Below are positions 1-64,000 of a stretch of DNA of 64,000 bases, piece by piece (position 1 is the first letter of the stretch; every line of letters starts with the position of its first letter). This stretch comes from Candidatus Peribacteraceae bacterium (GTDB lineage Bacteria; Patescibacteriota; Gracilibacteria; Peribacterales; Peribacteraceae): assembly GCA_028703835.1 (NCBI GenBank), contig JAQVMB010000005.1, forward strand, positions 1 to 64,000, read 5' to 3'. The position numbers and the translations under genes were made by a program. Under the pieces are notes generated by a model. That model did not search any database. It was given only the letters and a program-made list of their open reading frames with translations, and was not told where the DNA came from.

Positions 1-207
1 AGCTCTCGCGGTCACGCCCGCAACGAAAAGTCTCAAGAGATCCTCCGTCTGTTTTGCTGTGAGCTTGCTCCACTTGAGGCGCATGGAAGAAAGTCTAGAA
101 GAAGAAATCTCCTAGGCCAGCCCCAAGCAAAGAGCTGCCCCGATACGCTCTCAAAAATCGTCCGAACAAGCGGGTCTCGTGGGCCCCGCTTGTGAGGACA
201 CAATAAA

Positions 208-254
208 GGGAAGGGTGGGTCCGTGGGAGGGACACCGTTAGGTGGCCATCCCAC
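208..254. repeat. dispersed ~47-nt repeat, copy 1
   Basis: GGGAAGGGTGGGTCCGTGGGAGGGACACCGTTAGGTGGCCATCCCAC. Confidence 0.9.
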
Positions 255-300
255 AAAAAAACGGTGGGGATATGGCTGTACGAGACAGCCGCCCCACCGT
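254..300 (-). terminator. Rho-independent terminator candidate
   Basis: Minus strand reads ACGGTGGGGC-GGCTGT-CTCGT-ACAGCC-ATA-TCCCCACCGT followed by TTTTTTT; strong stem with U-tract, just downstream of the minus ORF 329..643. Confidence 0.6.
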
Positions 301-328
301 GCAGGCCCGACGGTCGCGGGAGAATTCA

Positions 329-643
329 TCAGCCGGACACGGATACCCGGAGGATGCCGAGACGGAAATCCGGCGCGAACGCATCCGCAATGTCCTCGAA
401 CGTCCAGTGACCGGGAAGACCGCGGGCAGCGAGGAAAGCCGCCTTGCCGGTAGGGACGTCCCATTCCAGGCCGGACCACAGGTCCAGCCAGTACAGGATG
501 CGCAACCTCTTGCGCTCGATGGCTGCCCAACTCGCGTGGGGACGCAAGCCGAGATGCAACGCCTTGCTGCGGCGCAAGCCGGCTCGCGAAGGAGGAAGCG
601 GGACGGCAACGGAAGAGACCGGAACAACGCACACAGTACTCAT
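329..643 (-). CDS. hypothetical protein
   Basis: ORF (internal start MSTVCVVPV...) with plausible protein composition and a minus-strand terminator directly downstream; no family recognised. Confidence 0.4.
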   Translation of the reverse strand: MSTVCVVPVSSVAVPLPPSRAGLRRSKALHLGLRPHASWAAIERKRLRILYWLDLWSGLEWDVPTGKAAFLAARGLPGHWTFEDIADAFAPDFRLGILRVSVSG

Positions 644-1095
644 GATGGAACTCCATTTCTGGAAAACGGGATGAATGCCGCGACACGCGTCGAGGCCACT
701 CCGAAGAACGCACATGCATTCCCCGGAGGACCCTGACGCAACGATGGTGACAAGGAACGGAAACAAAAAACCCCCTGCGGTCGGGGGAGTGAGTTGCACT
801 GTTCTGATCGGATAATTACGGCGCAACCTTCCCCCGCGCGAGGCGCTTCATAAGGCGGACGACGAGGGAGAAGGAGAAAGACATGTGAGCCCCGAATTGT
901 ACGCATCGCAAAACCGCTGTCCAGAGATTTTTCCTCCACCCCCTGCCCCTCCTCCGGTGGAGGAGGGGGGAAAGCTCAACGCAGAGGAAGATTTCGTCTC
1001 TCCTTCCTCCATCGGAGGAAGGAGGACAGGAGGATGGAGGAACCGCGCAAAGCGCACACCGCGCACAAGAAAGTCCTGTATACTTTCCCTGTCCT

Positions 1096-1542
1096 ATGTT
1101 TTGTCCCCGCTGCAAATCGGAGGATACGAACGTCATCGATTCCCGCCTGAGCGAGGAAGGAAAAGCCGTGCGCCGGCGCAGGGAATGCCCCAAGTGCAAC
1201 CACCGCTTCACCACCTTCGAGCGGCAGGAGTTAAGCAATCTCATCGTCGTCAAGCGGGACGGCACGCGCGAACCCTACAGCCGCACCAAAATCGAACGGG
1301 GCGTGTGGATCGCCTGCACGAAGCGCCCCGTCACGCAGGAGCAGATCGACCAATTGCTCGGGAAGCTGGAAGAGAAGTGGGGCGGCAACCGCAAGGAAGT
1401 GGCCAGCTCCACCATCGGCACGGACGTGATGAAGGAACTGAAGAGACTCGACGAAGTCGCCTACATCCGCTTCGCCTCGGTCCATCGGGAATTCAAGGAT
1501 GTCGAGGAATTCAAACAAGAACTTGGAAGATTATTTAAGTAA
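1096..1542 (+). CDS. nrdR: transcriptional repressor NrdR
   Basis: MFCPRCKSEDTNVIDSRLSEEGKAVRRRRECPKCNHRFTTFER: NrdR zinc ribbon followed by ATP-cone. Confidence 0.97.
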   Translation: MFCPRCKSEDTNVIDSRLSEEGKAVRRRRECPKCNHRFTTFERQELSNLIVVKRDGTREPYSRTKIERGVWIACTKRPVTQEQIDQLLGKLEEKWGGNRKEVASSTIGTDVMKELKRLDEVAYIRFASVHREFKDVEEFKQELGRLFK

Positions 1543-1548
1543 TGGCAT

Positions 1549-2178
1549 TTAGATCGAATCCTCTGTAGTAGTACTTTGATTAATGGAGACTCCATCCTTC
1601 ATTTGATCGATCAATCGATTATGATAATCAGTAGCACTCACTATAAGCAGCCCGATCACTTGCAAAGCTGCTGCCCCCAACAACAGTCTTGTTCGAATGC
1701 TCTCCTTGTACTCAACTTCCTTCTTCTTATCGCGAATAGTACCTAGTAATAAATTTACTGAGTTACCATTTAACAATGAGACCAATTCAGCTTGGAGTTC
1801 TTCAAAAGACATTCGTTTTCTTCTTTCCGCTACCTCTGAGGAAGGAGCTTCTCCTGTGCACAATATATGCATTTTATCTACACTATTCCTCTTTGCTTCG
1901 ATGTATTCATCTTGCAAAGCATTTCGCACATGATCCGGCAGATTAAACGCAATCATTAAAGATAATCTGATTACTTTCTCTTTTAATGAGTAATGCAAAT
2001 AATCTTGATGATTTTGGAAGAGCCTCACTTCTCTTCTATATTCCAAATCACCCAATTCACTCTTTATTCTCTGGATACCCCTTTCGAGAAGAGGAATTAC
2101 TATTGTCAAAAGTGCTACTGACAGTAGTGAAAATGCAACACCGATCAACCAAATAGTTGGCAAATACATTAATATCAA
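1549..2178 (-). CDS. hypothetical membrane protein
   Basis: 209-aa ORF with N- and C-terminal hydrophobic segments; AT-rich relative to flanks. Confidence 0.6.
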   Translation of the reverse strand: MILMYLPTIWLIGVAFSLLSVALLTIVIPLLERGIQRIKSELGDLEYRREVRLFQNHQDYLHYSLKEKVIRLSLMIAFNLPDHVRNALQDEYIEAKRNSVDKMHILCTGEAPSSEVAERRKRMSFEELQAELVSLLNGNSVNLLLGTIRDKKKEVEYKESIRTRLLLGAAALQVIGLLIVSATDYHNRLIDQMKDGVSINQSTTTEDSI

Positions 2179-2251
2179 TATACATGAGTCATTAAGCCAA
2201 CAACAAAGCCGTCATAGCACTTTATTAAGTTATGGCTTACACTCCACGCCT

Positions 2252-4015
<1,764 letters not shown>

Positions 4016-4019
4016 CGAA

Positions 4020-4113
4020 TGGATAATGAATAATTGATAATTGATAATTTTGGCAATGAGTCTTGTACGAGAGTCGCTTCCATCATTATCCATTATCAAT
4101 TATCAATTCATCC
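4020..4113. repeat. ATTATCAATTATCAA inverted-arm repeat, copy 1
   Basis: GGATAATGAATAATTGATAATTGATAATTTTGG...CATCATTATCCATTATCAATTATCAATTCATCC. Confidence 0.85.
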
Positions 4114-4114
4114 G

Positions 4115-5095
4115 ATGTCCGACCCCCAACCCCCTCCTTCCGGCTCCGGCGATGACGCGTCTCTCTCCATGCCCAAGCCGAAGGACCTGACGCCGGACGA
4201 GAAGGCGAAGCAGGAACTCATAAAATTCCAAGCGGATAGCCTGAAGCGCGCGCAGGAAGACGAGGCGCGTCGCCAGGGGAAGATGGAAGGAAGACACGAA
4301 GATCAGAAGGAATTTGAGCAGCGCAGTGAGGCGGCGTTGAAGCAGTCGGATGCGGAGAAGGCAAAGGAAGCCAAGGCAAAAGAACAGTTCCGCCTGGAAC
4401 GGCGCAAGAAAATCGAGGAAGGGGAAGCGGAGAAGAAGCGCAACGCCGAGCAGGCGGAGCTGGAACGTCAGCGCAAAGAAAAGGAAGACGAGCAGAAGAC
4501 AAAGCAGAAGGAAGATCTGGACGTCCTGCATTCGATGGCGCGCAGGAAAGCGCTGAAAGAGAAGCAGGAGAACGAGGACAAGCAGGAGCGCGAACGGCGG
4601 ATCGCGGAAACGGAACGGGATGCCCGCGAAGCCAAACATCTCACGGAAACGGAGGAGCGGCGGAAGAAGGACTCGCTGGACCGGGAACTGATGCAGAAGA
4701 CGGATCAGATGAAGGATGACTTCCGGAAAATACGCGACGAGCAACACAAGAAAGAGATGCAGGCGCGCATGAAGATCGAAGGCGACCGGCAACTGCGGCT
4801 CTCGCAGATCGAGGCGCAGCGCAGCCTGCCGGAGTACGCGTCCCTGAAGGCCGCAGCGGAGCAAGAGGAGCGTCGCAAACTGCAGGAAATAGAGCGGAAA
4901 GGCGCCGAGGAACGCGCCGTCATCGAGATGGAAGAACGACAGCGTAAGAAGCTGTTGGAAGCGGAAACACAGAAAAAGAAAGCGGACACCGAGCGCGACG
5001 CGCGGCTGAAGCGCGAGGAGCTGGACCGCGACTGCAACCTCAAGAAGCAGCTCATCGAGAAGGAGTACAAAGAGAAGAAGTATGGCGGCGGATGA
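4115..5095 (+). CDS. highly charged coiled-coil protein
   Basis: ORF starting MSDPQPPPSGSG, then long K/E/R/Q-rich heptad-like sequence. Confidence 0.6.
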   Translation: MSDPQPPPSGSGDDASLSMPKPKDLTPDEKAKQELIKFQADSLKRAQEDEARRQGKMEGRHEDQKEFEQRSEAALKQSDAEKAKEAKAKEQFRLERRKKIEEGEAEKKRNAEQAELERQRKEKEDEQKTKQKEDLDVLHSMARRKALKEKQENEDKQERERRIAETERDAREAKHLTETEERRKKDSLDRELMQKTDQMKDDFRKIRDEQHKKEMQARMKIEGDRQLRLSQIEAQRSLPEYASLKAAAEQEERRKLQEIERKGAEERAVIEMEERQRKKLLEAETQKKKADTERDARLKREELDRDCNLKKQLIEKEYKEKKYGGG

Positions 5096-5280
5096 GCAGT
5101 GTATCATCCTGCGAGATCTCGAAGGTCGTTCGCAGTGCTGACAGGTTTTCTGCCTGAGAAAATTTTACCCGAATAGGGAGGGGAAGGCTTGGAAGGTGGA
5201 ACCGCAGGTTCCCCTTCCATATCAAACAATCTGCTGTTTTCGCCGCGGCGAAAACACACCAGAATCCGCTTTGCGGATTC

Positions 5281-5366
5281 TGGTGCCCAGGAGAGGGGTC
5301 GAACCTCTAAGGGATTGCTCCCACCGGCTCCTAAGGCCGGCGCGTCTGCCATTCCGCCACCTGGGC
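5281..5366 (-). tRNA. tRNA-Leu(TAG)
   Basis: Minus strand GCCCAGGTGGCGGAATGGCAGACGCGCCGGCCTTAGGAGCCGG...GGTTCGACCCCTCTCCTGGGCACCA; 7-bp acceptor stem, long variable arm, encoded CCA, anticodon loop CTTAGGA. Confidence 0.95.
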
Positions 5367-5437
5367 ATTGATACAAATGAACGTAGCCGAGCGTTGTCAC
5401 CCTGAGCCTAGTCGAAGGGCGCCACCGGGGCTTGCCG

Positions 5438-6274
5438 TCAGTGTATCGCTCCTTCTTGCCGCTGCCCACTGTTCGCCTCCCTCCGCCGCCGCCCCATCTC
5501 GGTCAGCGCGGCGGAAACGGCCAGAGTGGCGCCCGCGCCCGCAGCCACCACGGGCTCCCGCCCCGCGGCGAAGAGCGCTCCGATGGCGACGCACTCGATG
5601 ATCTGCTTCAGCTTGCCGTAGATATTGGCTTGGATCATCCCCGCGGACGGCACAGCCGCGCCCTCGGGAGTATCCGCCTCCCACAGGATTGCCGCCTGCT
5701 CCCGGATCGTGCCGCGCTGCAACTGTGAACGGATGTTGCACGTGATGCTTGCGAGGGCGCCCGCCGCGAAAGCCGCCCGCTCCATCGCGGGAAGTGCCTC
5801 GGAAGAGGCGACGAGGGCGTGGACCTGGACGGCGATGTGGTAGACGAGGGCGGTGATGTTGCCCCCCTTGTCGCAGAGTGTGTCGAGGAGCATACCCTTG
5901 CGCGATACCGTCTTCGTGGCACGCGCCACCGCCCCGTCCCCCATGTCCGTCAGCACCGCCGCGCCGTACGTCACTGCGGCGGACGCGTGGCACGACGCCG
6001 CATCGAGGGCGACGGCGACGGCAGTCACGGGTATGCGGAGGAGCGAAAGGGTGTCGGACGACACCGCCTTCCCGACGGCCCGCAAAGCCCGCTGCATGCC
6101 GGGGAGATGTTCCCACGCGCGGAGAACCGACGTAGCCGATGGGGAAACGGACTCTTCGGACGCCATGAAAGTACACGAGCGTAACCCCCGCCTTTCATTT
6201 TCGCAACGAACTGATGAGAGCCCTCCCTCTGCAAACGGTATACTCCTCACATCCTCCCCTCTCCCATGCAACAC
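5438..6274 (-). CDS. CDP-alcohol phosphatidyltransferase family protein
   Basis: Contains DMGDGAVARATKTVSRKGMLLDTLCDK, an exact match to D(x2)DG(x2)AR(x8)G(x3)D(x3)D; true start may be internal. Confidence 0.85.
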   Translation of the reverse strand: MLHGRGEDVRSIPFAEGGLSSVRCENERRGLRSCTFMASEESVSPSATSVLRAWEHLPGMQRALRAVGKAVSSDTLSLLRIPVTAVAVALDAASCHASAAVTYGAAVLTDMGDGAVARATKTVSRKGMLLDTLCDKGGNITALVYHIAVQVHALVASSEALPAMERAAFAAGALASITCNIRSQLQRGTIREQAAILWEADTPEGAAVPSAGMIQANIYGKLKQIIECVAIGALFAAGREPVVAAGAGATLAVSAALTEMGRRRREANSGQRQEGAIH

Positions 6275-6985
6275 GAGATCCTCCTCAAGCCCTCGTACTC
6301 CGTCCTCCGCTGCACATTAAGCCGCAATGAGGAACTGCACGCGGAATCGGGCGCCATGCTGGGCATGGATGCGTCCGTAACGCTGGAAGGGAAAATGAAA
6401 GGCGGCCTCTTCGGCGGACTCAAGCGCGCCTTCCTCACGAGCGAGAGCTTCTTCGTCACCACGGTCCGCGCGCAGGAGAACGGGTCGGAGATCCTCCTTG
6501 CCCCCCGTGCCACGGGCGACGTGGAAGCGCTGGAACTGAAGAACGAAGAGTACCTGGTGCAGGGCGGATCGTTCCTGGCATCGAGCGCGGGAATCGAGAG
6601 CGACGCGAAATTTACGGGATGGAAAGGATTCCTGAGCGGCGAAGGCATCTTCATGATCAAGGTCCGAGGAACGGGCACGCTCTTCGTCTCCAGCTTCGGC
6701 GGCATCCTGCGCAAGGAAATCCCGGCCGGGAAGACGTTCGTCATCGACAACGGCCACATCGTCGCCTTCCCGTCCTCCATGCGGTACGAAATCCAACGGG
6801 CGGGCGCCGGCATGTGGGGGGCCGTGACGACCGGCGAAGGCCTCGTGACGGTGTTTGAAGGCCCGGGTGCCGTCCTGCTCCAGACCCGCAATCTCCGCAG
6901 CTTCGTGGAGGCTCTGAATCCGTTCCTGCCCGATCGCCGGAGCAGTCAGGGCAGAGGACTCCTGGGACAGGTGATGGGCGGATGA
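6266..6985 (+). CDS. AIM24 / TIGR00266 family protein
   Basis: ESGAMLGMDASVTLEGKMKGGLFGGLKRAFLTSESFF... glycine-rich AIM24 pattern. Confidence 0.85.
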   Translation: MQHEILLKPSYSVLRCTLSRNEELHAESGAMLGMDASVTLEGKMKGGLFGGLKRAFLTSESFFVTTVRAQENGSEILLAPRATGDVEALELKNEEYLVQGGSFLASSAGIESDAKFTGWKGFLSGEGIFMIKVRGTGTLFVSSFGGILRKEIPAGKTFVIDNGHIVAFPSSMRYEIQRAGAGMWGAVTTGEGLVTVFEGPGAVLLQTRNLRSFVEALNPFLPDRRSSQGRGLLGQVMGG

Positions 6986-6995
6986 CCCTGTCTCG

Positions 6996-7709
6996 TCATG
7001 CGGCTGGAGCCTCAAGACGGGCTGCGATGTCTTTGACGCGCAGGAGACGCAGAAGCAGCGGCGGCCGCTCCGCCGCCGACACCGTCGGAAACTGTGCGCA
7101 GAGACGCCGCACCTCCGACAGGGCTCCGTTCAATGAAGCCGTACAGTCGAGCGCGACGGTATCCGCCATGCGCTGCAACGCCTCCGGAGACAGCGTCCGA
7201 AGATCGACTTCACCCCTCCGCCATTCTATGCCGTCCGTCCGGTGCTGATGGTCGTAGCGCGTCTCCACGACGTTTGCATCCATCACGTACAAAGGCATTG
7301 TCTCTCCCTCGATGCGCGCTTCCCGCTTATGCAGCATGCACTTCCTGCTCTCGTTACCCTGGCATCCCCGCACAATCCCGGAAGTCGTGTACTGCTCCGT
7401 CTGCCCGCAGAGAACCGTGGCGAATTTGCCCCGGGAACCTTGCTGCACATACGCGGGCAACGCCGCCTGCTTCAACGCGGGACAATCGGGACAACCCTCT
7501 CCTGCGCCCCTCACGATATCGGCTTCCGACACGCGGCTGTCCGGACGATGGGGATCGAACCCCATGAACATCTGCGTGTTCCAAACGAGATAGTTGCCGG
7601 GCATAAGGGGGAGGGGAAAAGAGATGGAAAGCAATGGTTGCGACTCCTCCGCAGGAAAACGAAAGATCAGTGAGGCGATCACAAGGCTACGGTGAGCGCC
7701 AATCGCCAA
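6996..7709 (-). CDS. hypothetical protein
   Basis: 237-aa ORF with several Cys residues (CPDCPALK, CGQTEQ); no family recognised. Confidence 0.5.
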   Translation of the reverse strand: MAIGAHRSLVIASLIFRFPAEESQPLLSISFPLPLMPGNYLVWNTQMFMGFDPHRPDSRVSEADIVRGAGEGCPDCPALKQAALPAYVQQGSRGKFATVLCGQTEQYTTSGIVRGCQGNESRKCMLHKREARIEGETMPLYVMDANVVETRYDHQHRTDGIEWRRGEVDLRTLSPEALQRMADTVALDCTASLNGALSEVRRLCAQFPTVSAAERPPLLLRLLRVKDIAARLEAPAA

Positions 7710-7761
7710 ACAAGGGTCTTAGACCCTTGAAATATTTTCGCGGGGGATCCAGTATGGAAAG

Positions 7762-8022
7762 TTATCCGTACACGTCATGGCCCCCGACCGCGAGGAGGAC
7801 AACAGTGTTCTTCCCTTCGTAGATAAACACGATTCGATACTGATAATTCACGGAGAAGCTCCACTGCCCGCGCAACGCTCCTTTCAGTTTATGGACGTAG
7901 AGAGAGGAATGCTTCGGGTCCCTCCGAAACAACAAACTGCGATCCCGCACATCACGCTGCAACGCAGGTGACAGCTTCTTGAATTGACGAAGGAATGCCG
8001 GCTTGTAACCGATACGGAGCAT
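7762..8022 (-). CDS. RelE/YafQ-like type II toxin
   Basis: MLRIGYKPAFLRQFKKLSPALQRDVRDR...LKGALRGQWSFSVNYQYRIVFIYEGKNTVVLLAVGGHDVYG, typical RelE/YafQ pattern. Confidence 0.85.
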   Translation of the reverse strand: MLRIGYKPAFLRQFKKLSPALQRDVRDRSLLFRRDPKHSSLYVHKLKGALRGQWSFSVNYQYRIVFIYEGKNTVVLLAVGGHDVYG

Positions 8023-8024
8023 CG

Positions 8025-8237
8025 TCAGACGCGAAGTTTTTTAACAAGCTCATCGAGATCTCCATAGAGCGTCGGTTCCTTCTCCGCCCGCAACACCGTC
8101 TCCACCGCCTGGTCTTCCAAGTATTTTTTGACGGCCTTCCGGATCGCGTCAGTTTTGTTGGCTGCGAGACCTTGCTTGATGAGATCGTCGATCCCGCGCA
8201 GCAGGTCATCGGAGAGGGGAACGGAAACGGTGGCCAT
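8025..8237 (-). CDS. ribbon-helix-helix antitoxin
   Basis: MATVSVPLSDDLLRGIDDLIKQGLAANKTDAIRKAVKKYLED; RHH pattern, immediately upstream of the toxin. Confidence 0.8.
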   Translation of the reverse strand: MATVSVPLSDDLLRGIDDLIKQGLAANKTDAIRKAVKKYLEDQAVETVLRAEKEPTLYGDLDELVKKLRV

Positions 8238-8302
8238 GGAGAGTATGAAGAAATAATATGATAATATCATACTCTCTGCTTCCGATGGCGGCAACGCTTT
8301 CT

Positions 8303-8779
8303 TCATTTCTTCCTCTTGGAATACTCGCACTCCTCCCCCCAGAGCCCCCTCCCCGCCTCCCGCGCCGCCTTCTCCAGCGCGTTATATTTTTCCAAGCGCG
8401 GATGGGGGAAGCTCTTGTAGCTGAACGCGTATCCCTCCGCGATCATCCGCGCGCCGATGTCCTGCCCGTCCAGCTCCACGTACCGCAGCAGGCGATCATA
8501 GTAATCGCGGTCCTCGTCGGGCTTGCGCACGATCGTGACGGTTTTTCCGGCCAGCATCTCTTTCATGTGATCGGACGCCTCCTCGCCGAAGCATTGCACG
8601 GGCTTGCTGGGATGGACCGTCTCCGGCGTGTCGATGCCGATGAAGCGCACCCGCTCCTCCTTGCCGCTCGTGAGGCGGACGATGATCGTGTCTCCGTCCG
8701 TCACGGAAGAGACCTGCACGGCGCCCGCCGGGGAGCAGGCGGAGAGGAAGAGGAGGGCGGTGAGGATGATGTGCTTCAT
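8303..8779 (-). CDS. secreted thermonuclease (SNase-like) lipoprotein
   Basis: MKHIILTALLFLSACSPAGA lipobox-like signal, then VTDGDTIIVRL...RFIGIDTPET...GRGLWG (SNase motifs). Confidence 0.9.
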   Translation of the reverse strand: MKHIILTALLFLSACSPAGAVQVSSVTDGDTIIVRLTSGKEERVRFIGIDTPETVHPSKPVQCFGEEASDHMKEMLAGKTVTIVRKPDEDRDYYDRLLRYVELDGQDIGARMIAEGYAFSYKSFPHPRLEKYNALEKAAREAGRGLWGEECEYSKRKK

Positions 8780-9056
8780 GCCGCCAGTATAGAAACGATC
8801 GGAACCGGCAGGAGAGCATGGGGAACACACAAATACCGTGACGTCGTGCTTTGGGCTTCGTGACGGGGAAATGTAGGTTCTATGAGGTAATGGAGCGCCA
8901 AGGAAAATCCCAAACCCCAAGGAGTCAAATCCCAAGGAAATCCCAAATCTCAAATCCAGAATCTCAGAAGAGGCTTCTCAACAGCGCTTCAAATCTTGAA
9001 TCAATTGGATTTGGGTCTTTCTTGGTTATTGGAGCTTGAGATTTGGGGCTTTCCCC

Positions 9057-12000
9057 TCAGGCTGCTTCCACTTCTTCCTCAGCCTTCACTTTTTCCTTCG
9101 CCTTCACTTTTTCCCGCTTGAGCATGGCCACTTCGTCCGTGAGCTCTTCGAGCCAATGCCTGCCCTTCGCGCGCTGGACGAGGATGGCTTCCGCAATCCG
9201 CAGCGTCTGTCCGCTGATCTTCCACTGGCTGTTCACGCGCAGGAGCTGCATGATTTCCTTCGCCGTCACGCGGTCACTCAACGTGAGCACAATTTCAGCA
9301 TCTCTCCTGCCGGCCGTAGCTCCCGAAGGGAGCGAAGGCTGGTCGGATTTGACACGCACCACCCCCCCCTCCCTGCATGCCATCTTCAGCCGCAGGACGC
9401 GGAAAAGGTTCTCCACCTGCTCCGGCGGTTCGCCGTACTCATCGCGAAGGTCGGCTTCGAACTCCTGGAGGATCGCGATCTCCTCGCTACCGGCGAGCTT
9501 CTGGTACACGGAGATTTTTTCTTGGGAATCGGGGATGTAGAACGACGGGATGAATGCCTCCACGGACACCTGGATCTCCGTCTGCACCTCCACCTCTTCC
9601 GCCTCCTTCGCCCCGCCCTTCAGCTCGTCCACGGCATGCTTGAGCATGCGCAAGTAGTGGCTGACGCCCACGGTCTGCATGGTGCCCGATTGGCTCGCGC
9701 CGAGGATCTCGCCCGCGCCGCGGATCTCCAGGTCGCGCATGGCCACCTGGAAGCCGGAGCCGAGCTCGCAGGCCTCCACAATGGCCTTCAGGCGCTTCTT
9801 GGCGTCGTCCTTCAGTTTCTGGGTGTGGTACAGGAAATAGGCGAACGCCTGCAATTTACTGCGGCCGACGCGCCCGCGAAGCTGGTAGAGCTGCGCGAGC
9901 CCGAACCGTTCCGCTTCGTTGACGATGAGCGTATTGGCGCGGGGCAGGTCGATACCGTTCTCGATGATAGTGGACGACACGAGGACGTCGCACTTCCCCT
10001 CCTTGAACGACAGGATGCGCTCCTCCAGCTTGTCCGGCGGCAGCTGCCCGTGCCCCACCACGAACGTCGCGCTGGGAATGAGCCGACGCAGCTTGTCGGC
10101 GAACGCATCGATGGTCTCCACGCGGTTGTGGAGGACGAAGCACTGCCCGCCCCGTTTGACCTCGGCCATGATGGCTTGGCGGACCAGCTCGTCGGAGTAC
10201 TTGCGCACCTCGGTAATGATAGGGAGGCGGCCGGGAGGGGGGGTGGTGATGGTGGTGATGTCGCGCAATTTGTGGAGACCCAGGTTGAGCGTGCGGGGGA
10301 TGGGGGTGGCCGTGAGCGTCAGGATGTCCACGTTCGCGCGCATCTCCTTGAATTTCTCCTTCTGCTTCACGCCGAACCGCTGCTCCTCGTCGATGACCAC
10401 CAGTCCCAGATTGAAGAACTTCACGTCATCCTGGAGTAAGCGGTGCGTCCCCACGATGATGTCCACATCCCCCTTCCGCAGTTTTTCCAACGTCACTTTC
10501 TGCTCGGCGGCGGACCGGAACCGGCTGAGCATATCCACACGAACCCCGAAGCCCTTCATACGTTCCTGAAAATTGCGGTAGTGCTGGTCGGCCAGGATGG
10601 TGATGGGCGCGATGACGGCCACCTGCCTCCCCCCCTGCACGGCCTTGAACGCCGCGCGCATGGCCACTTCCGTCTTCCCGAAACCCACGTCTCCGCAGAT
10701 GAGGCGGTCCATGGGATGCTCGCTCTCCATATCCTTCTTCAAGTCCGCGATGGCCGCGCGCTGTCCGGGCGTCTCTTCGTAGGGGAACGCCTCATCGAAC
10801 TTGCGCTGCTTCTCCGTGTCTTCATTGAAAGAATGCCCCCGGCTCCGCGCGCGCTTGGCGTACAGGTTCAGCAGTTCCTTCGCGATCAGCTTCGTCTCTT
10901 CCCGCATCTTCTCCGTCACGCGCTTCCACTCCACCGTCCCGAGACGCGTGAGCACCGGCTCCTCGCCTTCCTCATGCACGAACTTGCTGAGCTTGTCCGC
11001 TTGGTCGACCGGGACGAAGAGCTTGTCCCCGCCCGCGTAGCTGATCTCCAGATACTCGCGGAAAATATCGTCGATCGCCTTTTGCGTCATGCCCTCGAAG
11101 TGCCCGATGCCGTGGTCCATGTGCACCACGTAATCTCCCGCCTGCAGCGACGTGATGAAGTCGAGGGCGAGCTTCGCGACGCCGCGCTGCTTGCCCGCTT
11201 TCTTGAGCGTGAAAATCTCGCGGTCCGTGAGGAGCGCGCATTTCAAATCCGGGTTCTGGAGGGAGTGCGGGAGCAGGTCGTCCTCCGTCGCGGGGATGAG
11301 GGTCACGGCGCCGGGACGATGATCCTCTTTGAGAACGGGAATGTGCTCCTCCTTCAGAATGCCGGCCAACTCATCCACCCGCTTCGTAACGATGAGCAGC
11401 GTCCACGCTTGCGTCAGCTTGTCGCGGACGTCGTTGAGGAAATCCGTCAGGGTATAGAACTTGAGGACGGAGAGGTAACGCAGGTGGGCATGGTTGGCCG
11501 ACGCTTCCGGGAAAGCTGTGAAACTCAATACCTGTGGAGCGGGCATTCCTGCCCGCGGGTCAATGCTGATGTCATCCTGGTCATCCAAGACGAGGAGGGA
11601 CTGCGCGGGCAGCTGTTCCGTCAGCGCCTGCGTGCGCTCAAATGTGGCGGGGAAGATATCCAACTTCTTGCCGGCCGGCGTCGTCTTCGACAGGTCTGCG
11701 GCATCGACGGCAAGGATCATCTGCACCTTGTCGAAATCAAAAGAGATGCGGTACGGATGCGGCGATTGGATGGGATAGATGTCGAGCGTGTCCCCGATGC
11801 GCCGGTACTCGCCGGGGCTGAGGTACAGGTCCGTCCCGTGGGCGTATCCGCGCTCGATCAGCTGCTCCACGAACTGTGTGAACGGCAGGTCCTCCCCCTC
11901 TTTCAGCGTCACTTTCTTCTTTGTGATTTCCGCAAAAGAGGGAAATGCCCCGTCCCATGTGGCACGGTCGCAGAGATATACGCGCCGGCCGTCCAGGTCA

Positions 12001-12326
12001 TCCCTTCCTTCCTGCATATACGCCAAAAATGTCTGTAGATGCGCCGGGATGATGGCTCCTTCATTATCACGAACGGGATGCAACACCACCGCTTCCTGCT
12101 CGAAGAACCGCAGCCAGTGCTGCAGCGCCTCCACCCCGCCGTCATTCTGCGTGAGCAGCAATGTGGTCTGCGGATGGAACGAAAGAAGATGGCTCAAAAG
12201 GAGGGCTTTTGCCGTCTCGTTCGATGTGCCGGAGATGACGAGGGCATGCTTCGCCTTCAGGAGATCAGAAAGCTCCTGATGGGTGTTGTCCCCGAGTAAG
12301 AGTGAAGGTTTCATCCTGTAAACCAA
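9057..12326 (-). CDS. mfd: transcription-repair coupling factor
   Basis: [84 protein letters not shown]. Confidence 0.97.
   Translation of the reverse strand: [1089 protein letters not shown]
11536..11557. repeat. REP-like hairpin inside mfd
   Basis: GGAGCGGGCATTCCTGCCCGCG, encodes part of [10 protein letters not shown] in Mfd. Confidence 0.9.
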
Positions 12327-12534
12327 CTTGATGCCCCCTCATGCAAACGTCCGCATGGGAGGTGGATCTGAAAAAAGTCGAATTCCTCGACCGGTTGATG
12401 CTGAGAAAATTATAGGTCGAAATGGAGGCAACGTCAAATGATTAGATATGCACCTTTCATAAAGGAAACCAAGGATTCTAAGTATGCTAAAGAGTCTAAG
12501 GAGTACATTTCCATCATCCCTGGAATCCTGATTC

Positions 12535-13737
12535 TTAACTCTCCTGCATCCTGAGCGGCATGATGAGGTGCAGGAACTTCGGATTCTCGGGCAAGGTGAA
12601 GACTGCCGGGTGAAGACTGTCCGTCACCTTCATCACCACGTTGTCCGCATTGATGTGGGAGAGGAAATCGAGCAGGTAACTGGAAGAAAGGGCGATCTTG
12701 TTCTCCTCGCCCGCCAGGTCCGCCGTCAGCGTCGCCTCGTCCCTGCCCGCCTGTGTCTGCGGCGTGGAGAGGCGGGTCTGTTCCTTCTCGACGCGGAACG
12801 TGAGGTTGTTATTCATCTCCTTCGCGAAGTAGTGCATGCGTTTCACGGCCGTCGTCAGTTCCACCACGGAGAAGTGCGCCGTCGACTTGTTGTCCTTCGG
12901 CAGGATCTGCCGGTAGTCGGGGAAGCGCCCGTCGATGAGACGGGACAGGAGACGCACCGACCCGATCTGCATCTCGATCTGCTGCTTGCTGAGATGAACC
13001 ATTACCTCCAGAGGTTTGTGCCTGGCCTCCGTAGCCTTGGCGGAGGAGGCCTTACCGCCCTCCTCCTGCTCCTTGTCACCGCTCTTCTCGTCCGGTCGCT
13101 TCAGGATGCCGCTCAAAACCGACCGCAACTCATCGAGGATTTTGGATGGGATGATGCATGTCACATCCTCACCGCCCCCTTCCCCCTTCGTTTCCGTCAC
13201 GTACTCCGAAAGACGGTAACTGTCCGTCGCAACGAGGGTGAGCTTGTCCTTCTCGCGCTGGAAATACACGCCGGACAGGACGGGGCGGAGCGTGGTCTTC
13301 GCGGATGCGAAGGTGACCAAATGAAGAGCTTGAAGAAAGGGCCCTGCCTCCAGAGCGAAAGATGTTTGGCGGTCCACCGGCGCGATCGTGGGATACTCGC
13401 TCGACGCTTCGCCTGCGATCATCGTCTTGGCATGCTTCGACGTGCAGCGCATCTGCGTTCCCTCCACCGTCTCCAGCAGCACCTCCGCATCCTGGTTATA
13501 CTGCGCGAAGTTGAGGATGGCCTTGGCGGGAACCGTGATCGATCCTTCATTTTCGATCGACGCATCAAAATGCGTGATGATGCTCAACTCCAAATCCGTC
13601 GCGCTCACGGTGCAGCGCCGACCTTCCGCCTCCATGAGGACATTACCCAGGATGGGCAGCGCCTGCTGACTCCCGATGGCCCTGCTCACAAGATGGAGCG
13701 CCTGAAGGAGATCGGATGTGTTACAAGAAAATTTCAT
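12535..13737 (-). CDS. dnaN: DNA polymerase III subunit beta (sliding clamp)
   Basis: MKFSCNTSDLLQALHLVSRAIGSQQALPILGNVLMEAEG...; C-terminal LPENPKFLHLIMPLRM matches the clamp C-terminus. Confidence 0.96.
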   Translation of the reverse strand: MKFSCNTSDLLQALHLVSRAIGSQQALPILGNVLMEAEGRRCTVSATDLELSIITHFDASIENEGSITVPAKAILNFAQYNQDAEVLLETVEGTQMRCTSKHAKTMIAGEASSEYPTIAPVDRQTSFALEAGPFLQALHLVTFASAKTTLRPVLSGVYFQREKDKLTLVATDSYRLSEYVTETKGEGGGEDVTCIIPSKILDELRSVLSGILKRPDEKSGDKEQEEGGKASSAKATEARHKPLEVMVHLSKQQIEMQIGSVRLLSRLIDGRFPDYRQILPKDNKSTAHFSVVELTTAVKRMHYFAKEMNNNLTFRVEKEQTRLSTPQTQAGRDEATLTADLAGEENKIALSSSYLLDFLSHINADNVVMKVTDSLHPAVFTLPENPKFLHLIMPLRMQES

Positions 13738-13859
13738 GCCTTTAAGAAAGAAAATAGAAAAGAAATATACTGAATTCGTCATCATAATACCATCTTCACT
13801 CTCCTCCACATTTGAAGGTCTACTCCTGTGGAAACAGAGTCGTAAGTATTCTATTCATG

Positions 13860-14070
13860 GCTTCAGAGACACAAATGTCCACAAATTGAATAAAACAGGT
13901 GTGTGGGAAGGATGTGGAAAACTCGTGGACAAAGGGAGAAGAGAGGCTTCCGGAGCGGAAAATGGAATTTTTAGGCTTAGCTTAGCTAAAAAATAAAAAC
14001 CTATGTGCAGAACAGGGGGGAGGGGGCGCCCATGTTGATTTCCACTTATCCACAGGCGGTGTGGATAACT
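13860..14070. promoter_or_regulatory. oriC: putative replication origin (DnaA-box cluster with AT-rich stretch)
   Basis: Perfect inverted DnaA boxes TTATCCACA (14046-14054) and TGTGGATAA (14060-14068); near-match TGTGGAAAA around 13912; AT-rich TTTTTAGGCTTAGCTTAGCTAAAAAATAAAAA near 13967-14000; adjacent to dnaN. Confidence 0.6.
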
Positions 14071-14244
14071 TTTGTATCCAATTCCCCCACCCTAACCCTC
14101 CCCCAAGGGGGGAGGGAATGCTGATATTTGCTTCCTTTGTTCCTACTCAAGAAGCAAGAAGAAGATGACGATACTGCCCCCTGATTGCTCATAACTCGTC
14201 CCTCCTTCACCCCTCGGGGGAAGGAGGACAGGAGGATGGGGGAA

Positions 14245-15543
14245 TTACTTCCCTGGTCGGTACTTCTCCCGTTCCGCCGCCGCCGGAACATGCACGCGGT
14301 TCTCCCGCACGACGGCCTTGCCGTCCTTCATGCGGACGAAGCTGCGGTCGGGAATGTCCTCCGTGAGGTATGCGCCTCCGGCGATGAACGATCCTCCGCC
14401 GATCTTCACGCCCGGATCCGTTCCCGCTTGGATGCCGATGCGGCATCCGTCCCCGATGATCGTCCCAAACTTGGAGAGCCCGGTCGGGACGGGATCGCCG
14501 CCGACAGCCGAGGAGATTTCCCCTTCATCTAAACGCAGGTTGCCCGTCACCGATCCCCCGCCGAAGGAGACGTTCTCGCCGCACACCGAGTCGCCCACGT
14601 AGGCCATGTGCGTCCAGACGTCCTTCATAAGGATGCTGCCCTTCACCTCGCTGCCGAAGCCGACGACGCAGCCCTCCCCCACGCTGGAGCCGCGCACCAG
14701 CGCGCCGCTGCCCACCGTCGCGTTCTTCCCGATGTAGCACGGGCCCGTGATGGCGGCATGGGCGAAGATACGCGCGCCGTCCTCGATGACCACCGGCCCT
14801 TCGATGGCGGCGGAGGGATGGATGCGTGCTTTCTTTGAAATCTGCGGCTTCGTGATGTCTTTCAGGAGCAGGTCGAGGAGCGGCAAGAGATGCCACGGGT
14901 ACTTCACCGCCTGCCAGGAGCCTTCGTAGGGAACGGCGACATAATTCTTCATCTTGAAGAGTGTTGCGAGCGCGCGCTCGTAGCCATCATCCTGGTCGGG
15001 ACTTGCCCCGCGGAGCTCCCGCAGGAGCGAAGAGGGGTCGTTGTGGATATGCGCCACGATGTTCACCAGATCGCTCGGCTCTTTCCCCTCCCCCGGCTTC
15101 TCGACGATGCCGGAAATCTTCTCTCCGCTGACGGTCAGATATCCACCGGGGAAATAACGATCGACTTTGCGCGCCAGGATGGCGCCGTCCACGCCTTTCT
15201 TCGAGGCGGCCGCGAGGAGCGCGCGGTACGCTTCCGGCTCGATCACATCATTGCCGCCCACGACGAGGACCGGTTCCGTGAGGCCGCCGAGGGCCGACAG
15301 GAGCGCGCCCTGCATCCCCAGGTCCAGGTTCTCCTGTTCGATGAACGGCACGCCCGGGAAGAGGGTCTGCAGCTGCGCGACGTTGTGGTTCCCGTTCACG
15401 ACGGTGATGTCCTTGCATCCTCCTTCCTTCAATCGTTCCAGCTGATGTTGCAAGAGCGGCTTGCCCAGCAGGGGCACGAAGTTCTTCTCGGTCAGCGGCC
15501 AGAATCGCCGGGACCGCCCCGCGGCGAGGAGGAAGGTTTTCAT
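14245..15543 (-). CDS. GlmU-like bifunctional nucleotidyltransferase / acetyltransferase
   Basis: N-terminal MKTFLLAAGRSRRFWPLTEKNFVPLLGKPLL nucleotidyltransferase, C-terminal left-handed beta-helix hexapeptides. Confidence 0.85.
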   Translation of the reverse strand: MKTFLLAAGRSRRFWPLTEKNFVPLLGKPLLQHQLERLKEGGCKDITVVNGNHNVAQLQTLFPGVPFIEQENLDLGMQGALLSALGGLTEPVLVVGGNDVIEPEAYRALLAAASKKGVDGAILARKVDRYFPGGYLTVSGEKISGIVEKPGEGKEPSDLVNIVAHIHNDPSSLLRELRGASPDQDDGYERALATLFKMKNYVAVPYEGSWQAVKYPWHLLPLLDLLLKDITKPQISKKARIHPSAAIEGPVVIEDGARIFAHAAITGPCYIGKNATVGSGALVRGSSVGEGCVVGFGSEVKGSILMKDVWTHMAYVGDSVCGENVSFGGGSVTGNLRLDEGEISSAVGGDPVPTGLSKFGTIIGDGCRIGIQAGTDPGVKIGGGSFIAGGAYLTEDIPDRSFVRMKDGKAVVRENRVHVPAAAEREKYRPGK

Positions 15544-15691
15544 CGGGGACAGTTTATGCGCTTCTTTCCTCTTCTGGAAGGGATGAAGAGCGGTCAGCTT
15601 TCAGCTTTCAGCGGCCAGAATCCTCTTCATACAAGAGGCATCCCCTTTCGGGATGATGTGAGGATCGTCCCTTCGCCAGGCTGACCACTGA

Positions 15692-16954
15692 TCACTGGCC
15701 GCTGACCGCTTTCTTCGCCTTCCTCCACCCCGCCACGGCGCCCGCCATGGTGAAGATGGTGACCATGCCCGCGCCCGTGCTGGCCAGCGGGGTTCGGCGG
15801 GAAGGAGCCGCGCCGTTGCTCAGGGTGATGGTTGCCGAGGAGGGAGCCGAGACGCGGCCGTCGGCGGTCTTGGCGCGCACGAGGACGGAGAGCGTTCCGG
15901 CGGAGGCGTTCTCGAAGCGGATCTGACGCGTGTTGGCAGGAAGCACTTGTCCGTTCTGGTAGGCGCCCGCCTGTCCCATGCCTTGGAACGCCTCGAAGGA
16001 GGAGACGCTATCGGCGCCCTGCGTCACGTCGAAGGAAGCCGTCACGACAGCCCCGCCCCGCCCGTCGGAAGCGGCGGTCAGCTGCAACGGGCTCAGGACG
16101 GGCAGCGCGCCCGCCTGCGGGACAACGGCTGCGAGGAGCGGATTCGTTGTCGGGGTATCCGTCGCGGGAGTCACGGGCATTGCGGGAGCCGGGACGATCG
16201 CCTCCGGCGCCATCACAAACGCGGCGGTGTTACCGAGTGCGTCGACCAGGAGCGGGGATTCTCCCGCTTTCGCCAGCGTCCGGACCTGCAGCGCGCGGAC
16301 GGAGTACCGTCCGCCGGTCTCCAGCGGAGCCGCGGTTTCCAGCGTCACACGTTCGCCGTTGATGGTGATGGTGCGCAGCGGGACGAGGCTGCCCGACGCG
16401 TCGGAGAGCCGGAAGGCCGTCGCCGCGTCCTGCTGGTCCACCTGCACGGGTTGCGAGAAGGTCAGGAGCACGCCGGTGGCGGACAGAGGCTGCGCCGAGA
16501 GCAGCCGTAAAATGCCGTCGGCCGCGGCTTCGTCGGCGGTCGGCGCGGATTGCGGGATGTCCACACGCGCCTCTTCAGCAAAAGTCTCGCTCTCTTCGCC
16601 GCTGCCGCTCACGGCGACGACGGTGACATACAGCGCGTCTCCCAGAGGCAGTTCGGTGATGGCGAAGGATGTGGCGTTGTCGGGGGTGGTTTCGAAATCA
16701 TCGAAGAGGCCGCCGTTCTCCACGATCGATTCGCGGCTGTAGTACACGCGGTACCGCGCTACGTTCGTGGCGTCCTCGGGAGCCGCCCATTGGACGAGCA
16801 CGGAGCCGTCCACGTACGTGCCGGTGATGCCGGTGACGGCCGGCGGCGCCTCCGCGGCACCCGCGGCGAGCGGCCAAAGCAGCAGCGCAAGCGTCAGGGC
16901 GGTGCGAAGCGTCGAGCGAAATGGAAGGGTCGACATATCAAAACAGTATACCAC
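15692..16954 (-). CDS. secreted fibronectin type III domain protein
   Basis: Signal peptide; FN3-like PPAVTGITGTYVDGSVLVQWAAPEDATNVARYRVYYSR; C-terminal LASTG-hydrophobic-basic tail. Confidence 0.7.
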   Translation of the reverse strand: MVYCFDMSTLPFRSTLRTALTLALLLWPLAAGAAEAPPAVTGITGTYVDGSVLVQWAAPEDATNVARYRVYYSRESIVENGGLFDDFETTPDNATSFAITELPLGDALYVTVVAVSGSGEESETFAEEARVDIPQSAPTADEAAADGILRLLSAQPLSATGVLLTFSQPVQVDQQDAATAFRLSDASGSLVPLRTITINGERVTLETAAPLETGGRYSVRALQVRTLAKAGESPLLVDALGNTAAFVMAPEAIVPAPAMPVTPATDTPTTNPLLAAVVPQAGALPVLSPLQLTAASDGRGGAVVTASFDVTQGADSVSSFEAFQGMGQAGAYQNGQVLPANTRQIRFENASAGTLSVLVRAKTADGRVSAPSSATITLSNGAAPSRRTPLASTGAGMVTIFTMAGAVAGWRKAKKAVSGQ

Positions 16955-16987
16955 ATTCAGGTTGGTTTATCCAGCCTCACAAGCCCC

Positions 16988-18451
16988 TTAAAACGGCAAC
17001 GCCTTGCGGAAACCCGAGAACCACAGGAAGACGACCAGCCAGAGGCCGATGAACGCTCCCCCGAGGATCGTTCGCAGCGGAGAGGTGACGAAAGGCAGGA
17101 GGAGCCACAGGAGGACGGCCTGGAAGGCGCTGTAGAGGATCCATTGGAGCAATTCTTTCCGCGGGAGCGAGACCGGCATGGTCCGCAGGGCCTGGGGCAG
17201 GAGGGCGATGGTGAGGAAGACGTGGACGAAGTTGGAGGTCCAGGTCGCGCCGACGAAGCCCCATTGCGGGATGAGGAGGAAGTTCAGGACGAGCGAAAAG
17301 ATTGCCCCGCAGCCCAGTGTCATGACGAGCGGTTTCCAGCGTCCGCGGGTGAGGAGCACGTAGAAGCTGAACGTCACGAGGCTGTTGAGCACCATCGGGA
17401 GGGCGAGCAGCCTCAGGGCCGTGTCCGCGCCGGGATGGTCGGCGGTCGCAAGGTAGGCTTCGGTGGTCAGGAGGCGGATGAGCGGTCGCGGCCACAAGGC
17501 GGCGAAGAGAGCGATGGTGGTGGTGAGGAGGAGCAGGGTGAGGAGGACATACCCCAGGAGCTTGCGGGTGTCCCGTCCTTGCGCGTCGCGTCGGCTCAGC
17601 TCGGGCAGGGCGGAATTGAGCAGGAGCGTGGGGAGCAGGTACGTCACGTCCAAGATGCGTAACACGAAGCCGTAGTAGGCGTTCTGCACGTCGAAGTCGT
17701 GCGGGCGCAGGTTCGCGATGAGCGTGATGTCGAACTGGCGGTACACGGCGATGCACAGGTAGGCGATGCCGAAGGGCGCCGCTTGGGCGAAGACGCGGCG
17801 GATGAGGGCGCCGTCCCAGTGGGGCCGCAGGGGGATGAGGCGGTGGCCGAACAGGAATGACAGGAGCAGGAGGACCAACGCACCGACGGAACCGGTGGAC
17901 AGGAAGAGCCAGAGGACGGTCGGGTCTGCGGACGCGCGGATGCCGGTGAACACAAGGAGGCCGATGAGCCCCACGCTCACGATGCGTTGGGCCACTTCCG
18001 CGATGAAGACGTAGTGCATCCGGTACGTCACCTGGAACGCGGAGCGCATGACGCCCGCCAGGAGGGTGAACGCGGGGACGAAGAGCGCGATGGATATGCT
18101 CAGCGGCAGCGGCGTTCCCTGCCAGTGGGGCACGAGCCATGCGATGGACAGGGCGCCGCCGAGCGAGAGGGAGATGGTGAGGAGGCGCAGGAGGAAGATC
18201 ACGCTCAATACGCGGCTCCTGTTTTCCGCGCGGCTTACTTCCCGCACGGCGACCGAATACAGGCCGAAGTCGGCGAGGATGGCGAAGAGCTGCAGGTAGC
18301 CGTACGCGGTGTTGTAGTGGCCGGCCATCTCCTTGCTGAGCCCGACGGCCACCAGCTTCACCATGATGATGGCCAGCGCCGACGTCACGACATGGCTGCC
18401 GATTTGCCACAGCGTGGACGTGGCGATTGCGCGTGCGGGGTTCGCGTTCAT
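16988..18451 (-). CDS. oligosaccharide flippase (MATE/Wzx-like)
   Basis: 487-aa multi-pass protein; STLWQIGSHVVTSALAIIMVKLVAVGLSKEMAGHYNTAYGYLQLFAILADFGLYSVAVREVSR. Confidence 0.85.
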   Translation of the reverse strand: MNANPARAIATSTLWQIGSHVVTSALAIIMVKLVAVGLSKEMAGHYNTAYGYLQLFAILADFGLYSVAVREVSRAENRSRVLSVIFLLRLLTISLSLGGALSIAWLVPHWQGTPLPLSISIALFVPAFTLLAGVMRSAFQVTYRMHYVFIAEVAQRIVSVGLIGLLVFTGIRASADPTVLWLFLSTGSVGALVLLLLSFLFGHRLIPLRPHWDGALIRRVFAQAAPFGIAYLCIAVYRQFDITLIANLRPHDFDVQNAYYGFVLRILDVTYLLPTLLLNSALPELSRRDAQGRDTRKLLGYVLLTLLLLTTTIALFAALWPRPLIRLLTTEAYLATADHPGADTALRLLALPMVLNSLVTFSFYVLLTRGRWKPLVMTLGCGAIFSLVLNFLLIPQWGFVGATWTSNFVHVFLTIALLPQALRTMPVSLPRKELLQWILYSAFQAVLLWLLLPFVTSPLRTILGGAFIGLWLVVFLWFSGFRKALPF

Positions 18452-18507
18452 CGTCGGTGATTGTAGAGTGATCAGTGGACAGTGGACAGCGGTCGATGAT
18501 CACCACG

Positions 18508-18670
18508 AAAAAAGCCCCGACCCAGGAACGGAGCTTTGAAGAGTTAGGCGTTGGCCATCCATCCGTCGTCACTTTTGCAGGCGGAGCCTGTTGGATGTTG
18601 GACAGGAGAGCGCTGGCCTATTGAGCAACAATTGCCCGGGTCGGGAACCTTCAGCGAACGCCGAAGGCGG
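18508..18670 (-). ncRNA. candidate structured leader/ncRNA upstream of flippase
   Basis: Minus strand: TTGACA-16 nt-TAGGAT promoter (18704-18677), about 160-nt RNA, terminator AAAGCTCCG..CGGGGCTTT + U6 (18537-18508), and an alternative pairing CCCGACCCGGG/CCTGGGTCGGG overlapping the terminator stem. Confidence 0.5.
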
Positions 18671-18748
18671 ACGGCGATCCTACATCTGACGATCCGCATG
18701 TCAACCGCATTGGACAGGCGCTGCCGGTTCCTCTACGCTGCTGCGCGA

Positions 18749-19666
18749 ATGCCGCTGTCCTTCCGACACCTCACGTCCACGAAGCAGCTCTCCCGGGCTG
18801 ACGCGGATGCCGTTCTTTCCCGTGCCGCCGCCATGGATAAGGTGCTGGCGAAGGGGAAGCCGGACGACCGGATGCACGGGAAAATCCTCGCCGCGCTCTT
18901 TTACGAGCCGAGCACGCGCACCCGCCTCAGCTTCGAGACGGCCATGCTGCGCCTGGGCGGGCAGGTGATCACGGCGGACGGGTTCCAGTTCAGCTCGCTC
19001 TACAAGGGGGAGACCATCGAGGACACCATCACGATGGTCAGCCAGTACGCGGACATCATCGCCATGCGCCACCCCGAGCAGGGCAGCGCGGACAAGGCCG
19101 CGTCCGTCAGCCTGGTGCCGTTCATCAACGCGGGGGACGGCCCCGGCCAGCATCCAACGCAGGCGCTGCTGGACCTCTACACCATTGCCAAGGAACGGGG
19201 GAAGGTCGACGGGCTGCGCGTCGCGATGGTCGGGGACCTCAAGTTCGGCCGCACGGTCCACTCCCTCACGTTCCTCCTGGGCCTCTACAAGGATTTGCAC
19301 TTCACGTACGTGTCGCCGAAAGAGCTGAAGATCCCCGAGAAGGTCACGAGCTTCCTGAAGGAGAAGGATATTCCCTTCGAAGAGATGACGACGTTCGACG
19401 GCGCCTTCGATGCGGACATCATCTATATGACGCGGATCCAGAAGGAGCGGTTCGCGGACGCGTCGGAGTACGAGCGGCTGAAGCACGTCTACGTCCTGCA
19501 TGCCGACCAATTGAAGGGCAAGAACGCGACCGTGCTGCATCCCCTGCCCCGCGTGGGCGAGATCGACCCCGATGTCGACGCGCTCCCGAACGCGGCGTAC
19601 TTCCGGCAGGCGAAAAACGGCGTCCCGACCCGCATGGCGCTCATCGAGATGTTGCTGGAGGGATGA
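18749..19666 (+). CDS. pyrB: aspartate carbamoyltransferase catalytic subunit
   Basis: ALFYEPSTRTRLSFETAMLRLGG and GDGPGQHPTQALLDLYTI signatures; HPLPRVGEID. Confidence 0.97.
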   Translation: MPLSFRHLTSTKQLSRADADAVLSRAAAMDKVLAKGKPDDRMHGKILAALFYEPSTRTRLSFETAMLRLGGQVITADGFQFSSLYKGETIEDTITMVSQYADIIAMRHPEQGSADKAASVSLVPFINAGDGPGQHPTQALLDLYTIAKERGKVDGLRVAMVGDLKFGRTVHSLTFLLGLYKDLHFTYVSPKELKIPEKVTSFLKEKDIPFEEMTTFDGAFDADIIYMTRIQKERFADASEYERLKHVYVLHADQLKGKNATVLHPLPRVGEIDPDVDALPNAAYFRQAKNGVPTRMALIEMLLEG

Positions 19667-20278
19667 TCACCAGTTCCCTCCGTCTATGCCCATGGAATGG
19701 AGAAAATGGTGTATTTGTTCGTCATGCCAGGGACGGGGGCGGACATGCGTATGTGCCATTTCATCCACCATCGGCAGGCCGGGAACCAAGGGGATCATGT
19801 GTTCGGCAAGGATGTCATCGAGCGGCAATTCTCCGCGTATGCGGATGATCCTGTGCATATCCACTCGCACTGTTCCCATCGTTTCGTTGATGAGCAACAG
19901 TTCCACGCGCGGGTCATGCAGCAGAACGTGTTCGTTGGCAGCCAGTGCGCTCTGCACCATCGTCGTATCCGGATGGACGCCCTCGTACACGGTCGGCCGA
20001 TGCCGTCGTCGTTCCTGTCCATGGATGTTGATGCGCACGGCATCGATCTCCCCGAGAAGGTCGAGCAGGCGATGCAGGATGGCGACGAGGGAAGGATGGT
20101 CGGGGTAAATGGCCGTCTCCCAGTCCTCCACTCCCAGCGCATCGGGAGGGATGCGGTTCTTCGCCCCTTCAAATAAGGGATCAGAAGGATCCGCCGGGAA
20201 AGCGACCTCGGGAATGACCAGATGAAGACGGCGTGGCGGCATTGGGGGACATTCTCCTCCCGACAAATTCCCCGTCAA
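19667..20278 (-). CDS. hypothetical protein
   Basis: 203-aa ORF without recognised family, filling the pyrB-pyrC gap. Confidence 0.5.
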   Translation of the reverse strand: MTGNLSGGECPPMPPRRLHLVIPEVAFPADPSDPLFEGAKNRIPPDALGVEDWETAIYPDHPSLVAILHRLLDLLGEIDAVRINIHGQERRRHRPTVYEGVHPDTTMVQSALAANEHVLLHDPRVELLLINETMGTVRVDMHRIIRIRGELPLDDILAEHMIPLVPGLPMVDEMAHTHVRPRPWHDEQIHHFLHSMGIDGGNW

Positions 20279-20326
20279 TTCCCCTTTTTGTCACATTCTC
20301 CTGCGATTCTGCTATGCTGCCCTCTG

Positions 20327-21472
20327 ATGCGACTCCTCCTTCCCGGCCTCATCGACGGGCACGTGCACTTGCGCGAGCCGGGGCTGACGCACAAGGGCGA
20401 TATGGAGACGGAGACGCGCTCCGCGCTCGCCGGCGGCGTCACGACGGTTTGCGACATGCCGAACACTGTCCCGCCGACGGTCACGGTCGATGCGCTGCGC
20501 GACAAGGTCGAGCGCGCCGAGCGGATCACGGATTGCGACATCCGCTTCTTCTTCGGCGTCACGAAGCCGGAGCATTTGGAGGAGCTGTGGCGCGCGGCGG
20601 CGGATGCACGGCTCCGGCCGCGTCTCTGCGGCGTCAAATGCTTCCTGGATCACTCCACGGGGAACCAAGGCGTGGAAGAAAATCTCCTGGAAGAGGCGTT
20701 CAAGTCGTGTGCGGAGCTGGGGCTTGTCGCGGCCTGTCATTGCGAGGATCCGGCGATCAACGCGCGGGCGAAGGAGGCGGAAACGGCGACGGACATCGCG
20801 ACACATTCCCGCATGCGACCACCGACTTCCGAAGCCGCCGCCGTACGTTCCGCCATCACGCTGGCGCGGGAGCACGGAACGAAGCTGCACATCGCGCATC
20901 TCTCCACGAGGGGGGGGTTGGCGCTCGTGCGCGCGGCGAAGGGGGAGGGGGTCTCCGTCACGTGCGAAGCCGCTCCGCACCATCTCTTCCTCACAGTCGA
21001 CGACTACGCCGTTTTGGGCGCATTCGGCAAGATGAATCCTCCCCTGCGCACCGGGGAAGATCGTGATGCGCTCTGGGCGGGAATTGCGGACGGGGCAATT
21101 GATTGTATCGCGACCGACCACGCGCCGCATATGCGGGAAGAGAAGCAGGCCGGTGATCCGCTGTCGGCGCCGAGCGGCGTCCCCGGGGTGGAAACGATGT
21201 TGCCGCTCCTCCTCACGGTTGCGGCAGGAGGGTGGCCGCACCCGTCATCGCAACGTCCGGATACCCGTCTCGCCATCGAGGACATCGTGCGTCTCTGCTT
21301 CGAGAATCCCAATCGCATTTTCCATCTCGGCCGGAAGGAAGGCGATGTCTCCATCGAGGTCGATCCGGAGAAGGAGTGGGTCATTCATGGAAAAGATTTG
21401 CATGCCAAATGCGGCTGGACGCCGTACGAAGGGTGGAGGGTGAAGGGGAAGGTGACGCGGGTGGTGCGGTAA
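20327..21472 (+). CDS. pyrC: dihydroorotase
   Basis: MRLLLPGLIDGHVHLREPGLTHKGDMETETRSALAGGVTTVCDMPNT; IATDHAPH motif. Confidence 0.95.
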   Translation: MRLLLPGLIDGHVHLREPGLTHKGDMETETRSALAGGVTTVCDMPNTVPPTVTVDALRDKVERAERITDCDIRFFFGVTKPEHLEELWRAAADARLRPRLCGVKCFLDHSTGNQGVEENLLEEAFKSCAELGLVAACHCEDPAINARAKEAETATDIATHSRMRPPTSEAAAVRSAITLAREHGTKLHIAHLSTRGGLALVRAAKGEGVSVTCEAAPHHLFLTVDDYAVLGAFGKMNPPLRTGEDRDALWAGIADGAIDCIATDHAPHMREEKQAGDPLSAPSGVPGVETMLPLLLTVAAGGWPHPSSQRPDTRLAIEDIVRLCFENPNRIFHLGRKEGDVSIEVDPEKEWVIHGKDLHAKCGWTPYEGWRVKGKVTRVVR

Positions 21473-21489
21473 CCAGGCATGGACGGAAA

Positions 21490-21521
21490 TTGTAGAGACG
21501 CGGCATGCCGCGTCTCTACAA
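21490..21521. repeat. perfect 32-bp palindrome, copy 1
   Basis: TTGTAGAGACGCGGCATGCCGCGTCTCTACAA between convergent pyrC and the Cys-rich gene. Confidence 0.95.
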
Positions 21522-21554
21522 ATCGTGGCCATAAATGGCGTCAAACCACCCGCG

Positions 21555-24056
21555 TCACCGTGCCGTTTGCATCTGCCACGCCGCATCCATGGCGCGCACG
21601 ATCATCACGGCCAGTTCCGCCTGCGTGACGGCGCGGTCGGGCGCCAGGAATCCGTCCGCGTCCCCCTGCAGGATGCCCAGCCCGAAGGCGGTGGCCGTCG
21701 CGCGGAGGAGGGGGTCATGGTAGGAGGGGCCCGTGTCGAGGATGGGGATGCCGAAGGTGCGCAGGATCACGTAGGCCGCTTCCGCGCGCGCCGCGGGGCC
21801 GTTGCCCGGGATGTAGTCGGTGACATCGGGAAGGAGCATGCCCTGCGCGGCGGCGGAGCGGCTGATGATGGTCGTCATCTGCGCGCGCGTGACGGTGTCG
21901 TGCGGCCGGTAACCCATGGGCAAGGCATTCTGGCCGAGGAGGATCGCGAGCGGTTGCACGTACCAGGGGAGGGAGGGGCCGGCGGGAGCGGGCGGAGGCG
22001 TTTCCGGCGCCGTGCCGTGGAGGCCGTCCGCGGATGTTTTCCCGGAGGGCGGGACGAAGCCGGGAAGCAGGCCGAGGGCGACGGGTTTCGTGCCCTGTTC
22101 GGGACCGTACGCAGCGTCAATGCTCCCCCCGATTTTATAGTGGCTCGGGGCACCGTGCTGTCCACCGCGGGATCCTCCCTTGCTCTGGCCGGGGGGGAGG
22201 TCCCGGTCGTAGGTGGCGTCCATGACGGACCAGTATTCCTCGCACGTCTGTGTCGCCGTGACGCAAATGAAGCCGGCCGCGCATTGGTTGCCGGGAATGG
22301 AGCAGGCGGTGGCGCACGTGTGTTCCATGCAAGCGTACGCTCCGCATTCACTTTCGTCGGTGCAGTTCCCCGCGAAGCATTGGTTTGCATCACAGACCCA
22401 TGCGGCGCCGCAGTCGCTGTCGTCCCCGCAAGTGTTATGGCATTCCTGGTCCTGCCCGCACCAGTACCCGGTCGTGCAGCCGCTGTTCTCCGTGCAGCTG
22501 ACGGGGCAGGTGTGGGAGTCCAGGTCGCAGGCGAAAGGAACGCAGGGCGCGTCATCATCACAGCCGATCTGGCAGAGCTGCGTTTCGGGATTGCACCAAC
22601 GTCCGGCGGAACACTGCACGCTGAGCGTGCACGTGGTGCAGTCGCCGGCATCACACACGTATCCCGACCCGCAGTCGTCGTTCGCGGCGCATGTCGTGTT
22701 GCAGACGTGGCTTTCGCATGCGTACGCTCCGGCCTCGCACTGGCTGTCACTCGTGCAATCACCCGTGTAGCACGCCCCCGCATCGCACACTTTTCCCTCA
22801 AGGCAATCGTCATCGTCCGTGCATACGTCGCGGCACGTGCCGTTCGACCCGCACCAGTATCCCGTCTTGCAGTCGGCGTCATCCAGGCAGATCGTGATGC
22901 AGGCGTGGTCCACGCAGGCGAATCCGCCGCCGCAGTCGCTGTCGTCGGTGCAGTTGCCCACGAAGCACGCCCCTGCGTCACAGACACTGCCCGAGGCGCA
23001 GTCGGTGTCAGCCGCACACGTGTTGTGGCATTCTTGGTCCTGTCCGCACCAGTAGTCCGTCCGGCAGTCTTCATCATTGCTGCAAATATCAAGACAGGCG
23101 TGGCTTTCGCATGCGTACGCTCCGCACTCGACATCATCCTGTCCATTCCGGCAACCGGTTTCGCAGGCGCCCTGCAAACCGCAGTACTCCGTGGCGGCGC
23201 AATCCGTGTCTGAGGAGCAGGCGGTTTCACAGGCATGTCCTATGGTGTCGCAGCCGTTCCCGGTGGAACAGTCGTCTGCAGTCGTGCAGGTGGTCAGACA
23301 GGCATTTTCCACGCAATCGTACGCGCCGCAATCCGTTTCCGTGAGGCACTGGACGCAGGATCCTCCTTCGCCGGTACAGAGGCCGCCGCCCGAGCAGTCC
23401 TCGTTCGTATCGCAGGAGGAGGTGCAGGCGCTGTCCACGCACTTGTAGTAGCCGCAATGGCTGTCCTCGGTGCACTCAACGCAAATTCCCGCTCCGTCAC
23501 AATACGTTCCGTCACAGGTGGATGCACATTCACCAGTTTCCGCGTCGCAGGCTTCGCAGTTGAGATTGTCACAGGTGACTGAGTCAATGTTCTGGCAGCC
23601 GCTTATGGAATCGCAGCTGTCCGTCGTGCAGGCGTCTTCGTCATCGCAGGAAATGTCGGTGTGGGTGCATTCGTCGTACAGGCAGACATCATCGGTGCAG
23701 ACGTTGCCGTCGTCACAATCTCTCGTGCTACCTTGGCACATGCCCAGGCTGCACGTATCATTGACCGTGCAACCGTCATCGTCGTCACAGGAGTTGGTGT
23801 TGTTTGAATGTTCACAGACGGAGTCGTTGCAGGAATCGTCGGTACAAGGATTCCCGTCATTGCAGTCTTCCGTGGTGGAGCACTCCGGCACTTGTGCATG
23901 GAAGAAAAGCGGACGTATGCCCATCGTGCCGGCCATGCCGACGGCAAAGGACAGCAGTAGGAGGCCGAAACCAAAGCGGAAGTGGTTCTGTATTTGCATA
24001 AGGATGTTTCCGATCATTGTACCACAAAACAGGTCGAAATGCATCCACTTCTCCAT
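21555..24056 (-). CDS. Cys-rich repeat surface protein with C-terminal SLH-like region
   Basis: 833-aa secreted ORF with dozens of Cys in CxxDxDCxxG/YxCxxxxC-like modules; C-terminal PMGYRPHDTVTRAQMTTIISRSAAAQG and LAPDRAVTQAELAVMIVRAMDA resemble SLH repeats. Confidence 0.75.
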   Translation of the reverse strand: MEKWMHFDLFCGTMIGNILMQIQNHFRFGFGLLLLSFAVGMAGTMGIRPLFFHAQVPECSTTEDCNDGNPCTDDSCNDSVCEHSNNTNSCDDDDGCTVNDTCSLGMCQGSTRDCDDGNVCTDDVCLYDECTHTDISCDDEDACTTDSCDSISGCQNIDSVTCDNLNCEACDAETGECASTCDGTYCDGAGICVECTEDSHCGYYKCVDSACTSSCDTNEDCSGGGLCTGEGGSCVQCLTETDCGAYDCVENACLTTCTTADDCSTGNGCDTIGHACETACSSDTDCAATEYCGLQGACETGCRNGQDDVECGAYACESHACLDICSNDEDCRTDYWCGQDQECHNTCAADTDCASGSVCDAGACFVGNCTDDSDCGGGFACVDHACITICLDDADCKTGYWCGSNGTCRDVCTDDDDCLEGKVCDAGACYTGDCTSDSQCEAGAYACESHVCNTTCAANDDCGSGYVCDAGDCTTCTLSVQCSAGRWCNPETQLCQIGCDDDAPCVPFACDLDSHTCPVSCTENSGCTTGYWCGQDQECHNTCGDDSDCGAAWVCDANQCFAGNCTDESECGAYACMEHTCATACSIPGNQCAAGFICVTATQTCEEYWSVMDATYDRDLPPGQSKGGSRGGQHGAPSHYKIGGSIDAAYGPEQGTKPVALGLLPGFVPPSGKTSADGLHGTAPETPPPAPAGPSLPWYVQPLAILLGQNALPMGYRPHDTVTRAQMTTIISRSAAAQGMLLPDVTDYIPGNGPAARAEAAYVILRTFGIPILDTGPSYHDPLLRATATAFGLGILQGDADGFLAPDRAVTQAELAVMIVRAMDAAWQMQTAR

Positions 24057-24068
24057 GCCGCTGTTCGC

Positions 24069-24710
24069 TTACGGAACGGTGATTGCGGGCAATTCCCGCA
24101 AGGTGTCGATGATGAAATCCGCCTGCCGGATCGCCTCCTTTGCCGTATAGGGTCCCCGCACGAGGCAGCAGGGCATGCCGGCCGCGTGCGAGCTTTCCAC
24201 GTCCGCGAGCATGTCACCGACGTAGAGGCAGCGTTTCGGATCAACATCGAGACGTCCTGCGGCGACCTGAAGACCGTGCGGGTGAGGCTTGGAAAAAGTT
24301 CCCATATCATCCTCCGTGACGATGGCCTGGAAGTATCGCTTCACCGACAAGCGCGCGTCGATGGTATCGACGTAACTCATCCACGAACCGGTTACCAATC
24401 CCATCGGAATGGCGCCATCGAATGCATCGAGTATTTCTTTCGCGGCGGGCAACCATGTTACTTTCTTCCTCAAGAGACGTATGTACGCCGCATCCCTGAC
24501 GGCGCGCAATTCCTCTTTGCGCGCGGGATCCACGTCAAAGTGCTGCAGCCAGACGCCTAGATGCGCCGACGGCCGGTAAAATTCACGGAATGTGTTCGGG
24601 GTCATGGAAATGCCCATCGTTGCGAACATCTCCTGGATCGCGCCGCCCCACAAATGAATGGAGTTCACGAGTGTGCCGTCGAGGTCGAAGAGGAGGGCGG
24701 AGTATTTCAC
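24069..24710 (-). CDS. HAD-superfamily hydrolase (phosphatase)
   Basis: MKYSALLFDLDGTLVNS; LVTGSW; KPHPHGLQVAAGRLDVDPKRCLYVGDMLADVESSHAAGM. Confidence 0.9.
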   Translation of the reverse strand: MKYSALLFDLDGTLVNSIHLWGGAIQEMFATMGISMTPNTFREFYRPSAHLGVWLQHFDVDPARKEELRAVRDAAYIRLLRKKVTWLPAAKEILDAFDGAIPMGLVTGSWMSYVDTIDARLSVKRYFQAIVTEDDMGTFSKPHPHGLQVAAGRLDVDPKRCLYVGDMLADVESSHAAGMPCCLVRGPYTAKEAIRQADFIIDTLRELPAITVP

Positions 24711-24763
24711 GTGGAAATCATAGGGGGAAGGGGGGTCGCGAGGACAGGGTCGTCAACGGAAAT

Positions 24764-24793
24764 TGTAGAGACGCGGCATGCCGCGTCTCTACA
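24764..24793. repeat. 30-bp palindrome, copy 2
   Basis: TGTAGAGACGCGGCATGCCGCGTCTCTACA, same core and same ACGGAAAT left flank as 21490..21521. Confidence 0.95.
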
Positions 24794-24824
24794 GGGCCAT
24801 GACTGGGTGATGTCGAAGGCGGAA

Positions 24825-26774
24825 TTACACCTCCACCATCAGCGGCACGACCATCGGTTCGCGGTCCAGCTTGCGGTCGAAATAGCGGAAGAGTGCGCCC
24901 GTGACGGAGCGCTTGAGGGCCTTGCGGTCCTTCTCGCCGCGGTTCAACTCATCCTCGTACGCCTTGCGGGCGGCGGCGGTGAGTTCGCGGGTGATTTCCT
25001 GCTGCTCGGAGCCGTAGATGAGCCCGCGCGAGATGACGTCGGGGTCGCCGACGAGGCGCTTGCTTTCGTTGTAGACCTTGAAGAGGATGACGATGACGCC
25101 GTTCTCGCTCATCACTTTGCGGTCGTCGAGGACGCGCTGGCCTTCGCCCGCGCTCCCCCGCCCGTCGATGATCACGTCATGGCAGGCCATCTTCGACTTG
25201 CTCTTGCGGACGTCGCCCTTGGCGTCGAATTCCAGGATTTCGCCGTTCGTGAGCTGGTGGATGCGGTTCTCCTCGTAGCCGATGGACCGCGCCAGGTCCG
25301 CGTGCGCGGCGCGCATATGCGGTTCGCCGTGCTCGGGAATGACGTGCTTCGCCCGCACGAGGCGGTGCATCAGGAGCAGGTCGTTGGCGTAGCCGTGGCC
25401 CGTCGTGTGGATCGCGAGTTCCTGGTTCGTCTTCACGATGGCGCCCTGCAGGTGCAGGTTGTTCACCACCTTCGCGACGGCGCGTTCGTTCCCGATGATC
25501 GGGTTGGAACTCAGCACCACGGTGTCGCCCTTCTTGATGGCGATGTGGCGGTGCGTACCGAGTCCGATGCGCGCGAGCCCTGCCATTTCCTCGCCCTGGC
25601 TGCCCGTCGTGAGGATCAGCACTTCCTTGTCGGGAAGGCGGTCCATGGACGGGTTCACCTTGCGGATGAGGCCGCGCGGCACGCGGAGGTAGCCGAGGTT
25701 CTCGGCGATCTCCAGGTTCGTTTCCATGCTGCGGCCGGCGATGAAGATCTTGCGGTTGTACCTCCGCGCATGCTCGATGATCTGCTGCATGCGGTTGATG
25801 AGCGAGCTGAACGTGGAAATGATGAGCCGCCCCTTGGCGTCGCGGATGATGCCATGGAGCGCTTCGGAGATCTCTTTCTCGCTCTTGGAATTGCCCGGCT
25901 TCGTGGCGTTCGTCGAGTCCGAAATGATCGCGAGCACGCCCTTGTCGCCCAGTTCCGCGAGGCGCGGGAAATCGGCGGGGGGCTCGTTCATCGGGGTGAG
26001 GTCGAACTTGAAGTCACCCGTGTGGATGATCGTCCCGTACGGCGTGTGCAGCGCGATGGCCGCGGCGTCCGGGATGGAATGGGTGACGCGCAGGAATTCC
26101 ACTTCCACTTTCCCGAGGCGGATCTTTTCGCGGAAGTTGACCGTGTGCATCCGCGCCTGGGACGTCAGTTTCTCCTCATCCAGGCGCTTCTTCACGAATG
26201 CCATGGTGAGGCGCGTGCCGTAGAGCGGCGGAAAGTGGAGGGCGGGGAGGAGGTGCTGCACGGCGCCGATGTGGTCCAAATGGCCGTGCGTAAAGAGGAT
26301 CCCTTTGATGCGGTTCTCCTTGCCGCGCAGCGACGAGATGTCGGGGATGAGGTAATCGATCCCCAGCATGTCTTCATCCGGGAACTGGAGGCCGAGGTCG
26401 ATCAGGTAGATGTCCTGGTCGACTTCCACCACGAAGCAGTTGCGTCCGACCTGCTCGAATCCCCCGAGGGGGTATACGCGCAGCGGGACTTTCCTGCCGT
26501 CCGAAACCTGCTGGAAATTTGCCTGCGGTTGCGGTGCGGCGGGTCCCGGTCGGGGTGCTCCCGAGGGAGCGGGGCCGGAGGGTCGGCCGTGGCGTCGGCG
26601 ACGCCGGTTGCGGTTGTGGGCGTTCTGAGGGGGCCGCTGGCCCTGTGGCCGTTGCTGTGATGGTTGCGGGGATGCCTGCCCTGAGCCGGGGCGAAGGGTC
26701 TTTTGCGGCATCGCGGGAACCTGTCCCTGCGGCACGGCCGCAGAGCCTTGTGAAGTAGTCGTGTCTCCTGTCAT
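24825..26774 (-). CDS. rnj: ribonuclease J
   Basis: FTHGHLDHIGAVQHLLP metallo-beta-lactamase motif, VLILTTGSQGEEMAGLARI, HTTGHGYANDLLLMHRLVRAKHVIPEHGE. Confidence 0.95.
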   Translation of the reverse strand: MTGDTTTSQGSAAVPQGQVPAMPQKTLRPGSGQASPQPSQQRPQGQRPPQNAHNRNRRRRRHGRPSGPAPSGAPRPGPAAPQPQANFQQVSDGRKVPLRVYPLGGFEQVGRNCFVVEVDQDIYLIDLGLQFPDEDMLGIDYLIPDISSLRGKENRIKGILFTHGHLDHIGAVQHLLPALHFPPLYGTRLTMAFVKKRLDEEKLTSQARMHTVNFREKIRLGKVEVEFLRVTHSIPDAAAIALHTPYGTIIHTGDFKFDLTPMNEPPADFPRLAELGDKGVLAIISDSTNATKPGNSKSEKEISEALHGIIRDAKGRLIISTFSSLINRMQQIIEHARRYNRKIFIAGRSMETNLEIAENLGYLRVPRGLIRKVNPSMDRLPDKEVLILTTGSQGEEMAGLARIGLGTHRHIAIKKGDTVVLSSNPIIGNERAVAKVVNNLHLQGAIVKTNQELAIHTTGHGYANDLLLMHRLVRAKHVIPEHGEPHMRAAHADLARSIGYEENRIHQLTNGEILEFDAKGDVRKSKSKMACHDVIIDGRGSAGEGQRVLDDRKVMSENGVIVILFKVYNESKRLVGDPDVISRGLIYGSEQQEITRELTAAARKAYEDELNRGEKDRKALKRSVTGALFRYFDRKLDREPMVVPLMVEV

Positions 26775-27098
26775 GTCTTCGTTGAGTAGGGGTAAGAAAA
26801 ATCTGACTGCCCACAGTGTACCCCTCGGGGAGGTGCAACGCAAGTGTCACTTTGTAAACATGTCTATTTTTTGGCTTAGGATCAATGAATTATTAGGTGA
26901 AGTTCTTAGATATCAGAAGGGGGGGAATCCCACAGCCCAAGAAAACAAGGAAGGTTTCAGGAGGCACGACAGCAAGATTCTTGCGTATTCACGGTCTTGG
27001 AATCTTCCTTGTATTCTTGGATTCTTGAAATCTTGATTCTTTTCAAGGGAAATCTTTCCTTGCCCTCCTCCTCTCCCCTGCGGTAGCCTTTCCGCCTG

Positions 27099-29078
27099 AT
27101 GGACATTGCCGTCCAAACAGGCGTCACGAAGACGACGAGCGGCACCTCCGTGCTGTCTCTTTCCCTGCGCTCGAAAGGCGCGGAGGAAGTGTTGTTGCTC
27201 CTGCAGGCCCAAGCGGAAGAACGGGCCGCCCGGACGCTGGAGGAAGAGTGCGAGACCGTCGTGCGGCACGCGCTCCTGGAGACCGAAGGGGAAGTGTGGA
27301 GCCGGCTGGACGGCGCGTTGAAGGAGATGAACGGCCTCCTGAAGGGATTGCTGCTGTCGCAAGCGGTGGAGGATGTGCATGCGATCGTGGCGGTGGCGGA
27401 GAAGGACGGGATGCTCCACGTGTCCCACGCGGGACGCGGCGAGGCGTACCTCGTGCGCGGCGGCACCGCGAGCCAGATCACCGAATACAGCCGGGGCAAG
27501 CCCTTGTCCGCATTCGTGCACATTTCCAGCGGGCCGCTCGAACCGGGGGATGCGGTGGTGTTTTCCACGCAGCGGCTGTTGCGGTCCTTCACGCCGGCGC
27601 AGCTCATGCAGATGGCGCAGCGGGGGGACCGGATGTTGCCGGAAGTGGTGGGACATCTCGACGGGGAACGGGAGACGGCCGCGGTGGCGGTGCTCGGTGC
27701 GGGAGGGCAGGCCATGGCCGAAACGCCGGCGGTCCGCAGTTCCCTCGCCCTGCCCAGCCGGAGGAGCGGCAAGCGCATGCCGGCGACGGGGCGGTTTGCG
27801 TCGTACGGCGCCCTCATCGGCAGGACATTGCGCTCCTTCACGCCCTTCCTGCTGTCGGCGGCGCGCGGCGCGCGGCGTTCCTTGCCTTCGTCCGCCGGGT
27901 TCATGCAGACGGTGCGCGCCAGGACCGAGCAATTCCTGGCGGACCTGCGCCATCCCCAACGCAAGCGGCGCGCCCACCTTCTCCTGTTGGCGGGAGCCGT
28001 GGCCGCGTTCCTCATCATTTTCCTGGTCGTGAAACTCACCGTCACGAGCCAGCGCAGCAAGACGCGGACGGAACTGGGCATTCTCGTGGAGCAGATCAAC
28101 CAGGAGATCAAGACGTCGGAGAATCGCCGCCTCGCGGGAGACGTGGACGCGGCGAACGACATCCTGCAGCGCGCCGACGCGTGGGCGAAGCAGGTGATGG
28201 ACAACGAATCCGGGCTCTTCCGGCTGGAGGCGATGGACCTTCTGGACCGCATCCGGACGAAGCGCGAGGAGATCAACAACATCGTCCGCCTCTCCCCGCG
28301 CGTGCTCGTGAACCTCTCGTCGAAAAACCCGTCCGTCAATGCGCTGGGGCTGGTGGGGGTGGCGGACGGCGAGTTCATCGCGTACGACCGGCAGAGCTGG
28401 TACCACGTCCTCCTCAACGGCGTGGACGACCCCAAGCCGCTGGCGGACGACGGCAGCATCATCGACGGCGCGCCTTTCCCGCGCTACAAGTCACAAGCGT
28501 TCCTCACCACGGGCAACGCGCTCATCGAATTGCAGGGCAGCCAACCGGTGCCCATGAAAACGGAGGATCCGGCGGGATGGGCGACGGGCAAGGACTTGGA
28601 GACGTACTTGCGGTACCTCTACATCCTCTCCACGGACAACCGCATCTACAAGTATGAGCGCCTCAGCAACCGGTACGGCACCGCCGTGCAGTACAACGTG
28701 AACGGCGACCTCTCGGGCGCGCTCGACATGGCCATCGACGCGAGCGTGTACGTCCTGAAGGAAGGAGGAACGGTGGTGAAGCTTTTCCGCGGCGAGAACA
28801 AGCCCTTCGTCATCCGCCATCTTCCGCCCGACGCGCTGAAGACGGCCGTGAAATTCGTGAAAGCGGCGGACAGCAACTTCTACTTCCTTGACCCGGCGAA
28901 GAGCCGCGTCATCGTCCTCGCGGACGGCAGCCCCGCCGACGAGGCGTCCTATCTGCGGCAGTACGTGCTGGAGGGTGAGCAGATCGGCAAACTGCAGGAT
29001 CTCTACGTGGATCCCGACGAGAGCCATCTCTACGTCGCGGACGAGAAGAGGGTGTATGTGATTGATATCGTGAAGTAG
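27099..29078 (+). CDS. membrane-anchored protein with degenerate PP2C-like N-terminus
   Basis: 659 aa: PP2C-like segment (IVAVAEKDGMLHVSHAGRGEAYLVRGG), one TM (LLLAGAVAAFLIIFLVVKL), C-terminal beta-strand-rich region. Confidence 0.65.
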   Translation: MDIAVQTGVTKTTSGTSVLSLSLRSKGAEEVLLLLQAQAEERAARTLEEECETVVRHALLETEGEVWSRLDGALKEMNGLLKGLLLSQAVEDVHAIVAVAEKDGMLHVSHAGRGEAYLVRGGTASQITEYSRGKPLSAFVHISSGPLEPGDAVVFSTQRLLRSFTPAQLMQMAQRGDRMLPEVVGHLDGERETAAVAVLGAGGQAMAETPAVRSSLALPSRRSGKRMPATGRFASYGALIGRTLRSFTPFLLSAARGARRSLPSSAGFMQTVRARTEQFLADLRHPQRKRRAHLLLLAGAVAAFLIIFLVVKLTVTSQRSKTRTELGILVEQINQEIKTSENRRLAGDVDAANDILQRADAWAKQVMDNESGLFRLEAMDLLDRIRTKREEINNIVRLSPRVLVNLSSKNPSVNALGLVGVADGEFIAYDRQSWYHVLLNGVDDPKPLADDGSIIDGAPFPRYKSQAFLTTGNALIELQGSQPVPMKTEDPAGWATGKDLETYLRYLYILSTDNRIYKYERLSNRYGTAVQYNVNGDLSGALDMAIDASVYVLKEGGTVVKLFRGENKPFVIRHLPPDALKTAVKFVKAADSNFYFLDPAKSRVIVLADGSPADEASYLRQYVLEGEQIGKLQDLYVDPDESHLYVADEKRVYVIDIVK

Positions 29079-29205
29079 GGATCGAAGGGCAAGAAAGGCA
29101 AAGGGGGCAAGAAGGTGATTAATCTATTTCTTTGCCCATATTGCCTTTTCTGCCTTTCTTGCCATTTCCTTCGATTCCCTCTTCGCTTCCACTATCATTT
29201 CCTCG

Positions 29206-29598
29206 ATGAAAATCCTTCTCTTCGGTACCTTCGACCGCTTCCATCCCGGCCATGCGTACGTCCTTCGTGAGGCCATGAAGCGCGGCGATGTGACCGTCGT
29301 GGTGGCGCGGGACGCAAACGTGGAGCGGATCAAGGGGCGCAGGCCGCGGCAGGACGAGCGGGAGCGGAAGGCGGCCATCGAGGAGCAGTACCCCGCCGTC
29401 ACCGCGATCCTCGGCGATGCCACGGATTACCTGGCGCCCGTCCGCGCCGTGCAGCCGGACCTGATCCTCCTCGGCTACGACCAGCAGCTGCCCCCGGGCC
29501 TCACCGAGGCGGATTTGAACGTCCCTGTGGAGCGCCTTTTCCCGCATGAGCCGCACAAGTACAAGAGCAGCTTGCGTTCCGCGACGCGGGGCGAATGA
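29206..29598 (+). CDS. cytidylyltransferase-like nucleotidyltransferase
   Basis: MKILLFGTFDRFHPGHAYVLREAMKRGDVTVVVARD: HxGH nucleotidyltransferase motif. Confidence 0.88.
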   Translation: MKILLFGTFDRFHPGHAYVLREAMKRGDVTVVVARDANVERIKGRRPRQDERERKAAIEEQYPAVTAILGDATDYLAPVRAVQPDLILLGYDQQLPPGLTEADLNVPVERLFPHEPHKYKSSLRSATRGE

Positions 29599-29685
29599 AA
29601 CAAGGGGAAATGGGAAATGCATGACAAAGCGCTGTCTTGCCATTCTCAATCCTCCATTTTTCTGCTATACTGTCTCGAAACCCAC

Positions 29686-29925
29686 ATGAAACTTCCTCTC
29701 CCCAAAAACCAGTTCGTGCGCCAGGTGCTCGGCGCCCTCGGCGGCTCGCTCGTCGCGCTGGCGTTGTATCAGGCTTACACGTTCGCCACGCCGCACCTCC
29801 TCGCCCTGCTGCCCGCGTCTGCGGCGCAGGAGCCGAGGCAGCCGAAGCCGGAGGATCAGCACAATGCGAAGCAGGAGGAGATCGCTCTGCGGGTGCAGGC
29901 TCTTCTGCACCGGAGCGATTTCTGA
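29686..29925 (+). CDS. small hypothetical membrane-associated protein
   Basis: MKLPLPKNQFVRQVLGALGGSLVALALYQAYTF... Confidence 0.45.
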   Translation: MKLPLPKNQFVRQVLGALGGSLVALALYQAYTFATPHLLALLPASAAQEPRQPKPEDQHNAKQEEIALRVQALLHRSDF

Positions 29926-30151
29926 TCATTTCCGTCAGGTTGGGACTCCGAAGCCTGCGTCGGTTCCTTTCCGGAATGTTCAATATTCAAGAATACAAGA
30001 ATCAAGATAAGCGAAAAGAATCAAACGTTGTTACCATCGGGTATCTCCTGGATCTTGAAACCTTGGATATTGATTCTTCCTTCGCATTGTTCTTCGTCTT
30101 GTTGAGGAAAAGGAAGGAGGGGTAGCATGATCGGCAATTCCCCCCTTTTCC

Positions 30152-31036
30152 ATGGTCGATTCCCTCGGGACACTCTCTTCCCGCAGCTGGGATTTTTTTC
30201 GTTCCCATCTCACGGACATCCTTCTGGGCGCGCTGGTGGCGGGTATCATCCTGGGCGTGCTGCAGACATCCGTCGTCGACAGGATGTCGCAGGGGGCGAG
30301 ACAGGGCTTGGAACGCATGGGGGTGGATCAGGAGCGCATGGAAGTGCTGCAGCAGCGCATGCAGGCGGGAGACCGGCAGGCCGCCGAGGAGCTTTCGCAG
30401 GAGATGCAGAGGGCGCTCGGAGGCCTTGCGGAAGACGGTGCGCTCAATGCCGTGCCCCCGGCCGTGCGGAACCTCTTCGGCGGCATGATGTGGTCGTTCC
30501 TCCTCTTCATGGCGGTGGCCACATTGGTGGGCGTCGCGTTCAACGGCTACGTGCTCGTGCTCGTGCTGGAAGGGAAGAAAGCGGGTGATGCGCTGTCGCG
30601 CCTGACAGGCCTCCTCCTCCCGCTGGTGGGGCTGGGGCTGTGGCTCATCGTCCGCACGTTCGTGTGGATCCCGGTCCTCGGCATCGTGCTCGCCATCATC
30701 CTGGGGCCGCGCTTCCTTCTGGCGCCGTTGCTGCTCGTGAAGGAAGGGAAGGGCGTATTCGCAAGCATGCGGGAAAGTTACGCGAGGACGCAGGGATACT
30801 GGGGCAAGATCTTCGGCAACCTGTTCGTCATCAGCCTGCTCGTTTCCCTCGCCGCGATGGTCGTGAATACGGCGCTGGGCGCGGTGATGGGCCATGCGTC
30901 ATCCTACGTGGAACCCTTCGTGCAGATGGTTGCGGGAGGGTTCATCGCCGTGTTCTCGTCATACCTCGGGCTCGCCATCCTGGGCGGCGGACCGGCGGTC
31001 CCGTCGCAGCCGGCACCCGGGCCCGTCGCCGCGTAG
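30152..31036 (+). CDS. multi-pass membrane protein
   Basis: 294 aa with several hydrophobic helices. Confidence 0.7.
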   Translation: MVDSLGTLSSRSWDFFRSHLTDILLGALVAGIILGVLQTSVVDRMSQGARQGLERMGVDQERMEVLQQRMQAGDRQAAEELSQEMQRALGGLAEDGALNAVPPAVRNLFGGMMWSFLLFMAVATLVGVAFNGYVLVLVLEGKKAGDALSRLTGLLLPLVGLGLWLIVRTFVWIPVLGIVLAIILGPRFLLAPLLLVKEGKGVFASMRESYARTQGYWGKIFGNLFVISLLVSLAAMVVNTALGAVMGHASSYVEPFVQMVAGGFIAVFSSYLGLAILGGGPAVPSQPAPGPVAA

Positions 31037-31084
31037 GGGAGAGGTGTATCCTTGCCGGTGCCGATACATCCCCGCCGATCGCAT

Positions 31085-31846
31085 ATGACCGTCTTCCCCG
31101 TTCCTCCGGCATTCCTGGCGCCCTTCGCCGCCCTTGTCGGCGTCGCGCTCGGAAGTTTCGGCAACGTCCTCATCTACCGGGTGCCGCGGATGGAAGGAGT
31201 CGGCGGGCGGTCCCGTTGCCCGCATTGTTCCCGCGTCCTTACCGCATGGGAGCTCATCCCGCTCCTGAGTTTCGTCCTCTTGCGCGGGCGTTGCCGCGGT
31301 TGCCGTGCGTCCATCGCGCTGCTCTACCCCCTCGTCGAGCTGCTCTCGGGCGCCGTCTTCCCTCTGGGATTGTGGCTGTCGGGGTGGCAGGTTCTTCCCG
31401 GGTTGGTCCTGGGGACCGCGCTGTGGTTCTTCCTGCTCGCGGCGGCGATGGATCTGCAGACGGGATTGGTCTCCGATGCGTTCAGCATTCCTCTCCTCTT
31501 CTTTGCCGGGTTTTATGCATTCCAACATCCCGGCCTTTCCCTCTTGCCGGCCCTGATCGGCGGCGCGTTCTTCGGCGTGCAGTGGGTGGCGGGGGGGGGG
31601 GGGGGGGGGGGGAGTGCGGATGTGCTGGTAGGAGCGGCGATGGGATTCCTTGCCGGCACGGTGCCGCTCCTGCTCACGGCGCTGTTCGCCGCGTACATCA
31701 TCGGTGCGTGCGTCGCAGCCGTGCTCCTCCTCTCGGGCAGGAGGACGATGGGCGAACAGCTCGAGTTCATTCCCTTCCTCTTCGCGGGCACGGTGATCGC
31801 GCTCGTGTGGGGGGAGAGGATCGTGCAGGCGTATGTGGGAGGATGA
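31085..31846 (+). CDS. pilD: prepilin peptidase (A24 family)
   Basis: VGVALGSFGNVLIYRVPRME, CPHC/CRGC zinc motif, AAMDLQTGLVSDAF; poly-G tract at the expected position of the second Asp motif. Confidence 0.85.
   Translation: MTVFPVPPAFLAPFAALVGVALGSFGNVLIYRVPRMEGVGGRSRCPHCSRVLTAWELIPLLSFVLLRGRCRGCRASIALLYPLVELLSGAVFPLGLWLSGWQVLPGLVLGTALWFFLLAAAMDLQTGLVSDAFSIPLLFFAGFYAFQHPGLSLLPALIGGAFFGVQWVAGGGGGGGSADVLVGAAMGFLAGTVPLLLTALFAAYIIGACVAAVLLLSGRRTMGEQLEFIPFLFAGTVIALVWGERIVQAYVGG
31591..31612. repeat. 22-nt homopolymeric G tract
   Basis: GTGGC followed by 22 consecutive G, then AGTGCGGATG, inside the pilD ORF. Confidence 0.97.
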
Positions 31847-31850
31847 CGTG

Positions 31851-31997
31851 AAAAAAATAAGGCCTCAATCCAACGAGTGGAGAGGCCTTAATATGCATCA
31901 GCCTTTACGGCCGGATTACCGGTCTCCGCCGGTATCTAATCCCGAAGTTCGGGGGACAAAAACTTCAAGATTAGATACCGAGGAGAGAAAGAGCTGA
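31851..31997 (-). ncRNA. candidate structured ncRNA
   Basis: Minus strand: TTGACA (32032-32027)-17 nt-AATAAT (32009-32004); 12-bp perfect stem CGGTATCTAATC/GATTAGATACCG with nested GAAGTT/AACTTC; terminator AAGGCCTC..GAGGCCTT + TTTTTTT. Confidence 0.6.
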
Positions 31998-32038
31998 CGG
32001 ACCATTATTATCTCAAAATCCCAAAATGTCAATGTCCT

Positions 32039-32539
32039 TTGACATTCCTCTTGCAGAAGCCATTTGCGCATCCTCCGGCCGCTCCTACACTCTCCCCTGT
32101 GAAGGTTGTCGCACAGAACCGGCGCGCACGCTTCGATTATGAAATCCTGGAGACGGTCGAGGCCGGCGTCGTCCTCAGCGGCCAAGAGGCCAAGTCTTGC
32201 CGTGCCGGCCACGTGAACTTGGCGGGTTCCTACGTGTCGTTCACGGCCGGCAAGCCCGTGCTCAAGAAGGCGAAGATCGCACCGTACGCGTTCGCGGGTC
32301 CGCTCCCCGACTACGATCCCGAGCAGGACCGTCCGCTGCTCCTGAAGAAGAATGAGAGCGGGAAGCTGCAGTCCTCGGCGGCGGAGAAAGGCGTGTCCGT
32401 GGTGCCGCTGGAAGTGCGCGCGGGGAAGTTCATCAAAGTCCTCCTGGGCGTGGGGCGCGGATGCAAGACCATCGACAAGCGGCAGCGCATCAAGGAGCGC
32501 GAGGTGGGGCGGAAGATCAGGGAGGGGCGGGAAATCTAG
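32039..32539 (+). CDS. smpB: SsrA-binding protein
   Basis: NRRARFDYEILETVEAGVVLSGQEAKSCRAGHVNLAGSYV; KTIDKRQRIKEREVGRKIREGR. Confidence 0.95.
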   Translation: MTFLLQKPFAHPPAAPTLSPVKVVAQNRRARFDYEILETVEAGVVLSGQEAKSCRAGHVNLAGSYVSFTAGKPVLKKAKIAPYAFAGPLPDYDPEQDRPLLLKKNESGKLQSSAAEKGVSVVPLEVRAGKFIKVLLGVGRGCKTIDKRQRIKEREVGRKIREGREI

Positions 32540-32590
32540 AGGGCGCGATGAAATTGACTAAATTGTATTTGAATATATAATAATATAAGT

Positions 32591-33556
32591 ATGAGTTCCC
32601 TTCAGGAATCAGTCCCATCGCCGGAGAAACAGCCCGCAGTGGCGAAAGATCAGCGGATGTTGACGGGAATGCGCGACGATCAGGCCGCTGCCATCCGTTC
32701 TTCCGTGGAGCGGAATCCGGTCGTTGCACGCCTGTTCGAGAGAGACGGACGTACTACCGAACATATGCAAAAACTTCTTTCATTATTTGGCATCGAGGGA
32801 TGCGGGACGGTGGAACAAGTGCGCGATGCCACGCAGCGGCAGTGGTACCAAGCCGGCAAGCTGCGCGCGGAAATCATCGAGCACCACGCTGAACACAGAG
32901 AACAGGCGCTATCGCTCCTCCGGCAGATGGGATTTTTCGACGCAGTCCACGCGGAGAGCAGGCGCTACGAGGAGGCGAGCGTCCTCGGCGCAACAGTGGT
33001 TGCCGTACGAAAGCGTCTGGCGTTTCTCATGCAGGAGTGGGAGCGGGGCGTACGGTTCTCGCGCCTCTCGTTCCTGGGGAGTGCGCGGCCGCTCTTGAAG
33101 GACAAAGAGAGCGAAGCAGTACTGCTCAATCCGCACAATGCGGAACTGCCGTTTCCGGATGGATGGACACCGGAAGCAGCGTTGCCGTCCAATGAAGCTG
33201 AAATGATGCGGATGGTATTAGAACAGGCAGAGGCTGCCGACACGCCTTGGCGCGGCGAAAATATAGTCACAGATGTCTTTTGTTCCCAGCCTCGACAGGG
33301 GCGCAATGCGAACACCGCCGATACATTGCGGGATCTGCAAGCCGCGAGGCGGACGGCGAAAGGAGACATCGTCCTCGTGAGTTCCCAGCCTTTCGTGCCG
33401 TTCCAGGATGTGCTCGCACGCAACACGCTTCCATTCGATTGCCGTATCATCACGGTCGGTCCCGCAGGGGGCGATGCCCTGCCCATTTCCGTGCATCTCG
33501 ATAACTTGGCGAAAATCGTATACGAAATCGCAGCGCGGAATGATCGGAAGGAGTGA
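32591..33556 (+). CDS. hypothetical protein
   Basis: 321-aa ORF; C-terminal half vaguely resembles DUF218/YdcF-type sequences (RNANTADTLRDLQAA), not assigned. Confidence 0.55.
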   Translation: MSSLQESVPSPEKQPAVAKDQRMLTGMRDDQAAAIRSSVERNPVVARLFERDGRTTEHMQKLLSLFGIEGCGTVEQVRDATQRQWYQAGKLRAEIIEHHAEHREQALSLLRQMGFFDAVHAESRRYEEASVLGATVVAVRKRLAFLMQEWERGVRFSRLSFLGSARPLLKDKESEAVLLNPHNAELPFPDGWTPEAALPSNEAEMMRMVLEQAEAADTPWRGENIVTDVFCSQPRQGRNANTADTLRDLQAARRTAKGDIVLVSSQPFVPFQDVLARNTLPFDCRIITVGPAGGDALPISVHLDNLAKIVYEIAARNDRKE

Positions 33557-33618
33557 GGGGCGGGGTATGGTATGCGCAGGAGGGCTGTTTCTCAATGGAT
33601 ATTTGCCTGGAGCAGCTG

Positions 33619-33693
33619 AATGGAGAATTGATAATGGGAAGCAGGCGGGGCATCAGAACAACTGCCAACATTATCAATTATCAATTTTCCATT
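33619..33693. repeat. ATTATCAATTATCAA inverted-arm repeat, copy 2
   Basis: AATGGAGAATTGATAATG...CATTATCAATTATCAATTTTCCATT upstream of recR. Confidence 0.8.
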
Positions 33694-33721
33694 CTTCATT
33701 TTTTCTTCCATACTTCCATCG

Positions 33722-34318
33722 ATGTCCCTCCTCCCGCCCCAAATCACCAAGGCCATCGAGGAATTCTCCAAGCTCCCCGGCATCGGGCCGAAGTCCGCGG
33801 AGCGGTTGACGTTCCATCTCCTGCGCAGCAGCAAGGCGAATCCGGAGAATCTCGGACAGGCGCTCCTCAGCCTCAAACATGAACTGAAATACTGCCGCAC
33901 GTGCCAGATGGTGGCGCTGGAGGAACAGTGCGAGCTCTGCCGCAGCGGCGCGCGCGACCAGTCGACGATCCTCGTTGTGGAAGACCCGCTCGACGTCGTC
34001 GCCTTCGAGAAGGCCGGTTACAAGGGCAGTTACCACGTCCTCCACGGCGTCCTCTCCCCCATCGACGGGATGGGGCCGGAGCAGCTGAAGCTGCGGGAGT
34101 TGATCGACCGCGCGAAGCTGGGGGGCATCCAGGAAGTCATCCTCGCCATGAATCCGGATGTGGAGGGAGAAGCGACTGCCGCGTACATCCGTTCGCAGAT
34201 GCAGGCATTCGTGCCGAAAATCACGCGCCTCGCGCACGGTCTTCCCATGGGCGCGGACATCGAATTCGCGGACCAAGTCACGTTGCGGGAAGCGCTGAGC
34301 GGGAGGAGGAGTTTGTAA
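33722..34318 (+). CDS. recR: recombination protein RecR
   Basis: LPGIGPKSAERLTFHLL; CRTCQ..CELC zinc finger; ILVVEDPLDVVAFEKAG Toprim. Confidence 0.97.
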   Translation: MSLLPPQITKAIEEFSKLPGIGPKSAERLTFHLLRSSKANPENLGQALLSLKHELKYCRTCQMVALEEQCELCRSGARDQSTILVVEDPLDVVAFEKAGYKGSYHVLHGVLSPIDGMGPEQLKLRELIDRAKLGGIQEVILAMNPDVEGEATAAYIRSQMQAFVPKITRLAHGLPMGADIEFADQVTLREALSGRRSL

Positions 34319-34367
34319 GGCGATACCACCCGCTTCGGACAGTCTCGTCGGGTCTTTCTGCGGATAT

Positions 34368-34631
34368 TCATCCTTGTGCCTCACGGCACCCCCCTTCCTT
34401 CTCCGCCTTTTCTTTCGCCAGTGCCAACAAGTATTTTTTTTCTGCCGCAGTCTGGCCGGGAGTGAGATGGGTTTTTCCGCGTTCCCAGTCTCGATCCGAC
34501 CGGAAAGAATCCAAATATCGCTGCCAATATCGGGCCCTGCGGGCGGCAATTTCCGGATCAATCTTCTTTCCCTCCTCTGCAGAGTTTCCATTGGAGGACG
34601 GGGCTTCCTGGAGGTGTTGCTCAGTGGGCAT
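34368..34631 (-). CDS. hypothetical protein
   Basis: 87-aa charged ORF. Confidence 0.4.
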   Translation of the reverse strand: MPTEQHLQEAPSSNGNSAEEGKKIDPEIAARRARYWQRYLDSFRSDRDWERGKTHLTPGQTAAEKKYLLALAKEKAEKEGGCREAQG

Positions 34632-34735
34632 GCATCTATGGTGATATGTTAAATATACTTGTCAATCGGGAGGGAGGGGGCAGGGGTAGGGAATGAGATG
34701 GGGAAGCCAAAATTTGTGTGGGCATTTGCTGTGTC

Positions 34736-34847
34736 GGGAGATGGCATACTTGCATCTGGGATCAGATATTCATGCAAATGGAGCAGGTATTTCTACACAT
34801 GGGAGCAGGCATTCTGCCCATTCGGGAGCAGGCATTCCTGCCTGCGG
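34736..34847. repeat. degenerate tandem REP-like units next to RAYT
   Basis: About five units of 21-24 nt: GGGAGATGGCATACTTGCATCT / GGGATCAGATATTCATGCAAAT / GGAGCAGGTATTTCTACACAT / GGGAGCAGGCATTCTGCCCATTC / GGGAGCAGGCATTCCTGCCTGCGG. Confidence 0.7.
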
Positions 34848-34848
34848 C

Positions 34849-35283
34849 TTAGCATTCCAAAGAACTGACATCCCACTTCCCACAGGCGGAAGAGAAGGGA
34901 TATTGCTCAGGTTTTTTCACAAGCCCCGCCTTGACCGGATTGAAGTGGATGTATCTCAAAGTTGCATGGCCGTTCCTAGGATATTTCATATGGAAGCGGG
35001 ATTGCCAGAAAGGGCCTCTCCCGATATTCAGGCTCGTTCCCTGCTTGAACATCCTCATGATGCGGGAAATGGATTCGGGGGCAGGGACTTTGATCAAGAA
35101 ATGACAGTGGTCGGGCATGATGCAAAAACCATAGAGGGAAAAGGGATGAAGCTGTTGGACACGATAGAGAGTGTCGATGGCTTCCCGGGCACAGGGCGGT
35201 TCTTCAAAGACGGGGATCCGATAGTGGACATTGGTGGTGATGAACATCAAGGATTCGTTCTGAAAATAATGTCGCTGGAACAT
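34849..35283 (-). CDS. REP-associated tyrosine transposase (RAYT, Y1 family)
   Basis: GFCIMPDHCHFLIKVP (HUH) and RYIHFNPVKAGLVKKPEQYPFSSA. Confidence 0.92.
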   Translation of the reverse strand: MFQRHYFQNESLMFITTNVHYRIPVFEEPPCAREAIDTLYRVQQLHPFSLYGFCIMPDHCHFLIKVPAPESISRIMRMFKQGTSLNIGRGPFWQSRFHMKYPRNGHATLRYIHFNPVKAGLVKKPEQYPFSSACGKWDVSSLEC

Positions 35284-35305
35284 GGATGTATTGTTGTTTG
35301 TGTAT

Positions 35306-35327
35306 CGCGGGCAGGAATGCCCGCTCC
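35306..35327. repeat. REP-like hairpin (GGAGCGGGCATTCCTGCCCGCG family)
   Basis: Reverse complement identical over 22 nt to mfd-internal copy 11536..11557. Confidence 0.85.
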
Positions 35328-35404
35328 TTGTTTTCTGTTCTTGTTATCCCTTTGTTATGGCTGTGAGAAAAGGCAAAAGGGGTTCTCTCCCCCCTTGGAA
35401 CGGT

Positions 35405-37027
35405 TCAATGCCGGAAGCCTCGCACGCCCGTAACGACCATCGCAATGCCGAGCTCGTTGGCCTTCTTGAACACTTCTTCGTCGCGGATGGAACCTCCCGG
35501 CTGCACGATGGCCGCGATGCCGTGCTTGGCCGCCTCTTCGACGGAGTCCGGGAACGGGAAGAATGCGTCGCTGGCCATCACCGCCCCCTTCGCCTTCTCT
35601 CCCGCCCGCCTGGCAGCGATCCACGTGGCGTCCACGCGGGAGGTTTGGCCGGAGCCGATGCCGATGGTCGCCAGGTCCTTCGCGAAGACGATGGCGTTGC
35701 TCTTCGCGCTCTTCACGGCCTTCCAGGCGAAGAGGAGGTCGCGCACCTGCGCCGCCGTCGGCTTCTTGTCCGTCACGGGTTTCAATTCCTCCGCCGTGAG
35801 GATGCGGCTGTCGGACTGTTGCACCAGCATGCCGCCCATGACGGAGCGGTAGAGCGTCTGGCCGCGAAGCCGCTCGCCGTTCACCTGCTCGATGACGCGG
35901 ATATTCGGCTTCTGCTTGAGGAGTTCCACGGCGCCCGGCTCGAAGGCGGGCGCGACGACCACCTCCGTGAAGATCTTCAAATCGATGATCTTCCGCACGA
36001 TGGCTTCCGTGCAGGGGCGGTTGAGGGCGATGATCACGCCGAAAGCGGAGAGGCGGTCGGCGTCGTACGCGCGTTGGAACGCCTCCGTGATGTCCGCATG
36101 TGACGCGATGCCCGACGGCGTGGCGTGCTTCACCAGGACAGCGGTGGGATTCAGGAACTCATGCACCGCTTCCCACGCGCCGTTGGCGTCGAGGATGTTC
36201 AGATACGAAAGTGGTTTGCCTTGCAGGAGTTTCCCCCAGGAGCGGTCAGTGGCCAGTGGCCAGTGGCCAGTGTTCCTCGGCAGATTCGTACTGATCACTG
36301 ACTGCTGACCACTGTCCGCTTGGTCGCCGCTTGTATTGCTTCCACTTCCCTTCGTCGCATCGTACAGCGAATAATACTTTCCCCACTGGTGCGGGTTTTC
36401 CCCATATCGCAGCTCCCGTCCTCCCGTCAGCATCACGCCGTCGTACGTTCCTTTGGACAAATATTTCGCGATGAGCGCGTCGTAGGCGGCGGTGTGCAGG
36501 AACACTTTCGCGGCGAGTTCGCGCTTCAGTCCCGGCGACGTGTCGCCCTTCCCTTCCAACTCGGCGAGGACACGGTCGTAGTCAGCCGCATCGCACACGA
36601 CGGTGACCGACGCGTGATTCTTCGCGGCGGCGCGGAGCAGGCTCGGCCCGCCGATGTCGATCTGTTCGATGATCTCCTCCTCCGTTTTCGACGGGTCCGC
36701 CATCGTCGCCGCGAACGGGTACAAGTTCACGATGACGAGATCGATGGCCTCGATTTCCAGCATCGCCGCCTGTTGCTGGTCCTCCGCCATGTCGCGCCGG
36801 AAGAGGATCCCGCCGAAGACTTTCGGGTGGAGCGTCTTCACGCGCCCGTCGAAACATTCGGGGAAATCAGTCACCTCCTCCACGCCGGTCACCTTGATCC
36901 CTTTCTCCTGCAGAAACCGCTGCGTCCCGCCCGTGGAAATCAGTTGGAATCCGAGTGTTTGTAACCGCTTCCCCAGGTCCAGGAGACCCGATTTGTCCGA
37001 CACGGAGAGGAGGGCGCGTTTCGGCAT
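35405..37027 (-). CDS. purH: bifunctional AICAR formyltransferase/IMP cyclohydrolase
   Basis: MPKRALLSVSDKSGLLDLGKRLQTLGFQLISTGGTQRFL; DGRVKTLHPKVFGG; IGSGQTSRVDA. Confidence 0.97.
   Translation of the reverse strand: MPKRALLSVSDKSGLLDLGKRLQTLGFQLISTGGTQRFLQEKGIKVTGVEEVTDFPECFDGRVKTLHPKVFGGILFRRDMAEDQQQAAMLEIEAIDLVIVNLYPFAATMADPSKTEEEIIEQIDIGGPSLLRAAAKNHASVTVVCDAADYDRVLAELEGKGDTSPGLKRELAAKVFLHTAAYDALIAKYLSKGTYDGVMLTGGRELRYGENPHQWGKYYSLYDATKGSGSNTSGDQADSGQQSVISTNLPRNTGHWPLATDRSWGKLLQGKPLSYLNILDANGAWEAVHEFLNPTAVLVKHATPSGIASHADITEAFQRAYDADRLSAFGVIIALNRPCTEAIVRKIIDLKIFTEVVVAPAFEPGAVELLKQKPNIRVIEQVNGERLRGQTLYRSVMGGMLVQQSDSRILTAEELKPVTDKKPTAAQVRDLLFAWKAVKSAKSNAIVFAKDLATIGIGSGQTSRVDATWIAARRAGEKAKGAVMASDAFFPFPDSVEEAAKHGIAAIVQPGGSIRDEEVFKKANELGIAMVVTGVRGFRH
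36241..36320. repeat. inverted CAGTGGCCAGT/ACTGATCACTG repeat inside purH
   Basis: GCGGTCAGTGGCCAGTGGCCAGTGGCCAGTG...ACTGATCACTGACTGCTGACCACTGTCCGC. Confidence 0.85.
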
Positions 37028-37161
37028 CAGAAAGCCGGTACAGTGTAGCGGAGGGAACAGGGCCGAGGAAGGGATGAATATGCAGGGAAACGTTCCATAT
37101 GCGGCATTGTGAAACGGTCTCTTTTCTGCTACAATATAAAGAAATAACCACACCCATATCC

Positions 37162-37533
37162 ATGACTGCGAAAGCCGCCAAAATCCTGATCGTGGAAGAC
37201 GAGAAGCCCCTCGCGCATGCGCTGGAGCTGAAGATGAAACATGAGGGCTACGACGCCACCGTGGCGTTCAACGGCGCCGCAGGACAGAAGGAGGCGGTGA
37301 CGGGAAAGTACGACCTCATCCTTCTCGACCTGATCATGCCGGAGGTGGACGGCTTCGAGGTGCTGGAAGCCATGAAGCAGAAGAAGATCAAGACGCCTGT
37401 CATCGTCCTCAGCAACTTGGGACAGGACGAGGACCGCGAACGCGCGAAATCGCTCGGCGCCTCCGATTATTTCATCAAAGCCAATACCCCCATCGCGGAC
37501 ATCGTCGTGCGGGTGAAGAAGGCGCTCAAATAA
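37162..37533 (+). CDS. single-domain response regulator
   Basis: KILIVEDEKPLAHAL...YDLILLDLIMPEVDGFEVL...KTPVIVLSNLGQ..GASDYFIKAN. Confidence 0.95.
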   Translation: MTAKAAKILIVEDEKPLAHALELKMKHEGYDATVAFNGAAGQKEAVTGKYDLILLDLIMPEVDGFEVLEAMKQKKIKTPVIVLSNLGQDEDRERAKSLGASDYFIKANTPIADIVVRVKKALK

Positions 37534-37607
37534 AGCCCAAATCCCAAGACTGTAAATCCCAAGCAAATCCAAAATCCCAATTACCAATCCCCAATCCCTC
37601 ACCTCTC

Positions 37608-39389
37608 ATGCCAATCAAGGACACCGATCTCGGTAAGATCCTCAGTGACCAGAGCTACGTCTCCGAGGAGGAACTCAAGAAGGCGCTGGCGGAGGCGAAG
37701 CAGCGGGACGTAACGCTCAAGAGCGTGCTGACGGAGATGGGCCTCCTCACGGAAGACCTGTACGAGAGCGCATTGGCCGAGCACTTCAAGCTGCCGTTCG
37801 CGGAGGCGAAGAGCTTGCAGCCGTCGCCGGAACTCGTGGCGCTCCTTCCCGAGGAAGTGGCCCGCGCATACTCGTCGGTGGTCATCAAGCGCGACGGGAA
37901 GCAGGTGACGGTGGCCACGTCGGATCCGGGGAATCCGGACCTGGAAGAGGCGATACGCTGGAACTTGGGACAGCAGACCGCCGTCCTTCCGGCGGATGCC
38001 GCGCAGCAGAAAGGGAAGAAGAAATCGAAGGGATTTTTCGGCGGGAAGAAAGCGCCGGAGCGCGAGCGCTTCGGCGGGAAGGTGCAGTTCGTGTTCGCGC
38101 CGCATGCGGCGATCGACGCGCTCTTCGTCCACTACCGCAAGCCGCTGGCCACCCGCTTCCAGGCGATCATCAACCAGCAGCGGAAGGTGGCCCCGGAGAT
38201 CATCACGGAAATCTTCAACGATGCCATCGAGCTGCGGGCGTCGGACATCCACTTCGAGCCGCAGGAGAAGATCGTCATCGTCCGTTTCCGCGTGGACGGC
38301 GTGATGCATGAGGCGGGGCGTATTCCCAAGGAGTACTACGAGGGCGTGGTGAACCGCATCAAGATCGAGGGGAACATGCGCCTCGACGAGCACTTCGCCG
38401 CGCAGGACGGCGCCATCCGCTACGCCGCGCCGGACGGCAACACCATGGACATCCGCGTGTCCGTCGTCCCGATCGTGGACGGCGAAAAGATCGTGCTCCG
38501 TCTCCTCTCCGAATATGTGCGTTCCCTCACGCTCGCCGATCTCGGCTTTGGCGAGGAGCACCGGCGGATCCTGGAGGGAGTGGCGCACAAGCCGTTCGGC
38601 ATGGTCCTCACCACCGGGCCGACCGGCTCGGGAAAATCGACCACGCTCTACGCGCTCATGAAATTGCGCAACCACCCGGACGTGAACATCTCCACCATCG
38701 AGGACCCGGTGGAGTACAAGGTGCCCGGCATCAACCACATCCAGGTGAACGCGGAGACGAACCTCACGTTCGCAACGGGACTCCGCGCGCTCGTCCGCCA
38801 GGACCCGAACATCATCCTCGTGGGAGAGATCCGCGACGGCGAAACGGCGTCCATCGCCGTGAACGCGGCCCTCACGGGCCACCTCCTCTTCTCGACCTTG
38901 CACGCGAACGACGCCGTGACGGCCGTGCCCCGCCTCCTCGACATGGGGGTGGAGCCGTTCCTGCTCGCGTCCACCCTGGAAGTGATCATCGGGCAGCGCC
39001 TCGTGCGCCGCATCTGTCCGCAGTGCCGCTGCAGTTATGCCGTTGCGGCGGGCGAAGCGGCCAAGCTCTTCCCCGGCGCGAACAAGTATTTCCCGTCACG
39101 CGGTTCCATCCGCCTGTACCGCGGCAAGGGGTGCGAAGCGTGCGGCGGCACGGGCTACCGCGGGCGGGTGGGCATTTACGAACTCCTCCTCATGACGCCG
39201 GAGATCGAAGAGCTCATCGTGACGCGCGCTTCCAGCACCGCCCTCAACGAAGCCGCCCGCAAGCAGGGCATGGCATCCATGTTCGACGACGGGTTCCGGA
39301 AGATGACAACGGGCATGACGACCATCGAAGAGCTCCTCCGCGTCGCCGCTCCTCCCGCGCTCTCCCATGCAAAAGGCAAGCGCCGCTAA
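37608..39389 (+). CDS. pilB: type IV pilus assembly ATPase
   Basis: GPTGSGKSTTLYALMK, ASDIHFEP, VGEIRDGETASIAVNAALTGHLLFSTLHAND, CPQC/CEAC zinc motif. Confidence 0.97.
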   Translation: MPIKDTDLGKILSDQSYVSEEELKKALAEAKQRDVTLKSVLTEMGLLTEDLYESALAEHFKLPFAEAKSLQPSPELVALLPEEVARAYSSVVIKRDGKQVTVATSDPGNPDLEEAIRWNLGQQTAVLPADAAQQKGKKKSKGFFGGKKAPERERFGGKVQFVFAPHAAIDALFVHYRKPLATRFQAIINQQRKVAPEIITEIFNDAIELRASDIHFEPQEKIVIVRFRVDGVMHEAGRIPKEYYEGVVNRIKIEGNMRLDEHFAAQDGAIRYAAPDGNTMDIRVSVVPIVDGEKIVLRLLSEYVRSLTLADLGFGEEHRRILEGVAHKPFGMVLTTGPTGSGKSTTLYALMKLRNHPDVNISTIEDPVEYKVPGINHIQVNAETNLTFATGLRALVRQDPNIILVGEIRDGETASIAVNAALTGHLLFSTLHANDAVTAVPRLLDMGVEPFLLASTLEVIIGQRLVRRICPQCRCSYAVAAGEAAKLFPGANKYFPSRGSIRLYRGKGCEACGGTGYRGRVGIYELLLMTPEIEELIVTRASSTALNEAARKQGMASMFDDGFRKMTTGMTTIEELLRVAAPPALSHAKGKRR

Positions 39390-40638
39390 GAAGCACCGGC
39401 CCCCGGCGGCCCCTCTCCTTTCCCCGCGGAAGAAGGAGACGGCCGTGCGCAAAGAAATCGCGCCCGTCGAAGAAGCGATTCCGGCCGTCCCGGCGGAGAC
39501 CGCGCGTCGGGAAGACCCCGCCCCCAAAGTCCGCCGCCGCTCCGATGGCGGGGTGTGGGCAAGGATGCTGCGATCCCTCGAACTCTTCGGTCTCGGGAAA
39601 GAACGGTACCTCCTGATCCAGAATCTCGCGACGATGCTCAATGCCGGGCTGCCGCTCATCGATTCGCTGAAGACGCTCCAGCTCGAGACCCGCCGCCGCA
39701 CCGTGAAGAAGTTGATCCAGCGCCTCATTGTCGCCGTGGAGAACGGCAGCGCGCTGTGGCGCGCCATGGAGGCGGAACATTTCTTCACGCCCGACGCCCT
39801 CGCGCTCGTGCGCATCGGCGAGGAGGCGGGCAGCCTCGCGGAGAACATGGAGTACCTGTCCGCGCAGCAGGAGAAGGACCAGGCGCTGCGGGGGAAGGTG
39901 AAGATGGCGATGATCTACCCGTCGATCGTCCTCGTCATGCTCTTCGTGATCGTGATGGGGCTGGGCCTCTTCGTCCTCCCCAACCTCATCTCCGTGCTCC
40001 TCTCGCTCAATGTCGAACTGCCCCTCGTGACGCGGCTCGTCATCGGTTTCACGAACCTGTTCACGAACTATGCGGCCGTCGCCGTGCCGGCTGCCATCGG
40101 GCTGTTCATCCTGCTGGGGGTGCTGAACAAAACGGTCTCGTATGTGCGGGAGCCGTTCCAGTGGCTGGTATTCCGCATCCCTGGGATCGGGGCTCTCCTG
40201 CGGGAAGCGACGATCGCGCGCTTCGGCGTGATCCTGGGCGGTCTCCTCCGGGCGGGCGTGCCGCTCACGGACGCGTTGCAGTCGCTCGCGCAGGTGACGA
40301 CCCTCCTCGGCTACCGCCGCTTCTATCGGCACCTGCTGGAACACATCACGGTCGGCGATTCCTTCGGCAAGAGTTTTACGCTGATCCGCGGCAGCACCGG
40401 CTACCTTCCCCCCTCCGTCCAGCAGCTCGTCATGACGGGGGAGAAGACGGGATCGCTCTCCAAGATCATGCTGAAGGTCGCGGACATCTACGAGAAGAAG
40501 GCCAACGATACGGCGCAGAAGCTCCCGGTCATCCTCGAACCGATGCTCCTCCTCTTCATCGGCGGCCTCGTGGCGCTCATCGCCTTCGCCGTCATCATCC
40601 CGATCTACGGCATCGTGGGGAACGTGGCGAACGGGTGA
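39367..40638 (+). CDS. pilC: type II secretion/type IV pilus inner membrane protein
   Basis: GspF family: NLATMLNAGLPLIDSLKTL...RIGEEAGSLAENMEYL...MTGEKTGSLSKIML. Confidence 0.95.
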   Translation: MQKASAAKKHRPPAAPLLSPRKKETAVRKEIAPVEEAIPAVPAETARREDPAPKVRRRSDGGVWARMLRSLELFGLGKERYLLIQNLATMLNAGLPLIDSLKTLQLETRRRTVKKLIQRLIVAVENGSALWRAMEAEHFFTPDALALVRIGEEAGSLAENMEYLSAQQEKDQALRGKVKMAMIYPSIVLVMLFVIVMGLGLFVLPNLISVLLSLNVELPLVTRLVIGFTNLFTNYAAVAVPAAIGLFILLGVLNKTVSYVREPFQWLVFRIPGIGALLREATIARFGVILGGLLRAGVPLTDALQSLAQVTTLLGYRRFYRHLLEHITVGDSFGKSFTLIRGSTGYLPPSVQQLVMTGEKTGSLSKIMLKVADIYEKKANDTAQKLPVILEPMLLLFIGGLVALIAFAVIIPIYGIVGNVANG

Positions 40639-40684
40639 GGATGGAGGAAACCGAAGAAACCGAGGAATCCGAAGAGAGTTTTTG

Positions 40685-40782
40685 TTACCTCATCCCTACC
40701 CCCCCATGCTTTTCCGGGAGGCGGCATTTTTCTCATCTTTTCATGCATCGAAGGTAAGGAGAAGGGTGAGGGGATGAGGTAA
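40685..40782. repeat. MITE-like element with TTACCTCATCCC terminal inverted repeats (copy 1)
   Basis: TTACCTCATCCCTACCCCC ... GGTGAGGGGATGAGGTAA. Confidence 0.65.
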
Positions 40783-40884
40783 ACAACCGGCAGCAAACAA
40801 GTTTCTGTAGTGCGAAGAGAAAACCCACCAACGACGTTCAAGCGTCAACACCCTTTTCCCTCTGCAGGAGCGGATACGGGTAGG

Positions 40885-42300
40885 ATGAAACCCGCCCTTC
40901 TCCCCCCGCCCATGGAACGGCGTGCGTTCACCCTGGTCGAACTCCTCCTGGTCATCGGTCTTCTCGGCGTCGCATCGAGCGTGTCGGTGCCGCTGTACCG
41001 CACGTACCAAGCGCGCAACGATCTGAACACCGCCACGGAGCAGACCATCCAGGGATTGGCGCGGGCGAAATTGCTCTCGCAGAGCGCGGAGCGGGATTCC
41101 TCCTGGGGGTTCTTCGTGCCCGCGGGCATCCTCTACAAAGGGGAGAGTTACAAGGCCCGCGATGTTGTGGTGGACGAGGTGTATCCGATGCCTTCCACGG
41201 TGACGGTGTCGGGGAGCATTCTCGAGGTGGCGTACTCCAAGCTGGACGGGCGTCCGAGCGCCACAGGCAGCATCATCCTGACGGCGGTGGACGGCGAGCA
41301 GCGCACGATCATCATCACCGTCGCCGTGGAGACGGAAGGAGTGGCCACGAATGCCGGGGACACGATCGCGGTCTGCTGTCCGGGGCCGGAAACCAAGACG
41401 ATCGTGGACAGCGCCTGGCCGTCCTACGAGAGCCAGGGGTGCACGCTGGGCGCCTGTCCCATTCCTTCATCCAGCAGCGCTTCGTCCGCCGTTTCCAGCG
41501 CGCAGGCTTCATCTGCCGCCGTTTCCAGCCAGGCGAGTTCCGGGACGAGTGCGTCGAGCGTGAGCAGCGGCGGAGGCGGCGGAGGATCGAGCAGCAGCCT
41601 GCCGCCGGGATATTTCCTGATCTGCCACAAGCCGGGGACATACGCCGAACAAACGATGACGGTGAATCAGAGCGCATGGAACAACGGGCATCGGAAACAC
41701 GGCGACACGATCGGTGCGTGCGTATCCACTCCTCCCGTTGACACGTGCCCCGTCCGCTTCCTGATCCAGGAGGACGGCACCGTCCTGACGACGGCATCCC
41801 TCAGCGTGGTCGCCCGGGCGCTGGCGTCGGAAATCACGTACGGAACGGGGGGGCCATCCATCAATGTGACGGTGACCTTCACCAAGAAGAAGAACAAATC
41901 ATGGAGTTCGCTCTTCGACGGCGACCCCATCGAAGCGGGCATGACGGACACGGTGTCGAACGTGGGCGTTTCATCCCAAGTCGCCCTCAAAATCCGCGGC
42001 TACTTCAAGAAGAGCGGTTGGCTGACGTTCGACGAGACGGCGGTGACCAACGACGGGAGCGACCACACGCTCCTCCTCCGCCGCGGCGACCCCCTCCCCC
42101 AATATCTTCCGTACGGCGAGCAGGCGTTGTTGGAGGAGATTCTCGGCGACTATCTCGACGCGAACGGACGGCTGACCATCGCGCCGCACATGCTGGTCGT
42201 TCTGGCGGAGCTTTCCACCATCACGTACCCCCCGTCTTCCTCGCAGGATTTCCAGGACGCGGTGCTGCTCCTGGAATTCAACGGCGGTCCTTCCTGCTGA
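40885..42300 (+). CDS. pseudopilin-like protein with Ser-rich linker and ICHKPG-type Cys module
   Basis: MERRAFTLVELLLVIGLLGVASSVSVPLYRTY prepilin motif; Ser/Ala linker; FLICHKPGTYAEQTMTVNQSAWNNGHRKHGDTIGAC. Confidence 0.8.
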   Translation: MKPALLPPPMERRAFTLVELLLVIGLLGVASSVSVPLYRTYQARNDLNTATEQTIQGLARAKLLSQSAERDSSWGFFVPAGILYKGESYKARDVVVDEVYPMPSTVTVSGSILEVAYSKLDGRPSATGSIILTAVDGEQRTIIITVAVETEGVATNAGDTIAVCCPGPETKTIVDSAWPSYESQGCTLGACPIPSSSSASSAVSSAQASSAAVSSQASSGTSASSVSSGGGGGGSSSSLPPGYFLICHKPGTYAEQTMTVNQSAWNNGHRKHGDTIGACVSTPPVDTCPVRFLIQEDGTVLTTASLSVVARALASEITYGTGGPSINVTVTFTKKKNKSWSSLFDGDPIEAGMTDTVSNVGVSSQVALKIRGYFKKSGWLTFDETAVTNDGSDHTLLLRRGDPLPQYLPYGEQALLEEILGDYLDANGRLTIAPHMLVVLAELSTITYPPSSSQDFQDAVLLLEFNGGPSC

Positions 42301-42321
42301 ACGGAGGCCGGACACTCCACT

Positions 42322-43917
42322 TTGCGCATGCCCTCCTCCCCCTCCCCCCGCGTCCGCTCCTCCACCTACGCAGGATGCCGTAGCCGTGAGGCTGTGAAGG
42401 AATGTTTGGGATTGTTGCGTGGTTTGCTACGGCGGATTCCGCAGCGAGGACGTCGTATTGAGAGGAAGCTGCTTCACTGGTCAGGCGGGAGAGCTTCACG
42501 TCCCGGGTTCCTCCTGCTGGAACTCAGCATCGGTATCGCGGTGTTTGCGGTCTTCCTGTCCGCCGCGAGTTTGGTGATGCTGCGCGGGCAGGAGGCGACG
42601 ATCGCGGGGGGCGACCGTCTGCGGGCGGTCTACATCGCCGCCCGTTCCCTGGAAGCGGCCAGATCGATCCGGGACGGGTCCTTTTCTTCGCTGGCCGCGG
42701 GCACGTACGGCGCCACACTCGGCCCGACGGGGACGTGGCAGCTTGCGGCGGAGCCCGTGCGGGACGGCGACAAATATGTGTCCACCCTCACGATCGCGGC
42801 GCCCGCGCCGGCTGAACGTTCTCTGGAGGCCCGTACGACGTGGCGGAGGGGTCGGGAGGGATCCGGAGCCGTCTTCCTGTCCACCGCGCTTGCCGACTGG
42901 CGTACGGCCCGTTTCCCCGGCGACTGGTCTTCCGTGGCGGTCGAAGCGACGCTTCCCTTCGGCGGGGCACGGTCGTTGGCCATGGGGGGATCCGTCCTCT
43001 ACGCCGCCGCGGGCCAGAGTCCCGGCCTCCTCCTCTTCGACGTCTCGAATCCCGCGGCACCCGTCCGCATCAATGCGGGTTTTGCGCTGGAAGGGGGACG
43101 AACCGCCGTGGCGGCCACCCTGCGCGGAAGGCGGCTCTATCTGCTGACGGATGATCCTGCGGCGGAACTCCAGGCATTCGATATTTCCTCGCCCGCCACG
43201 CTGGCGGCGGCGGACCGCGTCGCAACGTACGACCTGCCCGGCAACGCGTCGGGGCTGTCCCTGGTCGTGCAGGGGCAAATGCTCGCCGTGGGTGCGCGGG
43301 CGAGCGGGACGGCCGGGGAGCACCAAATCTACCTCTTCGACATCGCGGACGGCGCGGCCGTGCCGCTGCTCGGTTCCGCGGGCGCGGCGGGGTCCGCGTA
43401 CGGCATCGCGCTCAGCGGGACTTCCGCTTATCTTGCCACGTCGAATGCCGTGGCGGAGTTGGGCATCGCGGATGTGCGCGACCCCGCCGCGCCCTCGTTC
43501 CTGCCGGGGGGAGGGTACAACCTGACGGGCAGCCTGGAAGCCCGGTCGGTCACCGCGGTCGGGTCCGTGCTCTTGCTGGGACAACAACAGCGGGACCAGG
43601 GCCAGAGCGACCTGACCGTCTTCACCGTGGGCGACGGGGGGATTCCCCCGTCCCCCCTCTACCACCAGGCGAGCGGGAGCCTGCTCGGCATCGCGGCCGA
43701 TCCGGGGGCGTGCTACGCCTTCCTCGCGGCGGACTCGGGGCGCAAGGCGCTGCAGGTGGTGGATTTGCGCGACGCGTCCTTGCCCGAAATCGCCCGGCAT
43801 GACGCTTCCCCCGCCCGCGCCATCCTGTACGACCCCATCGCCGACCGGCTGTTTCTGGCGACGCAGGACGCCATTCTTGTCCTTCGCCCCGGCTCCCCTG
43901 CGGGCCCCTGTTCATGA
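42322..43917 (+). CDS. pseudopilin-like N-terminus fused to LVIVD-like beta-propeller
   Basis: SRPGFLLLELSIGIAVFAVFLSAASLVMLRGQEA; repeats such as LLLFDVSNPAAPVRI, LQAFDISSPATL, LGIADVRDPAAPSFL, LQVVDLRDASLPEIA. N-terminal start uncertain. Confidence 0.75.
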   Translation: MRMPSSPSPRVRSSTYAGCRSREAVKECLGLLRGLLRRIPQRGRRIERKLLHWSGGRASRPGFLLLELSIGIAVFAVFLSAASLVMLRGQEATIAGGDRLRAVYIAARSLEAARSIRDGSFSSLAAGTYGATLGPTGTWQLAAEPVRDGDKYVSTLTIAAPAPAERSLEARTTWRRGREGSGAVFLSTALADWRTARFPGDWSSVAVEATLPFGGARSLAMGGSVLYAAAGQSPGLLLFDVSNPAAPVRINAGFALEGGRTAVAATLRGRRLYLLTDDPAAELQAFDISSPATLAAADRVATYDLPGNASGLSLVVQGQMLAVGARASGTAGEHQIYLFDIADGAAVPLLGSAGAAGSAYGIALSGTSAYLATSNAVAELGIADVRDPAAPSFLPGGGYNLTGSLEARSVTAVGSVLLLGQQQRDQGQSDLTVFTVGDGGIPPSPLYHQASGSLLGIAADPGACYAFLAADSGRKALQVVDLRDASLPEIARHDASPARAILYDPIADRLFLATQDAILVLRPGSPAGPCS

Positions 43918-44360
43918 AGACCGACCGTCACCGCAACGGCTGCGCCCTGTTCGCCCGCGAGCGGCACGGTTACGTGTTTTTGCTCAGCGTGCTGGCCGTC
44001 GGCACCATCGCTTCGGCGACGGCGGCCTCGCTCCTGCTCCTCGGCGGCGCGGTGGAACGGACCACGTTCGCCATCGAGCAGTCACTGCAGGCGTACGAAA
44101 ATGCCGGGACATGCGTCGAGCGGGCGCTGGTGTCGCTGCGCGCCGATCTCGCGTATCCCGGCGGCGAGACGCTGACCCTCGCGCGCGGCACCTGCGACTT
44201 GCGGGAGACGGGGGGGGCGGGCAGCGGGCCGAGGACGGTGTGCGCGGCGGGACGCAGCGGCAAGGCGGTGCGCCACCTGGAAGTGCGGCTGGAAACGATC
44301 TACCCGCGCGTCACGGTTGTATCCTGGCGTGAAGTGCCTTCCATTACGCTCTGCCCATGA
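43914..44360 (+). CDS. PilX-like/pseudopilin-associated protein
   Basis: GYVFLLSVLAVGTIASATAASLLLLGGAVE N-terminal hydrophobic segment; overlaps neighbours in the operon. Confidence 0.6.
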   Translation: MKTDRHRNGCALFARERHGYVFLLSVLAVGTIASATAASLLLLGGAVERTTFAIEQSLQAYENAGTCVERALVSLRADLAYPGGETLTLARGTCDLRETGGAGSGPRTVCAAGRSGKAVRHLEVRLETIYPRVTVVSWREVPSITLCP

Positions 44361-44992
44361 TCTTCCTCTCCCGCCGCAGGCCGGGCACGACGCTCGTGGA
44401 GCTGCTCCTCTTCCTGGCGGTGCTCTCCGTGGTGCTCCTCACCGTCCTGCCGCTGCTCTTCCTGGCGACTGAGAACCGCCTTTTCCAGCAGACGGCGTCA
44501 CTGGTGGAACAGAGCGGGGCGGAGCTCCTGCAGAATATTTCCGTGCGGATCCGCAGTGCGGAACGCGTGCTGGATCCGCCGCTCGGGTCGACCGGATCCG
44601 TGCTGACGTTGCAGACGGGATCCGGCACGACGAACCCCACCATCATCGGCGTCAGCAACGGCTCGCTTGTCATCATCCGCCACGCCCAGCGCCAGACGGT
44701 CAGCTCTCCGCAGATCGCTGTGGATGATTTCTCCGTCCGGAACACATCCGCTTCCGCGGAACGTCCCGCCGTCCTAGTGTCGTTCACGCTTTCGCGCACC
44801 GTCCGCCTCCAAGCGCCGCACGTCTACAGCCGCCGCTTCGAAATGCTCGTCACCCTCCCCCCCGCGGACAGGCCGACGGGGGACGATTGCGCCTGCGCCT
44901 TTCCGGGTTGCGGGACCGACGGGCAGTACGCGTGGCAAGTGTGCGAAGAGGGCGTCTGCCTCAGCGGCTCCACGGCGTTGGATTGCCCGTGA
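44357..44992 (+). CDS. pseudopilin-like protein
   Basis: RRRPGTTLVELLLFLAVLSVVLLTVLPLLFLATENR prepilin-type N-terminus. Confidence 0.8.
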   Translation: MIFLSRRRPGTTLVELLLFLAVLSVVLLTVLPLLFLATENRLFQQTASLVEQSGAELLQNISVRIRSAERVLDPPLGSTGSVLTLQTGSGTTNPTIIGVSNGSLVIIRHAQRQTVSSPQIAVDDFSVRNTSASAERPAVLVSFTLSRTVRLQAPHVYSRRFEMLVTLPPADRPTGDDCACAFPGCGTDGQYAWQVCEEGVCLSGSTALDCP

Positions 44993-45086
44993 CGGATCAT
45001 GCATGGAGAACGTCTCCCTGCGTTTCCGTTGTTTTTGCCCTCGGCATTTCGACGCCGCTCCGGCGGTTTTGGTATGATGCCCTTCC

Positions 45087-45542
45087 ATGCATCGAGCCCC
45101 CTCCCGGACCGGCGCTTCCCTCGTTCTCCTCGTGCTGCTCGTGGGGGCGGTGACGTTCGCCGCCGCGTTGGCATTGTCGCTCGCGTACCCTCCGGATGCG
45201 TTGCGGGCGGAGCGGGACGGCCGGCGGATGCGGGACGTCACGGCCATCCTCGATGCGCTTCGGGCGTATGAGCGGGAGGAGGGGGAATTTCCCGCCGCGG
45301 TTCCCGTCGGCATGCAACGCGAGATCTGCGGTCAGGACTATCCGCCCGCATCCTGCGCTGCCGACAACGGCGTGAACCTGTCGCTCCTGCGCGATGCCTA
45401 TTTGCCCGCCATTCCCCGCGATCCCCTCATTCCCCCGACGGGCACGGGCACGTCCTATTTCATCGGCAGGAATGCGGAGGGGCAGGTCATGATTACGGCT
45501 TTGGACGGCGAAGTTGCGGGCCCCATACGGGTGGTGAGGTGA
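45087..45542 (+). CDS. membrane-anchored pilus-cluster protein
   Basis: RTGASLVLLVLLVGAVTFAAALALSLAYPPDALRAERDGRRMRDVTAILDALRAYEREEGEFPA, resembles a pseudopilin head. Confidence 0.6.
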   Translation: MHRAPSRTGASLVLLVLLVGAVTFAAALALSLAYPPDALRAERDGRRMRDVTAILDALRAYEREEGEFPAAVPVGMQREICGQDYPPASCAADNGVNLSLLRDAYLPAIPRDPLIPPTGTGTSYFIGRNAEGQVMITALDGEVAGPIRVVR

Positions 45543-45604
45543 CCGTCGTTCCGTCTGGCAAAAATGCCGTTTTTTTGCTATAATAAGAGGAAAACACCCA
45601 CTCC

Positions 45605-47806
45605 ATGCCCCTTCCCCGTCTCCGACGGCTCCTGCGCCGCAACGATGACCGCACCCTGCGGCATTTCCCGCCGCAGCGCACCTCGTTGCGCCGGCGCATC
45701 CTCGCGCAGTCGCTCCTTCTGACGGCGTTCACGGTGCTGACACTCTCGCTTTTGTCCGTCATCGTGATGCATGCCATGACGCGCAACCGCGCGCTGGCGC
45801 AGCTGTCATCCGATGTCGTGACGCGCGAAATGCTCCTGTCGCGGGCGATCCAATTCGATCGCGAACGGACGGCGTTTCTGACAAACCGGTTGCAGGCCTC
45901 TTCCGCGCAGGATGTCGCTTCTTTGCGCGGGCTCTTCGAGGAGCTCGTGCGGGAAGGCGTGCCCGTCCTCGGCCTGACGATCGTCGATGAGACGGGACGC
46001 GCGCTTGCCGGTGCGGGAGAACGGAGCGCCGCACGCGCGGCGAAAGCGCAGGGCACGTCCGTCACGCCCGTCCTCGACCGCCACGGCTCGTGGACGGCCA
46101 CGGACGTGTATGCGGCCCTGCCTCGCGGCGGAACGCTTGCGGTGCGGTATGCCTCTTCTCCCCTCCTCAAAGATCTATCGGAGCATCTGGCGCCCGGTGA
46201 CAGCTCGGAACTGTCGCTCCTGCGCTTGGAAGACGGGGTGGTGTCAAAACCGTTCATCGCCTCGCAGCGTCCCGTGGGCCGCGGGGATGCTTTGCCTCTG
46301 GAGGAGTATCCCGTACCAGCCGCCCTTCATGAGGAAGCGGGGACGTACGCGGGGAACGACCGTTTCGGCAAGCAAATCTTCGCCGCGTACAGGACGGTTC
46401 CCGCCTTGGGATGGAGCCTTTTCCTCGCGATCGATACGAGCGAGGCGATGGCCGGATGGGAACGTTTTGCGGCGGTCATGCTGGCGCTCGACCTGTTCAT
46501 GATCGCGCTCTCCGTCGTGCTGGGGCTTGCGTTGGCACGGCAACTTTCCGAGCCGATTCTCGCACTGGCGGCAAAGATGCGCCTTCTCCGTCCCGGCCGT
46601 TGGGACTTCCGGCGTTCCGTGCGCACGGGGGACGAAGCGGAGACGCTCGACTATGCGGCGGCGGAGCTGACGGCGCGCCTCCGCGACACCTACGAGCACC
46701 TGGAGGAGGAAGTGTCGGAACGCACGGAGGAATTGCGGCGGCAGTACCTGCTCGACCGGACCATCCTGGAGCGCATCGAGTACGCCGTCCTCGTGACGGA
46801 CGCCGCGGGCAGCATCGTGCAGGCCAATCCCGCGGCGGGGCGCCTGCTCGTCCGGGCGCCTGCGGACTTGCTGGGTTGTGATGCCGTCGTCGCGTTGCCG
46901 CTGCGGAAGGAAGAGGAATCCCTGGGGGGCGACGCGCACCCGATCCGTCGCGCCCTGCGCCGCAAAGAGCGGATGTTGGCCACGCACAATGACCGCCTCT
47001 CCATCCTTGTCGACGGCCATGCGGTCCCCGTGGCGGTCGACGCCCTCCCGCTGCTTCGGGGGAGCCGTTTCGAAGGGATGATCGTCATCGTGCGCGATGT
47101 GCAGGAGGAGAAGCGTGTGGAGGAGATGAAGTCCGATTTCATTTCCCTCGCGTCGCACCAGCTGCGCACGCCGCTCTCTTCGTTGCGGTGGTACGTCGAG
47201 CTGCTGCGCGGTGAGCGCAAGCCGTCGCTCTCCCCCGTCCAGCGCTCCTTCGTGGGAGAGATCGAACGGGCGTCGCAGCGCATGGGGGAACTCCTCGACG
47301 AACTGTTGCGCATCACGCGCCTCGAAGCCGGGGACGTGCACGTCGAGCAGAAGACATTCGACCTTCGCGCGCTTCTCCTGTCCCTCGGGCGGGAGTGGGA
47401 GGACCTCGCCGTCCGGAAAGGGCTGATGTGTTCCATCGACGCGCCGTCGCACGCGGTGCGGATCCACAGCGATCCGGTGCTGCTGCGCCTCGTGCTGCAG
47501 AACCTCTTCAGCAATGCCCTGAAGTACTCGCCCAACGGTTCGTCGATCCGCGTGCAGTTGCAGCGGCGTGCGGGGTCGGTAGCGGTCTCCATGGCCGATG
47601 CGGGCATGGGCATCCCCCGCCAGGAACAGGCGAACGTGTTCCGCAAGTTCTTCCGCGCGAAGAACGCCCGGCGCGCCGACGCTTCCGGCACGGGCATCGG
47701 CCTCTACCTCACGCGGACGATCGTGGAAAACCTCGGCGGCAAGATCTCGTTCGACAGCAGCGGCAAAGGGACGACCTTCACGGTGAAGTTGCCGCTCAAA
47801 GGATGA
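45605..47806 (+). CDS. sensor histidine kinase
   Basis: Two TMs, PAS-like region, SLASHQLRTPLSSLRWYVELL H-box, QNLFSNALKYSPNGS N-box, DAGMGIP and GTGIGLYL G-boxes. Confidence 0.95.
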   Translation: MPLPRLRRLLRRNDDRTLRHFPPQRTSLRRRILAQSLLLTAFTVLTLSLLSVIVMHAMTRNRALAQLSSDVVTREMLLSRAIQFDRERTAFLTNRLQASSAQDVASLRGLFEELVREGVPVLGLTIVDETGRALAGAGERSAARAAKAQGTSVTPVLDRHGSWTATDVYAALPRGGTLAVRYASSPLLKDLSEHLAPGDSSELSLLRLEDGVVSKPFIASQRPVGRGDALPLEEYPVPAALHEEAGTYAGNDRFGKQIFAAYRTVPALGWSLFLAIDTSEAMAGWERFAAVMLALDLFMIALSVVLGLALARQLSEPILALAAKMRLLRPGRWDFRRSVRTGDEAETLDYAAAELTARLRDTYEHLEEEVSERTEELRRQYLLDRTILERIEYAVLVTDAAGSIVQANPAAGRLLVRAPADLLGCDAVVALPLRKEEESLGGDAHPIRRALRRKERMLATHNDRLSILVDGHAVPVAVDALPLLRGSRFEGMIVIVRDVQEEKRVEEMKSDFISLASHQLRTPLSSLRWYVELLRGERKPSLSPVQRSFVGEIERASQRMGELLDELLRITRLEAGDVHVEQKTFDLRALLLSLGREWEDLAVRKGLMCSIDAPSHAVRIHSDPVLLRLVLQNLFSNALKYSPNGSSIRVQLQRRAGSVAVSMADAGMGIPRQEQANVFRKFFRAKNARRADASGTGIGLYLTRTIVENLGGKISFDSSGKGTTFTVKLPLKG

Positions 47807-47879
47807 GCGAACGCCTGCGGGCGCTTGATATGTCAAAAGGAATAGGCGACGATAAGCCGCCCTTGCGCCATTCTTTCCC

Positions 47880-49124
47880 ATGGATATCGTCCTGACGACG
47901 GCATCGGACACGCTTCAGCTGACCCCCGGGCCGAGCGGCATCCATCCCGATGTCCAAGCGGAAGTCGCGCGGCAGACCCTCAATCACACCCATCCGGATT
48001 TCCTGGAAGAGTGCCGGGCGGTGCAGAGGCTGGCGCGCATCCTCTTCGGGACAACCAGCGATGCGACGGGCGTCCTCACGGCGTCGGGGACGGGCGGGAA
48101 CGAGGCGGGCGTGATGAACTTCGTCCATCCGGGGGACAAGGCCGTGTACATCAACGCGGGTTTCTTCAGCGGGCGCATGGGGGACATGATCCGGAGGCGC
48201 TGCCCCGGAGAAGCGATCGAGCTCCCGGTCGCGTTCGGAGACACCATTGACCCCGACGCCTTCGAAGCGACGCTCGCGCGGTACGGGAAGGGAGAGGTAT
48301 CCGCAGCGTTCGTGGCGCAGATCGAGACATCCGCCGGGACGCAGGTGCCGGACGAAGACCTCGAGGCGCTCGGCGCCATTGCGCGGAAGTACGGGACCAT
48401 GCTCTGCGTCGATGCCGTCTGCGCACTCGGATGCGTGCCGGTCCATGCGGACCGTTGGCAGGCGGCGTACGTGTCGGCGTGTTCCCAGAAAGGCGTGAAC
48501 GCCCCTCCCGGCACCGCCCCCTTCACGGTCGCGCCGTTTGCCATGGAGAGGATTAAAGAGCGGCGGAAGCAGGGATTGTCGCCGGGCAGCTTGTATTTCG
48601 ATCTGGAAGCGAACATGCGGTATTGGACGAACGGGACGTACCATGCGACGCCCGCCATCCAGGGCATCTATGCGCTGCGCAAAGCCATGGAGATGACCAT
48701 CGAACGGGCGGGCGGCGATTTGCCCCGGATGTTTGCGCAGCATGTCATCAACCAACGTGCGTTGGAGGCGGGGTTGGAGAACATCGGCTTCGTCAATCCC
48801 GTTCAATTGGAGAAGCGCGCCGGCGTCGTGAGCGTCCTCATCACGCCCGACGGCGTCAATGCGCGGGAACTCCGTCGCAAGTTGCTGGGCGTGAAGGAAG
48901 TGCGGGGGCGGCGGATCGCCGGCGTGGAGTGCGCGGCGGGGAAGCGGGATCCCGAAACGGAGATACGCGTGGCGTTGCTGGGGCTGTGGTCCAGCAAAGA
49001 AACGGTGCTCCAAGCGTGCGATGCCGTGGAGCAGGTGACGGGGAATCGGGGGCGGGCTGTCGCGGCAGCCGAAAAGTACTTTGCGGAAAAGGCGCAACCC
49101 TCGGCCGTTCCGGTATTGGCGTAA
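47880..49124 (+). CDS. class V aminotransferase (alanine-glyoxylate type)
   Basis: LTPGPSGIHPDV; GTGGNEAG; CVDAVCALG; ACSQKGVNAPPG (PLP Lys). Confidence 0.88.
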   Translation: MDIVLTTASDTLQLTPGPSGIHPDVQAEVARQTLNHTHPDFLEECRAVQRLARILFGTTSDATGVLTASGTGGNEAGVMNFVHPGDKAVYINAGFFSGRMGDMIRRRCPGEAIELPVAFGDTIDPDAFEATLARYGKGEVSAAFVAQIETSAGTQVPDEDLEALGAIARKYGTMLCVDAVCALGCVPVHADRWQAAYVSACSQKGVNAPPGTAPFTVAPFAMERIKERRKQGLSPGSLYFDLEANMRYWTNGTYHATPAIQGIYALRKAMEMTIERAGGDLPRMFAQHVINQRALEAGLENIGFVNPVQLEKRAGVVSVLITPDGVNARELRRKLLGVKEVRGRRIAGVECAAGKRDPETEIRVALLGLWSSKETVLQACDAVEQVTGNRGRAVAAAEKYFAEKAQPSAVPVLA

Positions 49125-49171
49125 GAAGAAGGAGGAAGACAAAACGGTTATTTCTCTATATCTTTGTCATA

Positions 49172-49555
49172 ATGGAGTCTTTCGACGCGGTTGTCGGCAA
49201 AAAACACATAACAGGAGAATATTTTCTTCAAGAAAATGAAATCCTGGATTATCCGTGGAAGAAAACTACATTCAATGATGCGCGGGTTTCGGGCGGCAGT
49301 ATGACTGCTTCTCTCTTTGAAGATTGCATTTTCAAGAACACAACCTTTGAACATATTTACCTCGACGATGTCGATTTTGTTCGCTGCCATTTCGAAAATT
49401 TCAAGATCATCAACTGCAGCCATGATGCGATGGAAATCCGAGAGTGCACCGGTTCTCCACCCACGATCATCGGGACCAAAGAGCCTCGTTCAGGTTCAAG
49501 GAATATGACATTTCCGCCGGGCTGGGAACCGGCGGCAACAGACATCATTCAGTAA
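49172..49555 (+). CDS. pentapeptide-repeat-like protein
   Basis: TTFNDARVSGGSMTASLFEDCIFKNTTFEHIYLDDVDFVRCHFENFKI. Confidence 0.65.
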   Translation: MESFDAVVGKKHITGEYFLQENEILDYPWKKTTFNDARVSGGSMTASLFEDCIFKNTTFEHIYLDDVDFVRCHFENFKIINCSHDAMEIRECTGSPPTIIGTKEPRSGSRNMTFPPGWEPAATDIIQ

Positions 49556-49716
49556 ATCATCCAGCCCTCTCTCGTATTGCGGAAGATGGAGCTCCTTATG
49601 GGGGCTTATTCGGAACCGATCATTGCTTTCACGGAGGGGGTTGGGGAATTCTCTCCCCAATAAGAAAAGGCTGCGCGCCGCAGCGCGGCGACAGCATGAG
49701 CGAAGCGAATGAATGA

Positions 49717-49791
49717 TGGAGCCGCTTCGGGGACTCGAACCCCGGACCTACTCATTACAAGTGAGTTGCTCTACCACTGAGCTAAAGCGGC
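49717..49791 (-). tRNA. tRNA-Thr(TGT)
   Basis: Minus strand GCCGCTTTAGCTCAGTGGTAGAGCAACTCACTTGTAATGAGTAGGTCCGGGGTTCGAGTCCCCGAAGCGGCTCCA; anticodon loop CTTGTAA. Confidence 0.96.
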
Positions 49792-49823
49792 CTGATTTCG
49801 TCCGGGGAAAGAGTACGAACTCC

Positions 49824-49853
49824 TTGAGAGAAAGGCAAATTTTAGGGTATAAT
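49824..49853 (+). promoter_or_regulatory. sigma70-like promoter of rnpB
   Basis: TTGAGA - 18 nt - TATAAT ending 5 nt before the rnpB P1 helix. Confidence 0.75.
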
Positions 49854-49857
49854 GCTT

Positions 49858-50268
49858 ATCTCTGCTCTTTCGATGATCGCCCTTACCAGGCGCCTTGCTT
49901 TGGTACAGGGAGGAACGTCCGGGCATCACCGGAACGCCATGCGGGTAACGCCCGTCCGCGCGTCGTATACCTGAAGGACGCACGAGGACCAGTGCCACAG
50001 AGACGAGCTTCCGTTGCTCATCTCCGCAAGGAGCCCAAACAACGGAAGGTGAAACGCCCCTACGGGGGTCCGCCCCGCGCCTGCGGGATGTGACGGTAAA
50101 CTCATGGTGATGCAAGGAGGATTTGGGTCGGGGGAACCGATGATGGTTCCGTCATCCCCCCGGCGCCTCCGCTTGAGACCGCGGGTAACTGCGGCCCTAG
50201 AGAGATGATCATCCTCGGACGGAGTATTCCGTCCGCAGACAAGACCCGGCGTATGGAAGAGCAGAGAT
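49858..50268 (+). ncRNA. rnpB: RNase P RNA
   Basis: P1 helix ATCTCTGCTCTT/AAGAGCAGAGAT; GGAGGAACGTCCGGGC, CAGTGCCACAGAGACGA, GGAAGGTGAAACG, GACGGTAAACT, AGAGAGATGATCATCC, GACAAGACCCGGCGTAT. Confidence 0.95.
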
Positions 50269-50272
50269 CAAG

Positions 50273-50296
50273 AACGTCCCGCGAGGGGCGTTTTTG
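50273..50296 (+). terminator. rnpB intrinsic terminator
   Basis: ACGTCCC GCGA GGGGCGT TTTT. Confidence 0.8.
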
Positions 50297-50299
50297 ATA

Positions 50300-50509
50300 T
50301 CACTGAGATGCCTCTTCGTTGAGATCCAGCAGCGTGATCAGATCTTCCTCGCGCACTTCCAGGCCGTTCCCGTTTCGATACGGGCGGAAGATGCCGAGGA
50401 AGCGTGCGCCGTTGACCCGGACGAGCGCCTGCACCGTGAGGGAGCCTTGCGGCTGTTCGGGTGCAGCGATGACTTCGAATGCCGCCGGTGGTGCTTCGAC
50501 TGTCGCCAT
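50300..50509 (-). CDS. small hypothetical protein
   Basis: MATVEAPPAAFEVIAAPEQPQGSLTVQALVRVNGARFLGIFRPYRNGNG... Confidence 0.5.
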   Translation of the reverse strand: MATVEAPPAAFEVIAAPEQPQGSLTVQALVRVNGARFLGIFRPYRNGNGLEVREEDLITLLDLNEEASQ

Positions 50510-50797
50510 GGGAGAGGGGGGAGAAAGGGGGAGAGGGGAATAAAAAAGAACCCTCAGTGCGGGAGAGGGTGAATGGAGTTGTCGCACAGCGTTCAACTCA
50601 CCCTCTCTGCGGGGAGCAGGACCAGGAGGAGGAAGAGCTTATGCGGACAAGGATGCCGTGCACGCGCGTACCCTAGGCGTGCCGAGGGGCCGGGGGCAAG
50701 GGATTGCGTGCAGCTTTCCCGGAGAGCCCTTCACCGAGCCACAAAATGAGCCGGGCGAGCATTGCTTCCCGGGCACGGGTGATGCACTCTTCTCCCG

Positions 50798-52192
50798 ATG
50801 AAGAAGTCCGAAGCGCTCTTCGGCCTGGTCCGGATTCCGCTCGATGTTTTGGCCGTGCTTGCGGCGTTGCTGCTCAGCTTCCGCTTGCGTCAGGAGAACA
50901 TCGATCTCTTGCCTTTCGTGCAGCTCCTCGAACCTGCGCGCAGCCTTCCCGATCTTCCCTTCTACGTCTCCCGCTTCGTGGTGCCGGGCATCGTGCTCTT
51001 CCTCGGCATCGCCGCTTCGCTCGGCCTGTACGTCCTGCGCGCCACCAGGAGCGCATGGACGGAGATGGGCCGCGTCTCCCTCGCGACGCTCCTGTGGGTG
51101 GTCGTCATTAACGCATGGTTCTTCTTCGTCCTCAAGCAGCTCTTCTTCTCGCGGGCGCTCCTTCTCCATGCCGCCTTCTTCGTCATCCTCTTCACGGGGG
51201 CCATGCGGGCGTCCCTCATCCTCCTCCAGCGCGCGTTCCTGCGCACGGGCGTGGGCAGGATGCTCGTCGTGTCGCTCGGTTCCCACCCTCTTGCGGAGAA
51301 TGCGCGCGACACGCTCGCCTGCGACATCCACTACCACTACCTGGGGCATCTGCCGTCCATGGAAGCGCTCAGGCGGATCGTGTACCAACAGCCCATCGAC
51401 CTGGTCGTGCAGACGGATCCGAATCCGCGCAGCGAAGGGACGGTGGCGCTCATCGATTTCTGCCGCAGCCACCATGTCGGCTACGCGTTCCTCCCTCCCG
51501 TCCTCGCGGATGTCCCGCACCTGCTCGTGGTGGAGCGCCTCGGCCTCCTCCCCCTCATCCGCTTCCGCCCGACGCCTCTCGACGGGTGGGGAAGGGTCCT
51601 CAAGCGTCTCTTCGACATCCTCATCAGCGCCTTCCTGCTCCTCTTCCTCTCCCCGTTCCTGCTCCTCATCGCCGCAGTCATTCTCCTGACGGGGGGCCGG
51701 CCGATCCTGTACGTTTCCACCCGCGTGGGCGAACAGGGACGGCGGCTCATCCGGATCATCAAATTCCGCTCCATGGTGCGCAACGCCGACGTGCTCAAGG
51801 AGCAGTTGCTCGCGCACAACCACCGCCACGACGGCCCGCTCTTCAAGATGAAGGACGATCCCCGCGTGACGCGCGTCGGCAGATTCCTCCGCCGCTGGAC
51901 GCTGGACGAATTGCCGCAGCTCTGGAACGTGCTCATCGGACAAGTGTCGCTCGTCGGTCCCCGCCCGCACCTGCAGCAGGAGGTGGATCGCTACACGCTG
52001 GAGCATCGCCGCGTCTTCGCCGTCAAACCCGGCATGACGGGTCTCGCGCAGGTCTCCGGCCGCTCGTCCCTCACCTTCGACGAAGAGGTGCGCTTGGACC
52101 TGCAGTACATCGAAGAATGGTCACCGCTCCTGGATCTGTGGATCCTGTGGAGGACGGTGTTTACGGTGCTGAGCAGGAAGGGGGCGGATTGA
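50798..52192 (+). CDS. polyprenyl glycosylphosphotransferase (WcaJ/WbaP-like)
   Basis: KRLFDILISAFLLLFLSPFLLLIAAVILLTGGRPILYVSTRVGEQGRRLIRIIKFRSM; VTRVGRFLRRWTLDELPQLWNVLIGQVSLVGPRP. Confidence 0.95.
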   Translation: MKKSEALFGLVRIPLDVLAVLAALLLSFRLRQENIDLLPFVQLLEPARSLPDLPFYVSRFVVPGIVLFLGIAASLGLYVLRATRSAWTEMGRVSLATLLWVVVINAWFFFVLKQLFFSRALLLHAAFFVILFTGAMRASLILLQRAFLRTGVGRMLVVSLGSHPLAENARDTLACDIHYHYLGHLPSMEALRRIVYQQPIDLVVQTDPNPRSEGTVALIDFCRSHHVGYAFLPPVLADVPHLLVVERLGLLPLIRFRPTPLDGWGRVLKRLFDILISAFLLLFLSPFLLLIAAVILLTGGRPILYVSTRVGEQGRRLIRIIKFRSMVRNADVLKEQLLAHNHRHDGPLFKMKDDPRVTRVGRFLRRWTLDELPQLWNVLIGQVSLVGPRPHLQQEVDRYTLEHRRVFAVKPGMTGLAQVSGRSSLTFDEEVRLDLQYIEEWSPLLDLWILWRTVFTVLSRKGAD

Positions 52193-52376
52193 AGACGCCA
52201 CGGCCAGGGGTTAATTATTGAGACGCCATGCCCCGGAACGGGCATGGCTAGAGGACAACGTTCTATGGGAGCTTGGAACGGAATACGTGGTTTATCAAAG
52301 AGGGAAAATCGAAATAGCATGGCCATCGTTGGTGTTGTTGCATCGTTGAACGAGAAGAATTTCGTACGATGGAAAC

Positions 52377-52814
52377 ATGGCCCAATATCGTACGGTGGTG
52401 AATGGCGTACCAATGATCGTGACGACGGTTACCAAATATCGAGAACCGTTCTTCGTCGATCCGGCTATTGCGCGGGAGGCGGTTGAGACGCTCTATAGGA
52501 CGAAAGCTTTGCATCCTTTTGTTCTCCATGGATTTGTCATCATGCCGGATCATTGCCACCTTCTCGTCTGCGTTCCAAAGCCGGAAACGATCAGTCGGTT
52601 CATGAATGTCTTCAAATCCGGCCTCACGTTCAATACGGGAATCCCGCAAATCTGGCAGAGGCGTTTTCACATCAAGACGGCGCGAAAAAAGGAACAAATA
52701 TTCCTTCGTTATATTCATAATAATCCCGTTGTCGCAGGGTTGGTTGAACGTCCCGAAACATACCCGTGGTCATCGGCATGTGGGAAATGGAACGTAGATC
52801 CTTTTCCTTCATAA
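52377..52814 (+). CDS. REP-associated tyrosine transposase (RAYT), second copy
   Basis: GFVIMPDHCHLLVCVP (HUH), RYIHNNPVVAGLVERPETYPWSSA. Confidence 0.92.
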   Translation: MAQYRTVVNGVPMIVTTVTKYREPFFVDPAIAREAVETLYRTKALHPFVLHGFVIMPDHCHLLVCVPKPETISRFMNVFKSGLTFNTGIPQIWQRRFHIKTARKKEQIFLRYIHNNPVVAGLVERPETYPWSSACGKWNVDPFPS

Positions 52815-52829
52815 TCAATGTCCATGGCG

Positions 52830-52860
52830 TGTAGCCCAACCCCTTCGTGGGTTGGGTTTT
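52830..52860. repeat. REP-like GTAG-hairpin downstream of second RAYT
   Basis: GTGTAG CCCAACCC CTTCGT GGGTTGGG TTTT; may also act as terminator. Confidence 0.6.
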
Positions 52861-52889
52861 CGGATTCGCGGGTTGGGATTTCGTCGTTA

Positions 52890-55265
52890 TCAGAACATCG
52901 TCATCTGCCCCTCCTCCCCTTTCTTTTTTTTCGAGGCCTTCTTTGGCTTCTCCGACTTCATTTCCGGAACAAGCTCTTTTCCGTTTGAATTATCAATTAT
53001 CAATTTTCCATTATCCATTTCCGTTTCTCCCTCAATCGAGAACCGTTTCATGTATTGAATGACGTCTTTGCCATAGCCCTTCGTCCTGACCCGTTCATCC
53101 AAAATGCGCACGTCTCCGTCGGGCTTCTTGAAGCGGCTGAAGGTGCGTAGCAACCGGAAGAGGCGGTGGAGGAGGCGCGGGAAGAAGTAGTCCTCGAAGC
53201 CGTTGCGGTACCGCGCGGAGCGGCGGCTCAGGACCGGATGCGAGTAGTAGTCGAACGGCAGCTGCGTGATGATCAAGTGATCCACGGTGTCGGGCGGCAA
53301 CTCGATGCCTTCGAAGACCCACGGTGTGAGGAGCCACACCGTCGGGGCGGGCGCCGCCAGGAATTCCGCGCGCATGCGTCCCTGTCCTCCGCCGATGCCC
53401 TGGCAAATCAGCGTGATGCCTTTCTCTTCGAACATCTCCGTGTACTTCACGTAGAGGTTTTCGATGGTGCCCTTGCCCGGCAGCAGGATGACCGTTTTGC
53501 CGGAGGGGGGGGAGGCCAACACATCCTGGAGCGTTTGGATGGGGAAGGCGACGGGCAGGCGGGCTTCTTCCGTTCCCGTTGCCTCCACGACAGCCGTGAC
53601 GTCGCCCGGGAGGATCTCGCCCACGGTCTCCGCGCTGCCCGGAGGAAGCAGGAGCGTGGTGGGGACGCGGTCGTAGAGGAGTTCTTTCAGGAGGGCGGAC
53701 AGATGCTCGGGGACGGACTGCAGGTGCTGGCTCCCGTCCTGCCGGATCTCGATCCAGGCGAAGCGGCTGTCGACGTTCTCGGGCGTGAGGATCTTTTCCA
53801 GGCATTCCAGCTGCACGGTGATTTGCGGCGGGAGCTTCTCCCCTGTCAGGATGTCCCGAATTTGCATGCGCAGGCCTTTGGTCTCGGGCGTGCCCAAATC
53901 GGGGACGGTCAGGTTCCGGATCGGCTGCGACTGTCGCACCTTCTCGATCCACAGTTGTGCCAAGTCCGTCAGTTTCATCAGACGTTCGCTCTGTGTGCTC
54001 GCGGCGCGCAGGTCGCCCATGGAGCAATACCAGCCGTAGGCTTTCGTCGCCGTGTCTTCCAGCATGGAGGCGTCATCGATCACGGCGTGCGCGTTGCGTG
54101 CGAGCGCTTGGTTGGCGGGATGGTCCGGCGTTTCCAGGATGTGCAGGAACTGACGGTGGTCGATGAGGACGACGGTGGGAAGATTCGAGAATTGGTCCAA
54201 GTACGCCTGCGACGAATCCGTGCAGGCCAGCGCCCCGCGCCACACCGTTTCCTCTCCCCCGTGGAGAGGGAGGTCGTTGCGGGTCACGGGTTTGTACCAC
54301 CGGATTTTGACGAGCAGCGTCGCTTCGTCGGCCGTCAGGTTTTCCGCCGTTTCCAGCCGCCGTACCGCCTCGGGGTCGAGGAGGTGGGAGGGGGGGTAGA
54401 GGACGCGGAGTTTGGGGACGAGGGGGGCGGGAAGGCGCCGCACGAAGGCGTCCAGGTTCTTCACGGCCACCCAGTCGGTGACGGGCGTTTCGGCGGCGCG
54501 GAGAAGAACCGAGAGGAAGTGTGCGGGATCCAGCGATTCCTCCCGCAGCGCGATGGTGCCCGCCTTCGGTCCCGTCAGGAGCGGGACGTCATTCTTGGTC
54601 GCGACCAAGGGGGGTTCCTGCGGTTCCATCGTCAACCAGGCAGGTGTTTTCTTTGCCTTCGATGCTGGGAGCGCATCGAAGAGAAGGCGGTAGCCGGCGG
54701 ATCCTCTCCGCAGGACGTCCTGCGCTTCCTTCCGCAGCGGTTCCGGCAGTTCCAGGAGCCGCTCCCAGCATTTGCCGAGCAGTTCCAGCGTGGCATGCAC
54801 GTCGCCGAGCGCGCGGTGCTTCGGCGCATGGTTGAGATGCAGCACCGTGCTCAGGTAGCCCAGCGAGTAGCTCTCCAGTTCGGGGAAGACGAGCGACGCG
54901 AGGATGGACGTGTCGATCCACGGGCGCTCCGAGAGGTCGATGCCTTCGCCTTTCAGCATGCCGATGTCGAAGCCCACGTTCTGCCCCACGATGATGCAGT
55001 GTTCCGGCAGGCGCGCGGCCACCTCGTTGCGCAATTCCTCGAAGCGCGGCTTGTCCCGCAGGTCCTCCGTCCGGATCCGCGTCAGCACTTCCACGTGCGG
55101 GGGGATCTCCTCCGCGAAGAAGAGTTGATCGAACGTGTCTGTCACCTTCCCCTCTTCCACCCAAACCGATGCAAATTCGATCACCCGGTGCGTCCGCGGC
55201 ACGAAGCCGGTCGTTTCAGTGTCGAGGACGACGAGGGGGAGGGAGGGAAGGGGGTGCTTCATCAA
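52890..55265 (-). CDS. DnaQ-type 3'-5' exonuclease fused to DinG-like helicase (apparently degenerate)
   Basis: LVVLDTETTGF, GQNVGFDIGML, HRALGDVHATLELL exonuclease motifs; C-terminal DinG-like LLTPWVFEGIELPPDTVDHLIITQLPF. Confidence 0.8.
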   Translation of the reverse strand: MMKHPLPSLPLVVLDTETTGFVPRTHRVIEFASVWVEEGKVTDTFDQLFFAEEIPPHVEVLTRIRTEDLRDKPRFEELRNEVAARLPEHCIIVGQNVGFDIGMLKGEGIDLSERPWIDTSILASLVFPELESYSLGYLSTVLHLNHAPKHRALGDVHATLELLGKCWERLLELPEPLRKEAQDVLRRGSAGYRLLFDALPASKAKKTPAWLTMEPQEPPLVATKNDVPLLTGPKAGTIALREESLDPAHFLSVLLRAAETPVTDWVAVKNLDAFVRRLPAPLVPKLRVLYPPSHLLDPEAVRRLETAENLTADEATLLVKIRWYKPVTRNDLPLHGGEETVWRGALACTDSSQAYLDQFSNLPTVVLIDHRQFLHILETPDHPANQALARNAHAVIDDASMLEDTATKAYGWYCSMGDLRAASTQSERLMKLTDLAQLWIEKVRQSQPIRNLTVPDLGTPETKGLRMQIRDILTGEKLPPQITVQLECLEKILTPENVDSRFAWIEIRQDGSQHLQSVPEHLSALLKELLYDRVPTTLLLPPGSAETVGEILPGDVTAVVEATGTEEARLPVAFPIQTLQDVLASPPSGKTVILLPGKGTIENLYVKYTEMFEEKGITLICQGIGGGQGRMRAEFLAAPAPTVWLLTPWVFEGIELPPDTVDHLIITQLPFDYYSHPVLSRRSARYRNGFEDYFFPRLLHRLFRLLRTFSRFKKPDGDVRILDERVRTKGYGKDVIQYMKRFSIEGETEMDNGKLIIDNSNGKELVPEMKSEKPKKASKKKKGEEGQMTMF
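52989..53021. repeat. ATTATCAATTATCAA repeat, single arm inside the DinG-like gene
   Basis: AATTATCAATTATCAATTTTCCATTATCCATT, encodes MDNGKLIIDN on the minus strand. Confidence 0.85.
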
Positions 55266-55295
55266 AACAAGTGTACAGGGGTTTGTTGTTTTGTT

Positions 55296-55543
55296 TTACC
55301 TCATCCCCTACCCCCTTCTCCCCCCTCGTTTGCGGGGCACGGGCGACATTCTTTGAGTTTGAATCAACGATGGTTGGGAGAAGGGGAAGGTGTTTGTCTT
55401 TGTGGTTGTATACAAGGACATGCTCAAACCAATAAACATACACAGTGGCATCCCCCTTCTCCTTTCTCTGATGATGGGCACAAGAGGAAGAAAGTCACTT
55501 TCGAGTATTGTGGGGCAGGAGAAGGGGCGAGGGGATGAGGTAA
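55296..55543. repeat. MITE-like element with TTACCTCATCCCC terminal inverted repeats (copy 2)
   Basis: TTACCTCATCCCCTACCCCCTTCTCC ... GGAGAAGGGGCGAGGGGATGAGGTAA. Confidence 0.7.
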
Positions 55544-55552
55544 AAAAACCAA

Positions 55553-55580
55553 CAAAAAACCGCCCCTCGCGGAGCGGTTA
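55553..55580 (-). terminator. terminator of the nusA operon
   Basis: Minus strand AACCGCTCCGCGAGGGGCGGTT + T run. Confidence 0.7.
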
Positions 55581-55844
55581 TTCTTCCTTGAGCAACCCTG
55601 CTTCCTCTAGGCATTCGATGAATCGTCTCATTCTCTTTCGCTGGTCAGATTGTAGTGTCAAAGCGGTATCGCCGAGTTCTTCGGAGAGTGTGAACGGAAT
55701 GACAGGATTCGTCTCGTAGAGACGCTGCCATGGGATCAAGGCATCCAACTCCGGGCATCTGTGCGCGCAATCAATGAGATAGGGCGCAAGATGTACGAAT
55801 TCCACGCTTTCGTACGGGGCCTCTTCGGAAGGTGCGAGAGACAT
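55578..55844 (-). CDS. hypothetical protein downstream of nusA
   Basis: MSLAPSEEAPYESVEFVHLAPYLIDCAHRCPELDALIPWQRLYETNP..., abuts nusA. Confidence 0.6.
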   Translation of the reverse strand: MSLAPSEEAPYESVEFVHLAPYLIDCAHRCPELDALIPWQRLYETNPVIPFTLSEELGDTALTLQSDQRKRMRRFIECLEEAGLLKEE

Positions 55845-55848
55845 ACGA

Positions 55849-57147
55849 TCACGCCGCCTCTGCCGTCTTCTTCTTCCGCTTCGGTTTCTCGGCGGGAGCG
55901 GCCTCCGCGGAAGCCGGAGCCGGCAATTCGGCAGCGGCATCGGCAGCGGGGAGTTCGGTCGCCATGTCCTCGGCCGGCAGTGCAGCAACGGCTTCGGCGG
56001 AGGCCGCTTCTTCGGCGGCCTGCAGCACGGAAGCCGGAACCGGTTCGCCCCTCAGTTCCGCCAGCTTCGCCTTGAAGGCGGGGAGCTCCTCGTAGTTGTA
56101 CATGTCCAGCTCGAAGCCGGTCAGTTCCGTGGCGAGGCGGATGTTCTGCCCCTTCTTGCCGATGGCCATCGGGCGCTGCGCTTCCTCCACGAACACCGCG
56201 GCGCGTTTCTTGATCTTGCGGCCGGCGTCGTCGAGGTGCTCCTCCCCGTTCACGATGATCACGGCGGAGATGGAGGCGGGCTGGAGGGCCAGGGAGATCA
56301 GTTTGATCGGATCCTGCGACCACTCGATCATGTCCACGCGCTCCCCGTTGATCTCTTCCATCACGGCCTGGATGCGAACGCCCTTCTGGCCGACGCACGC
56401 GCCGATGGGGTCGATGCGGGGGTCGTGGCTCAGCACGGCGACCTTGCTGCGGAAGCCGGGATCGCGGGCGATGGCCTTGATCTCCACGTCACCGTTGCGG
56501 ACTTCGGGGATTTCCAATTCCAGGAGCTTCTGCACGAGCTTGGAGTGCGTGCGGGAGATGCGCAATTGCGGCCCCTTCCCGCTCATTTCGACCGTCTCCA
56601 GGTACACGCGCAGGCGCTTGCCGGTGTAGTAGTGTTCGCCGGGAATCTGCTCGCGCCACGGGAGGGAAACCGTCATGCCTTCGATTTCCAGCGTCACCCA
56701 GTTCGGGTCCACTTTCGTCACGGTGGCCGTGAGGAGCTCGTCCTCGCGGTCCTTGAACATCTGGTACAGGCTCATCTTCTCCGCTTCCTGCAGCTTCTGC
56801 AGGATCACCTGCTTGGCGGCCTGCGTGGCGATGCGGCCGTACTCGATCGGCGTCACGTCGATGGTGATTTCGTCGCCCGGTTCCGCATCCGGCTTGATCC
56901 TCCGTGCGTCCTTCACGCTGATTTCGAAGTTTTCATTCTCCACGTCTTCCACCACCTCTTTCACGAGGAGGATCGTGGGCATGTCCTTGCCCTCTTCCAG
57001 ATCCACACGGATCTCCATTTCCTTGTTGCCGAAATCCTTGCGGTACGCGGTGCCGATGGCCTGTTTGACGGCCTCGATGACTTGGTCGGGGGAGACGTTC
57101 TTCTCCGAGCAGATCTGATTGATGGCGGCGAGGAAAGAAGCGCGCAT
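55849..57147 (-). CDS. nusA: transcription termination/antitermination protein NusA
   Basis: NQICSEKNVSPDQVIEAVKQAIGTAYRKDFG; S1/KH region ...DPRIDPIGACVGQKGVRIQAVMEEINGERVDMIEWSQDP. Confidence 0.96.
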   Translation of the reverse strand: MRASFLAAINQICSEKNVSPDQVIEAVKQAIGTAYRKDFGNKEMEIRVDLEEGKDMPTILLVKEVVEDVENENFEISVKDARRIKPDAEPGDEITIDVTPIEYGRIATQAAKQVILQKLQEAEKMSLYQMFKDREDELLTATVTKVDPNWVTLEIEGMTVSLPWREQIPGEHYYTGKRLRVYLETVEMSGKGPQLRISRTHSKLVQKLLELEIPEVRNGDVEIKAIARDPGFRSKVAVLSHDPRIDPIGACVGQKGVRIQAVMEEINGERVDMIEWSQDPIKLISLALQPASISAVIIVNGEEHLDDAGRKIKKRAAVFVEEAQRPMAIGKKGQNIRLATELTGFELDMYNYEELPAFKAKLAELRGEPVPASVLQAAEEAASAEAVAALPAEDMATELPAADAAAELPAPASAEAAPAEKPKRKKKTAEAA

Positions 57148-57404
57148 AGGGGGATGGGGAAGGCCACCATTCCCATGAAGGAATAGTGTCAGTTACAACT
57201 CGATGCTTTGTGCATTATACGCAGGTTTATCGTGGTTGCAAGTGGAAGGAGGCTTCTTCTTATTGGAGCAATTGCGCGGAAGAAACATGTAAGTGGAGGG
57301 GTGGCGCGCCACCCGCCTTCGCTCCTTCGGAGCTACGGACGGGCAGGCGGGGGAAAGAATGCATCGCGAAGGCAGGCTTTGCCTGCCTGGAGCGACACCG
57401 TTGA

Positions 57405-57450
57405 GGGAAGGGTGGGTCCGTGGGAGGGACACCGTAGGTGGCCATCCCAC
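57405..57450. repeat. dispersed ~47-nt repeat, copy 2
   Basis: GGGAAGGGTGGGTCCGTGGGAGGGACACCGTAGGTGGCCATCCCAC, one-base indel versus 208..254. Confidence 0.9.
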
Positions 57451-57645
57451 GAAAGACGAGACGGCTCCGAAACCTTGCAGGAGCCGGCGAGGAGGCACGG
57501 GGCCGAGGGGAGGAGTGTTGGCGCGCCGGCGCTTTGGCTCCACCTTTTCGCCGGAAAAGGTGGAAAAGAAACAGATGCAATCCACATCTTTCGATGCCTT
57601 TCGTTTTTGTTCGGGAGGATGCTTTCAATTCCCGATAGTAATCCC

Positions 57646-58914
57646 TTACTTGTTCATTGCCTCCCCCGTCGATATGCCATTCAGCTTGATCTGCACCTTC
57701 TCGTCTTCCTTCAATCCTGCGTAGTATTCCTTGAGGATGGCGAGCACTTCCGGTCGGCTGAAATCGGGGTCCGGCTCCTTTCCCTCCGAAAGCATCTTGC
57801 GCAGCATGGTGCCGCTCACGATCAGGCGGTCTTCTTTGCCGTGCGGGCACGTCTTCGTGGAGGCCACGCCGCGGCAGGCGCGGCAGTAGAAGGTCCAGTC
57901 GATCTTCAGCGGCTTCGTCTCCAACGCGTCCGCGGGGATCTTGTCGAAGATCTCCTGCGCGTCGAACGGCTTGTAGAAGTCGCCCACGCCCGCGTGGTCG
58001 CGGCCGACGATGAGGTGGCTGCAGCCGTAGTTCTGGCGGAAGAGGGCGTGGAGCAGGGCTTCGCGCGGTCCCGCGTAGCGCATGTCCAGCGGATAACCGC
58101 CCTGCAGCACCGATCCCGGCACGAAGTATCCTTTCACGAGTGCGTCGATGCAACGCACGCGGACGTCCGCGGGGATGTCGCCGGGCTTCAGGTGTCCGAG
58201 CAGTTGGTGGATGAAGACGCCGTCGAGCGTTTCCAATGCGATCTTGGCGAGGTACTCGTGCGAACGGTGCATGGGATTGCGCAGCTGCAGCGCCGCGACC
58301 GTCTTCCATCCGCGTTCGATGAACATCCGGCGCGTCTCGGCGGGGCGGAAGTAGATGCCTTTGTACTGTTCGGGGAAGATGCCCTCGCTCAGGACCTTGA
58401 TGGGCCCGCCCAGGTTCACGTCCTTCTGCGCCAGCACCATGGCCACGCCGGGGTGCGCGGGATCTTCGGTCCGGAAGACTTCCCTGCATTCCAATCCCTT
58501 ATCGATCGCGTATTTTTCCGTCACACGCATCGTCGCGACGAGCGTGCCCGTTTCGCCGTCCACCAGCGCCACTTCCCCGCCGTCCGGTATCGCGACCGCG
58601 TCTTCCTTCGATGCCGAAACGGTGACGGGGATGGGCCAGAACGTGCCGTTGGCCATCGCCATGCGCGTGCACACTTCCTCCCAGTCTGCGTGCCCCATGA
58701 AACCCGTGAGCGGCGTGAACCCGCCGATGCCCATCATGATGGCGTCGCCCGTTTCCCGGGACGTGATGAGGATTTGCTTCAGTGATTTCGCCCGTTCAAT
58801 CTCCGCGGCCAAGGCGGCTCCTTCCAAGAGAAGAGGCTTCAGGACTCTGTCCTTTCCGTGCGGTCGGACCAGATGATCCTGCATGCCGGAGGCGTTTTGG
58901 GGGTGTGCGGACAT
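57646..58914 (-). CDS. sat: sulfate adenylyltransferase (ATP sulfurylase)
   Basis: [49 protein letters not shown]. Confidence 0.95.
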
Positions 58915-59068
58915 GAATTTTTGTTTCCCCTTTATTATACCATTTTTGAGGGCTGGAAGCCATATATATGCATTCTCGGTTTTGCCGCTTTCCTTCCACT
59001 ATTTCTCGGAGGAACTCCCCTGTTCATTTGTCTTGTGCATCTTTTCGAAGGGGAGTTAGAGTGGATGC

Positions 59069-59263
59069 ATGGGTTTCGCAGATCACAAAGGAACATGCAT
59101 CCTCACGGACGAAAACGGCGATCCCGTTATTGAGTTTCTCGTGTGGCCGAAATTTCCCGTCGACACGCCATCTCATGAGAAATCAAACGTGGAGGCGCAG
59201 ACGGAGGCTCATCGCGATATGTATGAGCGGTTGTTGGGGGAGATGGATGAGGAGACGAACTAG
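59069..59263 (+). CDS. small hypothetical protein
   Basis: MGFADHKGTCILTDENGDPVIEFLVWPKFPVDTPSHEKSN... Confidence 0.4.
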   Translation: MGFADHKGTCILTDENGDPVIEFLVWPKFPVDTPSHEKSNVEAQTEAHRDMYERLLGEMDEETN

Positions 59264-59468
59264 CGAGGTGCCCCTCTCTCTGCATCATCTCTTTGTGCCG
59301 ATTGGATTACGAAAGCGCAAGCATCCAAAACTCCTTGCTTGCTGGATGCAAGTGTAGCCGCGATTCTCTCGACTATTTCCTCCGTTTTCCGAGCGGTCGG
59401 TTTCAATTTAATGTGACCGAGGACAGGATATTCGTTGGAATGCATGGGCGGATGGATGTTACCGAAAT

Positions 59469-60401
59469 TCAATGCTGCGAGCATCCTTTCAAGAACGCTC
59501 CCGCATGCCTCCCCCGCATGGTCGGCAAATAGGCGATGAGCCCGTACGCAAGCCGTTTCCATCCCTTCGGCACGATGTGCATGTCCGGCGCCATCCGTTC
59601 GAACAAGACGGCGGATGTTCCCAGCGTTTCCATTCTCTTGAGCGAATCCTCCAGCGTTATCCGGTGATGGTGCAGCACTTTGGCGTCGGGTTCATAGAAG
59701 AGGTGCGCTCCTGCCTCGCGCAGTCGCATGCCCCATTCCACATCCTCCCATCCGTAGAGGTTGATTCCTTCTTTGAAAGGAACCTTCCGCGCGATGGCGG
59801 TCGGGAGGCTGATATTTGCCGTGTAGGTGAAGCGGTGCTGCTTGTCCGCGGGCACGAAGGCGTGCGGTTGCAGGAAGGAGAAGCCGAATTGCCAGCCGGT
59901 CTTCTCCAGCCAACGCATGACGGGAGTGATGTCCAAGGCGGGGTCCCAAGTGACGTGGCCTAAAATCGCTGATGGATGATTAATTGATAATTGATAATTG
60001 ATAATTTTGGGAATTTCCTTCGGTCTTGAATTGCTTCCATCATTATCAATTATCAATTTTCCATTATCAATTTGTCCATGTCTCCGCAGGTGAGTTTCAC
60101 AACACTCCGGCTCCGGGAACATGTCGTCGCCAAGGAAAAGCGTCACGGCGCCTTTTGCCTGCTGCACCCCTTTATTGCGCGCGGCGCCCTGCTGGCTCTT
60201 GGGGATTGCCAAAAACGTGACTGGCACCTGGAAAGATTCCTTTGCGAGATGTGCGGTCTCCTTGTCCGGTTCCCCGTCGCTCACCGCGATCACCTCGATG
60301 CGGTCCCTGATGGTCTGCGCTTCGATCCGCTTGAGGCATTCACGGAGGATTTCTCCCCGGCTGTAGGTGGGGATGACGATGGAGAGGGCGGGGGTGGACA
60401 C
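59469..60401 (-). CDS. family 2 glycosyltransferase
   Basis: MSTPALSIVIPTYSRGEILRECLKRIEAQTIRDRIEVIAVSDGEPD; FLGDDMFPEPECCETHLRRH; YGWEDVEWGMRLREAG. Confidence 0.88.
   Translation of the reverse strand: MSTPALSIVIPTYSRGEILRECLKRIEAQTIRDRIEVIAVSDGEPDKETAHLAKESFQVPVTFLAIPKSQQGAARNKGVQQAKGAVTLFLGDDMFPEPECCETHLRRHGQIDNGKLIIDNDGSNSRPKEIPKIINYQLSINHPSAILGHVTWDPALDITPVMRWLEKTGWQFGFSFLQPHAFVPADKQHRFTYTANISLPTAIARKVPFKEGINLYGWEDVEWGMRLREAGAHLFYEPDAKVLHHHRITLEDSLKRMETLGTSAVLFERMAPDMHIVPKGWKRLAYGLIAYLPTMRGRHAGAFLKGCSQH
59968..60077. repeat. ATTATCAATTATCAA inverted-arm repeat inside glycosyltransferase
   Basis: GGATGATTAATTGATAATTGATAATTGATAATTTTGG...CATCATTATCAATTATCAATTTTCCATTATCAATTTGTCC. Confidence 0.9.
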
Positions 60402-60426
60402 CTCTCCATGCTACCATTCCCGGCAC

Positions 60427-61125
60427 ATGCGAACGTTATTCATTGATTTGGCGAGCCATCAGGGGCTTCTGGCCTGTATCGACGGGGAGAAGGTCCGCGC
60501 GTCCACGCCCGTCGACCATCGCATCAGCGATGCCGAACTGATGCCGCTTCTGAATGAAGTACTACAGGCGGCGTCATGGTCGATGAAGGACATTCAAAGA
60601 ATCGCCTGCGTCGCCGGCCCCGGCGGTTTCACCAGCCTGCGCGTCGCGGCGGCGTTCACGAACGCATTGTCCTACGCGCTGGATATTCCAGTCGCCGGCA
60701 TTCATCTCAGTGATTTGTACGCGGTGCGCGTTTCCCTCACCCCCTCGCTCCCCCTCTCCCATGGGGAGAGGGGGAAGGGGGGAGAGGGTTTCCTCTGGCT
60801 TCACTCGACCAAGAAGCAGGAACTCTTCGTCCGCGGGTTCGGTTCGTACGCGGAGAAATTTCCCGAAGCGACGCACATTTCTTTGGCAGACTTTCTTCGA
60901 GATCTCTCCCCTCTCCCCGCCTGCCCTGAGCGAAGTCGAAGGGTGGGAGAGGGGACGGGGGTGAGGGTCGTTGGCGAACTGATTCCCGACCACGAAGCCG
61001 AGGTTTCCAAGAAAGGCGGGAAGCGCGCGGAGTTGCAGCCCGTTGAGTCTGTCTTGCCAACGTTCGTTGATTCCTTGGTCTATGAAAAGAAGACGCTGGA
61101 GCCGTGGTACGGACGAAAGTGGTGA
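60427..61125 (+). CDS. tsaB: tRNA threonylcarbamoyladenosine biosynthesis protein TsaB
   Basis: MRTLFIDLASHQGLLACID...RIACVAGPGGFTSLRVAAAFTNALSYALDIPVAGI. Confidence 0.88.
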   Translation: MRTLFIDLASHQGLLACIDGEKVRASTPVDHRISDAELMPLLNEVLQAASWSMKDIQRIACVAGPGGFTSLRVAAAFTNALSYALDIPVAGIHLSDLYAVRVSLTPSLPLSHGERGKGGEGFLWLHSTKKQELFVRGFGSYAEKFPEATHISLADFLRDLSPLPACPERSRRVGEGTGVRVVGELIPDHEAEVSKKGGKRAELQPVESVLPTFVDSLVYEKKTLEPWYGRKW

Positions 61126-61220
61126 CATTTTCCTTGGACTCTTTGGCTTCCTTGGTTCCCTTGGATTCCCATCCCTTTTCCCCTGAAATCCTCGTTCCCT
61201 TCTGCTAGACTTCAATCCCC

Positions 61221-64000
61221 ATGTCTACCCTTTTTGATGCGCTCAACAAACTCCTCGGCGATCCCAACAAGAAAGAGCTGAAGAAGCTTTGGCCTCTCGT
61301 CGGTGAAGTGCGCGAGGCGGAGAAGCGGCCGGAGATCCGCGCCCTGACACTGGAGACGCTTCCCGCGAAGTCACAGGAATTCCGGGACCGCATCGCGAAG
61401 GGCGAAACCACGGATCGGATTTTGCCGGAAGCCTTCGCTACAGCCGTCCGCGCCTGTGAACTGCTCAAGGAATCCGGACAGAAAATCTCGCTCGGCAATC
61501 AGGAATTCGGCTGGGACATGATCCCCTTCGACGTGCAGCTCCTGGGAGGCGCCGTCCTGCACAGGGGCAACATCGCCGAAATGAAGACGGGTGAAGGCAA
61601 GACGCTTGTCTGCACGCTGCCCGTCTATCTCAACGCATTGGAAGGCAAAGGCGTCCACGTCGTCACGGTCAACGATTACCTGGCCCGCCGCGACGCCACC
61701 TGGATGGGCATGCTCTACAAAGCGCTCGGGATGAGCGTGGGCGTGATCGTCCACGGACTCTCCACCGACGAACGCCGCGCCGCGTACGCCGCGGACATCA
61801 CGTACGGCACGAACAACGAATTCGGCTTCGATTACCTGCGCGACAACATGGCCACGTCCGTCGCGCGCCAGGTGCAGCGCGGGCTCCACTACGCCATCGT
61901 GGACGAGGTGGACTCCATCCTCATCGACGAGGCCCGCACGCCGCTCATCATCAGCCAGCCCGCGGAAGAATCCACGACCAAGTATCGGCAGTACGCGCAG
62001 CTGGTGGGGCAGCTCGTTGAAAATACGCACTTCAACAAGGACGAAAAGCAGCGCGCGGCGACGCTCACGGAGGAGGGCATCAAGAAGATGGAGGAATTGC
62101 TGGGCGTGGAGAACATCTACACGGAGCGCGGCTTCGAGGAAGTCCACCACATCGAGCAGGCGCTGCGCGCGCACGCCATCTACAAGCGCGACGTGGATTA
62201 CATCGTGAAGGAGGGCGAGGTGATCATCGTGGACGAGTTCACGGGACGCCTCATGCCGGGACGGCGCTACAGCTACGGCTTGCACCAGGCCATCGAGGCG
62301 AAGGAAAACGTGGAGGTCCAGCGCGAGAGCAAGACGCTCGCCACCATCACGTTCCAGAACTACTTCCGTCTTTTCCGGAAGCTCGCGGGCATGACGGGAA
62401 CGGCGAAGACGGAGGAGGAGGAATTCGAATCCATCTACAAGCTGCGCACCATCGTCGTCCCGACGCACCGCGACATGGTCCGCGCGGACAAGGCGGACAT
62501 GGTCTACAAGTCCGTCGCGGCCAAGTTCAAGGCGGTGGCGCAGATCGCCAAGGAGAAGTACGACCGCGGGCAGCCTGTGCTCATCGGCACGACGTCGGTG
62601 GAGAAGTCGGAAGCCATGCACCTGCTCCTGGAGCAGTTGAGCGTCCCCCATCAGGTCCTCAACGCGAAACACCATGAGAAAGAAGCCGAAATCGTGGCGG
62701 AAGCGGGACGGAAAGGTGCCATCACGATCGCCACGAACATGGCCGGGCGCGGCACGGATATCAAACTCGGTGAGGGCGTGCAGGCGCTGGGAGGCCTCGC
62801 GATCCTCGGCACGGAGCGCCACGAATCCCGCCGCATCGACAACCAGTTGCGCGGCCGCTCCGGCCGCCAGGGCGACCCCGGCGAGAGCCAGTTCTTCATC
62901 TCCATGGAGGACGAGCTGATGCGCCTCTTCGGCGGCGACCGCCTGAAGGGGATGATGGAACGCCTGAAGGTCCCCGATGACATGCCGCTGGAGAGCGGCA
63001 TGGTGTCGCGCAGCATCGAAGGCGCGCAGAAAAAAGTGGAAGGCCGCAATTTCGACATCCGTCGCCACGTGCTCCAGTACGACAACGTGATGAACAGGCA
63101 CCGCGACATCATCTACAAGCGGCGGCAGAAGATCCTGGAGAAGATCGCGGAGAGCGGTCAGCCTCCGGCTTCCGGCGGTCAAGAGGTTCCTGCTGAAAGC
63201 TCATCGCTGACAGCCGGCAGCTCCTCCCCCCTCCATACGGAGATCCTGGAGGGCATGCGGAAGGAGGTGGAGGGCATCCTCACCGCTCATGCGTCCAGCG
63301 ACGATTTCGAGGACTGGAACGTGAAGGAGATCGCGGAGTCCTTCGCGGCGTTCCATCCCGACCTCTCGAACGTCGTCACGGAAGAGCGGCTCCGTTCGTT
63401 CAAGGACAAGGACGGGCTGTGGTCGTCGCTCTCCGCGCTGCTCACGGAGCTCTACGGGTCGAAGTGCGGCCACTACGACCCCGCGACGGTGACGAACGCG
63501 GAGAACCTCATCACGCTGCGCGCCATCGACACGCACTGGATGGATCATATCGACGACATGTCGCACCTGCGCGAACAGGTGGCCTTCGCCGGGTACGCCC
63601 AGCGCGACCCGCTCATCGAGTACCAGGATCAGGGGTTCCGCCGCTTCCAGCAGCTGCTCAACACCATCAATGCCACGACCGTGCGCATGCTCCTGCAGGC
63701 GGATTTCGCGCAGTTCTCGCCGCAGGCCGTGGTGCGGATGTTGCGCGAGGAAGAGGGGCCGGAGAATCTGCAGACCAACGCGGACCAGATCGAAGGGGAG
63801 CTGGCGAAGACGGGGGCGGCTTCCGCCTTCATCCCCACCGCGACGGGCGAGCAGCCGCAGGGGGGTGCCGCGCCGTCTGCATCGGGAGGGGGATCCGTTC
63901 CGCAGCGCGTCCGTGCCGAGCCCGCATCACGTACCATTCATGCAAGCAAGGTCGGTCGGAACGATCCGTGCCCGTGCGGAAGCGGGAAAAAGTATAAGAA
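61221..64000 (+). CDS. secA: preprotein translocase subunit SecA (runs off window end)
   Basis: MSTLFDALNKLLGDPNKKELKKLWPLV; GNIAEMKTGEGKTLV; YGTNNEFGFDYLRDNM; VDEVDSILIDEARTPLIIS; C-terminal NDPCPCGSGKKYK SEC-C motif. Confidence 0.97.
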   Translation, partial: MSTLFDALNKLLGDPNKKELKKLWPLVGEVREAEKRPEIRALTLETLPAKSQEFRDRIAKGETTDRILPEAFATAVRACELLKESGQKISLGNQEFGWDMIPFDVQLLGGAVLHRGNIAEMKTGEGKTLVCTLPVYLNALEGKGVHVVTVNDYLARRDATWMGMLYKALGMSVGVIVHGLSTDERRAAYAADITYGTNNEFGFDYLRDNMATSVARQVQRGLHYAIVDEVDSILIDEARTPLIISQPAEESTTKYRQYAQLVGQLVENTHFNKDEKQRAATLTEEGIKKMEELLGVENIYTERGFEEVHHIEQALRAHAIYKRDVDYIVKEGEVIIVDEFTGRLMPGRRYSYGLHQAIEAKENVEVQRESKTLATITFQNYFRLFRKLAGMTGTAKTEEEEFESIYKLRTIVVPTHRDMVRADKADMVYKSVAAKFKAVAQIAKEKYDRGQPVLIGTTSVEKSEAMHLLLEQLSVPHQVLNAKHHEKEAEIVAEAGRKGAITIATNMAGRGTDIKLGEGVQALGGLAILGTERHESRRIDNQLRGRSGRQGDPGESQFFISMEDELMRLFGGDRLKGMMERLKVPDDMPLESGMVSRSIEGAQKKVEGRNFDIRRHVLQYDNVMNRHRDIIYKRRQKILEKIAESGQPPASGGQEVPAESSSLTAGSSSPLHTEILEGMRKEVEGILTAHASSDDFEDWNVKEIAESFAAFHPDLSNVVTEERLRSFKDKDGLWSSLSALLTELYGSKCGHYDPATVTNAENLITLRAIDTHWMDHIDDMSHLREQVAFAGYAQRDPLIEYQDQGFRRFQQLLNTINATTVRMLLQADFAQFSPQAVVRMLREEEGPENLQTNADQIEGELAKTGAASAFIPTATGEQPQGGAAPSASGGGSVPQRVRAEPASRTIHASKVGRNDPCPCGSGKKYK

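Follow-up and report, generated by a model that had tools for sequence, protein, structure and literature searches.

What function RAYTs have in their hosts, and at what time the hairpins known as REPs move, are questions on which light is shed by a locus of an uncultured, ultra-small CPR bacterium of Candidatus Peribacteria (genome of 1.34 Mb in 40 contigs). In a 64,000-nt stretch of this genome (the window), a RAYT gene lies between inverted REP-like hairpins and the same hairpin recurs inside mfd. Here we examine whether enzyme and hairpins belong together, how the hairpin foot relates to the enzyme and what the region upstream of the gene suggests about its expression.

The RAYT gene and its REP hairpins

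A preliminary description, made from the sequence alone, had placed the RAYT between inverted REP hairpins. All coordinates hold and the ORF is intact. The features are as follows.

34849..35283, minus strand: RAYT (TnpA-REP) gene, 144 aa, with H59-C-H61, Y111 and W93-Q94-S95
35306..35327, minus strand: upstream REP, GGA foot, 7-bp stem and TTCC loop, containing an exact match to GGAGCGGGCATTCCTGCCCGC
34825..34847, plus strand: downstream REP, in opposite orientation to the upstream REP and ending beside the RAYT stop codon
34736..34847, plus strand: five REP-like units in a decayed direct tandem array, spaced 21-23 nt apart
52377..52814, plus strand: second RAYT gene of the window, 145 aa

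The window RAYT matched the Pfam profile Y1_Tnp (3.7e-11) and the NCBIfam profile REP_Tyr_transpos (106.6 bits, cut-off 80). With the IS200 profile it reached 27.8 bits, under the cut-off of 55, and by this measure it is thus not an IS200/IS605 transposase. In the family alignment the catalytic residues H59-C-H61 and Y111 are intact, H59, H61 and Y111 being invariant, and the WQ and YIHxNP motifs are likewise preserved. The best PDB match to the RAYT family profile was 4er8, the E. coli TnpA-REP. Sequence comparison thus argues strongly that the protein is a RAYT, a small 'domesticated' transposase of the Y1/HUH type. The pairing of this RAYT with cognate REPs, as first proposed, is supported by the profile matches together with the inverted flanking hairpins.

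Other Y1 genes besides the window RAYT are present in the same genome. In a scan of named genomes, close relatives of the window RAYT were found in Candidatus Peribacteria/Peregrinibacteria; outside these groups the next matches drop to about 35% identity, the exceptions being a few records with generic titles and two contigs from a MAG labelled 'Kiritimatiellales'. This MAG, which carries two Peribacteria-type RAYTs (L272 and L310, on JAIPIN010000007.1 and JAIPIN010000006.1), one of them with the promoter dyad described below, is probably mis-binned or mislabelled. No clean empty site for the RAYT unit was found in relatives: purH and recR adjoin in some of them, with other sequence in between.

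Exact matches to GGAGCGGGCATTCCTGCCCGC span 35307-35327 (minus strand) and 11536-11556 (plus strand). In the downstream REP, the copy at 34825-34845 (plus strand) differs by 2 mismatches, which compensate each other within one stem pair (G-C to A-T). Folded as ssDNA, each flanking REP has a stem of 7 bp, a TTCC loop and a GGA foot that stays unpaired; the energies are -9.6 kcal/mol for one and -8.4 kcal/mol for the other (z about -3.8). Since only GGA is unpaired, the fourth base of 'GGAG' is the first paired base. Hairpins of the GGAGCGGGCATTCCTGCCCGC type occur three times in the window when up to 3 mismatches are allowed, against 0.02 expected by chance. The units of the tandem array decay with distance from the RAYT gene; the last is the intact downstream REP and the third no longer folds, which suggests that parts of the RAYT/REP unit are old. 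Direct tandem REP arrays were also seen beside other Peribacteria RAYTs (downstream of L032, upstream of L094).

The third hairpin of the window is in mfd.

9057..12326, minus strand: mfd, intact ORF, 1089 aa, carrying a REP
11536..11557, plus strand: REP in mfd, in frame, part of PRAGMPAP (context DPRAGMPAPQ)

As had been noticed at the outset, this copy is identical over 22 nt to the upstream REP of the RAYT. The Mfd proteins of ten relatives align through the linker without these residues, so that the insert amounts to a net gain of 5 aa. At the DNA level the region is longer by a net 15 nt, with the whole REP in frame, and the REP insertion is unique to the window mfd among the 11 genes compared. 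As this copy matches the upstream REP exactly, and as the other full-length RAYTs of this genome have no flanking GGAG REPs, we infer that the window RAYT was probably the source which moved the hairpin into mfd. Intragenic REPs have been listed in uvrA, uvrB, recBCD and other genes (PMC3733652). The present one resembles them in lying inside a DNA-repair gene and in being read in frame in a linker; it differs in its foot, GGAG, and in its gene, mfd, which is not named in the main text of that paper.

Six copies of the window REP with at most 1 mismatch were counted in the genome, or seven if the stem is unconstrained, besides diverged copies. At about 7-10, the copy number is low and does not reach the usual description of REPs as 'abundant (usually >100)'. 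Elsewhere in the genome there are another three close GGAG REPs, together with several that have diverged. Two REPIN-like inverted doublets (C28:10039-10085 and C25 near 6400) have the spacer GATCC in common and, being inverted doublets of short fixed spacing, conform to the definition of a REPIN; in mfd the REP occurs singly. Some single copies are intergenic and flank genes on their 3' side. The preliminary description had mentioned neither these further REPs nor the tandem array, the second RAYT and the low copy number.

It had been proposed that the hairpin should be less abundant in relatives lacking this RAYT. The outcome was mixed: the RAYT-less congeners G001 and G002 have 0 copies each, RAYT-less G003 (99% complete) has 2 and G017 has 7. 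In G017, which is 84% complete and carries seven near-identical GGAG REPs, no RAYT was found in the assembled part; it may lie in the missing part of the genome or have been lost. Among genomes that have a close RAYT, 9 of 16 contained hairpins of the window class, versus 4 of 20 among those that lack one, so that a link between REP abundance and RAYT over the 36 genomes is only suggestive. The reversed hairpin pattern gave 0 matches in the same number of genomes.

The arrangement recurs in the family. In a strict scan, 33 of 75 distinct Peribacteria RAYTs had perfect-stem inverted REPs on both sides within 300 nt. At many RAYTs of these relatives the hairpins follow one formula: an NNA foot, a stem starting from GC, a loop shared within the locus and a free mid-stem. 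When positions six and nineteen were allowed to vary, the pattern had 67 matches in the family, and in 62 of these the two bases were complementary, compared with 32 expected; the hairpin is therefore kept as a structure.

Variation of the hairpin foot and RAYT residue 95

The REP foot is mostly GT[AG]G in known REPs, while other classes carry other tags (PMC2817692, PMC6006769, PMC3733652), and GT[AG]G is not required of all TnpA-Y1 classes (PMC6006769). The window REP, with its GGAG, departs from the canonical GT[AG]G, a departure which the preliminary description had overlooked. Its proposal that the foot tetranucleotide corresponds to GTAG was otherwise sustained: the feet at Peribacteria RAYTs read NNAG, mostly GGAG, AGAG and GCAG, with GTAG in the minority. 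The scan at these RAYTs required AG. A separate hairpin count without this constraint also favoured A before the GC stem. The retention of AG fits assays on two enzymes, for which the final two bases of GTAG proved the most important (PMC8266576). Atypical TnpA-Y1 enzymes (Bacteroidetes subclass 2.6, and class 3 with a CnGA foot; PMC6006769) similarly have flanking hairpins with unusual feet and copies elsewhere; they belong to other lineages, whereas in the Peribacteria foot only the first two bases vary and the AG of GTAG is retained.

To relate this variation to the enzyme, we compared the feet with the RAYT tree and alignment. None of 300 shuffles followed the tree as well as the second foot base does. 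The strongest association with the foot was observed for RAYT position 95, directly after W-Q: S accompanies GGAG in 13 of 15 cases, P or A accompanies AGAG in 14 of 19 and R accompanies CCAG in 3 of 4, counts which ignore kinship and include only 2 well-supported independent pairs. The window RAYT, with S95 and GGAG, follows the association. As judged by comparison with 4er8, the E. coli residue aligned to position 95 adjoins W94/Q95, which have been tied to GTAG recognition (PMC6006769). With about 75 diverse RAYTs, varying REP feet and a residue that tracks them, foot recognition becomes directly testable.

A promoter layout shared with DNA-uptake genes

Comparison of upstream sequences brought out an inverted repeat 5' of the RAYTs (the dyad), with the core GTTC[CT]A-N8-T[AG]GAAC, about 117 nt before the ATG. 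With the strict pattern it is found at 112-124 nt in 39 of 75 distinct Peribacteria RAYTs and is absent from about half. The exact motif GTTCCA-N8-TGGAAC occurs 0-28 times per genome, versus 0-1 for the reversed control (16 genomes). A scan starting from the motif gave 35 ATG-ORFs at 114-122 nt, versus 2.45 per 3-nt bin elsewhere. Directly upstream of the genes lies a -10 box at -12..-7, with A at -11 in 88% and T at -7 in 81% (n=59). From this position, transcription would be expected to start at or near the ATG, which implies a leaderless mRNA. Three genes of the window, the two RAYTs and an SNase-like nuclease gene, have this layout.

35382..35401, minus strand: dyad of the window RAYT, imperfect GTTCCAAGGGGGGAGAGAAC, 118 nt before the start codon
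35290..35295, minus strand: -10-like box of the window RAYT, AACAAT at -12..-7, its A at -11 and T at -7 matching the consensus
52260..52279, plus strand: dyad of the second RAYT, perfect GTTCTATGGGAGCTTGGAAC, 117 nt before the gene
8303..8779, minus strand: SNase-like nuclease gene, with an apparent signal sequence, adjoining mfd; ATG at 8779
8877..8896, minus strand: dyad of the SNase gene, GCTCCATTACCTCATAGAAC, 117 nt before the gene
8786-8791, minus strand: -10 box of the SNase gene, TATACT, directly before the ATG

The -10 box of the second RAYT is TACGAT, and both window RAYTs fall within the promoter group as defined here by dyad distance and -10 box. At the window RAYT the upstream REP, at about -44 to -23 of the start, lies between the dyad and the -10 box. 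It fills this space, and the spacing is equal to that of genes without a REP. This competence-type promoter had gone unnoticed in the preliminary description.

The genes behind the dyad include dprA, comEC, comF-like phosphoribosyltransferases, recJ-like DHH genes, recQ and lamin-tail proteins, and further IVP, GIY-YIG, additional Y1-like enzymes and an MBL-fold gene similar to the C-terminal domain of ComEC; families were assigned by Pfam, and names beyond the Pfam matches are our reading of the sequences. Of 29 genomes, 12 have the dyad before comEC and 9 have it before dprA; the genome of the window is among the former, with a distance of 118 nt. The strict pattern is absent from more than half of the comEC and dprA genes. 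In several further dprA genes the dyad is shifted by about 12 nt, or nearly one helical turn, as would suit a DNA-bound protein.

Proposed expression with DNA uptake and alternative readings

We consider it likely that this Peribacteria REPtron is expressed together with the natural-transformation regulon, at a time when ssDNA is present. Bound to the dyad some 117 nt upstream of the start codon, a putative activator would turn on comEC, comF, dprA, recJ, SNase and RAYT, along with other small nuclease-like genes, all of them through leaderless -10 promoters. Uptake and recombination would supply single-stranded DNA, in which REPs can fold, and the RAYT, through its H-C-H motif and Y111, would recognise the GGA/G foot and the loop, tolerating changes in mid-stem. 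It would then cut at the REP and join it elsewhere; one such event may have placed the REP in frame in mfd. The role of the dyad as an activator site, the co-regulation of the RAYT with DNA-uptake genes, the cutting and moving of REPs by the RAYT and the part played by uptake ssDNA as the occasion of movement are each proposed here from comparative sequence data. Expression in competence is suggested on the ground that a RAYT made with ComEC, ComF and DprA would meet ssDNA, the form in which REPs fold. A bolder extension, possible although clearly less probable, is that RAYTs are a dedicated part of the Peribacteria transformation programme, that is, an ssDNA hairpin nuclease made with ComEC and DprA and acting on REPs in incoming or recombining DNA. 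If this were true, REPs would spread with, or mark, transforming DNA.

Compared with the gammaproteobacterial REPtron (PMC2817692; PMC8266576; 4er8), the Peribacteria system has the same type of Y1/HUH enzyme with HxH, WQ and YIxxNP motifs, a gene between two inverted hairpins and a 5' foot tetranucleotide; inverted doublets occur, and variation in the RAYT seems to go with variation in the REP. It differs in its mostly GGAG, AGAG or GCAG feet instead of GT[AG]G, in its copy number (about 7-10 versus the usual >100; PMC2817692), in its host lineage, a Candidatus Peribacteria clade, and in the competence-type promoter at half of the genes. Host lineage and foot are thus new for REPtrons, to which are added the low copy number and the promoter layout common to DNA-uptake genes; the promoter is the surprising part and can be tested. 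A layout shared with comEC and dprA would provide a first concrete answer to the question of when REPs move, and would set RAYTs beside IVP, GIY-YIG, SNase and other Y1 enzymes in an apparent DNA-uptake regulon of uncultured CPR bacteria. CPR bacteria have a conserved DNA-uptake set of ComEC, ComF and DprA, and Saccharibacteria require comEC for transformation (PMC10633639). The Peribacteria genes share this set; in the passages considered, which concern another lineage, neither a regulatory site nor a RAYT is described. The literature searched (subscription papers and preprints were outside its scope) contained neither REP/RAYT elements in CPR nor a link between RAYT and competence.

Two other readings of the locus are rather unlikely. 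According to the first, the RAYT/REP unit is decaying and has no current link to competence, the dyad being a degenerate remnant and the REPs old copies. The decayed downstream array, the imperfect dyad of the window RAYT, the very low REP copy number and the persistence of REPs in a RAYT-less congener are consistent with this; however, the RAYT ORF and its catalytic residues are intact, the mfd copy equals the upstream REP over 22 nt, dyad spacing and -10 position fit the group consensus, and the second RAYT has a perfect dyad. According to the second, likewise improbable, genes with the dyad form a general regulon for DNA repair/recombination or of SOS-like type, or simply belong to a general promoter class, with the RAYT as one of many members. 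Some dyad sites indeed precede genes of no assigned function, and recQ, IVP and GIY-YIG are not classical com genes. On the other hand, exact sites number at most 28 per genome, the dyad is rare before recA (2 of 28 genomes, against the comEC and dprA frequencies given above), and comEC, comF, dprA, recJ and SNase jointly indicate DNA uptake.

It is very unlikely that the dyad is a terminator or RNA leader hairpin instead of a DNA-binding site: a T-rich stretch often lies 3' of the inverted repeat, but its distance to the ATG is fixed across many unrelated genes. A terminator of the preceding gene was rejected in view of this fixed distance and of the shift of about 12 nt in the displaced dprA copies, and an RNA leader in view of the position of the -10 box downstream of the dyad. 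Least probable of all is the idea that the flanking hairpins are terminators or structural elements unrelated to the RAYT and that the mfd match is coincidental, since the location of some single copies 3' of genes is outweighed by the chance expectation of 0.02 in the window, the recurrence of inverted placement at many RAYTs with locus-specific loops, the absence of a U-tract directly after the hairpin at the window RAYT and the association of the foot with residue 95.

Some further observations concern the genes behind the dyad. The promoter layout was seen at 23S_rRNA_IVP / four-helix-bundle genes (L140, L155, L173, L174, L204, L209, L212, L221), and some such dyad genes have a bAvd-like match. 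In small GIY-YIG nuclease genes (L158, L159, L189, L208) the dyad lies 117-121 nt before the ATG; in the ssb-like genes L154 and L175 it is present at a longer distance from the start codon. The comEC gene of the window genome is split over two contig ends, C6 and C7 (L360, L361). The PF03772 (comEC) matches of five relatives (L336, L349, L350, L353, L357) contain one in-frame stop codon, which may reflect a frameshift, decay or an assembly error. Upstream of the RAYTs, the consensus behind the dyad itself (+23..+47 from the start of the inverted repeat) has a T-rich stretch, bases resembling GGCTT and the run AAGCC(A)AAAA, which may form another inverted repeat, weaker than the first.
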